A stretch of 32,771 bases of DNA from a virus. The notes below the pieces were generated by a model. The model worked only from the letters and a program-made list of their open reading frames with translations, did no database searches and had not been told where the DNA came from. This document shows, piece after piece, positions 1-32,771 of this stretch (positions are counted from its first letter, which is position 1; every line of letters begins with the position of its first letter). Both the position numbers and the translations under genes were made by a program. The stretch lies in IMG/VR virus record IMGVR_UViG_3300044941_000097, positions 1 through 32,771 of that record; one strand, written 5' to 3'.

Positions 1-2
1 TC

Positions 3-320
3 GGCCACGGGGAGGCACGGAAGGCCTACCGGGCGGCGGTGCTCGCCGCCCCCATCGTGGTGCTCGACGACTTCGGCACCGAAGAGCCGAGCAGCCGGGC
101 CCAGGCGGCGCTCTTCGACATCATCAACGCCCGCTACAACAGGGGCGCCGAGGGCGTCACCATCGTCACGACCAACACCAAGGCGGCAGACATGGCCCTG
201 CGCTATGCCGCTCTGGACCAGCAGGCCATCAAGCGGCTTGTCGACCGCCTGCTCGAACGCAACAAGGCCCTGGTTTTCGAGGGGCCGCCCTACCGGGCCC
301 GGCTGCGGGAGGACTGGTAA
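3..320 (+). CDS. DnaC/IstB-like helicase loader ATPase, C-terminal part (5' end outside window)
   Basis: The frame is open to the left edge, so this is the last ~105 residues of a longer protein. It shows a Walker B strand (IVVLDDFGTEE), then a segment ending in TIVTTNT that fits the sensor-1 strand of AAA+ proteins, then an arginine-containing helix (IKRLVDRLLER) and a short basic tail. This is the pattern of DnaC/IstB-type loaders, which deliver the replicative helicase to phage or host origins. Its place ahead of small early genes and the packaging genes fits the end of a replication module. The Walker A motif would lie outside the window, so the family call rests on the C-terminal half only. 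Confidence 0.75.
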   Translation, partial: GHGEARKAYRAAVLAAPIVVLDDFGTEEPSSRAQAALFDIINARYNRGAEGVTIVTTNTKAADMALRYAALDQQAIKRLVDRLLERNKALVFEGPPYRARLREDW

Positions 321-324
321 CCGC

Positions 325-444
325 ATGAAAGGAAGCACCAACGTGGCAATGCCCGGAACCCGGGAGGCGATCGGCTGGGCGCCGGCCTGCGCCTGCCCGC
401 CAAGAGGCAAATCCAGCAGCGGCGCCCGTTCTAGCCATGGCTGA
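325..444 (+). CDS. Possible 39-residue peptide, unknown
   Basis: An ATG four bases after the helicase-loader stop opens a 39-residue frame. GGGAGG lies about 12 bases upstream, inside the end of the previous gene, which is slightly far for a ribosome site. The peptide is rich in Gly, Ala, Pro and Ser, contains a CAC pair and shows no recognisable domain. It could be a real small early protein, a remnant, or a chance frame in GC-rich DNA. Function unknown. Confidence 0.25.
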   Translation: MKGSTNVAMPGTREAIGWAPACACPPRGKSSSGARSSHG

Positions 445-507
445 GCACTAGAGAAAACTTGAGTTCCACGCCCACCGCCACCACAGGCCCATGTGAGGAC
501 CACCCCG

Positions 508-1104
508 ATGACCCAGACCAAGACCTGCGACAAGTGCCAGGCCACCAAGCCGCTCAAGCGGTTCGCCTTTGTCGACCCGAAATGCACCAAGTTGGGCCAG
601 ACCTGCCTGGACTGCCTGAACGCCAAAAACGCCAAACACGCCGCACCCCAAGCTATCGCTGCCTGCCCGGTCTGCAAGAAGCTGCCCCAGTACGGTCACG
701 ACTCCTGGTGCACCCCCGAGCGGCGGGCCAACGCCGAGGCCGAGCGCCTCGCAACCAGCCCGCCCCCGCCGATGGTCGTCCGCCAGGGGCCCATCACCTT
801 CGCCGGCCCGCCGCAGCGCGTGAGGCCTGACGGGCCCGCCGCCCACTTCGGCCTCCACCCCGACGAGCTGACATACCGAGGCCGGCGAGGTGGCGCTGCC
901 AACCGGGCGCGCATCGAGCGGGAGCGCCAGGCATCGCGAACCCCGGCAGCCGCACCGCAGGCGGCCCCAGCGGCGGCAGTTACGGAGCCCAGACCGGGAC
1001 TGGCGGAGCTTATGGCCAAGGCCAGGGCCAGCATCCGCAGCGACGCCGAGCTGATCGCCGAACTCATCGACCGGATCAAGGCCACGAAAGGAGCCACAGC
1101 GTGA
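508..1104 (+). CDS. Zinc-ribbon protein of unknown function
   Basis: 198 residues. The N-terminal third holds three cysteine clusters: C7/C10 (CDKC), C26, C33/C36 (CLDC), then C53/C56 (CPVC) with C68, enough for two zinc ribbons. The rest is Pro/Ala/Arg-rich and probably flexible, ending in a charged amphipathic helix (residues ~165-195). I chose ATG 508 over the upstream GTG at 493 because GAGGA at 495-499 sits at normal spacing to 508. The stop overlaps the GTG start of the next gene, indicating translational coupling. Such proteins in phage early regions are usually nucleic-acid binding; no specific function can be assigned. Confidence 0.7.
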   Translation: MTQTKTCDKCQATKPLKRFAFVDPKCTKLGQTCLDCLNAKNAKHAAPQAIAACPVCKKLPQYGHDSWCTPERRANAEAERLATSPPPPMVVRQGPITFAGPPQRVRPDGPAAHFGLHPDELTYRGRRGGAANRARIERERQASRTPAAAPQAAPAAAVTEPRPGLAELMAKARASIRSDAELIAELIDRIKATKGATA

Positions 1105-1295
1105 AGATCCAGCTTTTGCCCGCCATGTGCAAGGACTGCGGCTGCGACATCCCCCGCCGACGGGGCACCGAGCGGTGCGGGCCGTGCGGCCAAGCGCATC
1201 GCCTTGCACAGCGATCGGAGCGCAACCGGGCCAACTACCAGGCCCGCAAGCTCAAGGTGATCCGCCGGCTCCTGGGTGGTGGAGGTGCGGCATGA
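1101..1295 (+). CDS. Small Cys-rich zinc-finger-like protein
   Basis: 64 residues from GTG 1101, with AAAGGAG just upstream and a GTGA overlap with the preceding stop. Cysteines 10, 13, 15, 26 and 29 form a CxxCxC...CxxC cluster typical of a small zinc ribbon, followed by a long basic helix (residues ~33-58, many Arg/Lys/Gln) that could contact nucleic acid. It is coupled to both neighbours by ATGA/GTGA-type overlaps, so it belongs to one early operon. Function unknown. Confidence 0.65.
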   Translation: MKIQLLPAMCKDCGCDIPRRRGTERCGPCGQAHRLAQRSERNRANYQARKLKVIRRLLGGGGAA

Positions 1296-1669
1296 CCGTG
1301 AAGCACCCAGCGAAATACTCGCCGGAGATCCTGCCGGTGATTGCCCGCTACGTCGACGGTGCCCGATCGGTCCTCGACCCGTTCGCCGGCACCGGGCGAA
1401 TCGGTCAGATCAAGGGAATGGTCACCGGCCACCCGCCGGCCGTGGTCGCCAACGAGCTCGAGCACGTCTGGCTGGCCGAGGCCCGGTCCAACGGCTGCGA
1501 CATCATCATCCAGGGCGACGCCCGCACGGTCAGCCGGGGGCTCGGCGGGTTCCGCATCGAGGCGGTGGCAACCAGCCCGGCCTACGGCAACCGCATGGCC
1601 GCCGAGTATGCCGCCGCTGTCAACCCGGTGGCGCTCATTGAGGCGCTGTTGGAGATTACCGACCAATAG
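1292..1669 (+). CDS. Truncated DNA methyltransferase-like protein with a foreign C-terminal tail
   Basis: 125 residues from ATG 1292, with GGAGG upstream and an ATGA overlap with the previous stop. It shows a SAM-binding motif I (VLDPFAGTGR, residues 27-36), an acidic strand end (ANELE, 53-57) and motif IV (TSPAYGNR, 94-101), the order found in amino-methyltransferases with FxGxG first and (T/S)PPY second. Full-length relatives continue well beyond motif IV. Here the similarity stops within a few residues and is replaced by a tail, NPVALIEALLEI (from residue 111), almost identical to the end of the next gene. The second proline of TSPPY is Ala. I infer a recombination-truncated enzyme that is probably inactive or altered. 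Confidence 0.65.
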   Translation: MTVKHPAKYSPEILPVIARYVDGARSVLDPFAGTGRIGQIKGMVTGHPPAVVANELEHVWLAEARSNGCDIIIQGDARTVSRGLGGFRIEAVATSPAYGNRMAAEYAAAVNPVALIEALLEITDQ

Positions 1670-1679
1670 GAGACAGACG

Positions 1680-2378
1680 ATGTTCACACCCACTCCCGAG
1701 TACCTCAACACGCTGACCCTGCGTCAGGGCATCGGCAGCGGACGACCCGGCGACAGGTGCGCCATCCAGGAACTTCGGGCCTGGCTGGAACTTGATCCAA
1801 CCACTGACGACATTCCGCCCTGCGTGAGTATGGTTATAGGCAGCCTGGTCATAGCCGTGCAGGACGAACGGCCCGAGTGGCGGGAGCAGATTATCCCGCT
1901 GTTGCCCCGGTTGATCGGCTCGGCTGCGAGCCGAGAAACCGAGTTGCAGCGGGTTTTTGCCTGCGCCGATTGGGCGGTTCGTGTGGCAGCGCCCGCAGCT
2001 CTGGACGCAGCGGGCCTGTCTGACCATGCCGAGAGGCTGCGGTCGCTGGCGCAGGTCATCGACGAGCCCACTGCCTACAAGGCCGCCAGTGCTGCCAGGG
2101 CCGTGGCCTATGCTGCCTATGCCGCCGACTATGCAGCCAGGGCCCCCGATGCTGCGGCCTATGCTGCCAGTGTCGCCGTGGCCGCCGATGATGCGGCCAC
2201 TGCTGCCGATGATGCCGTGACCGCCGATGATGCCGATGAGGCCGTAGTGCCTGCCGTTAGGTCGGCCGAGGCCGCCGACTATGTCGTCATGACCGCCGAC
2301 TATGCCTCAATTAACCCGGTGGCGCTGATTGAGGCGCTGCTGGGGATTAATGACGTTGAGGGGGTTGCTAATGTGTGA
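1680..2378 (+). CDS. Ala/Asp/Tyr-repeat protein, unknown function
   Basis: 232 residues from ATG 1680, with AGGAGA just upstream. The N-terminal ~130 residues look globular. Residues ~133-205 are a low-complexity tract of degenerate AAYAADYAA / ADDAATAADD units, encoded by imperfect repeats of gccgatgatgc-like DNA. The last ~20 residues (NPVALIEALLGI) match the tail of the upstream methyltransferase-like gene. Ala-rich AAYAADAA tracts are known in uncharacterised phage and bacterial proteins and probably form helical arrays. Third codon positions here are less G/C-biased than in the structural genes, suggesting a separately acquired accessory segment. Function unknown. Confidence 0.65.
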   Translation: MFTPTPEYLNTLTLRQGIGSGRPGDRCAIQELRAWLELDPTTDDIPPCVSMVIGSLVIAVQDERPEWREQIIPLLPRLIGSAASRETELQRVFACADWAVRVAAPAALDAAGLSDHAERLRSLAQVIDEPTAYKAASAARAVAYAAYAADYAARAPDAAAYAASVAVAADDAATAADDAVTADDADEAVVPAVRSAEAADYVVMTADYASINPVALIEALLGINDVEGVANV

Positions 2379-2847
2379 GTTAGGGGCTGCAACCGACACT
2401 CAGATGCGGGCGATGCAGGTCATAAAGGCGGCACAGGGAATCATCGATGCTTACGAGGAGGGCGGCGTCGTCTCGGCAGCGTGGGACGCCCTAGAGCAAC
2501 TGGCCCGAGGTGATATTGCCGGCGGTATCGGATTAACCGACGCCGGGTACCGCCGGCAGACGATCCGGTCGGAGTTTATGGCGATCATCGCCGATCGGGA
2601 CAAGCGCATCGCCGACCTGGAGCGTCAAAATGCCCGGCTCCTGCACGATCTCAGCGATGCCGTTCATCAGGTTGTCGCCACCGATGGGCGTTGCCAGGAG
2701 CTGGAGGCCGCCTATCAGGAGGCAGGCGAGCATCTGCACACAGCCGACAGCCTCAGCCTGTGCCGGGCAAACCTGGCGGCTGCACAGGCTGAGGTAGAGC
2801 GGTTGAGGAAGGCTCTGATGCTGGCCACGCAGGAGGTAGAGCGATGA
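2371..2847 (+). CDS. Coiled-coil phage protein, unknown function
   Basis: 158 residues. ATG 2371 overlaps the previous stop by eight bases, and GAGGGGG lies just upstream. After a short helical N-terminus (residues ~5-45) the protein has a long heptad-like region (residues ~70-155: RDKRIADLERQNARL, and AAAQAEVERLRKAL near the end), indicating an oligomeric coiled coil. It is translationally coupled to the next gene by ATGA. No enzyme motif is visible. Confidence 0.6.
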   Translation: MCELGAATDTQMRAMQVIKAAQGIIDAYEEGGVVSAAWDALEQLARGDIAGGIGLTDAGYRRQTIRSEFMAIIADRDKRIADLERQNARLLHDLSDAVHQVVATDGRCQELEAAYQEAGEHLHTADSLSLCRANLAAAQAEVERLRKALMLATQEVER

Positions 2848-3131
2848 GCGGCGGATCGTATAACTACGCCTACTGCACGGTGCAGGACATGGCCGAATCC
2901 CTCAGGCGGTCGCGTGACCCTCTGCGTCGGGCGTTCGCTGCCCATCTGTTTCTCGTCGCCACGGCCATGCGTAATGTCGAGTGGGTGGACAGCGGCGATT
3001 ACGGCATTGGTGACGAGGTGGAATCTGTTCGAGCCTGTATCACACCGGCGCAGGAGATGGCTGAGGTTGTCCAGGATGCCATCGTGGCCATTGATACACT
3101 AACCCGCCTCATCGCCGAGGCCGGGCGCTGA
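2844..3131 (+). CDS. MSGGSYNY-type small phage protein
   Basis: 95 residues from ATG 2844, overlapping the previous stop as ATGA. It begins MSGGSYNYAYCTVQDM, an N-terminus I recognise from a widespread group of uncharacterised phage proteins that begin MSGGSY(N/D)Y. The rest is predicted helical, with acidic patches (EWVDSGDYGIGDE) and a closing amphipathic helix. It is part of the lower-GC accessory operon at 1680-3570. The family has no function that I know of. Confidence 0.6.
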   Translation: MSGGSYNYAYCTVQDMAESLRRSRDPLRRAFAAHLFLVATAMRNVEWVDSGDYGIGDEVESVRACITPAQEMAEVVQDAIVAIDTLTRLIAEAGR

Positions 3132-3160
3132 TTGCCAAAATTGAACCAGAACTCAGCCGT

Positions 3161-3316
3161 ATGGCTCTGCTTAAGCGGGTCAGGGGTCTAGATGTCGGCA
3201 AGGTTTTGCCAAATAAGCGGCCTAAGAGCGTTGTGGTCGGCGGGGCTGGTCGAGCAGCAGGCCTCCGCCTGATCCATCCTCCGGAAGAAATTTTGCACCC
3301 TGAAAGGCAGTCATAA
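3161..3316 (+). CDS. Small basic protein (51 aa, or 61 aa from an upstream ATT)
   Basis: The reading frame from 3131 to 3316 is open, fills the whole gap between two genes and ends TAATG, overlapping the next start. ATG 3161 gives 51 residues (starting MALLKRVRGLDVGK). The ten codons upstream (IAKIEPELSR) also read like protein and begin exactly at the previous TGA, so a non-standard ATT start coupled to that stop is possible. The protein is basic and contains GGAGRAAGLRLIHPPEE. Coding is supported by the exact fit between neighbours, not by homology. Confidence 0.45.
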   Translation: MALLKRVRGLDVGKVLPNKRPKSVVVGGAGRAAGLRLIHPPEEILHPERQS

Positions 3317-3573
3317 TGCGGCACAGCGACACACGTTTACCGGCAGACGTGCCAAACGCCGGAAAATCGGCCACTATCGTTATTGGCCAGGATCAGGCCC
3401 AGGTTCACCTGGCGCCGACACACTGCCCGGTCTGCCTCTCCAAACTCCGCACCAAGCGCACCTACCGCCTCGCCGATCACGGCGTCAGGCGGTATCGCTA
3501 TTGCCCGGAGGGCTGCTACTCCGACCGAGCGGCGCTGATCGTCGAAAAGGCGGCCATGCATGAACCTGTTTGA
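3316..3573 (+). CDS. Zinc-ribbon protein, unknown
   Basis: 85 residues from ATG 3316, which shares its A with the previous stop. GAAAGG lies upstream. A four-cysteine ribbon is visible: C37/C40 (CPVC) and C63/C67 (CPEGC), separated by a basic hairpin-like stretch (KLRTKRTYRLADHGVRRYRY). This arrangement fits a small nucleic-acid-binding ribbon. The stop overlaps the following gene by 14 bases. Function unknown. Confidence 0.6.
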   Translation: MRHSDTRLPADVPNAGKSATIVIGQDQAQVHLAPTHCPVCLSKLRTKRTYRLADHGVRRYRYCPEGCYSDRAALIVEKAAMHEPV

Positions 3574-4087
3574 CGCCCTCTGGCACTACGACGCCCTCGT
3601 CGCCCGGGTCCCGCTGCATCAGTGGCGGGACGAGGACTCCGGCGAGTGCCCCGCCTGCTGGTGCGAGTACGTCCAGCTCGAAGCCCTTGAGCGCCAGGCG
3701 CTGAACGAAGGCCGGCGGGTCGAGGTCCGCCGCAGGCTGGTCAAGGCCTGCATCCACCGGGAGCGGGGCCACGTCGAGGACGGCGTGCCCTACCGGGCGC
3801 CGTACCACAACCCGAAAGTCTCCGACCCGATGGCCGTCGTCGCTCTCAAGGCGGACATCGACCGGCAGATCGACGCCATGCCGCCGATGGCGCGCCGCAT
3901 GTTCGACCTGCTCTACCGGTCCCTGGCGATCGGAGAAGACGGCCGGCCCCGCCGGCGATCGCTGGGCGAGGTGCGGGCCATCCTGCGCCGGCCATGGGAC
4001 GTGGTCACCAGCTCGCACGATTACCACCTGCGCCGGATGGAACGAACCCTGGCTGATTGGTTCCCCCGCGATCGGAGGAGCGCATGA
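3560..4087 (+). CDS. Putative late-transcription regulator (sigma region 4-like), upstream of terminase
   Basis: 175 residues. An N-terminal CPAC motif (residues ~31-34) precedes a helical body. The C-terminal third (residues ~92-170) reads DIDRQIDAMPPMARRMFDLLYRSL ... RRSLGEVRAILRR ... HDYHLRRMERTL, resembling a sigma-70 region 4-like helix-turn-helix, as in ArpU/RinA-type proteins. Those regulators control late genes in phages of Gram-positive bacteria and are typically encoded just before terminase, as here. Similarity is at the level of pattern, so the role is an inference. Confidence 0.45.
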   Translation: MNLFDALWHYDALVARVPLHQWRDEDSGECPACWCEYVQLEALERQALNEGRRVEVRRRLVKACIHRERGHVEDGVPYRAPYHNPKVSDPMAVVALKADIDRQIDAMPPMARRMFDLLYRSLAIGEDGRPRRRSLGEVRAILRRPWDVVTSSHDYHLRRMERTLADWFPRDRRSA

Positions 4088-4149
4088 GGCGGCACGCTCG
4101 CCGGCGACGGCGGAACCGGGAATGGCGGAGCCGGGCCGAGAAAGCGTAA
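4084..4149 (+). CDS. Possible 21-residue Arg-rich peptide
   Basis: ATG 4084 overlaps the preceding stop as ATGA and has GGAG upstream. The 21-codon frame encodes a very basic peptide (MRRHARRRRRNREW...). The coupling and ribosome site allow translation, but no homology can be seen. It may only pass ribosomes toward the terminase genes. Confidence 0.3.
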   Translation: MRRHARRRRRNREWRSRAEKA

Positions 4150-4158
4150 GGCGCTACG

Positions 4159-4674
4159 ATGCCCGCAGACGACAACCTGAGTGACGCTCAGCGCCTCTTC
4201 GTCCAGTACTACCTCAAGACCCTCAATGCCACCGAGGCCGCCAAGCTGGCCGGCTATAGCGAGAAGACGGCAGATCGCATCGGCCATCAGCTGATGCAGA
4301 AGCCAGCTGTGAAGCGGGCCATCAAGCAGGCGATGGACCGCCGGGCCCGCCGACTGGAGATCGACGCCGACCGGGTGCTCGAAGAGCTGGCGGCGATCGG
4401 CTTCGCCAGCATGGGCGACTTCGCCAGCTGGGGACCGAAGGGCGTGAAGATCAAGGACAGCCGCAAGCTCGACACCCGGGCGGTCCAGGGAATCTCGGAA
4501 GGCACCAACGGGCAGAAGACGATCAAGCTGCACGACAAGCTCGAGGCGCTCAAGCACCTGGCCCAGCACCTGGGCCTGCTGCGCAACGAGCCGCCGCCCG
4601 CCGACCCAACCGATCCGCTCGACCGTCTCGAGCAGGCCATAGCGATGAGCATCGAGAACCTGAACGAACCATGA
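4159..4674 (+). CDS. terS: Terminase small subunit
   Basis: 171 residues from ATG 4159. The N-terminus (LSDAQRLFVQYYLKTLNATEAAKLAGYSEKTA, residues ~7-38) is the helix-turn-helix DNA-recognition segment of the Terminase_2 family, followed by the usual LMQKPAVKRAIKQAMDRR segment, a central oligomerisation region and KLEALKHLAQHLGLL near the end. TerS recognises the packaging site on concatemeric phage DNA and loads the large subunit. Its stop overlaps the terL start by four bases, indicating stoichiometric coupling. Length and order are normal for the family. Confidence 0.93.
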   Translation: MPADDNLSDAQRLFVQYYLKTLNATEAAKLAGYSEKTADRIGHQLMQKPAVKRAIKQAMDRRARRLEIDADRVLEELAAIGFASMGDFASWGPKGVKIKDSRKLDTRAVQGISEGTNGQKTIKLHDKLEALKHLAQHLGLLRNEPPPADPTDPLDRLEQAIAMSIENLNEP

Positions 4675-5927
4675 GCTTCGTCTACGCCCCGTTCAGCCGC
4701 AAGCAGCTGGCGGTGATCGCCGCCCCGCTGAAGCGGATCAACATCCTCGATGGGGCGGTCCGCTCCGGAAAGACCATCGCCTCGCTGGTCCGCTGGTTGC
4801 GGTATGTCGGCCGGGAGACGAGCCCCGGCGCCAACCTCCTGATGCTGGGCGTCACCGAGCGGACCCTGTACCGCAACGTGGTTGAACCCATCCAAGAGAT
4901 CGCCGGCGAACGCTACGCCGACTACGTCAAAGGCGAGCTGCGCCTGTTCGGCCGGACCTGCTACTGCATTGGCGCCGACGACGCCTCGGCCGAGCGACGG
5001 ATCCGCGGCATGACCGTCGAGGGAGCCTACGTCGACGAGGCAACGCTGATCCCCAGCGGCGTGCTCAAGCAATCCCGGCTGCGCTGCTCGGCCGGCAAGG
5101 GCGCCTCGATCTGGACGACCAACCCGGATAGCCCCTTCCACGAGATCCACCAGGAGTGGATCGAGCGCATGGCAGAGCTGGCCGACCGGCTGAACTACTG
5201 GCACTTCACCCTCGACGACAACCTGTCGCTGAGCGAGGAGTACAAGCGGGAGCTGAGCGAGGGCTTCACCGGGATCTGGTACCGCCGCTTCATCGAGGGC
5301 CTGTGGCTCCTAGCCGAGGGCCTGATCTACGACCTCTTCAGCCCTGACGCCTATGGCTTCGACGACACCGACGCCCCGCCAGCCTTCGACGCCCACGACC
5401 TGAGCCTGGACTACGGCACGCAGAACCCCTTCGCCGCCCACCTGATCGGGGCACGGGGCGAGGCCAGCTGGCTCTGGTCCGAGTACTACTACGCCGGCCG
5501 GGAGGCGATGGTCCAGAAGACCGACGACGAGTACCTCGCCGATCTGCTGGCTTGGTTGAAAGACAGCGGCCTTGAGCCTGGCCGGATCCGCCAGGTGGTG
5601 ATTGACCCGTCGGCCGCCAGCTTCAAGGCGCTGCTGCGCCGGCACGGCTTCCAGGTACGCGACGCCATCAACGACGTCGTGCCCGGGATTCGCACGGTCT
5701 CCACTCGGCTCAAGCGGGGCCAGCTGCGGGTGCACCGTCGGCGCTGCCCCAACACGGTCAAGGAGTTCGGCGTCTACAGCTGGGACCCCAAGGCCGCCAA
5801 GCGTGGCGAAGACAAGCCGCTCAAGCAACACGACCACGCCATGGACGCGCTGCGCTACCACCAGCACACGCTCCACGGCGGCGTCACACCCGAGATCACA
5901 GTCCAGCGGGCAGGTGTCCGCCGGTAG
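4671..5927 (+). CDS. terL: Terminase large subunit (packaging ATPase-nuclease)
   Basis: 418 residues, ATG overlapping the terS stop. It has a Walker A-like loop GAVRSGKT (residues 28-35), a Walker B strand ending in YVDE (120-123) and a coupling motif near WTTNPD. The C-terminal RNase H-fold nuclease has acidic residues at D247 (LDYGTQ), D312 (VIDPSAAS) and D388/D392 (DHAMDALRY). The enzyme cuts concatemers and drives DNA through the portal using ATP. The nearest recognisable type is the PBSX/Terminase_3-6 group, which is mostly linked to headful packaging. All key residues appear intact. Confidence 0.95.
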   Translation: MSFVYAPFSRKQLAVIAAPLKRINILDGAVRSGKTIASLVRWLRYVGRETSPGANLLMLGVTERTLYRNVVEPIQEIAGERYADYVKGELRLFGRTCYCIGADDASAERRIRGMTVEGAYVDEATLIPSGVLKQSRLRCSAGKGASIWTTNPDSPFHEIHQEWIERMAELADRLNYWHFTLDDNLSLSEEYKRELSEGFTGIWYRRFIEGLWLLAEGLIYDLFSPDAYGFDDTDAPPAFDAHDLSLDYGTQNPFAAHLIGARGEASWLWSEYYYAGREAMVQKTDDEYLADLLAWLKDSGLEPGRIRQVVIDPSAASFKALLRRHGFQVRDAINDVVPGIRTVSTRLKRGQLRVHRRRCPNTVKEFGVYSWDPKAAKRGEDKPLKQHDHAMDALRYHQHTLHGGVTPEITVQRAGVRR

Positions 5928-5939
5928 AGGAGCCGTTCG

Positions 5940-7403
5940 ATGTTCGGATCGCAGACCAGCACGCTGCTCGCCCAGGTGCGCAACTCTGCCCCGAGCAAGG
6001 CGGCCCAGTGCGTACTCAAGGCCCAGGCCTGGTACGAAGGCACGCCCTACGACGGCAACGACCCGGACTTCACCCTCGACGCCGACACCCGGCCCAAGGT
6101 GATCGTCCCGATCCCCAAGATGATCGTCGACAAGGCGGCCAGCCTGCTCTTCGGGCGCGCCCCGCAGCTCACTGCCGACGACGACCAGGTGCAGGAGTTC
6201 GTTCAGGAGGTCTGGGGCGCCAACAGGCTGGTGAGCAAGCTGCTCGGCTTCGCTCGGGTCAACGCCTACGCCGGGGCTGGCTGGCTCAAGTTCGTGCACA
6301 ACCCGACGCCCGGCTCCGCCAACCCATGGCCGATCCAGTACTACCACCAGGGCTACGTCGAGCCGGTCTACTCGACGGCCTACCCCGACGAGCTCGAGCG
6401 GATCAAGATCACGTACCGGGTCGAGGGCGCCGACGGGAAGCTCACCTGGTACCGGGAGGAGTGGACGGCCACCGACTACCGGGAATGGACCGACGTCCCG
6501 GTAGTCAGCGGCCAGCTGCCGAACTTCGACAAAATCCCCCCGACCAAGCAGGACGCCAACACCTACGGCGAGATCCCGCTGGTCAACTGGCCGAACCTCT
6601 ACGACCCCGAGCTGGATCCCGGCGCCGGCCGGGGCGACCTGGACGGGCTGTGGTCGCTCTTCCACCGGATCAACATCGTGGCCGATGACGTCGGCCTGGC
6701 GCTGCAGCTCGACGCTAAGGGCGCCTGGCTGGCCTACGGCTTGGGCACCGGGGCTGCCGTCGACCTGACGCCTGGCTCGGTGAACATCGCCAGCGATTCC
6801 GATGCCTTCATCAAGGCGGTCGAGGCGGGCAAGCCTCACCTGGCCGAGGCCCGCGAGTTCCTCAAGGTGCTTGAGCGCTGGGTCTTCAACGCCGCCCGGA
6901 TCGTCTACTTCGATCCGACCGAGATCAGCCTGGGTCAGCTCAGCGGGCTGGCCATCCGACTGCTGTACGGACCCTCGATCGAACTCACCGATGAGAAGCG
7001 CCGCCACGCCGGTGAGGCCATCGAGGAGCTCTTCGAGAAGATCGCACGGGCGGCCAAGAAGCTGGGCGTCGCCTCCAACCTGCCGGCCAAGCCGGACGTG
7101 GAGACCGTCTGGCCTGAGCTGTTCGCCCCCAGCCAGGAAGAGATCGCCCAGGCCCAGACCAACCTGCTCCAAGCCGAGCAGGCCGGTTGGATCACGGCGA
7201 AGGAGGCCCGGCAGAAGGCGGCCCTGCTCCACGGGTTCCGCCACACCGGCGAGCGCGACACCGAGCTGGATGCCGAAGACGAAGGACTGAGCGAGGCCGT
7301 CGATGGCGCCAAGCAAGCGGACGAAGAACTGGACGAAGAGCCTGACCAAGGCCGAGGCCGAGCGCCTGGCGGCCGAGGATCAGGCGGCGTCCAGGCTCGT
7401 TAA
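5940..7403 (+). CDS. Portal protein (SPP1 Gp6-like)
   Basis: 487 residues from ATG 5940, with GAGG upstream. The protein has the features of SPP1-Gp6/Phage_prot_Gp6 portals: an N-terminal arm, PKMIVDKAASLLFGRAP (residues ~59-75), a WAN-type core, a long helix region around GDLDGLWSLFHRINIVADD, and a C-terminal segment of ~120 residues with charged helices. Twelve copies form the channel at the capsid vertex. The last 33 codons overlap the next gene in another frame. The end (GRGRAPGGRGSGGVQAR) looks like low-complexity read-through of that gene's DNA, so the C-terminus may be dispensable. Confidence 0.9.
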   Translation: MFGSQTSTLLAQVRNSAPSKAAQCVLKAQAWYEGTPYDGNDPDFTLDADTRPKVIVPIPKMIVDKAASLLFGRAPQLTADDDQVQEFVQEVWGANRLVSKLLGFARVNAYAGAGWLKFVHNPTPGSANPWPIQYYHQGYVEPVYSTAYPDELERIKITYRVEGADGKLTWYREEWTATDYREWTDVPVVSGQLPNFDKIPPTKQDANTYGEIPLVNWPNLYDPELDPGAGRGDLDGLWSLFHRINIVADDVGLALQLDAKGAWLAYGLGTGAAVDLTPGSVNIASDSDAFIKAVEAGKPHLAEAREFLKVLERWVFNAARIVYFDPTEISLGQLSGLAIRLLYGPSIELTDEKRRHAGEAIEELFEKIARAAKKLGVASNLPAKPDVETVWPELFAPSQEEIAQAQTNLLQAEQAGWITAKEARQKAALLHGFRHTGERDTELDAEDEGLSEAVDGAKQADEELDEEPDQGRGRAPGGRGSGGVQAR

Positions 7404-8739
7404 GGCTCTCGAACAGGCCCGCAAGGAGTGCCGGGCCATCGTCGCCGACGCCTACGCCACCGATGCGGCCAAAGCCCGGGCCCGGGAGACCGGGGCGACG
7501 GTGGGTCGGGCGATCAAGGCGCTCCGGGAAACCGGCGGCAATCTGCTGCAAGCGGAGATCGCCGCCATGGGGCGCTCTGGCCTGAGTGCTGTCACCAAGC
7601 AGGTGAACGCCTTCGACCCGAAGCTCGCCGGCCAGATCGAGGGCTTCAACCTCCTGCCCCTGCAGGCGATGGCCAAGTTCGACCAGGTGGTGCTGCCCAA
7701 GTGGGTCAACCTGATCGACGACGCGGCCAACGCCGTGGCCTTCGCCATCGAGACGGGTATGGCCCGGGGCGAGGGCTACGCCAAGCTGGTCAAACGGGTG
7801 CTCGGCGAGCACGGCACTGGGTCGCTCTACACGACCCAGTACGGCGCTGCCAACCGGCTGGTGCGCCAGGCCGTGAACGAGGCCTATGCCCTATCGGCCC
7901 AAGATACGATCGCCTATGCGGCCTCGCTGAACCCGGGCATCAAGCAGATGTGGATCAGTCGGCTCGTCCGGTCGACGCCCATCTGCGCCGGCCTGCACGG
8001 CCAGGTCGTCGACGTCGGCGCTCCGTTCAAGTGGAACCAGTGGGAGGGCGTTGCCCCGCCGGCGATCGGCGTGGGCGCCGAGCCCAAGTACCACATCTGC
8101 CACTCGACGGTGGTCGCCTGGCACCCCGACTGGGACATCGACGTCAAGCCGCTCACGCCGCAGCAACTGGCCCAGGCGACGGACAAGAAAGGCCCAGGTC
8201 TCAATGCGCCGGAGGGGGCTGGACCCGCTAGACTGCCGCTGCAACAATCGACGCAGCAAGGCGGTGGCATGGGCGGCGGACCAACAGTTCCAGTTCGAGG
8301 ATCTGGCGGCGGCGGTAATGAACCGGTCGACCGGTTGTTGGTTCGCATCGGGAGCGGCGAGCATAAGGTGACGTTTGCCGACAAGGAGCAAATCGTCCGC
8401 CACATCAGCCGAGCAGAGTTTTTCAGCAGGCAGTCGCTGGGGGATCATGCCGCAAAACATGTGCGGCTTGGACACTTCCCGGAGGGCCTGACTGCTGACA
8501 GCTATATGGCTGTGCTTGTGGACGCAACCACAGTTCCCGGCGCCAAGTTAGGGGTATCCGCAAGAGGGACGGCGTACGTTGTGGCTGATACGGCTGAATT
8601 GGCCAGCGAATACGCCCCCAAGGATTACCAGAATATGCTGGTGATTTATGTGCCTGGTCCTGGTAAGATCGTCTCAGGCTATCCGTTTGACGCCGACGGT
8701 GAAATTGAATGGGAAAGGGGCATGCAATGGCTACTGTAG
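7303..8739 (+). CDS. MuF-type minor head protein with C-terminal toxin-like domain
   Basis: 478 residues. Residues ~1-310 are a Mu gpF-like minor head protein: coiled helices, then RLVRQAVNEAYA, LVRSTPICAGLHG and the terminal YHICHSTVVAWHP. These proteins sit at the portal and can be injected with DNA. A Gly/Gln/Ser linker (~313-342, GGGMGGG and GSGGGG) leads to a separate C-terminal domain (~343-478) containing DHAAKHVRLGHF (381-392), GTAYVV and KIVSGYPF. The layout recalls compact nuclease toxins of polymorphic systems (BECR-like folds), but I cannot identify the family from sequence alone. The domain's DNA is AT-richer than the head genes, implying an acquired cassette. The ATG lies inside the portal gene with only a weak ribosome site. 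Confidence 0.8.
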   Translation: MAPSKRTKNWTKSLTKAEAERLAAEDQAASRLVKALEQARKECRAIVADAYATDAAKARARETGATVGRAIKALRETGGNLLQAEIAAMGRSGLSAVTKQVNAFDPKLAGQIEGFNLLPLQAMAKFDQVVLPKWVNLIDDAANAVAFAIETGMARGEGYAKLVKRVLGEHGTGSLYTTQYGAANRLVRQAVNEAYALSAQDTIAYAASLNPGIKQMWISRLVRSTPICAGLHGQVVDVGAPFKWNQWEGVAPPAIGVGAEPKYHICHSTVVAWHPDWDIDVKPLTPQQLAQATDKKGPGLNAPEGAGPARLPLQQSTQQGGGMGGGPTVPVRGSGGGGNEPVDRLLVRIGSGEHKVTFADKEQIVRHISRAEFFSRQSLGDHAAKHVRLGHFPEGLTADSYMAVLVDATTVPGAKLGVSARGTAYVVADTAELASEYAPKDYQNMLVIYVPGPGKIVSGYPFDADGEIEWERGMQWLL

Positions 8740-9020
8740 CGCGCAGCTCCACGTCATCCGAGCGGTTGATTTCTGCTTGTGAGTTTGCCGAAGAGGACGC
8801 CCGCCGGATCGCAAACGATTGGCCGAATATGGCTTTGCTGAGCAAGCAGGTTGCCTTTGCCGAAATTGGGTCGTCCCGGGTCAGCGTCAACCGCCTGCAG
8901 AAGGCCGTCGATACTGGCGACATCCCGGAGGCCTCGAAGGCGAGGGCATTGCGAGCGCTGGATCATGCGAAGCACGCCATCGATGAACTGACCAAGATTG
9001 GCCGATCTGACGGCCTTTAG
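8727..9020 (+). CDS. Possible immunity protein for the MuF toxin domain
   Basis: 97 residues from ATG 8727, chosen because GGAAAGGGG (8712-8720) precedes it at good spacing. An in-frame ATG at 8709 lacks this. It overlaps the last 13 bases of the MuF-toxin gene, so the two are co-translated. The protein is all-helical in appearance (ISACEFAEEDARRIANDW, then NRLQKAVDTG and a closing helix) with no enzyme motif. A small helical protein encoded directly after a toxin domain and sharing its lower GC fits an immunity partner. This is inference from position and composition; no homolog was recognised. Confidence 0.5.
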   Translation: MATVARSSTSSERLISACEFAEEDARRIANDWPNMALLSKQVAFAEIGSSRVSVNRLQKAVDTGDIPEASKARALRALDHAKHAIDELTKIGRSDGL

Positions 9021-9040
9021 TAGTACCACGATCTCGTTAA

Positions 9041-9092
9041 GCCGCCCCTAACCCGGGCGGCTTTCCCATTTGGCCCCTGCTTCGGCGGGGGC
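9041..9092 (+). terminator. Two tandem hairpins after the toxin/immunity pair
   Basis: Hairpin 1 pairs GCCGCCC (9041-9047) with GGGCGGC (9055-9061), followed by TTTCCCATTT. Hairpin 2 pairs GCCCCTGC (9073-9080) with GCGGGGGC (9085-9092) through one G-T pair and a UUCG-type tetraloop, followed by a short T-rich stretch. T-tracts are short, so termination may be partial. Confidence 0.6.
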
Positions 9093-9115
9093 TTTCGCCA
9101 TTTCGGGAGGCTCGC

Positions 9116-9289
9116 ATGCCGACCCACAACCTCAAACCCGGCGCCGTCCGCGCCCAGTGCGGGCAGAAACGGCGCTTTCGCAAGCAGTACCAAGCCGAGC
9201 AAGCCGCCCAATCGATCAAGCGGAACCACGGCGACGAGTTGAGAGCCTACCGGTGCACGGTCTGCAAGGCCTGGCACCTGGGGCATTGA
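9116..9289 (+). CDS. Small zinc-binding phage protein (57 aa)
   Basis: ATG 9116 with GGGAGG upstream opens a 57-residue frame ending at TGA 9289. It contains C15, then a basic middle, then YRCTVCKAWHLGH at the end (C47, C50, H54, H57). A terminal RCxxCxxWHLGH is common in very small phage proteins and forms a compact zinc knuckle. It sits between the hairpins and the scaffold gene, in the head module. The exact role is unknown. Coding support comes from the conserved C-terminal motif and the ribosome site. Confidence 0.65.
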   Translation: MPTHNLKPGAVRAQCGQKRRFRKQYQAEQAAQSIKRNHGDELRAYRCTVCKAWHLGH

Positions 9290-9304
9290 GAAAGGACGAC
9301 CCAC

Positions 9305-9865
9305 ATGCTCCGGAACCGAACCCTCCGCAATGCCGACGCTGGCGCCGCTGGTGCGGCTGGCAACGGTGGCACCGACGCCGGCCAGGGCAGCACTCCGCCC
9401 GCCGGCACCACGCCCCCGGCCGCTGACCCGCCCAAGGATGACCCCAAGGACGCCGAACTGGCCGCAGCCAAGAAGCGGGCCGAGGACCTCGAGGCCAAGG
9501 TGAAGGCCTTCGAGGCGGAGCAGGAGAAGAAGCGCCAGGAGCAGCTCTCGGCTGAGCAGCGGGAGAAGGAGCGCGCCGACAAGGCGGAAGCCGACCTCAA
9601 GCGGGTCCAGCGGGAGAACCTGGTCACCAAGCTGGCCGCCCAAGCCCAGCTCGACCCGGACGTCTGGGACCGGATCCGTGGCGAATCCGAGGAGGAGATC
9701 GCCGCTGACATCAAGTTCTGGCAGGAGAAGCTGGCCAAGCCGGCCGCTCCCGCCGCCCCGGGGAACGCCGGCAAGGGGAAAGCCCCTGACGGCAAAGTGG
9801 ACGTGAAGACCATGTCCCCGGACGAGTTCGCCGCTTACAAGCGGGAGAAGTACGGGGCCCGCTGA
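9305..9865 (+). CDS. Capsid scaffolding protein
   Basis: 186 residues. An N-terminal Gly/Ala/Pro/Thr-rich disordered region (residues ~10-50) leads into a long charged coiled coil (residues ~50-105, many Lys/Glu/Arg/Ala), a short globular part (DPDVWDRIRGESEEEI) and a Pro/Ala/Gly tail ending PDEFAAYKREKYGAR. Charge pattern, length and place directly before the major capsid gene fit phage scaffold proteins, which guide procapsid assembly and are then removed. No protease gene is evident next to it, so the scaffold probably exits intact. Confidence 0.8.
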   Translation: MLRNRTLRNADAGAAGAAGNGGTDAGQGSTPPAGTTPPAADPPKDDPKDAELAAAKKRAEDLEAKVKAFEAEQEKKRQEQLSAEQREKERADKAEADLKRVQRENLVTKLAAQAQLDPDVWDRIRGESEEEIAADIKFWQEKLAKPAAPAAPGNAGKGKAPDGKVDVKTMSPDEFAAYKREKYGAR

Positions 9866-9892
9866 GCGGCCTCGGGTTGTATCGACGGCCTG

Positions 9893-9913
9893 AAGGAGGG
9901 CCCATAGCCAATG
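9893..9913 (+). promoter_or_regulatory. Strong ribosome-binding leader of the major capsid gene
   Basis: AAGGAGGG followed by CCCATAGCCA directly before ATG 9911. Almost the same leader precedes the tail-tube gene (14864-14883), differing by one inserted G and one A/G change. Both genes encode abundant virion proteins. Confidence 0.6.
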
Positions 9914-11206
9914 ACCGTGAAGAACCTGCCGGCGTCCATCGGCGCCATCGTTCAGGACGGCACCCTGATCCGTGAGTTTCAGGATGCCCTCTCCCCCAAC
10001 CTCGTCTACCGCAAGCTCTACGAGCCCGAGAGCGTGCCGACGGGCCTGGGCGAAAAGTTCACCAAGACCCGCACGGCGCTGCTGCCGGTCGTGACCGCCC
10101 CGCTGGCCGCTGCCTCTTACAGCGATCAGGACTCCGGCATGACGCCGAAGACCGCCGCCATCGAGCAGTACACGCTGCAGATCAAGCAGTACGGCGACAC
10201 CGTTGACACGCACATGCTCTCCAGCGACATTTCGCTGGCCAGCACGTACCTGCGCAACGCCAAGCTGCTCGGCATCCAGTCGGGCATGTCGCTCGACCGT
10301 CTGGCCCGGGGCATCATGTTCGACGCCTACCTGGGCGGCAACAGCCGGGTGACGACCACGGCCGCATCGGGCACCGCCATCGACGTCGACGACGTGCGGG
10401 GCTTCCAGTTCGTCTCGGTCAACGGCGTGCTGACGCCCGTGTCTGGCGGCAACCCGATGAATATCACCATCAACGGTGTCGCCAACACGGTCACCGGCGT
10501 GACCCCCGGCAGCCGTAACGCCAACGGCCAGATCCCCGGCACGCTGACCGTCGGCACGGCGGTGGCGGTGACGGCCGGATGGGCGGTGCTTGCCGGCAAC
10601 CGGCCCCGGATCACCCGGGTCGGTGGCGGGGCGACGGCCAACAACATCACCAGCACCGACCTGCTTACCCTGCAGTCGCTGATCGACACGGCGGCCCAGC
10701 TGCGCAACCGGGCGGTGCCGGCGTTCGATGACGGCACCTACATGTGCGCCCTGGACTCGCTCTCCGTCGCCCAGCTGTTCCAAGACACGGCCTTCCGTCA
10801 GGTCTATCAGGGCCAATACGGCAGCAGCGAGTACAAGGCGGGCCAGGTCTTCAAGCTGGCCGGCATGACCTTCGTCGAGACCTCCGAAGCCCCGACGATG
10901 ACCTTCGGCAGCGTCACCGTGCGCATGCCGATCGTCGCTGGTGCCGGTGCTGGCATTGAAGGCCGCTTCGCCGGCGTCGGCCGCTGGCTCGACGAGTTCG
11001 GGCCGGGTGCCAACGGCGCCATCATGATGAGCGAAGACGCCGCTGTGGCAATGATCGCCCGGGCCCCGCTCGATCGCCTGCAGCAGGTGGTCAGCAACTC
11101 CTGGTCGGCGATCCTCGACTGGACCATCCCGACCGACCTGGGGACCAGCTTCGGCGGGTCCGCTGCCCTCTACAAGCGGGCCCAGGTCATCCAGCACGGT
11201 TCGTAA
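9911..11206 (+). CDS. Major capsid protein
   Basis: 431 residues, start set by an excellent GGAGG leader. The N-terminal region (residues ~10-60: GTLIREFQDALSPNLVYRKLYEPE) and the later IKQYGDTVDTHMLSSDISLA and LDRLARGIMFDAYLGG segments resemble HK97-fold capsid proteins of the N4-gp56-like type. Residues ~140-225 form a beta-rich insertion (TAIDVDDVRGFQFVSVNG and following Thr/Val/Gly strands), probably an exposed insertion domain. The gene follows the scaffold and is followed by a perfect 11-bp terminator hairpin. No cleavage pro-domain is obvious. Confidence 0.88.
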   Translation: MTVKNLPASIGAIVQDGTLIREFQDALSPNLVYRKLYEPESVPTGLGEKFTKTRTALLPVVTAPLAAASYSDQDSGMTPKTAAIEQYTLQIKQYGDTVDTHMLSSDISLASTYLRNAKLLGIQSGMSLDRLARGIMFDAYLGGNSRVTTTAASGTAIDVDDVRGFQFVSVNGVLTPVSGGNPMNITINGVANTVTGVTPGSRNANGQIPGTLTVGTAVAVTAGWAVLAGNRPRITRVGGGATANNITSTDLLTLQSLIDTAAQLRNRAVPAFDDGTYMCALDSLSVAQLFQDTAFRQVYQGQYGSSEYKAGQVFKLAGMTFVETSEAPTMTFGSVTVRMPIVAGAGAGIEGRFAGVGRWLDEFGPGANGAIMMSEDAAVAMIARAPLDRLQQVVSNSWSAILDWTIPTDLGTSFGGSAALYKRAQVIQHGS

Positions 11207-11224
11207 GCGCCGGTAGTCCCATGA

Positions 11225-11257
11225 GCGCCGGGGTCCGAAGACCCCGGCGCCCTGCTT
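11225..11257 (+). terminator. Rho-independent terminator after the capsid gene
   Basis: A perfect 11-bp stem, GCGCCGGGGTC (11225-11235) with GACCCCGGCGC (11240-11250), a CGAA tetraloop, then CCTGCTTTT. Because the head-tail genes continue downstream with little space for a promoter, it may act as a partial terminator that leaves capsid mRNA in excess. Confidence 0.75.
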
Positions 11258-11271
11258 TTGATGGAGGCCCC

Positions 11272-11634
11272 ATGGGCAACAAGAACAAGCCGGTGACGGA
11301 CACCGAGCAGCCGCCCGCAGCGACCACGCCGGCCGGCCCGGACACGCAGCCGGACACGACCGACCCTAACACCGCTCCGGATCAGGCCGAGACGCCTGAC
11401 ACCGAGCAGCCGCCCGCAGCGACCACGCCGGCCGATGGTGCCGATGGCGAGCCGCAAGCCGAGCCCGAGCCCGACTACGTCAGCGCCAAGACCGGCGGCA
11501 TCGCCTACGAGGGCCAGGTGCTCCCCTTCACCCGGGGACAGCCGGTGACCGATCCCCTGCTGCTCGCCCACCTGAAGGCGAACAACTGGCCCCTGATGAC
11601 CGCACAGCGCTGGGCGGCGCTGAACGAGGAGTAA
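11272..11634 (+). CDS. Pro/Thr/Asp-rich head-associated protein with internal repeat
   Basis: 120 residues. I start it at ATG 11272 (GGAGG upstream) because an earlier in-frame ATG at 11221 lies before and inside the terminator hairpin. Residues ~9-65 are a disordered acidic Pro/Thr tract containing two copies of TEQPPAATTPA, encoded by an exact 37-bp direct repeat. The C-terminal ~55 residues (YVSAKTGGIAYEGQVLPFTRGQPVTDPLLLAHLKANNWPLM) look folded. Genes in this slot between capsid and connector often encode small head or neck proteins. The specific role is unknown. Confidence 0.6.
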   Translation: MGNKNKPVTDTEQPPAATTPAGPDTQPDTTDPNTAPDQAETPDTEQPPAATTPADGADGEPQAEPEPDYVSAKTGGIAYEGQVLPFTRGQPVTDPLLLAHLKANNWPLMTAQRWAALNEE

Positions 11635-11640
11635 GCAGCG

Positions 11641-12015
11641 ATGGCCCTCACCGACGACGAAAAGGGCAAGGTCCGAGAGTACCTGGGTTACCCACAGCTG
11701 GAGGCGGCGACGTTCTACCAGCTCGGCACCCCGCGCCAGGCCCGCCCTGCCTTCGTGCTCGAGCAGAACATGCTCAACCTGCTCCCGGCGGGCGAAGTCC
11801 AGGTGAGGGCGCTGCTGGCCAAGCTTGCCAACTCCCGCAGCGAGATCGAGGCTAGCCTGGGGCGCCTGAAGGCCTCCAAGCTGGGCCCGATTGAACTGAA
11901 CGGCCGGGAAATGGACCAGCGCAAGCAGCATGACACCTGGCTGGTCCGCCAACTGGCCGCCGTGCTCAACGTCGAACCCCGCACGCCGCAGACCGTGAAG
12001 GTGCGCATCCGATGA
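11641..12015 (+). CDS. Head-tail connector/adaptor-like protein
   Basis: 124 residues from ATG 11641. The protein is mostly helical (DDEKGKVREYLGYP near the start, then VRALLAKLANSRSEIEASL) with a basic end (TPQTVKVRIR). It is the first of four small genes between capsid and sheath, the slot of the connector or adaptor that docks under the portal. Its stop overlaps the next ATG by four bases. The assignment is positional; the sequence alone shows only fold-level compatibility. Confidence 0.6.
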   Translation: MALTDDEKGKVREYLGYPQLEAATFYQLGTPRQARPAFVLEQNMLNLLPAGEVQVRALLAKLANSRSEIEASLGRLKASKLGPIELNGREMDQRKQHDTWLVRQLAAVLNVEPRTPQTVKVRIR

Positions 12016-12422
12016 GCCTGATCAGCGAATCCCAAGCCCTTGCCGCCGACCTCTACCTGATCGGCGTCGAGCTGGGCGCCAACGAGCACAGCGTGAGCGT
12101 CACCGTGCCCGGCTCGCTCATCCAGGACCCGGACACGGGCCTCGCCCAGCGCCTGGCGGAGACCACCACCAACTTCCCGACGGCGCTCGTCGAACGGGTC
12201 GGCCTTGAGCGGGCGGCCAAGTCCGGCGGTGCCCTCGATGAGGGGGATCTGATCCTCTCGCAGATCCCCCGCTCGCCAGCGAACGATCCGCTGGTCATCC
12301 GGCCCGATGGCGTGTGGACCGTCATCGGGCCGGGCATCACCGGCGAAGGCTCGTTCCGGCTCAAGTCGGCCCGCCCCAAGCTGCTGGAGTGGGTCATCAC
12401 GGTGACCCGGGCCGGCGTCTGA
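12012..12422 (+). CDS. Head closure (stopper)-like protein
   Basis: 136 residues, ATG overlapping the previous stop. It is beta-rich after the first helix (HSVSVTVPGSLIQDP, VWTVIGPGITGEGSFRLKSARPKLLEWVITVTRAGV). The second position in a connector-stopper-completion-terminator set suggests the neck stopper that seals the packaged head. No diagnostic motif is known to me, so this is a positional inference. It ends TGATG, coupled to the next gene. Confidence 0.5.
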   Translation: MSLISESQALAADLYLIGVELGANEHSVSVTVPGSLIQDPDTGLAQRLAETTTNFPTALVERVGLERAAKSGGALDEGDLILSQIPRSPANDPLVIRPDGVWTVIGPGITGEGSFRLKSARPKLLEWVITVTRAGV

Positions 12423-12859
12423 TGGCCTGGTGGAACGATCCCCAGATCCCGATCATCGACACCGAGGCCCTGGTCACCGAGTGGGAAGCAGCGATGGCCG
12501 AGGCGGCGCAGCGTGCGCGAACCCTGGCGATCACCAAGTACATCGGGCGGCACCGACCGGAATACCCGCCCCTCGCCGACTCGACGATCCGCCGCAAGAA
12601 GCATGACCGCCCTCTGCTCGACACCGCACGCCTGCGCAACTCCATTCAGGCCAAGGTGGTGGTGGTCCGCTTCGGCGGCCAGGTGAAGGTCTGGGGCGTG
12701 GTCGGCACCAACGTCGAGTACGCCCGGGCCCATGAGTACGGCACGACCGATGGCCGGGTGCCGGCCCGCCCCTTCCTCGAGCCGGCCGTCAACGAGGTGA
12801 TCGACCGGTTCGGGCGGCGCATCGGCACCGCCCCGGCCCGCTGCGTGAGGTACGTATGA
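12422..12859 (+). CDS. HK97 gp10-like tail completion/neck protein
   Basis: 145 residues. ATG 12422 shares its A with the preceding stop. The key region is VVGTNVEYARAHEYGTTDGRVPARPFLEPAVNE (residues ~99-131): the (V/I)xYAxxxEYG...PARPFLxPA pattern is characteristic of the HK97-gp10/minor tail completion family. These proteins join the tail to the head after assembly. The gene position between stopper-like and terminator-like genes agrees with this. Its stop overlaps the next start. Confidence 0.8.
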   Translation: MAWWNDPQIPIIDTEALVTEWEAAMAEAAQRARTLAITKYIGRHRPEYPPLADSTIRRKKHDRPLLDTARLRNSIQAKVVVVRFGGQVKVWGVVGTNVEYARAHEYGTTDGRVPARPFLEPAVNEVIDRFGRRIGTAPARCVRYV

Positions 12860-13413
12860 GCCTCGACCTGGTCAAAAACGCCCTCTACCGGCGGATCCGC
12901 CAGAACATCCCGGATGTGGTCTTCCTGCCGGAGCACGACCCGGCGGTCGACCCGGAGAGCCTGGGCCTGAAGCGGTCCGATCCGCTGCTGAGCTTCGTCG
13001 ACCTCACGACCGAGCAAGTGCCCGAGCCGCCCCGCGAGGAGGCGCTGACGGTGACGGCCAACGGCCAGACGAAACGTCTGCCGGTGCTGGCCTACTTCGA
13101 GACCACCTGGCGCCTGCAGCTGCGCCAGCGCGCTGGCAAAGAGCGGACCATCGAGCAGATCCGGGCGACATCGGCCGAGCTGCTGCGGGACCTGTGCCAG
13201 TTGCGCGCCCTCGACCTGGGCACGGACGCGAGCCTGGCCGTCTTCTTCTTCCGCCGTTTGCGCGAGGACTTCGACCCGCAGAGCCAAGCGCACCTGCAAG
13301 AGATCACCCAGCTGGTCGAGTGGAAGCTGATCGACACCACCGGCACCAGCGTCGGGTTCGCCAACCAGATCGACGTCTACTTCAACGGGCAGCTGCTCGT
13401 CCAAGTGCCGTAA
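12856..13413 (+). CDS. Tail terminator-like protein
   Basis: 185 residues. The start (MSLDLVKNALYRRIRQNIPDVVFLP), a central charged helix pair (RTIEQIRATSAELLRDLCQL) and beta strands near the end (VGFANQIDVYFNGQLLVQVP) fit tail terminators, which cap the tube and stop polymerisation. It lies directly before the sheath gene, the usual place in contractile-tail phages. The assignment is by position and overall secondary-structure pattern. Confidence 0.6.
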   Translation: MSLDLVKNALYRRIRQNIPDVVFLPEHDPAVDPESLGLKRSDPLLSFVDLTTEQVPEPPREEALTVTANGQTKRLPVLAYFETTWRLQLRQRAGKERTIEQIRATSAELLRDLCQLRALDLGTDASLAVFFFRRLREDFDPQSQAHLQEITQLVEWKLIDTTGTSVGFANQIDVYFNGQLLVQVP

Positions 13414-13422
13414 GGAGGCATC

Positions 13423-14865
13423 ATGGCTATCGTTTCTTCCGTCACCGGCCGGGCGCTGCCTGGCGTCTATATCCTGCAGGTGGACCCGCCGCCGCAGGCC
13501 AACCTCAACGTCGGCACCGGTGTCGGCGTGCTCGTGGCCGAGGCCAACTGGGGCCCGGTCAACACGGTCACTCAGGTCACCAGCCTGGCGGAGTACATCC
13601 GCAAGTTCGGCAACAAGGGCAACGGCTTCGCCCAGGCCTACGGCTTCTTCCAGGGTGGCCAGAAGTCCGGCATCAACGGCGGCGGCGCCGACCTGCGCAT
13701 GATCCGGGTTGCCGGTACCAGCCAAGCCTTCGCCACCAACACCCTGGTCGACAACGCCGGCACGCCGGCCATCGTTCTGACGGTGACCGCCAAGTTCCGG
13801 GGCACCCGGGGCAACGACATCCAGATCCAGTGCATCAAGAACGACGGCACGTTCGATCTGCTCGTCATCCCGCCGGATGGTCTGCCGCCGGAGTCCTTCC
13901 GAGGGCTGACCAAGGCGACGGCCGCCGCAGCCGTCAACGGCGTCTCGGAATGGGTGACGGTGGCGGCGGGCGTCTCCAACCTCCTGCCCGAGCCCTCGAC
14001 CTCGTTCCTGTCGGGTGGCAATGACGGCACCTCCGCCGATGCCGATTACGTCGGTGTGGCGGGCCCGCCGGCCACCGGCCTCGAGCTGGCCAAGACGATC
14101 ACCGACGGCAACCTGCCCTTTACCGGCAAGCAGTCGGCGGCGATCAAGACGGCGCTCTCGACGACCAGCAGCGTCCTGCTCGGCGTGGGCATCGCCGGCC
14201 CCAACGACGAGAACGTCACCACCGCCGCCGCCATCACCGATCAGGCGTTCAACAACGAGTACCTGACCTACTGCTACAGCTACATCACCTGGCTGAACCC
14301 GGTGACCAAGGCCGTCGAGACCGTCTTCCCGGCTGGCGACATCGCCGGCGCTCTGGCCAACGGCGAGTACTGGCAGAACCCGACCGGGATCCGGATCAAC
14401 CGGGCCCTGGCCGTGGCCAACCCGGTCAGCGATCCGGTGGCCGAGACCCTGGCCAAAGCGGGGATCAACGCCATCACCAGCGGGCGCACCGGCATCATCC
14501 TCCGCTCGGGCCTGAACACCTCGACCGACGCCAGCAAGAACCAGGCCGACGACACTCGGATCCGCACCTACCTGGCCAAGGTGCTCGACGAATCGCTGCT
14601 GACGCAGTGGTCGAAGCCGCTCACCGACGACTGGTACGACGACACCAAGTCGCTGATCGACGGCATCTTCGACGCACAGCCCGACGAGGTGATCCGCCGC
14701 CGGGCGGGCCAGCCTGGCCATGCGGTGAGCTTCGACAAGAGCTTCGAGGCCCAGAACCGGGTGGTCATCTACATCCAGGCGATCATCACGGGCAAGGCGC
14801 TCCAGATTATCGTCAACGCCCAGATGGGCCGCACCGTCTCCCTGACCATCGCCAGCGCCGCTTAA
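13423..14865 (+). CDS. Contractile tail sheath protein
   Basis: 480 residues from ATG 13423, with AAGGAGG upstream. N-terminal PGVYILQVDPPPQANL leads into the GVGVLVAEANWGPVNTVTQVTSLAEY pattern typical of sheath proteins, followed by a protruding domain and a conserved C-terminal core (DDTRIRTYLAKVLDESLL, AVSFDKSFEAQNRVVIYIQAIITGKA). Sheath subunits polymerise around the tube and contract to drive it through the cell envelope. This gene makes the phage a myovirus. The length is normal for the family. Confidence 0.92.
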   Translation: MAIVSSVTGRALPGVYILQVDPPPQANLNVGTGVGVLVAEANWGPVNTVTQVTSLAEYIRKFGNKGNGFAQAYGFFQGGQKSGINGGGADLRMIRVAGTSQAFATNTLVDNAGTPAIVLTVTAKFRGTRGNDIQIQCIKNDGTFDLLVIPPDGLPPESFRGLTKATAAAAVNGVSEWVTVAAGVSNLLPEPSTSFLSGGNDGTSADADYVGVAGPPATGLELAKTITDGNLPFTGKQSAAIKTALSTTSSVLLGVGIAGPNDENVTTAAAITDQAFNNEYLTYCYSYITWLNPVTKAVETVFPAGDIAGALANGEYWQNPTGIRINRALAVANPVSDPVAETLAKAGINAITSGRTGIILRSGLNTSTDASKNQADDTRIRTYLAKVLDESLLTQWSKPLTDDWYDDTKSLIDGIFDAQPDEVIRRRAGQPGHAVSFDKSFEAQNRVVIYIQAIITGKALQIIVNAQMGRTVSLTIASAA

Positions 14866-14883
14866 GGAGGCCCGTAGCCAATG
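14864..14883 (+). promoter_or_regulatory. Strong ribosome-binding leader of the tail-tube gene
   Basis: AAGGAGG followed by CCCGTAGCCA directly before ATG 14881, overlapping the sheath stop. It is near-identical to the leader of the major capsid gene at 9893. Confidence 0.6.
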
Positions 14884-15324
14884 GCAGACCTGACCAAAAA
14901 GCAGCCGCACCGCGGTGTGGACTGCAAGCTCCGCCTGACCGGCGCCAACGGGGACCTCTCCGACCTGATCTTCGCCGAGAAGATCAGCTGGAAGCCGGTC
15001 GTCGAAGACATCGAGACCAACCCGATCACCAAGCGGTACACGGTCCACCACACCTTCCTCAACGGCTACGACATCGAGCTGTCGGGCGTGAAGAAGGGCA
15101 ACGACCTGGTGCAGTTCTGGAAGCGCCAGGCGCAGCGGGACGCCCAGGGCAAGCAGATCGAGAAGATCCGCGCCGTCCTGAAGTACAAGGACCCGGACAC
15201 CGGCGCCGAGGAGACGCTCAACCTCAAGGGCGTCTCCTTCATGGACCCCGACGCCATCGAGGCCGGGGGCGGCAAGGAAAAGGTCGAGCAGGGCATCAAG
15301 CTGCATTCCGAGGAGATGGAGTAG
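14881..15324 (+). CDS. Tail tube protein
   Basis: 147 residues. It follows the sheath gene and has the small beta-rich make-up of tube proteins: DCKLRLTGANGDLSDLIFAEKISWKPVVEDIETNPITKRYTVHHTFLNGYDIELSGVKKG. The tube is the rigid inner cylinder through which DNA passes. The copied capsid-type leader indicates high translation, in line with a protein needed in many copies. The PBSX-type order (sheath, tube, chaperone, tape measure) supports the call. Confidence 0.85.
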   Translation: MADLTKKQPHRGVDCKLRLTGANGDLSDLIFAEKISWKPVVEDIETNPITKRYTVHHTFLNGYDIELSGVKKGNDLVQFWKRQAQRDAQGKQIEKIRAVLKYKDPDTGAEETLNLKGVSFMDPDAIEAGGGKEKVEQGIKLHSEEME

Positions 15325-15327
15325 CCC

Positions 15328-15699
15328 ATGGCCAACCCCAAGATCGAGCTCTCCACCGGCAAGGTGGTCGAGATCCTGCCGAAGCGCGACGTCGGCACCG
15401 AGTACCGGGCCCTGAAGCTCTGCGGTGCCAAGGCTGCCACCGACGGCGGCGAGGCGACGATCAGCCTCGCCGAGAACCTGCTGACCGAGATCGCCTACAC
15501 CTTCGTCCAGGTCGTCGAGGTCGACGGCAAGAAAGCCGCCGAGATCGGCACCGGTGTGGAAGGTGACGAGATCCTGATCAGCTTCCGCCGGCACTTCACC
15601 GACGGCGAGTGGGCCGAGCTTAAGGCGGCGATCGACGAGGTCGCCCCGCAGCGTGACGCCAAGGCGCCGGTGGGAAAGTACCGGATTATCTACACCTGA
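15328..15699 (+). CDS. Tail assembly chaperone, short form (gpG-like)
   Basis: 123 residues starting three bases after the tube stop. It lies between tube and tape measure genes, the fixed position of tail assembly chaperones, which bind the tape measure and tube subunits during tail building. The frame ends at TGA 15697-15699. Six codons before that stop the gene carries GGGAAAG in the phase needed for a -1 shift, so most ribosomes make this short form and a minority make the extended form given in a separate entry. Confidence 0.8.
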   Translation: MANPKIELSTGKVVEILPKRDVGTEYRALKLCGAKAATDGGEATISLAENLLTEIAYTFVQVVEVDGKKAAEIGTGVEGDEILISFRRHFTDGEWAELKAAIDEVAPQRDAKAPVGKYRIIYT

Positions 15700-15830
15700 G
15701 GCTGCTCGCCAACATCCGGCACGTCTGCCGCCACTTTGGTCTCTCCAAGGCCGAGGTGGCGGCAATGTCGTTGGATGAGTTCTGCGACCACCTCCATGTA
15801 ATCAGCGAGGCCGGGGACGATGGACTTTAG
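15328..15830 (+). CDS. Tail assembly chaperone, frameshifted form (gpGT-like, 167 aa)
   Basis: Slippage by -1 on GGGAAAG (15672-15678, read G GGA AAG in the zero frame) joins the short form to the downstream frame that runs to TAG 15828-15830. The added segment includes RHFGLSKAEVAAMSLDEF and DHLHVISEAGDDGL, a helical, acidic extension of the kind found as the T part of GT chaperones. No ribosome site or start codon is needed for it. The extension overlaps the tape-measure start by 11 bases. The heptamer is identical to the one used by lambda G-T. Confidence 0.8.
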
Positions 15831-17694
15831 GCTGGGATACAAGATCGAGCTGAACGACGGGGTCACCCGCCGGCTCGGCATGATCAACAAGATGCTGGCC
15901 CTCCTTCCCCCCGGCTTCCGCCAGGCGGCCGCTGCCTCGATCGCCGCCGGCAAGGTGATGGGCCGGGCCATGGCCGGGGTCAAGAACTTCGCCTTCAGCC
16001 TCAAGGGCTTGGCGCTCGGTGTGGGCAGCAGCCTGGTTCTCAAGGGCCTGATCGAGCAGTCGGCACAGGTCCAGGACCAGGTCACCGGCTTCGCCACCCT
16101 GCTCTCGCTCAACGACCTGGTCGTCGACTCCCAGGGTCGGCAGATCAAGGGCGCACAGAAGCTGGTGCAGGCCTACAAGCTCGCCGACCAGGTGCGCCGC
16201 CAGACCCAGGACGTGGCGGACAAGACCGCCCTGACCGACCAGGAAGCCCTGATGTCGGTTCAGCAGGTGCTGGGCCTCTCCCGCAACCTGGGCAAGTCCA
16301 GCATGGCGGAGAAGATCGACGTCGGCACCCGGGTGGCCGAGCTGGCCAAGCTGATGATCCCCGGCGTCAACGCCACGGGCATCACCTCCGAGACCCGTGC
16401 CCTGCTGACCGGTGAGAACCTGCGCACGAGCCAAGTCGCCTCCGGCCTGGGCATCCAGGGCAAAGAGGGCGAGAAGGCCCTGAAGCAGGCGATCAAGGAA
16501 GGCAAGATCATCCAATTCTTGCTCGATCGGACCAAGGATCTGGCCAGCTTCCGCCAGCGGGCATCCGAGAACTTCCACATCCAGGCCAGCACCTTCGAGT
16601 CGACCATCGGCCGCCTGCAGGCCCGGGCCGGTGAGATCCTGACCCGTAACCTCACCACCGCCCTGGCCAAGCTCAACGACGTCCTGGCCACCCCGGCGGC
16701 GGCGCAGATGGCCCGGGCGATCGGTGCCGAGCTGGGCACCGCTGCTAACAAAGCTATTGCCGTCGCCCAGCGACTAATCCAGCTCTGGCCACAAGTCAGC
16801 GCCACCCTGCGACCCTACGTCGACGGCCTAATCGAGGCGGGGCGTTGGGCCCTCGACCTGGGCATGACCATCTTCAGCATCGTCTGGCCCTCAATGCAAC
16901 GGCTGACCACGTCGCTGATCGGCGCCGACGGCGCTGGCGCCAAGCTCTGGCCGACCATCCAATGGGCCGCCGAGACGGTCCTGCCGTTGGCCGCGGCGGG
17001 CATCGCCTGGGTCGCTGATGGCCTAGCCACGGTCATCGACTTTGCCAACCAGCACCCGACCCTAGTCAAGTTCGGCATCGCCATGGCCGTGGCCTTCCAG
17101 GTCACACCGGGCATGATCGGCCTACTGGGATTCCTCGCCTCGCCGACCGGTCTGGTCCAGACCATGGGGCAACTGATCTGGATGGTCAAGGCGCTGCCGG
17201 GGTTCCTGGCGACACTGGCGCCGGCGTTCCTAGCCACAGCGGCACCAATCGCTGCGGTGACCCTGGCGGTCTGGGGGCTGATCGAGGCCTATCAGTTCCT
17301 GAGGGGCGTCCAGGACCAGATCGACGCCGCCGACGAGAAGATCGCCGGCGAGAAGGCGGCCAGCGCTGACAACGCCAAGGCCAACATGCTGCTCCGGGCC
17401 AAGGCCCAGGGCAAGACTTTGGCCCCGCATCAAGAGGCCTTCCTCGCCAAGGTCCAGCAGGGCCGATCGGTGCAGAAGGTGGCCGCAGCGGGCGTCGGCA
17501 AACAGGCCGCACAGGTCACGGCGCCGATCACGACGGGCGAGATCAAACTCGCCGGCGTCGTCGACAAGGACAAGCTGATGGCCGAGGTGATCAAGGCGCA
17601 GAAGACGCAGCTGGAAGCCTTCCAGCGTGACCTCGAGCGCCAGCTCAAGAACGGCGGCCGGCCTTCGGCCCTGGCGCCGGGAGTATCGGGGTAG
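15820..17694 (+). CDS. Tape measure protein
   Basis: 624 residues from ATG 15820. An amphipathic N-terminus is followed by long helices (RQTQDVADKTALTDQEALMSVQQVLGLSRNLG), a middle with regular helix content, and hydrophobic, partly membrane-like stretches at residues ~380-485 (AMAVAFQVTPGMIGLLGFLA, FLATAAPIAAVTLAVWGLIEAY). It ends in a Lys/Ala/Gln-rich coil. This is the make-up of tape measure proteins, which set tail length and enter the host membrane on infection. At about 1.5 Å per residue, a tail of roughly 90-95 nm is expected (inference from length). Confidence 0.88.
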   Translation: MDFRLGYKIELNDGVTRRLGMINKMLALLPPGFRQAAAASIAAGKVMGRAMAGVKNFAFSLKGLALGVGSSLVLKGLIEQSAQVQDQVTGFATLLSLNDLVVDSQGRQIKGAQKLVQAYKLADQVRRQTQDVADKTALTDQEALMSVQQVLGLSRNLGKSSMAEKIDVGTRVAELAKLMIPGVNATGITSETRALLTGENLRTSQVASGLGIQGKEGEKALKQAIKEGKIIQFLLDRTKDLASFRQRASENFHIQASTFESTIGRLQARAGEILTRNLTTALAKLNDVLATPAAAQMARAIGAELGTAANKAIAVAQRLIQLWPQVSATLRPYVDGLIEAGRWALDLGMTIFSIVWPSMQRLTTSLIGADGAGAKLWPTIQWAAETVLPLAAAGIAWVADGLATVIDFANQHPTLVKFGIAMAVAFQVTPGMIGLLGFLASPTGLVQTMGQLIWMVKALPGFLATLAPAFLATAAPIAAVTLAVWGLIEAYQFLRGVQDQIDAADEKIAGEKAASADNAKANMLLRAKAQGKTLAPHQEAFLAKVQQGRSVQKVAAAGVGKQAAQVTAPITTGEIKLAGVVDKDKLMAEVIKAQKTQLEAFQRDLERQLKNGGRPSALAPGVSG

Positions 17695-17698
17695 AGCT

Positions 17699-18652
17699 AT
17701 GGCCATCGCCAATCCGAGCACCATCGCCAGCCTGCTGATCGACGGCACCGATCTGGGGCTGACGGCACCAGAGACCTGGGAGGGCGGCACCAAGACCGCC
17801 CTCCGGGCCTGGTACTACCGCAAGGGGATCCCGACTCTGATCCAGTCGGGCCGGGTCACCCCCGAGCCGGTGCGGCTGTCGTTTCGGCTCACCGGTCCCG
17901 ATGCACTGCAAAACGCCCTCTACCTGGACGGGCTGCAAAAAACCAAGCGGGATGCGGTGCCCATCGTCTGGGGCCCGATCAGCTTTGCGGCCAAGATCCA
18001 GCAATGCACGTACACGGCGTCGCGCTCCGACGTCGCCGTCACCCTCGAGCTGCTCCCGGTCGACGACCCCAACCCGCAAGGGCAGGCGCAGGCACCGCAG
18101 ATCGAGGTGAACCCGGTCGACCTCCTGTCGGAGATCGGCGACGCCGTCGGCGGCCTGCTTGCCCAGGTGGAGCAGGCCTCGAAGTTCTTCGACAACGCCT
18201 TCCAGGGCATGCGCGACGCCGTCGACAACGCCACGGCCGTCATCGCACGCACCGAGGCGGCCATCACGGGCGTGGCCCAGATCGCCCAGTTGCCGGCGGC
18301 CACCGCCGCCACCCTGGGCGCCGACCTGGTCGACGCCTCTGCCAGGATCCAGAACGGGGCGGCCACGATCGTCACGGCGGCCAACGCCCAGGCGCAACTA
18401 CCGGCCGAAATCGTGTCGACGGTGACCACCCTGGCGACGAGTTCGGCGATCAGCGGGGAGCGCATGGAGTACATCGCCGCCCAGATGACGCCGGCCACGG
18501 TCACCGCCGTGCTCACCGAGGGCCAGACCGCCACCGATATCGCCGAGGCGGCCGGGGTGAGTGTGGCCGACCTGATCGCCGCCAATCCAGACCTGATCCG
18601 GACGCCGTTCACCCCGGGCACCACCGTGGAGGTCCCTGATGCCGGTGCGTGA
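17699..18652 (+). CDS. LysM-containing baseplate/tail protein (XkdP-like)
   Basis: 317 residues. The N-terminal domain (~1-125, beta-rich) resembles tail-proximal baseplate proteins. The middle (~135-255) is a long Ala-rich helical region. The C-terminus (~268-312: TEGQTATDIAEAAGVSVADLIAANPDLIRTPFTPGTTVEVPD) is a LysM domain, a peptidoglycan-binding fold, here with the usual hydrophobic pattern and PGTTVEVP end. The PBSX gene XkdP has this architecture and position after the tape measure. The protein probably links tape measure, tube and hub. Its stop overlaps the next start by 14 bases. Confidence 0.75.
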   Translation: MAIANPSTIASLLIDGTDLGLTAPETWEGGTKTALRAWYYRKGIPTLIQSGRVTPEPVRLSFRLTGPDALQNALYLDGLQKTKRDAVPIVWGPISFAAKIQQCTYTASRSDVAVTLELLPVDDPNPQGQAQAPQIEVNPVDLLSEIGDAVGGLLAQVEQASKFFDNAFQGMRDAVDNATAVIARTEAAITGVAQIAQLPAATAATLGADLVDASARIQNGAATIVTAANAQAQLPAEIVSTVTTLATSSAISGERMEYIAAQMTPATVTAVLTEGQTATDIAEAAGVSVADLIAANPDLIRTPFTPGTTVEVPDAGA

Positions 18653-19628
18653 ATCGCCTGACGTTCGTCTGCGGATCTTGGGCCAGGAGTACCGGCGCTT
18701 CGAGAGCGCCTCGACGGTGTTCACGGCCTACCACGAGCCGAACACCTTCGATGTGACCCTGCCCCTCGACACGGAGCTGCAGCGAGCGATCATCCAGGCC
18801 AAGGCGCCCCGGTGCGACATCTTCGTCGACGGGGCGCCCTGGTTTTACGGGCTGATCGACGAGGCCGAGGGCGACGTCGACGACGAGAGCGGCGAGCGGA
18901 TCCTGCGCCTCAACGGCCAGGATTTGATGAAGCCCTTCTTCCGGACGCCGATCCTGGAGACGATCAAGTCACGCACCGCCAGCGAGTGGATCAGCGAGCG
19001 GGCTCGGGCCCATGGCCTCAAGGCTCAGGTGACCACCTCCGCCCAGCCGATCGGGGCCCTGGTCGAAAGTAACCATTCGACTCTCAGCAACCACCAGAAG
19101 GAGGCCGACCTCCTCCAGGACCTCAACGCCTACCACGGCTACGTGGCCCGGGTGGACCTCGACACCTTCATCTGGGGCCCGCCACCGCCGCCGAGCCTGC
19201 ACCTGCGCTGGCACTTGGGGCAGCACTTCAACCATTTCAACTGGCGCAAGACGTTCGATGCCGAGCAGATCCGGGTCGAGGTGATCGGCTGGAGCCCCCG
19301 CAAGAAGAAAGGCCTCAAGCAGGCCAAGGCGACCGCCGGCGAGGGCCAGTACGTGATCCGCCTGATCCGGCCGGGCATCACCGACCGAGCCGCCGAGAAG
19401 CTGGCCCGCTCCGTGCTCGAGCAGGCCGAGCGGGCGGCGCTGCTGGTCAGCATCTCGGACCTGCCGGGCGACACCCGGCTGCGGGGCCTGGCCTGGGACT
19501 TCACCCTCTTCGATGTCGGGGCGGGGCCCAGCCAAAAGTTCTTCCCGACCAACGTGACGCACAAGTTCACCCCCGACACCCACGTGATGGACGTCGAGGG
19601 CTTCAATCGCGTGGAGGCACAGGCATGA
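18639..19628 (+). CDS. Baseplate hub protein (late control D / XkdQ-like)
   Basis: 329 residues. It shows the hub pattern: an N-terminal beta-barrel (FDVTLPLDTELQRAIIQAKAPRCDIFVDG), a second barrel (GLIDEAEGDVDDESGERILRLNGQDL), the helical SEWISERARAHGLKAQVTT segment with LLQDLNAYHGYVARVD typical of gpD/gp27-like proteins, and a final barrel. The hub forms the central trimer between tube and spike. Order, length and the stop overlap with the spike gene (ATGA) all fit. Confidence 0.82.
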   Translation: MPVRESPDVRLRILGQEYRRFESASTVFTAYHEPNTFDVTLPLDTELQRAIIQAKAPRCDIFVDGAPWFYGLIDEAEGDVDDESGERILRLNGQDLMKPFFRTPILETIKSRTASEWISERARAHGLKAQVTTSAQPIGALVESNHSTLSNHQKEADLLQDLNAYHGYVARVDLDTFIWGPPPPPSLHLRWHLGQHFNHFNWRKTFDAEQIRVEVIGWSPRKKKGLKQAKATAGEGQYVIRLIRPGITDRAAEKLARSVLEQAERAALLVSISDLPGDTRLRGLAWDFTLFDVGAGPSQKFFPTNVTHKFTPDTHVMDVEGFNRVEAQA

Positions 19629-20236
19629 GGACCCGGCGCGTCGCCGATGGCGTCAAATCACAAGCGGCTGGTGCCGGGGCCTGGGCCTACGACGGCCTGG
19701 TGGACGCCGTGGATCCGGCCCGGGGGACGGTCTCAGTCACGGTCCAGCCGATCGGGATCCAGGCCGAGGGCCTGCCGTACTTCACGCCGGCGACGGCGGG
19801 GCCCTGGCGCATGATCGCCCTGCCGGCCATCGGCTCGACGGTCAAGGTCGTCAGCACGGACCCCAACGCCGTCAACGCCGACTCGGCCTACGTGGTCGGG
19901 GCGGTCTGGGACGAGGACGATACGCCGCCCCAGGGCTACGCCGCCGGCGACTACCTCGTCGCCCACAAGGACGGCCCCAAGCTGCTGCTCAAGGCCAACG
20001 GCGAGATCGAGCATTACAGCGACTCGGTGAAGCTGGGCGACGCCAACGCCATCGCCCTGGCCAACGAGCGGATCAAACCATGGGCCGAGGCCCTGGTGCT
20101 CAAGCTCAACGCCGACATGGCGCTGCTCAAGGCCCACACCAACATCACCGGCTCGCCGGACCCCACCCTGGTGGGCATCGGCGGCTACGACGCGCCGGCC
20201 GCCAACACCATCACGACCAAGGTCAAGGCGACATGA
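19625..20236 (+). CDS. Baseplate spike protein (gpV-like)
   Basis: 203 residues. The N-terminal part (residues ~17-110: YDGLVDAVDPARGTVSVTVQPIGIQAEGLPYFTP, then VKVVSTD and SAYVVGAVWDEDD) is the OB-fold of gpV/gp5-like spikes. The region ~112-140 has HKDGPKLLLKANGEIEHYSDSVKLGD, the beginning of a repeating beta-spike. The C-terminus has no lysozyme domain. The trimeric spike punctures the outer envelope layer. The gene follows the hub with a four-base overlap. Confidence 0.8.
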   Translation: MRTRRVADGVKSQAAGAGAWAYDGLVDAVDPARGTVSVTVQPIGIQAEGLPYFTPATAGPWRMIALPAIGSTVKVVSTDPNAVNADSAYVVGAVWDEDDTPPQGYAAGDYLVAHKDGPKLLLKANGEIEHYSDSVKLGDANAIALANERIKPWAEALVLKLNADMALLKAHTNITGSPDPTLVGIGGYDAPAANTITTKVKAT

Positions 20237-20529
20237 CGGACCTGTTCTGCGACGACGACTTCGAGCTCGACGGGGCGGGCTACCTGCGCACGGCCACCAC
20301 CGTGGAGAGCGTGCGCCAGGAGATTGGCCGCCTGGCTGAGGAGGCCGGGTGGGTGGCCGCGCCCGTCGCACCGGCGCTGGCCGCTGACATCCAGGCCCGG
20401 ACGCTGGCGCTGCTCCGGGAGCATCCCGGCGTCTCCGCTCCGGAAGCCGTCAGCGTCGTCCAGGAGTCGGGCGGCGAAACCTACATTCGAGCGGCGTTTG
20501 ATGGCCAGCTGGCCGAGGTGAACCTGTGA
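20233..20529 (+). CDS. Baseplate wedge-like protein (XkdS/gp25 position)
   Basis: 98 residues from ATG 20233, overlapping the spike stop by four bases. The middle (SVRQEIGRLAEEAGWVAAPVAPALAADIQARTLALLREHPGVSAP) and the end (GGETYIRAAFDGQLAEVNL) have the small alpha/beta pattern of XkdS- or gp25-type proteins, which sit between spike and J genes in contractile-tail phages. Position is the main support. It is coupled to the J gene through a GTGA overlap. Confidence 0.6.
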   Translation: MTDLFCDDDFELDGAGYLRTATTVESVRQEIGRLAEEAGWVAAPVAPALAADIQARTLALLREHPGVSAPEAVSVVQESGGETYIRAAFDGQLAEVNL

Positions 20530-21620
20530 CGATCAAGGATGCGAGCTACCACGAGACCCAACTGCGCACCGGTCTGGTGGCCCGGCTGGGCCGGCTCAAG
20601 TTCCGCACCTGGGACACTCTGTCCGCCCTGGTGTCGGCGCTGGCCCGGCGGCTCGGCGAACAGTCGGCGACGGCCGCTCAGATTGTCAGCGACTTCTTCA
20701 TTGGGTCAGCGACGGGAACCGCACTCGATCGGCGGGGTGTCGGCAACGAGGGCAGCGCCCGCAAGGCGGCCGTCGGCAGCGTCGGCACGGTCACCGTGAC
20801 CCGGCCGGCGGGTGGCGGGGCGATCACGATCCCGGCCGGAACGCTGACCTTCGGCACCGTGCCCGATGCCAAGGGCAACCGGATCAGCTTCGCCACCACC
20901 GAGGCGCTGACGATGGGCGCCGGCGTCACCTCGGCCCCCGTGGCGGCCGCCTCCATCACGACCGGCCTGGCGGCAAACATCTCGTCGGGGACTCTGCTGC
21001 AGATCACCTCCAACACCCCGCTCGTCACGGGGGCGACAGCAACGGGCAACTTCACCGGCGGCGACGACATCGAAAGCGTCGAGGCCTACCGGGTGCGCCT
21101 CCGATTGCTGGCCCAGTCCCGGGCCAAGGCGACGGGCGATGCGCTTCTGGCGGCCGTGCTGGGCGTGAACGGCGTCGCCTTCGCCCGGGTGATCGACCAA
21201 CCGGCGAGCAACCCGCCGGTGCTGATCTATGCCGGCAACTCGTCCGGGCTGCTGCCGGCGCCGCTGGCCACCAGCGTTCAAGCGGCGGTCAATGCCGTCC
21301 GGGCCCAGGGGATCGCCCCCAGCTACTCGGCGCCGGTGACGGCCACCTTCAACCACACGCTGCAGCTGGTACTCGATGCCGGGGTGGCCATCGACGTCAC
21401 CAGCCTGCGGGCGCAGATCCAGGCCGACATCGCCGCCTACGTCGAGAGCCTGAACCTGACGACCGACCGGACGCACCGGATCAACCGGGTCCGGGACATC
21501 GTGATGGGCTACAAGCGCCTCGGTGTGCTCGACCTGGTCGACGCCAGCCTGCTACCGGCGGCCAACCAGACGCTGACGGATAACCAGATGGCGGTGATGG
21601 GGATCATCACATGGCTCTAA
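20526..21620 (+). CDS. Baseplate J-like protein
   Basis: 364 residues from GTG 20526. It carries the baseplate J signature: FFIGSATGTALDRRGVGNEGSARKAAVGSVGTVTVTRPAGGGAITIPAGT (residues ~58-107), the central FTGGDDIESVEAYRVRLRLLAQSRAKATGDALLAAVLGVNGV, and a C-terminal domain (TFNHTLQLVLDAGVAIDVTSLRAQIQADIAAYVESLNL). J proteins form the wedges that trigger sheath contraction. It overlaps the I gene by ten bases. Confidence 0.9.
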   Translation: MTIKDASYHETQLRTGLVARLGRLKFRTWDTLSALVSALARRLGEQSATAAQIVSDFFIGSATGTALDRRGVGNEGSARKAAVGSVGTVTVTRPAGGGAITIPAGTLTFGTVPDAKGNRISFATTEALTMGAGVTSAPVAAASITTGLAANISSGTLLQITSNTPLVTGATATGNFTGGDDIESVEAYRVRLRLLAQSRAKATGDALLAAVLGVNGVAFARVIDQPASNPPVLIYAGNSSGLLPAPLATSVQAAVNAVRAQGIAPSYSAPVTATFNHTLQLVLDAGVAIDVTSLRAQIQADIAAYVESLNLTTDRTHRINRVRDIVMGYKRLGVLDLVDASLLPAANQTLTDNQMAVMGIITWL

Positions 21621-22180
21621 GCCTGCTGTATCACGCTCGGGTCTGGCTGCAGAACCGCTTTCGGAACTCGGCCAACGCCCAGGCGATCCACGACGGCCTC
21701 GATGCATCGCTCGCCGAGATCGACACGGACCTGGCCACAGCCGAGGCCCGGACGATCATCGGCGAAGCGGACGCCGAAGGCCTTCGCCAATGGGGTGAGG
21801 ACCTGGCGGAGTCGAGGCTGCCCGGTCAGACCGACGCCCAGTACGCTGCCGCCCTGCAGGCGGTCTACCAGGGAGTGATGGTCGACCCGGCGAGCTGCGC
21901 TGCGATCCTCACCAAGTACGGCGTCACCGGCGTGCTGATCGACCGCGGCGACCCGGACGTCTATGCCGATCTCTGCTATGCCGGCGTGGACGCCTGGACC
22001 GTGGAGGGCCCGCCGAACTACGCCCACGTCGCCATCGCCTTCGATGCCTGGCCCGGATCCGGGCCGACTGAGGCCGACTGGAACCAGCGCTGCGTCAACG
22101 CCACAAGCAACCTCTACCGCATCAAGGCGGTTGGCGTCCGTCTGACGCCGTTTCTGCCCTTGACCACGCCCCTCGGCTAA
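21611..22180 (+). CDS. Tail protein I / YmfQ-XkdU-like baseplate protein
   Basis: 189 residues, starting inside the J gene. It follows J directly, as gpI or XkdU does. The N-terminus is helical (WLQNRFRNSANAQAIHDGLDASLAEIDTDLATAEARTIIGEADAEGLRQWGEDL, including the RxWG-like element near residue 60), and the C-terminal half is alpha/beta (VTGVLIDRGDPDVYADLCYAGVDAWTV). This family closes the wedge and connects to fibres. The call is by position and pattern. Confidence 0.7.
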   Translation: MALSLLYHARVWLQNRFRNSANAQAIHDGLDASLAEIDTDLATAEARTIIGEADAEGLRQWGEDLAESRLPGQTDAQYAAALQAVYQGVMVDPASCAAILTKYGVTGVLIDRGDPDVYADLCYAGVDAWTVEGPPNYAHVAIAFDAWPGSGPTEADWNQRCVNATSNLYRIKAVGVRLTPFLPLTTPLG

Positions 22181-22189
22181 GGAGAGACC

Positions 22190-23146
22190 ATGTCCAACGC
22201 AATCAGCCAGGCCCGGGTGGTCCAGCCGACGACGGCGATCATCGAAGGCGGCGAGTTGACCCGCATAGGCCAGCTGACGGCCAGCGAGTTTGCCCAGTTG
22301 CAGCGCCGCCTATTTGGCAACGCCGCCGGTGTCTACAGCGGCTTGACCGTAACGGCGACGGGCACCAATAGGGTGCTCAACGTGGCGGCCGGGACCGGGA
22401 TCGACGCCAACGGCAGCCCAATCGTCGTACCCTCAGTCACGCCGCCGGGCGGTAACACCCCGCAGGTCACCCTGGCAGCGGGTGACGCCACCCACCCCCG
22501 CATTGACGTGGTCTACCTGCAGGCAGCGGAGATCGACGGCGACATCGCCAGCATCCCGACGAAGGCCTCGCGCACGGCGCCCGTCGTCAACCAGATCCTG
22601 GCACGGTCGAAGCTGCAGCATTTCACCATTGCCGTCGCACAGGGCACGCCCAATGCGTCGCCTACCGTACCGGCCATTCCGGCGGGCGCTCTGCCGCTCG
22701 TGCAGGTGGCGGTCGCAGCCGCAGCCACAACGATCAGCGACGGCAACCTGACCCGGGTGGCGTACCAGTTACCGATCATCCTGCCTCCCGGCCCGTCGGC
22801 GTTCAGCTTTAATGGCGTTGGCCACCTGCCGGCCATGATCGGCTATGACCTCGACGCCTACCCGATCGTCAACGGCTACGTGATCACCGGCATCCAGATC
22901 ATGTGCCCTCGGACGCCGGCGAGCGGTTCGATCACCGTCGAGCTGCTCAAGTGTGTGCCCGGCGGCAGCCCCACCACGCTCTACACGAGCAACCCGCTGC
23001 CAGAACTGGCCTGTAACGGGGGCTATGCCGTCATCAACTCGCCCAACCTCCCCAACATCACCAGCCTGGCCGCCGGCGAGATCCTGATCGCTCGCCTGAC
23101 CGGTGCACCTGGTGGTGCGTTCGATTTGAAAGTGCAGGTAATCTAG
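22190..23146 (+). CDS. Tail fibre/baseplate-distal protein
   Basis: 318 residues from ATG 22190, with AAGGAGAG upstream. The N-terminal part (~1-110) has LTASEFAQLQRRLFGNAAGVYSGLTVTATGTNRVLNVAAGTGIDANGSPI, the kind of region that joins fibres to the baseplate, then HPRIDVVYLQAAEIDGDIASIPTKAS, common in phage tail fibre N-terminal segments. The C-terminal ~110 residues are beta-rich and may be a receptor-facing domain (VNGYVITGIQIMCPRTPASGSITVELLK). A TAGTG junction couples it to the glycine-rich gene. Confidence 0.7.
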   Translation: MSNAISQARVVQPTTAIIEGGELTRIGQLTASEFAQLQRRLFGNAAGVYSGLTVTATGTNRVLNVAAGTGIDANGSPIVVPSVTPPGGNTPQVTLAAGDATHPRIDVVYLQAAEIDGDIASIPTKASRTAPVVNQILARSKLQHFTIAVAQGTPNASPTVPAIPAGALPLVQVAVAAAATTISDGNLTRVAYQLPIILPPGPSAFSFNGVGHLPAMIGYDLDAYPIVNGYVITGIQIMCPRTPASGSITVELLKCVPGGSPTTLYTSNPLPELACNGGYAVINSPNLPNITSLAAGEILIARLTGAPGGAFDLKVQVI

Positions 23147-23904
23147 TGACGATCATCGCTCAACCCAACACCTGGCGGTATCAGGAGTTCACCGGCAACG
23201 GCTCTTTCGTCGTGCCGCCCAACATCTACCGCATGCTCGCGTTGGTGATCGGGCCTGGTGGTGGAGGCGGCGGCGGCGGCAACGGCTCCGGGTCGAAGGG
23301 CGGCGGCGGCGGCGCCGGCGAGGCCAAACAGCTCTGGATCGATGCGGTGCCCGGCGAAACGCTTACCGTGACCGTCCCGGCCGGCGGTGCTGGCGGGGCG
23401 ACCAACACCAGCGGCAGCGCTGGCACCTCGGCGGCCGACACAACCCTGTCCCGGTCGGGGTTGGCCCTGGTCAGCGCCGAGGGCGGCAAAGCCGGAGCTG
23501 GCGGCTCCTCTGACAATGGAACCGCCGGATCAGGCGGCGCTGGCGGCGGCTACCGTGCCCCGGCCGGCGGCATCGGCGCAGCGAGCAGCGTCGTCAACCC
23601 CGGCAGCGATACGACCGAGTTTATGATCCTCGACGGCCAGCAGTGGGTCGCCAATGGCCCGAGCGGTGCGAGCAGCGATTCGGGAGCCATCGGCGGCGGC
23701 CGGTCACGGTTTTTTGCCGGCGGCCGGCTGGGCGACGGTGCCGGCGGCCAGTGGCCAGGTCCCGCTGGTGCGACCGGCGCAGGCCCGACGGGCAAGGGTG
23801 CCGGCTACGGCGGTGGCGGTCACGGCGGCGCCGGTGGCAGCGGCGTTCGCACCGCAGGCAGTTCCGGCCAGGGCGGCTACATCCGCCTGATGTGGCAGGT
23901 GTAG
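23146..23904 (+). CDS. Glycine-rich fibre tip/adhesin-like protein
   Basis: 252 residues from GTG 23146. A short N-terminal region (WRYQEFTGNGSFVVPPNIYRMLALVIGPGG) leads into a body in which Gly, Ala and Ser dominate, with GGGGGGGG runs near residues 38-60, GAGGSS... in the middle and YGGGGHGGAGGSG near the end, closing with GGYIRLMWQV. Glycine-rich domains of this type stack poly-Gly II helices and act as exchangeable receptor tips in some phage fibres (established for T4-like gp38 adhesins). The final strand resembles the end of glycine-rich fibre domains. Receptor specificity is unknown. Confidence 0.65.
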   Translation: MTIIAQPNTWRYQEFTGNGSFVVPPNIYRMLALVIGPGGGGGGGGNGSGSKGGGGGAGEAKQLWIDAVPGETLTVTVPAGGAGGATNTSGSAGTSAADTTLSRSGLALVSAEGGKAGAGGSSDNGTAGSGGAGGGYRAPAGGIGAASSVVNPGSDTTEFMILDGQQWVANGPSGASSDSGAIGGGRSRFFAGGRLGDGAGGQWPGPAGATGAGPTGKGAGYGGGGHGGAGGSGVRTAGSSGQGGYIRLMWQV

Positions 23905-23906
23905 CG

Positions 23907-24176
23907 ATGATCAGCTACCGTCAGTTTTTCCAGGCGGCAGTGTCACTCACGCCGTCGTCGGTGTCGGGGCAGTCCACCTCCGAGCAAACGTTCGCGGTCG
24001 CTGGCCTTGCGCCCGGTGACGCCGTCTGGGTGAGCCCACCGGCCCGCACCAACAACACGGCCCTGGCCGGCGCCCGTGTGTCGGCGCCGAACACCCTGGC
24101 GCTCACGTTCACCAACCCGACGACGGGCGCGCTGACCCCGCCGGCTGGGATCTACATCGTCGGCGCCATGCGATAG
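23907..24176 (+). CDS. Small beta-rich fibre-associated protein
   Basis: 89 residues from ATG 23907, two bases after the glycine-rich gene. It is entirely beta-like (TFAVAGLAPGDAVWVSPPARTNNTALAGARVSAPNTLALTFTNPTTGALTPPAGIYIVGAMR). Pattern and position suggest a small collar or chaperone-like component of the fibre tip. No family is recognised. Confidence 0.55.
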   Translation: MISYRQFFQAAVSLTPSSVSGQSTSEQTFAVAGLAPGDAVWVSPPARTNNTALAGARVSAPNTLALTFTNPTTGALTPPAGIYIVGAMR

Positions 24177-24188
24177 GAGAGTGTCACC

Positions 24189-24533
24189 ATGTGGATCGCT
24201 CATACTACCGGTGCCGATCCGGTGATCATCGGCAACAGCCCCGACACCGACATCGCCGGCTACCTGCGCCGGGACTATCCCGACGCCACGCTCTACCGGT
24301 GTCACGTCCCCAACGCCCACAACATCGCCGCTCAACATCGTGACCAGGCCGAGGTCGTGTACACCGAGCAGCCGGGCGAGCCCGACGCCGACGGCAACCC
24401 GACGACGCAGATGGTCGGCGACTGGGAGCTGATCGGCAACTCGCTGGCGATCGACACCGAGGCGCCGGCCCTGGTCATGCTCGATCCAGACGGGGCCGAG
24501 GTCGGCCGGCTGCCCCTCGATTTCGTCCCCTAA
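24189..24533 (+). CDS. Unknown protein, end of fibre module
   Basis: 114 residues from ATG 24189, with AGGAGAG upstream. It has an N-terminal alpha/beta segment (VIIGNSPDTDIAGYLRRDYPDATLYRC), an acidic loop (EQPGEPDADGNP) and a beta-rich end (LVMLDPDGAEVGRLPLDFVP). It is the last gene before the lysis cassette. No domain is recognised. It may be a fibre assembly protein or an accessory gene. Confidence 0.5.
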   Translation: MWIAHTTGADPVIIGNSPDTDIAGYLRRDYPDATLYRCHVPNAHNIAAQHRDQAEVVYTEQPGEPDADGNPTTQMVGDWELIGNSLAIDTEAPALVMLDPDGAEVGRLPLDFVP

Positions 24534-24551
24534 CCGCTGCAGGAGCCGCCT

Positions 24552-24887
24552 GTGTCACCTGACCCACTCGATTGCCCGACCTGCCCCAACGCTGCGGTCG
24601 TGTCCGAGCAACTAGCAGCGATCGTTAGGAGCCAATCCGAGTTACTGGCGGAGATGCGCACGCTCAGGGCCGAGGCCGTCAGCCTGACGGTCAGCCTGTT
24701 CGGCGGGCGCGGGGAGGACGGCAAACGAGTCGACGGCGCACTCGGCGAGCTTGACGACCTGCGCCGGGACGTGGCGGCGCTGCAAGCGCAGCGCAGGGGC
24801 CATTTTGAGCGGTGGATCGCTGCTGGGATCAGCGCCGCAATCCTCGCCCTCGGCAAATTGTTGGACTATCTGACCGCACGCCACTAA
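24552..24887 (+). CDS. Coiled-coil membrane protein of the lysis cassette (XhlA-like position)
   Basis: 111 residues from GTG 24552, with AGGAG six bases upstream. It has a CPTC pair near the N-terminus (residues ~8-11), two coiled-coil stretches (VSEQLAAIVRSQSELLAEMRTLRAE and LDDLRRDVAALQAQ) and one C-terminal hydrophobic helix (WIAAGISAAILALGKLLDYL, ~87-106). XhlA-type haemolysin-like proteins have this layout and act with a holin, although the homology is not secure. It sits 10 bases upstream of the holin gene. Confidence 0.55.
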   Translation: MSPDPLDCPTCPNAAVVSEQLAAIVRSQSELLAEMRTLRAEAVSLTVSLFGGRGEDGKRVDGALGELDDLRRDVAALQAQRRGHFERWIAAGISAAILALGKLLDYLTARH

Positions 24888-24897
24888 GGAGGCCGCT

Positions 24898-25134
24898 TTG
24901 ACGCCCGAACAATCCGCACTCGCCTGGCTGATCGCCGCGCTGGGCCAGTACCTCGCCACCCACGCCGACGACCTGAGCGGTCAACTGCTGTTTGTCCTGC
25001 CGATCCTGACGACGATCATCGGCGGCGTACTGCCTCACGCCTGGATCGTGCGACTGCTGGCCCCAGTGGTCCGGCCGATTTGGAGGGTCGTCACCGCCCG
25101 ACGCAAGGCCGCCGGTCCCGAGGTCGAGCGGTGA
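24898..25134 (+). CDS. Holin
   Basis: 78 residues from TTG 24898, with AAGGAGG nine bases upstream. A first amphipathic/hydrophobic helix (SALAWLIAALGQYLA) and a clear membrane segment (LLFVLPILTTIIGGVLPHAWIVRLLAPVV, residues ~30-58) are followed by a basic tail (RRKAAGPEVER). Size, membrane segments, charged end and location before peptidoglycan-acting genes are those of phage holins, which open the membrane at the time of lysis. The stop overlaps the GTG of the next gene. Confidence 0.7.
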   Translation: MTPEQSALAWLIAALGQYLATHADDLSGQLLFVLPILTTIIGGVLPHAWIVRLLAPVVRPIWRVVTARRKAAGPEVER

Positions 25135-25652
25135 GCGGGGCCGCCATCGCCAGGTCGCCTGTCTGCGGCGTCGAGGTGCGGGCCATCGGCTGCGGCGTCT
25201 CGGCCCCAACCGTCGCTCAGTGGGTCGATCACGTCTATTTTGAGTTCGGCCGTGGGCTGGCCTTTTGGCGCCGGCTAGCAGGCGTGCGGGTCATCGAGCC
25301 CAATCACCCCGAGGCGCCGGCCCGGATGCGCTACTCGGCCACCAACACCAACCCCGCCGAGGGCCTCTACGATCCGGCGACCCGCCTCGTGTGGGTCAGC
25401 TCGCAGGCCGACGTGTGGGCCGTGATGGTCCACGAGATCGGGCATCACCTCCAGTACGAGTGCCGCTGCCTGCCGGATGGGTCGCCCGGCGGCCGTGCCC
25501 TGCTGGCCCTCTACGGTGCGCTGACCAACCGGCCGAGCGCCGAGTGGGTCGAGTGGATGGCCACCGACTTTCGCCGGGCGCTGTTCGAGTCCCGGCCTTT
25601 CCCTGGTGCCGTGCAATTTTTCCACGCCGTCGCTGCGGCAGGAGGTTACTGA
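25131..25652 (+). CDS. HExxH zinc-metallopeptidase-like protein in the lysis cassette
   Basis: 173 residues from GTG 25131, overlapping the holin stop (GTGA). The motif VMVHEIGHH places HEIGH at residues 101-105, with an extra His at 106. A third ligand of the gluzincin type could be E141 in the following helix (SAEWVEWMATDF), giving an Exx(A)xxF pattern like minigluzincins and ImmA/IrrE-type peptidases. The N-terminal part has paired cysteines (C12, C21) and a basic helix (FGRGLAFWRRLAG). It lies between holin and M15 peptidase, a place usually held by endolysin or spanin genes. The role is inferred from motif and position; the substrate is unknown. Confidence 0.6.
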   Translation: MSGAAIARSPVCGVEVRAIGCGVSAPTVAQWVDHVYFEFGRGLAFWRRLAGVRVIEPNHPEAPARMRYSATNTNPAEGLYDPATRLVWVSSQADVWAVMVHEIGHHLQYECRCLPDGSPGGRALLALYGALTNRPSAEWVEWMATDFRRALFESRPFPGAVQFFHAVAAAGGY

Positions 25653-26095
25653 TGCGCCTATCGACGCACTTTACACTGGCCGAGATGACCACGAGCGAGA
25701 CGGCGGCGCGGCGGGGATTGCCCAACAATCCCGGCCCCGCCGAGTTGTCGAACCTGCGGCGCATGGCCAACCTGCTGGAGCAGATCAGGGCCAAAATCGG
25801 CGGGCCGATTGTGATTACCAGCGGATACCGGGCGCCGGCCGTCAATGCCGCCGTCGGCGGCTCGCCGAATAGCGACCACATGCAGGGCCGTGCTGCCGAT
25901 TGCCACCGACCAGGCCTGACGATGCGGCAGTTTGCGGAGCGGATCGTCGCCAGCGGCGTGCCGTTCGACAACCTGATTTTAGAGTTCGACTCGTGGGTAC
26001 ATATCGCCGTCGCGTCCGAGGGGGCAACGCCCCGCCGGCAGGTTGGCACGATCAGCGCCCGCACCGGCGGCAAATGGCGCGCCGGATTGCTGTAG
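25652..26095 (+). CDS. Endolysin-like M15 peptidase (D-Ala-D-Ala/L-Ala-D-Glu type)
   Basis: 147 residues. ATG 25652 overlaps the previous stop (TGATG). It shows the Peptidase_M15_3 signature: SGYRAPAVNAAVGGSPNSDHMQGRAAD (residues 57-83) and WVHI (115-118), giving the zinc ligands H76, D83 and H117. The N-terminus (LSTHFTLAEMTTSETAARRGLPN) is the typical lead-in. Such enzymes cut peptide bonds in peptidoglycan and act as phage endolysins. No cell-wall-binding domain or signal peptide is present, so export would rely on the holin. Confidence 0.9.
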   Translation: MRLSTHFTLAEMTTSETAARRGLPNNPGPAELSNLRRMANLLEQIRAKIGGPIVITSGYRAPAVNAAVGGSPNSDHMQGRAADCHRPGLTMRQFAERIVASGVPFDNLILEFDSWVHIAVASEGATPRRQVGTISARTGGKWRAGLL

Positions 26096-26104
26096 GAGAT
26101 CAAC

Positions 26105-28141
26105 GTGAGCGGCCCAACCTACGTCCCTGACGTGATGCACTGCGGCGAGCTGATCCCCACTGGCACCGTCACATTGGCCGATAACAGGCGGTCGGCCGTG
26201 CTGGCCGCGGGCGCCTCGCTGCGCTCTCGCTGGGTTCGCCGGGGCGGGACGGCGCTCAGCACGTTTGCGGCGCTCGGCGCTGGCCTGACGCTGCGGGGCC
26301 GCTCGTCGGCGTCGCTGCCTCCCGGCATCGGCGATGACATGCCGCTACAGCCGGGCGCGAGTCAGTGGCTGCACAAATACGACGCCTCGCTCAACACGTT
26401 GCCGAGTTCGCAGGGTTTCAGCCGGGTCGGCAATTTCAGCAACGGCAGCGGAGCGGGCGTCGTCAGTGGTGGCGCATACACGATGACCACCACCGCCGCC
26501 TCTGCCTACTGGATTGTTAACCCGGCCAACTGGTCACGGGCCAACGACGTGATCATCGAGCGCCTGGGCCTACGGATCAACACCGGCCACCAGACCCGGT
26601 TTGAGCTGTACCTGGATGACGGCGCTAACCGCCGCATCGTCGAATGGCGCGGCACGGGCGCCAACAACCGCACGCTATGGGTTAACAGCGTGCAGGTCGA
26701 GGGCTACCAGTGGGACTATGACATCTGGTACGACCTGATCCGCGTCACCCGCTACAGCGGCAGCACCGTGACCAGCAGCAGGGTGTATGTGCGAGCCCGA
26801 GGCACTGGTACAACAGTGGATTTGACCGGCCTCGTGCAGATCAATGGCGGCGTCCAGCCCAGTGTGGTGGCGCTCAATACCTGGATTTTTGGCGCCGTGA
26901 CTGCTGGCACAATCAATGTTTCGGTCGATTTCCTTGGCGCCTGGCAGGGTGCCGAGTGGGCGACGACGGCCCCGACCCGCGAGTGGGTACAGTTCGAGCT
27001 GTCCAACCCAACCGGCAGCCCGATCACCCTGACCGGCGTGGACCTACGCTCCAACACAGCAGCCCCGACGGCGGCCACGGTCGGCACGATCGGCGCCCTC
27101 GGTAGCAACGCCCTCGGCGTCATCCTCAACCCGGCAGCCGGTACCGAGGCGATCCGGGCTGACCTGTACGACGGGCCTACCCTCGTCGCCACCGACGGCC
27201 GCTACGTCACCGGCACCGATCCCGTAGGCCTGGCGTTCGGCGATCTGGCTGCGGGCTCGTACACCGTCACCGCCTACCCGATCAGCGAGGATGGCGTACC
27301 CGGAAACAGCGTGACGAGCGGCACCCAGGCCCTGCCACCCGTGGCGCCCTCGGTGGCCCTGGTGCGCTCAGCGGCCACGCTGGCCGCCGGCGAATCCTCC
27401 ACCATCACGCCCACGCTCAACGGCGGGGCGACCGCCACCCTCGACGGCGTGGCCCTCGTCGACGGCGAGCCGGTGACCAACGCCACGGCGACCGCCGGCA
27501 GCCTGATCGGTCCCACGGCGCCCGTACCGCAGATCCGCCAGGCGCCAGTCCACCCACAGCCTCAGATCCGATGGAGCGACCCTGACATGCAGATCGTCTA
27601 CTCGGCCACGCAGCCGACCAGCTACACGCTGCAGCGCAAGGCCGTCTCCAGCTCGACCTGGTCGACAGACGCCACCCAGGCCACCAACCCGGTCAACGTC
27701 TCGGTGCTGGCCTACGACGGCACCACGCCGGGCGTCTCCGTGGCCACCAACCACGGCTGGACGCTCGACACGAGCGGGGCCTACGAGTACCGGCTGCTGC
27801 CGACCTACGCGGACGGCAGCATCGGCCAGCCGAGCAACGCCCTGATCCCATCGGACCGGGAGGCGTTCGAGGTGACCGTGTCCGGACGGGTCGACGAGCA
27901 GCACGTCGGCAAGTCGGTTCGGGCCCAGCTCGATCAGCTGGTGGTCGTCGGCGGCCAGGAGTACCTCACCCAACGGTACGAGGCGACTGTCGCCACTGAC
28001 GGGACGTGGGCGATCCACGGCCTGCCCGCGGGGACCCCGGCGGCGGTGGCCGTGTTCCAGTTCCCGGACGGCAGCCGCGCCCGCCGCGCGCTGCCCACCG
28101 CCGCCGGGTCGGCCTCGTTCGCCGGCCTGGTCGCACCCTGA
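26105..28141 (+). CDS. Large beta-rich appendage/fibre-like protein
   Basis: 678 residues from GTG 26105, with GTAGGAGA upstream. Residues ~95-300 resemble a concanavalin/laminin-G-like sandwich (ERLGLRINTGHQTRFELYLDDGANRRIVEWRGTG, then NISVDFLGAWQG-like strands). Residues ~300-480 include Ig-like repeats (FELSNPTGSPITLTGVDLRSN; LVRSAATLAAGESSTITPTLNGGA). The C-terminal region has a fibronectin-like module (YTLQRKAVSSSTWS ... YEYRLLPTYADGS) and a closing beta domain (VSGRVDEQHVGKSVRAQLDQ). It lies after the lysis genes and before attP, a place favoured for late-acquired surface genes. It may be a decoration or receptor-binding protein; the domain calls are by pattern. Confidence 0.55.
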   Translation: MSGPTYVPDVMHCGELIPTGTVTLADNRRSAVLAAGASLRSRWVRRGGTALSTFAALGAGLTLRGRSSASLPPGIGDDMPLQPGASQWLHKYDASLNTLPSSQGFSRVGNFSNGSGAGVVSGGAYTMTTTAASAYWIVNPANWSRANDVIIERLGLRINTGHQTRFELYLDDGANRRIVEWRGTGANNRTLWVNSVQVEGYQWDYDIWYDLIRVTRYSGSTVTSSRVYVRARGTGTTVDLTGLVQINGGVQPSVVALNTWIFGAVTAGTINVSVDFLGAWQGAEWATTAPTREWVQFELSNPTGSPITLTGVDLRSNTAAPTAATVGTIGALGSNALGVILNPAAGTEAIRADLYDGPTLVATDGRYVTGTDPVGLAFGDLAAGSYTVTAYPISEDGVPGNSVTSGTQALPPVAPSVALVRSAATLAAGESSTITPTLNGGATATLDGVALVDGEPVTNATATAGSLIGPTAPVPQIRQAPVHPQPQIRWSDPDMQIVYSATQPTSYTLQRKAVSSSTWSTDATQATNPVNVSVLAYDGTTPGVSVATNHGWTLDTSGAYEYRLLPTYADGSIGQPSNALIPSDREAFEVTVSGRVDEQHVGKSVRAQLDQLVVVGGQEYLTQRYEATVATDGTWAIHGLPAGTPAAVAVFQFPDGSRARRALPTAAGSASFAGLVAP

Positions 28142-28143
28142 GT

Positions 28144-28205
28144 TTGGCGCCGTAGCCTATTAGGCCGGAGTCACGACCCGGCCGCTGGGAAGCGGGCGGC
28201 GCCAA
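28144..28205 (+). other. Cloverleaf-capable structured element
   Basis: A 9-bp outer stem pairs TTGGCGCCG (28144-28152) with CGGCGCCAA (28197-28205). Three short hairpins can form inside: GCCT-ATT-AGGC (28155-28165), CGG/CCG (28166-28168 with 28178-28180), and CCGCT-GGGA-AGCGG (28182-28195, a GNRA loop). An alternative GGCCGG/CCGGCC pairing is also possible. It has no tRNA T-loop motif. Its place directly after the last late gene and before the terminator suggests an RNA 3'-end element; function unknown. Confidence 0.4.
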
Positions 28206-28212
28206 TAGACGA

Positions 28213-28246
28213 GAGCCCCTGTCCCTCACGGGATGGGGGCTCTTTT
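28213..28246 (+). terminator. Rho-independent terminator of the late operon
   Basis: Stem GAGCCCC (28213-28219) with GGGGCTC (28236-28242), with inner pairing TCCC/GGGA, followed by TTTT. It ends rightward late transcription just before attP. Confidence 0.85.
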
Positions 28247-28312
28247 CGTCGTTTGGGGTGGGTAGCCCGTGGCAAGATGCTACCCCAGTTGCTACCCAGG
28301 GCAAAGGTCACT

Positions 28313-28347
28313 GAAAAAGCGACCGGGCTATATGTCGCTCGGTCGCT
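28313..28347 (-). terminator. Minus-strand terminator following the tRNA-Cys 3' half
   Basis: Reading the minus strand, AGCGACCG (28347-28340) pairs with CGGTCGCT (28325-28318), followed by TTTTT. It begins about ten bases after the tRNA CCA end, so it can end transcripts of the tRNA gene rebuilt on integration. Confidence 0.7.
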
Positions 28348-28357
28348 GAGTTCTGGT

Positions 28358-28409
28358 TGGAGGCGGCACCCAGATTCGAACTGGGGGTGAGGATTTTGCA
28401 GACCCCTCC
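28358..28409 (-). other. attP core: 3' half of a tRNA-Cys(GCA) gene
   Basis: On the minus strand the sequence gives an anticodon loop with CTGCAAA (anticodon GCA, 28399-28397), the T arm CCCAG-TTCGAAT-CTGGG, the acceptor strand TGCCGCC, discriminator T and CCA (ending at 28358). A U discriminator is a mark of tRNA-Cys. The matching 5' half (GGCGGCA..., D arm) is absent, so this is not a functional tRNA. Phages that integrate into tRNA genes carry the 3' half to restore the gene. The right boundary of the core is approximate. Confidence 0.85.
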
Positions 28410-28552
28410 GGCCCCACGGCAGGCAACCGCTTGCCCGAAAATGCTTTCTAAGCCGTCTTGTGCTCAGCGGGTTTCAGCGGCTAACCTGGGCTTACCGTTG
28501 CCTATTGGTGATGGCAGGATGCTACCCCGGTTGCTACCCCAGGAACCCCACC

Positions 28553-29740
28553 ATGGCCAAGACCCGTGCCGGTACCGAGTTTACTGCCCGCTGGCTGGAC
28601 CGTGTCCCCCTGCCGGCCAGCGGCCGCGAGGAGCACTGGGACGCGATCGTCCACGGCCTGGGCCTGCGGGTGTCGGCGACGGGGCACAAGTCCTGGTTCG
28701 TCATCTTCCGCCCGGATCCCAAGAAGTCGGCGGTGAGGGTCACGCTCGGCAGCTACCCCGCCATGTCCCTCCTCGAGGCGCGCGATGCCGCCCGGGCGCG
28801 CATCGAGCTGGACCGTGCCCGGGCCTCCGATGACCACGCCGGCCTGACCGTCGAGCAGATGGTGCGGGAGTACTTGGAGACGTGCGCCAAGCCCCAGCTT
28901 CGCCCTAGCAGCCTCAAGCGCATCTCCCAGATCCTGCGCACGGACGTAGTGCCGGCGATGGGCGATCGGCTGGCGGCCGACATCAAGCGGCGGGACGTGA
29001 TCGCCTGGGCGGAGCGGATCAAGGAGCGGGGCGCACCCGTCCAGGCCAACCGGGCCATCGCCGTGCTGCGACGGGTCTACAACTGGGCCATCTCCAAGGA
29101 CATGATCGAGGTGAACCCCTGCGCCCAGGTCAAGAAGCCGGCGCAGGAGTCCTATCGGGATCGGGTGCTCACCGAGGGCGAGCTCCGCGCCGTCTGGCGC
29201 TACCTCGACCAGGAGGAGCCGACCATCGCCGCCCTCTTCCGCCTGCAGATCCTGACCGGCCAGCGCGGCGGCGAGGTGCGCAGCATGCGCTGGGAGGACG
29301 TCGACCTGCGCACGTCGGTCTGGACCATCCCCGCCGCCCAGTCCAAGAACCGGCTGGCCCACCGGGTGCCCCTGACGGCGCCGGCGATGGCGATCCTCGA
29401 AGGCCTCGGCGCTTCGCCCGATTCGAAGGGACCGGTTATTCCCGGCGGCAAGCCGCACAAGCGCCCGGAGCTCGCAGGCGAGGTCCCGCTATTCAACCCG
29501 TACAAGGCCGTCGAGCGGGTGCGGCAAGGCAGCGGAGTCGATTTCGTTCCCCACGACCTGCGCCGGACGGTGGCCAGCTACATGGCCCAGCTCGAGATCA
29601 GCGAGGAGACGATCGGCAAGGTGCTGAACCACGCACCGGCGACCATCACCTCGCAGCGGTATATCCGCCACGGCTACGACAAGCAGAAACGCGAAGCGCT
29701 CGACCTGTGGGCCGAGCGCCTGATGGCCGTCGTGGATTAG
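28553..29740 (+). CDS. int: Tyrosine-recombinase integrase
   Basis: 395 residues from ATG 28553. An upstream in-frame start at 28460 would translate the att-arm repeats and is not used. The N-terminus (FTARWLDRVPLPASGREEHWDAIVHGLGLRVSATGHKSWFVIFR) is a P4-type arm-binding domain, followed by a SAM-like core-binding domain (LTVEQMVREYLETCAKPQLRPSSL). The catalytic residues are R238 (LTGQRGGEVRS), H334 and R337 (PHDLRRT), H360 (LNHAP) and probable nucleophile Y370 (RYIRHGY). It integrates the phage at the tRNA-Cys site 150 bases upstream. Confidence 0.92.
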   Translation: MAKTRAGTEFTARWLDRVPLPASGREEHWDAIVHGLGLRVSATGHKSWFVIFRPDPKKSAVRVTLGSYPAMSLLEARDAARARIELDRARASDDHAGLTVEQMVREYLETCAKPQLRPSSLKRISQILRTDVVPAMGDRLAADIKRRDVIAWAERIKERGAPVQANRAIAVLRRVYNWAISKDMIEVNPCAQVKKPAQESYRDRVLTEGELRAVWRYLDQEEPTIAALFRLQILTGQRGGEVRSMRWEDVDLRTSVWTIPAAQSKNRLAHRVPLTAPAMAILEGLGASPDSKGPVIPGGKPHKRPELAGEVPLFNPYKAVERVRQGSGVDFVPHDLRRTVASYMAQLEISEETIGKVLNHAPATITSQRYIRHGYDKQKREALDLWAERLMAVVD

Positions 29741-30117
29741 GTCCCGTGCTGGGCGACGACAGTATTGATCCAGGCATTCAGGCTGACGCCCTCCCGGTCG
29801 GCCCGGGCCGTCACATCCCGATGAAGAGCCTTAGGCATCCGCAAGGCGAACTTGCCTGAGAAGCCGGCTTCTGGTGCAGGCTCCGGAATCTCCGCACCAT
29901 CTTCGATCGCATCTTCGATCCAGAGTTCGAGGCTGGTCTTGACCGACTCGATCGCCGCTGTCGGTGTGTCGCCACCGCCGCTGATCCGAGGGACTTCAGC
30001 GACCCGCGCCGCCCAATACGGGCCGTCAGCGTTTTCCGCCGGCCGCACCTGATAGGTGTAGGGCAGGCTCATGTAGTAGGCCAGATCCTTTGCCCGCTGA
30101 GGCGTCTTCGTAGCCAT
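29737..30117 (-). CDS. hicB: HicB antitoxin
   Basis: 126 residues on the minus strand, start at 30117 with GGGAGGGG upstream. An N-terminal part with PYTYQVRPAENADGPYWAARVAEVPRISGGGDTPTAAIESVKTSLELWIEDA is the degenerate RNase-H-like HicB fold. The C-terminus (KFALRMPKALHRDVTARADREGVSLNAWINTVVAQ) is a ribbon-helix-helix DNA-binding domain. HicB blocks HicA and represses the operon. It is the second gene of the pair, 11 bases after hicA, and its end overlaps the integrase stop in the opposite direction. Confidence 0.88.
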   Translation of the reverse strand: MATKTPQRAKDLAYYMSLPYTYQVRPAENADGPYWAARVAEVPRISGGGDTPTAAIESVKTSLELWIEDAIEDGAEIPEPAPEAGFSGKFALRMPKALHRDVTARADREGVSLNAWINTVVAQHGT

Positions 30118-30128
30118 GTTCCCCTCCC

Positions 30129-30371
30129 TTACTCGCCGTCCAAAGCGGCGAGGCAATCCTTCACCAAGTCCTCGTGAGCGTGCTTCTTGCCGCCGTGGGG
30201 GATAACACCGATGATCGTCGGCTGGCCAGCCTTCTTGAACTTGCAGTGGCTGCCGCCCTTGGCGGTCTTCAGATCCCAACCGAAGTGCGTCATGACCGTG
30301 GCCAGGTCATCAAAGCGAACCGCCTTGGGATTGTTGCGGATCCCGGCGATCAGCTTCTCGATCTTGGCCAT
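30129..30371 (-). CDS. hicA: HicA mRNA-interferase toxin
   Basis: 80 residues, minus strand, start 30371 with GGGGAGG upstream. It has the HicA dsRBD-like pattern: a first helix (IEKLIAGIRNNP), then AKGGSHCKF with catalytic His42, a strand (PTIIGVIPHGG) and a final helix (HEDLVKDCLAAL). HicA toxins cut mRNA and are neutralised by HicB. In a phage this module can stabilise lysogeny or act in defence. An inverted repeat in the promoter region suggests autoregulation. Confidence 0.85.
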   Translation of the reverse strand: MAKIEKLIAGIRNNPKAVRFDDLATVMTHFGWDLKTAKGGSHCKFKKAGQPTIIGVIPHGGKKHAHEDLVKDCLAALDGE

Positions 30372-30394
30372 TGGTGGTGCCCTCCCCTGAGGCT

Positions 30395-30416
30395 TTTATA
30401 ATATCGCCTGCGATAT
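30395..30416 (-). promoter_or_regulatory. hicAB promoter and operator
   Basis: The palindrome ATATCGC-CT-GCGATAT (30401-30416) lies 30-45 bases upstream of hicA. On the minus strand it is followed by TATTATAAA, which supplies a -10-like hexamer (TATTAT, 30403-30398, or TATAAA, 30400-30395). A palindrome against the -10 fits binding by the HicB ribbon-helix-helix domain. Between here and 30511 I see no gene, only a GTGATGA/TCATCAC inverted repeat at 30496-30515 at the end of the next minus-strand gene. Confidence 0.6.
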
Positions 30417-30511
30417 CGAAGATCAAGGGGAACGGGTATAAACGCCTGTGGGCGCCAGTGCCGCTCACTCATCGAACTGGTCGGCACTCCGCAGGGTGAT
30501 GAGTTGGATCA

Positions 30512-30739
30512 TCACGGCTTTGGCGCACCCTCCATCGACCAGGTGTCATCCTCCTGCAGGCGCTTCAGCTCCTGGACGAGCAGGCGGCCCAGCGCATCGA
30601 GGGCCGGGACTCCTTTGAGGTTCCGAAGCTGACCAGCGATCTGCCACATGATACGCCGGTCGAGGAACAACTCGATCCCCTGGCCTCGATGACGACGGAC
30701 GACTCGGAACGGGCGTGCTTTCATGCTGGCAACCTTCAT
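30512..30739 (-). CDS. Small unknown protein of the lysogenic region
   Basis: 75 residues, minus strand, start 30739 (an alternative ATG at 30724 gives 70 residues). The upstream DNA is AT-rich (30740-30785), as in a promoter, but without a good ribosome site. The N-terminus is strongly basic (MKARPFRVVRRHRGQGIELFLDRR), and the rest is an amphipathic helix (VPALDALGRLLVQELKRLQED). No domain is recognised. It may be a regulator or accessory gene expressed in lysogens. Confidence 0.45.
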   Translation of the reverse strand: MKVASMKARPFRVVRRHRGQGIELFLDRRIMWQIAGQLRNLKGVPALDALGRLLVQELKRLQEDDTWSMEGAPKP

Positions 30740-30853
30740 ACTGGAAATTGTTTTCGATTATGAGGATAGCAAGGGGCCTGTGATCATTTCTAGTGCAGGG
30801 ACGCCGCGCAGGCACGGTGACCTGGGCAGAGAGGTTTGAGGCGAAGCTGACCC

Positions 30854-31237
30854 TTATTTGCCGAGGAAGATCTGGGCGACGAGGACGATAATGCCAGCCA
30901 GGGCACTGATGCTCACGCCTTTGAGCCAGCCCATGTCCGTCTCAAGGCCATGGACGCGACGGTCGATCGCATTGAGGCGTTCGTCCATCTTCTCCATACG
31001 GCCATCCATTTTGTCCAGCCGCTTGAAAATGTCCTCGCACACGCTGAGGATGCGGTCAAAGCGGCTGTCGATCCGCTGCAGGGCGGCATCGAAGACCGCT
31101 GTCGTCACGTAGTCGGGTGGCATGGGCGGGTCGCCTCCTCCGCCCTTGATCGTAGCATCATCAGCCTTGGGATCTGCCGCAATGGCGTCAAACGTGCCCT
31201 GTAGGAGGGCCCACTTCTCAGGGAGACTGCTGGGCAT
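30854..31237 (-). CDS. Coiled-coil protein with C-terminal membrane anchor
   Basis: 127 residues from 31237, or 89 residues from a later ATG at 31123 with a much better ribosome site (GGAGGAGG). A heptad region (FDRILSVCEDIFKRLDKMDGRMEKMDERLNAIDRRVHGLE) precedes a terminal hydrophobic helix (ISALAGIIVLVAQIFLGK). It should be anchored in the cytoplasmic membrane with the coil in the cytoplasm. It is co-transcribed downstream of the repressor, so it is likely made in lysogens, where membrane proteins often mediate superinfection exclusion (inference). XhlA-type proteins look similar. Confidence 0.55.
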   Translation of the reverse strand: MPSSLPEKWALLQGTFDAIAADPKADDATIKGGGGDPPMPPDYVTTAVFDAALQRIDSRFDRILSVCEDIFKRLDKMDGRMEKMDERLNAIDRRVHGLETDMGWLKGVSISALAGIIVLVAQIFLGK

Positions 31238-31523
31238 CGGCGATCTTCTTTTCGACGTACTCAGTCACTTGGCGGTGCACGGCCTGATTGTTCTTCCTGA
31301 ACAGTTCGTAGATCGACCCGATCAGGGCCATGGCGTTTGCGGCTGCCACCTTTTCCGGGTGGGCCTGGTTGTCAGTGATTGCCTGTAGCGTCAGCTTCCG
31401 CAGCTGGTTGTAGTTCTCGTTGATGACCTCGGCAATCTCGGCGTCACTTAAGCCGAAATACGGCAAATCCTCGCCGGCGCCTTGAGGATCTTCGCCACTC
31501 GGGTCTGCCACCGTCCAGCTCAT
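31218..31523 (-). CDS. Helical protein of the repressor operon, unknown
   Basis: 101 residues, minus strand. Its ATG (31523-31521) overlaps the repressor stop as ATGA, and its end overlaps the next gene by 20 bases. An acidic N-terminus (DPSGEDPQGAGEDLPYFGLSDAEIAEVINENY) is followed by two long helices (KLTLQAITDNQAHPEKVAAANAMALIGSIYELFRKNNQ; VTEYVEKKIADAQ). No family is recognised. Tight coupling to the repressor suggests expression in lysogens, perhaps as an exclusion or regulatory protein. Confidence 0.5.
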   Translation of the reverse strand: MSWTVADPSGEDPQGAGEDLPYFGLSDAEIAEVINENYNQLRKLTLQAITDNQAHPEKVAAANAMALIGSIYELFRKNNQAVHRQVTEYVEKKIADAQQSP

Positions 31524-32356
31524 TGGCCCTCCACGTGCCCGACGACGATCCCGACCACGTCGAAGGGGCGATTGAACTCGTCGATCGGCTCCTCGAAGCC
31601 ATCGCCTGCGCCTTGGAGGATGCCGACGATGCTGTCGCCGTGCCGCTCCTTGGTCAGCGTCTTGCAGGTGTAGCTGCCGTCGTCACGGTAGCGGGCGATC
31701 ACCTCGCGGCCGGACGGCACGCCGCGGCGCCAGTCGGGCGGGGCCTTTTTGACCAGGAGATGCGAACCTGGCGTGAAGCCGAGGCCCAGCATGGAATCGC
31801 CGCGGATCAACACCGCATGGTCGGCCCCCTTGGTGTCCGCGACCTGGAGCTCGCCAACGGGCTCTTCATCGGTGTCGGCGCCGAAGCCGCAGGCGACCTC
31901 GCCGAACACGAGCAGCTTGCCGGGCTTGGTGCGGGTCACGGCGGCGACGGCAGCGAGGGCCGTCTGACGCTTGCTGGGTATAGGCGCGGGCCGGGCTGGG
32001 GCTACGGCGGGCGGGGCCGTCTCGGCCGGCGGGTCGGGCCGGTTCACCCGGTGGTAGAGCTGCGTCCACTCGTCGAGGGACTTGCGCTCGGCCACGATCT
32101 CGGCGGCGGCTTCGAGCTCCTGGTCGTCGAGGCGGTCGCGGAGGGCTTCCCGCTTCAGATCTTCGACACCCACGCCAAGGACTGGAGCTAGCTTTTCGAT
32201 GGCATCGTCGCCCGGCAAAACGAGCTTTCCAGAACGCGTGCGGCCGGTTTCAAGGTCAGAAAGAAAGCTGCGGCTTAGTCCGGACAGCTGCGCGACGCGG
32301 TAGGCGGTAAGCCCTTTGGCTTCCCGTGTCGCTTTCAGCCACTCACCAAACCGCAT
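31520..32356 (-). CDS. CI/LexA-type phage repressor (HTH plus S24 peptidase)
   Basis: 278 residues, minus strand, start 32356 with GAGGG upstream. A longer frame upstream would cross the operators and is not used. Residues ~3-70 are an XRE helix-turn-helix (LTAYRVAQLSGLSRSFLSDLE), then a Pro/Ala linker (105-130) and an S24/LexA-like C-terminal domain. The cleavage pair is C156-G157 (VACGFG), with catalytic S188 (GDSM) and K232 (TCKTL). RecA-stimulated self-cleavage at Cys-Gly, as in UmuD, would make induction SOS-dependent. It faces the Cro-like gene across four operator-like sites. Confidence 0.88.
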   Translation of the reverse strand: MRFGEWLKATREAKGLTAYRVAQLSGLSRSFLSDLETGRTRSGKLVLPGDDAIEKLAPVLGVGVEDLKREALRDRLDDQELEAAAEIVAERKSLDEWTQLYHRVNRPDPPAETAPPAVAPARPAPIPSKRQTALAAVAAVTRTKPGKLLVFGEVACGFGADTDEEPVGELQVADTKGADHAVLIRGDSMLGLGFTPGSHLLVKKAPPDWRRGVPSGREVIARYRDDGSYTCKTLTKERHGDSIVGILQGAGDGFEEPIDEFNRPFDVVGIVVGHVEGQ

Positions 32357-32385
32357 CCACAAGCCCTCTGTCCAAAGCTTACCCC

Positions 32386-32470
32386 TTGCGTACGTCAAAA
32401 AACATACTGATCGACAGTTGACGTACGGCCGTCGGTTGTCGTACAACCGATGTACGGCAATTGTCGAACG
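32386..32470. promoter_or_regulatory. Divergent lysogeny-switch region with four operator-like sites
   Basis: Between repressor and Cro-like genes, four copies of TTGNCGTAC occur: 32386-32398 (minus strand reading TTGACGTACGCAA), 32418-32430 (TTGACGTACGGCC), 32436-32448 (TTGTCGTACAACC) and 32448-32460 (minus strand reading TTGCCGTACATCG). A degenerate fifth copy is at 32461-32469. The third lies in a larger palindrome (CGGTTGT/ACAACCG). A rightward promoter TTGACG (32418) with TACAAC (32442) at 18-base spacing would be covered by these sites. A leftward -10-like TATGTT lies at 32406-32401. Confidence 0.65.
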
Positions 32471-32480
32471 GAGGTAATCG

Positions 32481-32720
32481 ATGCCCGTGATTAAGCAGGC
32501 ACGGCTTCTGGCGGGCTTCACGCACCGGCAGGCTGCCGCTGCAATCGGTGTCGACAAAGACACGATCGTCAAGTACGAGCGGCCCGGCCGCACCAACTTC
32601 AGCACCGACATCCTCACCCGCATGGCCGACGAGTACGGCAAGCGCATCCCCGGCGGCCTGACCGTCGACCAGCTCCTCGGCCGGGCCCCCCTGACGGAGG
32701 CCGCCGATGTCGGGGCGTGA
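32481..32720 (+). CDS. Cro-like XRE regulator
   Basis: 79 residues from ATG 32481, with GGAGG upstream. A helix-turn-helix is visible at residues ~14-34 (THRQAAAAIGVDKDTIVKYER), with a third helix (DILTRMADEYGKRI). It is divergent from the repressor, across the operator cluster, as Cro is in lambdoid switches. It probably represses the repressor promoter and supports lytic growth. It overlaps the next frame by 14 bases. Confidence 0.8.
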   Translation: MPVIKQARLLAGFTHRQAAAAIGVDKDTIVKYERPGRTNFSTDILTRMADEYGKRIPGGLTVDQLLGRAPLTEAADVGA

Positions 32721-32771
32721 TCTACCGCAGGGAGATCAAGCCCTCACCGCCCGCCTTGAAGTCATGCATCA
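32707..32771 (+). CDS. Start of an early-operon gene (cut by window end)
   Basis: ATG 32707, overlapping the Cro-like stop by 14 bases, opens a frame that stays open to the window edge (MSGRDLPQGDQALTARLEVM...). Coupling supports translation in the early operon. The GGAGG at 32696-32700 is a suitable ribosome site. Too little is present to assign a function. Confidence 0.5.
   Translation, partial: MSGRDLPQGDQALTARLEVMH

Follow-up and report, generated by a model that had tools for sequence, protein, structure and literature searches.

Toxins fused to the MuF minor head proteins of phages have already been described (PMC5576092, in the part consulted). In that survey, an ORF of less than 150 aa follows 89.4% of 191 MuF toxin genes, as against 25.5% of 952 short MuF genes, and the same part leaves open whether those extensions of proteobacterial MuF proteins that lack known domains are toxins. 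The locus described here provides a clean test case for that question: a sharply bounded cassette in which an orphan domain is accompanied by a partner gene. To judge from its architecture and base composition and from the same gene slot in other phages, it is quite probably a MuF polymorphic toxin-immunity cassette in a temperate, contractile-tailed phage, with a candidate toxin and a putative immunity gene. What is new is the C-terminal domain, which could not be placed and resembled nothing in the collections searched.

The window, meaning the whole stretch of DNA analysed (32,771 bases), is identical with the whole virus record. Recognised phage parts are TerL, portal, MuF, major head protein, tail sheath, tape measure, baseplate proteins, an integrase, and an HTH/S24 repressor; the head cluster has the gene order terL, portal, MuF, major head protein. 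The integrase and repressor genes, together with those for the sheath and baseplate, indicate that the phage is temperate and has a contractile tail. The window TerL is 40–42% identical to Streptomyces phage terminases (among the 20 matches listed). For the integrase, 18 of the 20 matches listed from plasmids (27–32% identity) carry names that we take to be those of Alphaproteobacteria, and the genera most often seen among all 60 plasmid records are Klebsiella (11) and Citrobacter (9). These integrase matches give a weak hint of a host in the Pseudomonadota. A HicA-HicB toxin-antitoxin pair on the minus strand adjoins the integrase (window 29737–30371; HicB PF05534, E = 2.4e-13; HicA PF07927, E = 1.9e-6), and a tRNA-Cys gene, also on the minus strand and a possible attachment site, is located directly before the integrase gene (window 28358–29740).

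The features of the locus are as follows, with GC3 denoting the GC content at third codon positions.

7303..8739, plus strand: MuF minor head protein gene with a C-terminal extension, 478 aa (phrog_115, phmmer)
7303..8187, plus strand: MuF head part, GC3 0.91 as in the adjoining structural genes (change point at 8188)
8188..8328, plus strand: linker, Gly-rich towards its end, low GC3 (from the sequence; GC3 0.47 over 8227–8328)
8329..8736, plus strand: orphan C-terminal domain, 136 aa, probable toxin (GC3 0.63; slot comparison; without family match)
8446..8460, plus strand: HAAKH, domain residues 40–44, candidate catalytic His/Lys (by likeness to BECR signatures in the consulted part of PMC3482391)
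8674..8685, plus strand: SGYP, domain residues 116–119, candidate strand-4 Ser of a BECR-like active site
8727..9020, plus strand: small gene, 97 aa, probable immunity gene (ORF, GC3 0.69; alternative start at 8709, 103 aa)
9039..9063, plus strand: strong hairpin directly behind the small gene, lacking a clear T run (the scan did not call a terminator)
about 9072–9092: second strong hairpin, back-to-back with the first, without a clear T run (by eye)

The PHROG minor head protein family phrog_115 matches the window MuF at E = 6.9e-9, and phmmer recovers it at E = 7.9e-7 when the MuF N-terminus of phage OM735687 is the query. We rely on these two values because the MuF model of the comparison set, which gives E = 1.3e-16, is not independent, the window having been part of its building set. 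The PF04233 match at residues 145–243 (E = 0.001) is below the cut-off. After approximately residue 295, the protein continues into the linker and then the 136-residue domain (residues 343–478), so that an initial, sequence-only reading of this DNA, which had proposed a MuF head domain, a Gly-rich linker, and a C-terminal domain of ~135 residues, is borne out by the 478-aa ORF.

Base composition changes abruptly within the MuF gene. GC3 drops from 0.89 in the MuF N-part to 0.47 in the linker (34 codons, 8227–8328), stands at 0.63 for the domain and 0.69 for the small gene, and returns to 0.88 in the next gene. The change point is at codon 296 (base 8188), with GC3 of 0.91 before and 0.60 after, and its 2dlogL of 65.5 compares with a maximum of 14.8 in 500 permutations; the break exceeds chance. 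In 136-codon windows of the neighboring head and tail genes (n = 1579, overlapping, from 11 stretches of which one is the MuF head part and one was too short for any window), GC3 has a mean of 0.917 (sd 0.025) and a minimum of 0.816. Both the sliding GC3 and the change point thus confirm the sequence-only claim that the domain and the small gene use more A/T at third positions than the flanking head genes. The domain and the small gene have their lowest GC at codon position 2, the same as their coding neighbors; the 34-codon linker has its lowest GC at position 3. Several early and lysogeny genes of the window also have a GC3 of only 0.72–0.85, and therefore the contrast of the cassette is with the surrounding structural genes. 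The listed ORF 18004–18636, with a GC3 of 0.51, is probably in the wrong frame. Small genes at window 2329–3570 and 30512–31523 have a GC3 of 0.72–0.76, below that of the structural genes.

The same slot was compared in phages found through TerL, namely the best 80 of 99 relatives from viral contigs and 23 from genomes (all with Bacillota-type titles), with phage L113 (OM735687.1), recorded as infecting Stenotrophomonas, added from outside the terminase scans through a MuF tblastn search. These phages are only distantly related to that of the window: one of their relatives finds the window MuF at the phmmer E-value given above. The searches yielded no close relative of the window itself. The MuF model returned 85 ORF rows, of which 81 were kept, in 54 clusters; the rows dropped were the very long ORFs L036 and L091 and single fragments of L081 and L096. 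Pfam searches with the 27 distinct extensions identified DUF6883 in seven (function unknown), Ntox50 in three, ADPrib_exo_Tox in one, and Toxin-deaminase in one, and NCBIfam searches found XopAD-type models in six. XopAD effectors hold RelA/SpoT domains, and fusions of MuF with RelA/SpoT are named in the consulted part of PMC3482391. Three further extensions (L033, L087, and L113) contain HExxH by eye, and about six of the 27, as assigned from the sequences, matched nothing. Of 27 pairs sharing at least 70% identity in the MuF N-terminus, 23 gave no match at E ≤ 1 between their distal C-termini (the pairs are not independent). To judge from these families and pairs, the slot in related phages shows the pattern of exchangeable toxin cassettes. 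The toxin reading for the window follows from the toxin-type domains held by this slot elsewhere, and the domain's own sequence is not its basis. Single-linkage clustering placed 23 of 28 extensions in one cluster because they share a first segment of ~105 residues (by eye), which the window extension lacks.

Small genes follow most of the extended MuF genes. An ORF of 45–150 aa within about –60 to +25 bases (ORFs taken from the first ATG/GTG/TTG) is located directly behind MuF in 20 of 24 complete extended representatives (extension of at least 150 residues; the incomplete L019, L034, and L101 were left out, as was the window) versus 8 of 20 short ones (extension of less than 100 residues; Fisher p = 0.0046). 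The four misses include L113, whose locus stops at the MuF gene and so cannot be scored, and L085, whose 77-aa ORF at exactly –60 was excluded, and one of the eight short positives (L081) is a broken MuF frame with its own remainder as the ‘next ORF’. The L113 gene (5548–7356) encodes a MuF protein with an HExxH-type C-terminus, and L112, which has the same MuF sequence, has a 76-aa gene directly behind. The MuF N-part of L113 has a GC3 of only 0.33, which is odd for a phage of a GC-rich host.

The composition break is also found in the comparison set. For 26 of the 27 relatives with an extension, GC3 is lower over the last 130 codons than in the MuF head part (mean –0.136), versus 19 of 24 for TerL (mean –0.042) and 7 of 21 for portals (mean +0.012), these being the numbers of the 27 loci for which each control was available; the Mann-Whitney p is 4e-5 against TerL and 8e-7 against portals. 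The small genes of the relatives are lower in all 20 cases (mean –0.118). The window falls by 0.28 from MuF head part to extension, and its AT-richness there is therefore what extended MuF genes of the comparison set usually display. To judge from TerL, some of the effect may be general.

The extension could alternatively be a non-toxic virion accessory, such as a head decoration, a DNA-ejection factor, or a host-take-over factor, comparable to the unexplained extensions of proteobacterial MuF proteins, with the small gene as an accessory late gene. Many MuF extensions in phages of Proteobacteria lack known domains, and their status as toxins is left open in the consulted part of PMC5576092; the window domain matches no toxin family. 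Against this, the composition breaks abruptly and the small gene has a similarly low GC3, whereas a structural part conserved within the lineage should presumably share the GC3 of its neighbors; moreover, toxin families occupy the slot in related phages. We regard a non-toxic accessory as improbable. The toxin-fusion and immunity pair proposed by the sequence-only reading is partly supported, by the slot comparison, with its swapped toxin C-termini and small genes, and by the GC3 drop; the domain itself has provided no toxin family match.

Searches with the domain were extensive. No family in Pfam, NCBIfam, PHROG, or PADLOC matched the whole domain, and a zinc-finger match to one half-domain alone (E = 0.23) was taken as chance. 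Nothing among the PDB sequences was better than E = 0.68. The structure prediction of residues 343–478 suggested earlier was run with AlphaFold2 on the single sequence and yielded no usable fold (mean pLDDT 36.9). This low-confidence model has a helix at residues 34–44 and strands at 73–76, 82–85, 103–108, and 114–120, the last including S116, as well as further strands. For comparison, a BECR fold consists of a helix and four strands, and its active-site S/T lies in the fourth.

Relatives of the domain were not found in viral contigs (peptide scans and degenerate DNA motifs), in genome contigs (scan), in 398 Bacillota-side genomes, or by tblastn in phages and plasmids at E ≤ 1 and E ≤ 10, where only weak rows of E 1 to 9 appeared. 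Several candidates were rejected by eye: L001 sits in an FtsK-like ORF, and L108–L110 (E 0.07–0.19) are an SRP-type GTPase, a histidine kinase, and a DnaN-like clamp. The 19 DNA-motif matches are in frames of 4 to 130 residues with little likeness beyond the motif (best phmmer E 0.001, in a pre-selected set). In Smith-Waterman alignments of the domain with the 27 extensions, the best Z was 2.15 (L033; reached in 4.5% of shuffles), which is the best of 27 tries.

The whole MuF protein had no match at E ≤ 1e-4 in 398 genomes of the phylum of E. coli, and a MuF N-terminal scan of viral contigs found none. It matched one of 385 genomes of one presumed alphaproteobacterial class (E ≤ 1e-3) and three of 40 of one order, the same genome included; the label is based on a GcrA match in the genome at the centre of that class. 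The hits to the MuF protein are all confined to its head part. The three frames (299, 299, and 360 residues; E 4.8e-7 to 9.2e-4) are without the window domain: L134 and L136 stop shortly behind the head part, whereas L137 has a short tail. Homologs of the domain and its partner serving as ordinary head proteins, which the sequence-only reading had named as evidence against a toxin, were looked for and did not appear, but only because no homologs of the two were found.

The small gene overlaps the end of the MuF gene by 13 bases (8727–8739), and this 97-codon ORF directly behind MuF agrees with what had been noticed at the outset. By eye, ATG 8727 is the better start, with the ribosome-binding stretch GGGAAAGGGG six bases upstream; starting from the in-frame alternative ATG 8709, the protein would have 103 aa and the overlap would be 31 bases. 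AlphaFold2 on the single sequence predicts three helices (mean pLDDT 60.9; 74–80 over residues 51–90), which makes the earlier description as helical likely rather than certain. The only family matches are sub-threshold and of coiled-coil type (SCAB_CC, E = 0.0077; LIC11966, E = 0.016). No relatives were found in viral contigs, and the best values were E 0.9 in phages, 0.3 in plasmids, 1.1 among PDB sequences, and 2.6 in a Foldseek search with the weak model, which gave no fold match.

Because of its low GC3, its overlap, and its position, the small gene is the natural and probable immunity candidate. It could also be a late gene with an unrelated role, or the ORF could be spurious, with immunity encoded elsewhere or unneeded. 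A small ORF is also directly behind the eight short MuF genes counted above, the broken frame among them, and no sigma-70-like promoter was found in 7200–9400 (0.3 expected in shuffles; other promoter types are outside the scan), so that there is no support for the small gene being expressed on its own in a lysogen. However, the gene has a coding-like position pattern and a GC3 nearly as low as that of the domain, it overlaps MuF and has a ribosome-binding stretch, and such a gene is found behind 20 of 24 extended MuF genes. We therefore consider it unlikely that the small gene is something other than an immunity gene.

The activity of the candidate toxin can be addressed through the order of residues in the domain, which by eye is H40, K43-H44, and S116-x-x-P119. 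In the BECR clades, the signatures are ‘H, KH’ with S/T in the C-terminal strand for Ntox35 and ‘[RK]H, [KR], [ST]xxP’ for Ntox41 (PMC3482391, in the part consulted), and the window domain is alike in its order of H, [RK]H, and [ST]xxP. The pattern [RK]H-x(55-90)-[ST]xxP, which is present in the domain but was chosen after seeing the sequence, also occurs in 3.4% of 20000 shuffles and in 6 of 1166 real pieces; with the extra His, likewise chosen afterwards, it occurs in 0.27% of shuffles. A likeness to colicin D (KH ... SGW) suggested a further comparison. The domain resembles the colicin D tRNase domain by eye in the order from KH to SG(Y/W) and in rough spacing. The residues listed for colicin D are K607, K608, H611, D614, and S677 (PMC3482391, in the part consulted); the His and Ser can be placed by eye in the window domain, whereas the Lys pair and the Asp (Lys608, Asp614) cannot. 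Two members of the colicin D family from one genome score no higher than shuffles when aligned with the domain (Z –0.94 and 0.04), and neither PF11429 (Colicin_D) nor PF15534 (Ntox35) matches the window at E ≤ 10. Comparison was thus negative for colicin D and Ntox35, and what is left are the BECR-like residues seen by eye. Given these negative tests, a BECR RNase is a working guess, without a claim of membership. A metal-independent RNase of BECR type is the likeliest single activity, and a doubtful one.

A toxin of another class, such as an ADP-ribosyltransferase, a peptidase, a deaminase, or a wholly new fold, has a chance only a little short of even. Several enzyme classes occupy the slot in relatives, the colicin D and Ntox35 tests are negative, and the pI of the domain is acidic (5.7, with 6.7 for the partner). 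Nuclease toxins are usually basic and their partners acidic, and the window pair differs from this. On the other side, families of these classes gave no match to the window domain, which also has no HExxH in its sequence.

MuF proteins are known to be incorporated into phage heads, and the MuF part of the window protein would be built into the head in the same way. By analogy, the linker and the 136-residue domain would ride on MuF, pass into the next cell together with the DNA, and act in its cytoplasm. The 97-residue protein encoded by the overlapping gene would bind and block the domain in lysogens as well as in producing cells. If the domain is an RNase, its activity may involve the His/Lys of HAAKH and the Ser of SGYP. 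In its fullest form, the proposal is that a contractile-tailed, perhaps proteobacterial phage carries a new family of phage-delivered BECR-like RNase toxin (H40/KH43-44/S116) and a new three-helix immunity protein, that the unexplained MuF extensions include real toxins, and that a GC3 drop within MuF marks such cassettes across phyla; taken together, this is tentative and rather unlikely. Should the GC3 drop inside MuF genes prove general, it would offer a homology-free way to find such cassettes.

Compared with the described MuF polymorphic toxins (PMC5576092, in the part consulted), the locus is alike in its MuF gene within the head cluster, its C-terminal extension, the small gene behind, and the temperate phage. 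It differs in that the described systems are mostly from phages of Firmicutes and have recognised toxin domains, whereas the window domain is unplaced and the host is perhaps proteobacterial, which is a weak inference. The extension Ct_MAD of proteobacterial MuF proteins (PMC5576092, in the part consulted) is similar in being an extension without known function in temperate phages. The Apk2 MuF toxins with IapK immunity (PMC12226406) share with the window a MuF N-terminus, a C-terminal extension, and an immunity gene directly downstream, which in the window is putative; Apk2 is a (p)ppApp synthetase with two immunity genes, whereas no such domain was matched in the window.

Follow-up and report, generated by a model that had tools for sequence, protein, structure and literature searches.

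Comparison with described integration systems

In the standard scheme of integration at tRNA genes, the tRNA is rebuilt by a core made of its 3′ half, which is accompanied by adjoining arm sites and an integrase gene (int) (PMC10865867, PMC4383910). The window analysed here, an entire IMG/VR virus record of 32,771 bases, very probably contains an attachment site of this known general type. Actinobacteriophage attP sites, such as that of Boilgate, typically have cores of 30-45 bp (PMC10865867). In Boilgate, as in the window, a tRNA 3′-half core lies immediately upstream of int and is flanked by putative arm sites, and the tRNA is rebuilt at one junction, but the tRNA is tRNA-Lys there and tRNA-Cys here (PMC10865867). 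Similarly, the 'A' site class of Islander, with its anticodon-centred attP, has a 3′ tDNA fragment with identity from the anticodon arm; however, Islander maps integrated islands (PMC4383910), whereas the window presents the unintegrated side. In tRNA-dependent lysogeny, a short core (~10 bp) is combined with a cognate phage tRNA gene (PMC10865867). In contrast, the core in the window is 50 bp and would itself rebuild the tRNA, and neither ARAGORN nor a T-arm scan found another tRNA gene in the fragment.

The closest systems differ in how the tRNA is oriented relative to int. The E. coli P4-type islands argW-intS (CPS-53) and leuX-intB resemble the window in having a tRNA 3′ end as target and a related tyrosine integrase, with the start of int 160-260 bp from the tRNA. 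In these islands a whole tRNA lies beside int on the same strand, with its 3′ end facing int, whereas the half in the window lies on the opposite strand and faces away. Achromobacter phage Mano and Pseudomonas phages Persinger and Dolphis, with integrases 28-32% related to that of the window, share with it a tRNA sequence that lies upstream of int and is encoded opposite to it. In contrast to the half in the window, Mano and Persinger carry at the attP position, opposite int, a complete tRNA-Lys (L222 801-875) and a complete tRNA-Arg (L223 708-786), respectively. These two tRNAs are candidates for tRNA-dependent lysogeny or for an extended core.

A tRNA-Cys 3′ half flanked by arm-type repeats

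From 28407 to 28358, the minus strand reads AGGGGTCTGCAAAATCCTCACCCCCAGTTCGAATCTGGGTGCCGCCTCCA, 50 bases that comprise an anticodon arm, variable loop, T arm, 3′ acceptor strand, U73 and CCA (Table 1). Only the 3′ half of the tRNA is present, and it contributes the single T arm detected by scanning the window. A complete tRNA-Cys(GCA) gene in an Oscillatoriales MAG (7 Mb genome) is identical to the half at 45/45 bases up to U73 (E 1e-16), and that of MAG STE_202 is 96% identical over 48 bases, CCA included; the likeness to tRNA-Cys is thus not a matter of chance. In a sample of 292 genomes from the phylum of the Oscillatoriales MAG, 211 matched the phage half, and the best matches ran from about tRNA position 26-28 to U73. 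The half thus shares identity with known tRNAs only as far as window position 28407. When the 5′ halves of three real bacterial tRNAs were joined to the phage 50-mer, a perfect cloverleaf resulted each time, indicating an intact half from which a tRNA would be rebuilt. The tRNA-Cys gene of the host would be expected to end in ...CCCCCAGTTCGAATCTGGGTGCCGCCTCCA. Cyanobacteria are not claimed as the host on the strength of the good tRNA-Cys match, as the best alignments end at U73 and the phage carries CCA. Exact and loosened tRNA-Cys 3′-half patterns gave no matches in viral contigs.

A first-pass annotation of this DNA had placed attP in the 3′ half of a tRNA-Cys, U73 and CCA included, between the late terminator and int, and both the identification and the position are borne out. 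Its limits of 28358-28409 need correction on the right, to 28407, and the half takes in the whole anticodon arm. The search of bacterial genomes that it proposed returned matching tRNA-Cys 3′ halves (100% over 45 bases and 96% over 48); attL and attR products of this phage, a host genome and an integrated copy were not found in the collections searched. To the right of 28409, where a tRNA 5′ half would have spoken against attP, there is none, and the 5′ part that ARAGORN draws from there is mispaired.

Table 1. Features of the putative attachment site and of the genes around it, in window coordinates
Feature	Position	Strand	Details
Endolysin	25265..26095	+	peptidase M15; marker of the phage late region on the left
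Last late gene	26105..28141	+	678 aa, no family hit
Late-operon terminator	28212..28247	+
Putative P arm	28260..28297	+	tandem TGCTACCC at 28278 and 28290 (12-bp period); inverted GGGTAGC at 28260
Hairpin + T5 terminator	28313..28347	-	directly after the tRNA 3′ end; same placement in 4/9 relatives
Probable attP core	28358..28407	-	3′ half of tRNA-Cys(GCA), anticodon arm to U73 + CCA; read directly, tRNA matches
Putative P′ arm	28512..28539	+	28-nt repeat with tandem TGCTACCC at 28520 and 28532, directly upstream of int
Tyrosine integrase (int)	28553..29740	+	Arm-DNA-bind_3, Phage_int_M, Phage_integrase
CI-like repressor	31520..32647	-	HTH + S24; marker of the immunity region on the right

The core is flanked by two 28-nt direct repeats (28270-28297 and 28512-28539) that are identical at 26/28 positions (93%); a direct repeat this good arose in 0/500 first-order Markov shuffles of the region. 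The motif TGCTACCC occurs four times in the window, always within these repeats, two copies in each at a distance of 12 bp. Tandem arm-like pairs with an 11-12-bp period, several of them TGnTACCC, also recur just upstream of int in many relatives. Putative arm-type sites are therefore present on both sides of the core. The adjoining int encodes all three expected domains, for arm binding, core binding and catalysis. Rightward from the late terminator, the order is P arm, minus-strand hairpin-T5, core, P′ arm and int. A core that is only the 3′ half of a tRNA, arm-type repeats on both sides of it and a position between late genes and a tyrosine integrase gene together identify an attP. We consider it very probable that it belongs to a temperate contractile-tailed phage in non-integrated form, which targets a host tRNA-Cys gene by means of its tyrosine integrase.

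The minus-strand terminator consists of a hairpin at 28347-28318 (-18.9 kcal/mol) followed by T5 at 28317-28313. It was not listed by a simple terminator scan, probably because of one mismatch in the stem. The first-pass annotation had called it phage-borne; it is real on the minus strand and lies on the phage side, which is all that the term conveys.

Layout of the integrase relatives

Integrase relatives mostly share 30-46% identity with the window's int, and those at 33-46% come from the genomes of a single small class that belongs to the phylum of the Oscillatoriales MAG. Relatives were also found in 80 virus records, of which the nearest (L136) has 69% identity. The L136 record starts with the first codon of int and therefore lacks the att region, and the parts compared have little in common with the window beyond int. 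Where a locus extended far enough upstream of int, both strands were scanned for T arms with a perfectly paired stem, followed by a check for the 5′ acceptor strand. Upstream of int, 41 of the 52 loci surveyed carried such a tRNA sequence, which in 39 of the 41 was a 3′ half encoded opposite int at a distance of about 170-310 bp. The window fits this pattern: its T arm is also encoded opposite int, 184 bp upstream. The two loci with tRNA sequence on the int strand, a half in L147 and a complete tRNA in L166, are kept as exceptions. None of the integrase relatives was found to use tRNA-Cys. A tree built from 101 integrases separates the window's relatives from a group formed by the two E. coli proteins and three phage integrases; the reversed layout occurs across the rest of the tree, with the two exceptions.

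If the site is used as proposed, then an integrated prophage would carry host DNA between its late genes and int, as the first-pass annotation had reasoned, and nine integrated virus records among the relatives bear this out. Each has a half beside int and, at the int-distal end, a complete tRNA with its 3′ end pointing into the element. In seven of the nine, the int-side half is identical to the tRNA 3′ half over 44-50 bases with no mismatch, starting at tRNA position 27-31; in the other two it matches over 45 bases at 96% and 84%. Two of the identity blocks have essentially the extent seen in the window, 50 bases counted from tRNA position 27. The rebuilt tRNAs are Thr-TGT (twice), Thr-CGT, Lys-CTT, Lys-TTT (twice), Ala-GGC, Arg-CCT and Gly-CCC. 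By analogy with these nine records, the phage of the window should rebuild tRNA-Cys at its late-gene end. Additionally, in four of the nine a hairpin and T run follow the rebuilt tRNA directly on the element side, as in the window, so the terminator of this phage likely serves to end the transcript of the rebuilt tRNA before it enters the prophage.

These comparisons raise the possibility that a large family of phage tyrosine integrases, spread across many tRNA isotypes, keeps a fixed reversed layout, in which the half faces away from int, the tRNA is rebuilt at the int-distal end and the element often supplies a terminator. We advance only tentatively, as somewhat doubtful, the idea that this is a lineage trait, determined by how arms and core are arranged and not a product of chance, and perhaps undescribed. 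Any novelty of the site would lie here. No account of the int-distal, opposite-orientation layout as a lineage trait was found in the literature covered, which does not include Williams 2002. The comparison offers a simple way of testing, across relatives, what determines tRNA orientation in attP. It also gives a rule for mapping prophage ends in this integrase family, namely to seek the whole tRNA at the int-distal end.

Two of the genomes (G009 and G018; L117-L127) have six or seven integrase matches each, several of them from the window's integrase family. These integrases adjoin halves of different tRNAs (Phe, Leu, Lys, Pro and Val, as read from the anticodon loops), a record of repeated insertion at various tRNA genes of the same host.

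Proposed integration and alternative explanations

For integration, the tyrosine integrase would bind to the tandem TGCTACCC arm sites on either side of the core, and strand exchange with the host tRNA-Cys gene would take place in the anticodon region of the core. The late-gene end of the prophage would thereby acquire a junction of the host 5′ half with the phage 3′ half, and the displaced host 3′ half would land beside int. The restored tRNA-Cys would read into the prophage, where the phage's own terminator may stop its transcript. The half and its boundaries, the arms, the terminator, int and the gene order were observed in the window, and the integrated products in relatives, whose example suggests that this phage uses the site in the same manner. 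For an otherwise orphan phage, the class of integration site and the junctions expected in a lysogen are thus fixed.

Integration at 28358-28407 would leave the late genes at one end of the prophage and int at the other. As they are joined here, the record is not a single integrated prophage, and this part of the first-pass annotation, which had read continuity across attP as the mark of a circular, virion or permuted genome, stands. Circularity itself is not supported. The proposed check for a circular source contig met a linear record in which comparison of the ends found no terminal repeats, and tandem prophages would fit as well. A circle, a concatemer, packaged DNA and a tandem-prophage junction are all compatible with the record, which cannot separate them. 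That the record derives from tandem prophages in a lysogen is nevertheless improbable. By the logic of recombination, the junction of two copies would resemble attP, so that continuity is no proof of an excised or packaged genome, and the lack of end repeats is consistent with this. However, a double lysogen would be required, the 32.8 kb hold no recognisable host sequence, and virus-enriched or induced DNA appears to be a simpler source.

The two remaining explanations are more improbable still. The tRNA sequence might be a worn-out remnant of past recombination that no longer serves in integration; yet the half is undecayed, and the arms, their spacing and the intact int match the working layout of the relatives, which makes this very unlikely. 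Least credible of all, with scarcely any probability, is a working phage-encoded tRNA-Cys gene at 28358-28428, where ARAGORN reported a 71-nt tRNA-Cys. Mano and Persinger, with their related integrases, do have complete tRNAs at the same place and on the same strand. In the ARAGORN call, however, two acceptor positions are mispaired in the 5′ part, the D stem is only 3 bp long and conserved D-loop bases are missing, and an Rfam search of the region gave no tRNA at E<=1. The full-length call was therefore rejected as spurious, and automatic tRNA finders can evidently report attP halves as complete tRNAs. An attP in non-integrated form remains by far the preferred reading.

Ends of the record and gene neighbourhood

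The two ends of the record do not overlap, and both appear to lie in early or immunity regions. The left end cuts an open frame (1-328) with a DnaC-like Walker B stretch, VVLDDFG, and no Pfam hit, and at the right end a divergent HTH gene (32481-32720) adjoins the repressor. The missing part of the genome is therefore probably the early region. The true start of the repressor probably lies inside its frame.

In collections of phages, viral contigs and genome contigs, no close relatives were found by DNA or by integrase alone. Scans with the major capsid and sheath proteins found no relatives, and those of the terminase were all at about 40% or less, without related integration modules. To the left of attP lie genes for terminase, portal, major capsid, tape measure, sheath, baseplate wedge and endolysin, followed by the late terminator; to the right of int are HicA/HicB-like genes and then the CI-like repressor. 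The tail sheath and baseplate wedge genes (13423-14865 and 20526-21620) show a contractile-tailed phage, despite a terminase closest to those of Streptomyces SV1-like phages (about 41%) and a capsid closest to those of Komagataeibacter phages (37%). Between int and the repressor, the minus strand at 29737-30371 encodes a HicB-like antitoxin (HicB family, E 5e-13) and a HicA-like toxin (E 2e-6), likely a toxin-antitoxin pair carried by the phage. Additionally, an exact direct repeat of about 37 bases (11299-11335 and 11398-11434; 99-bp spacing) is present in the late gene region.
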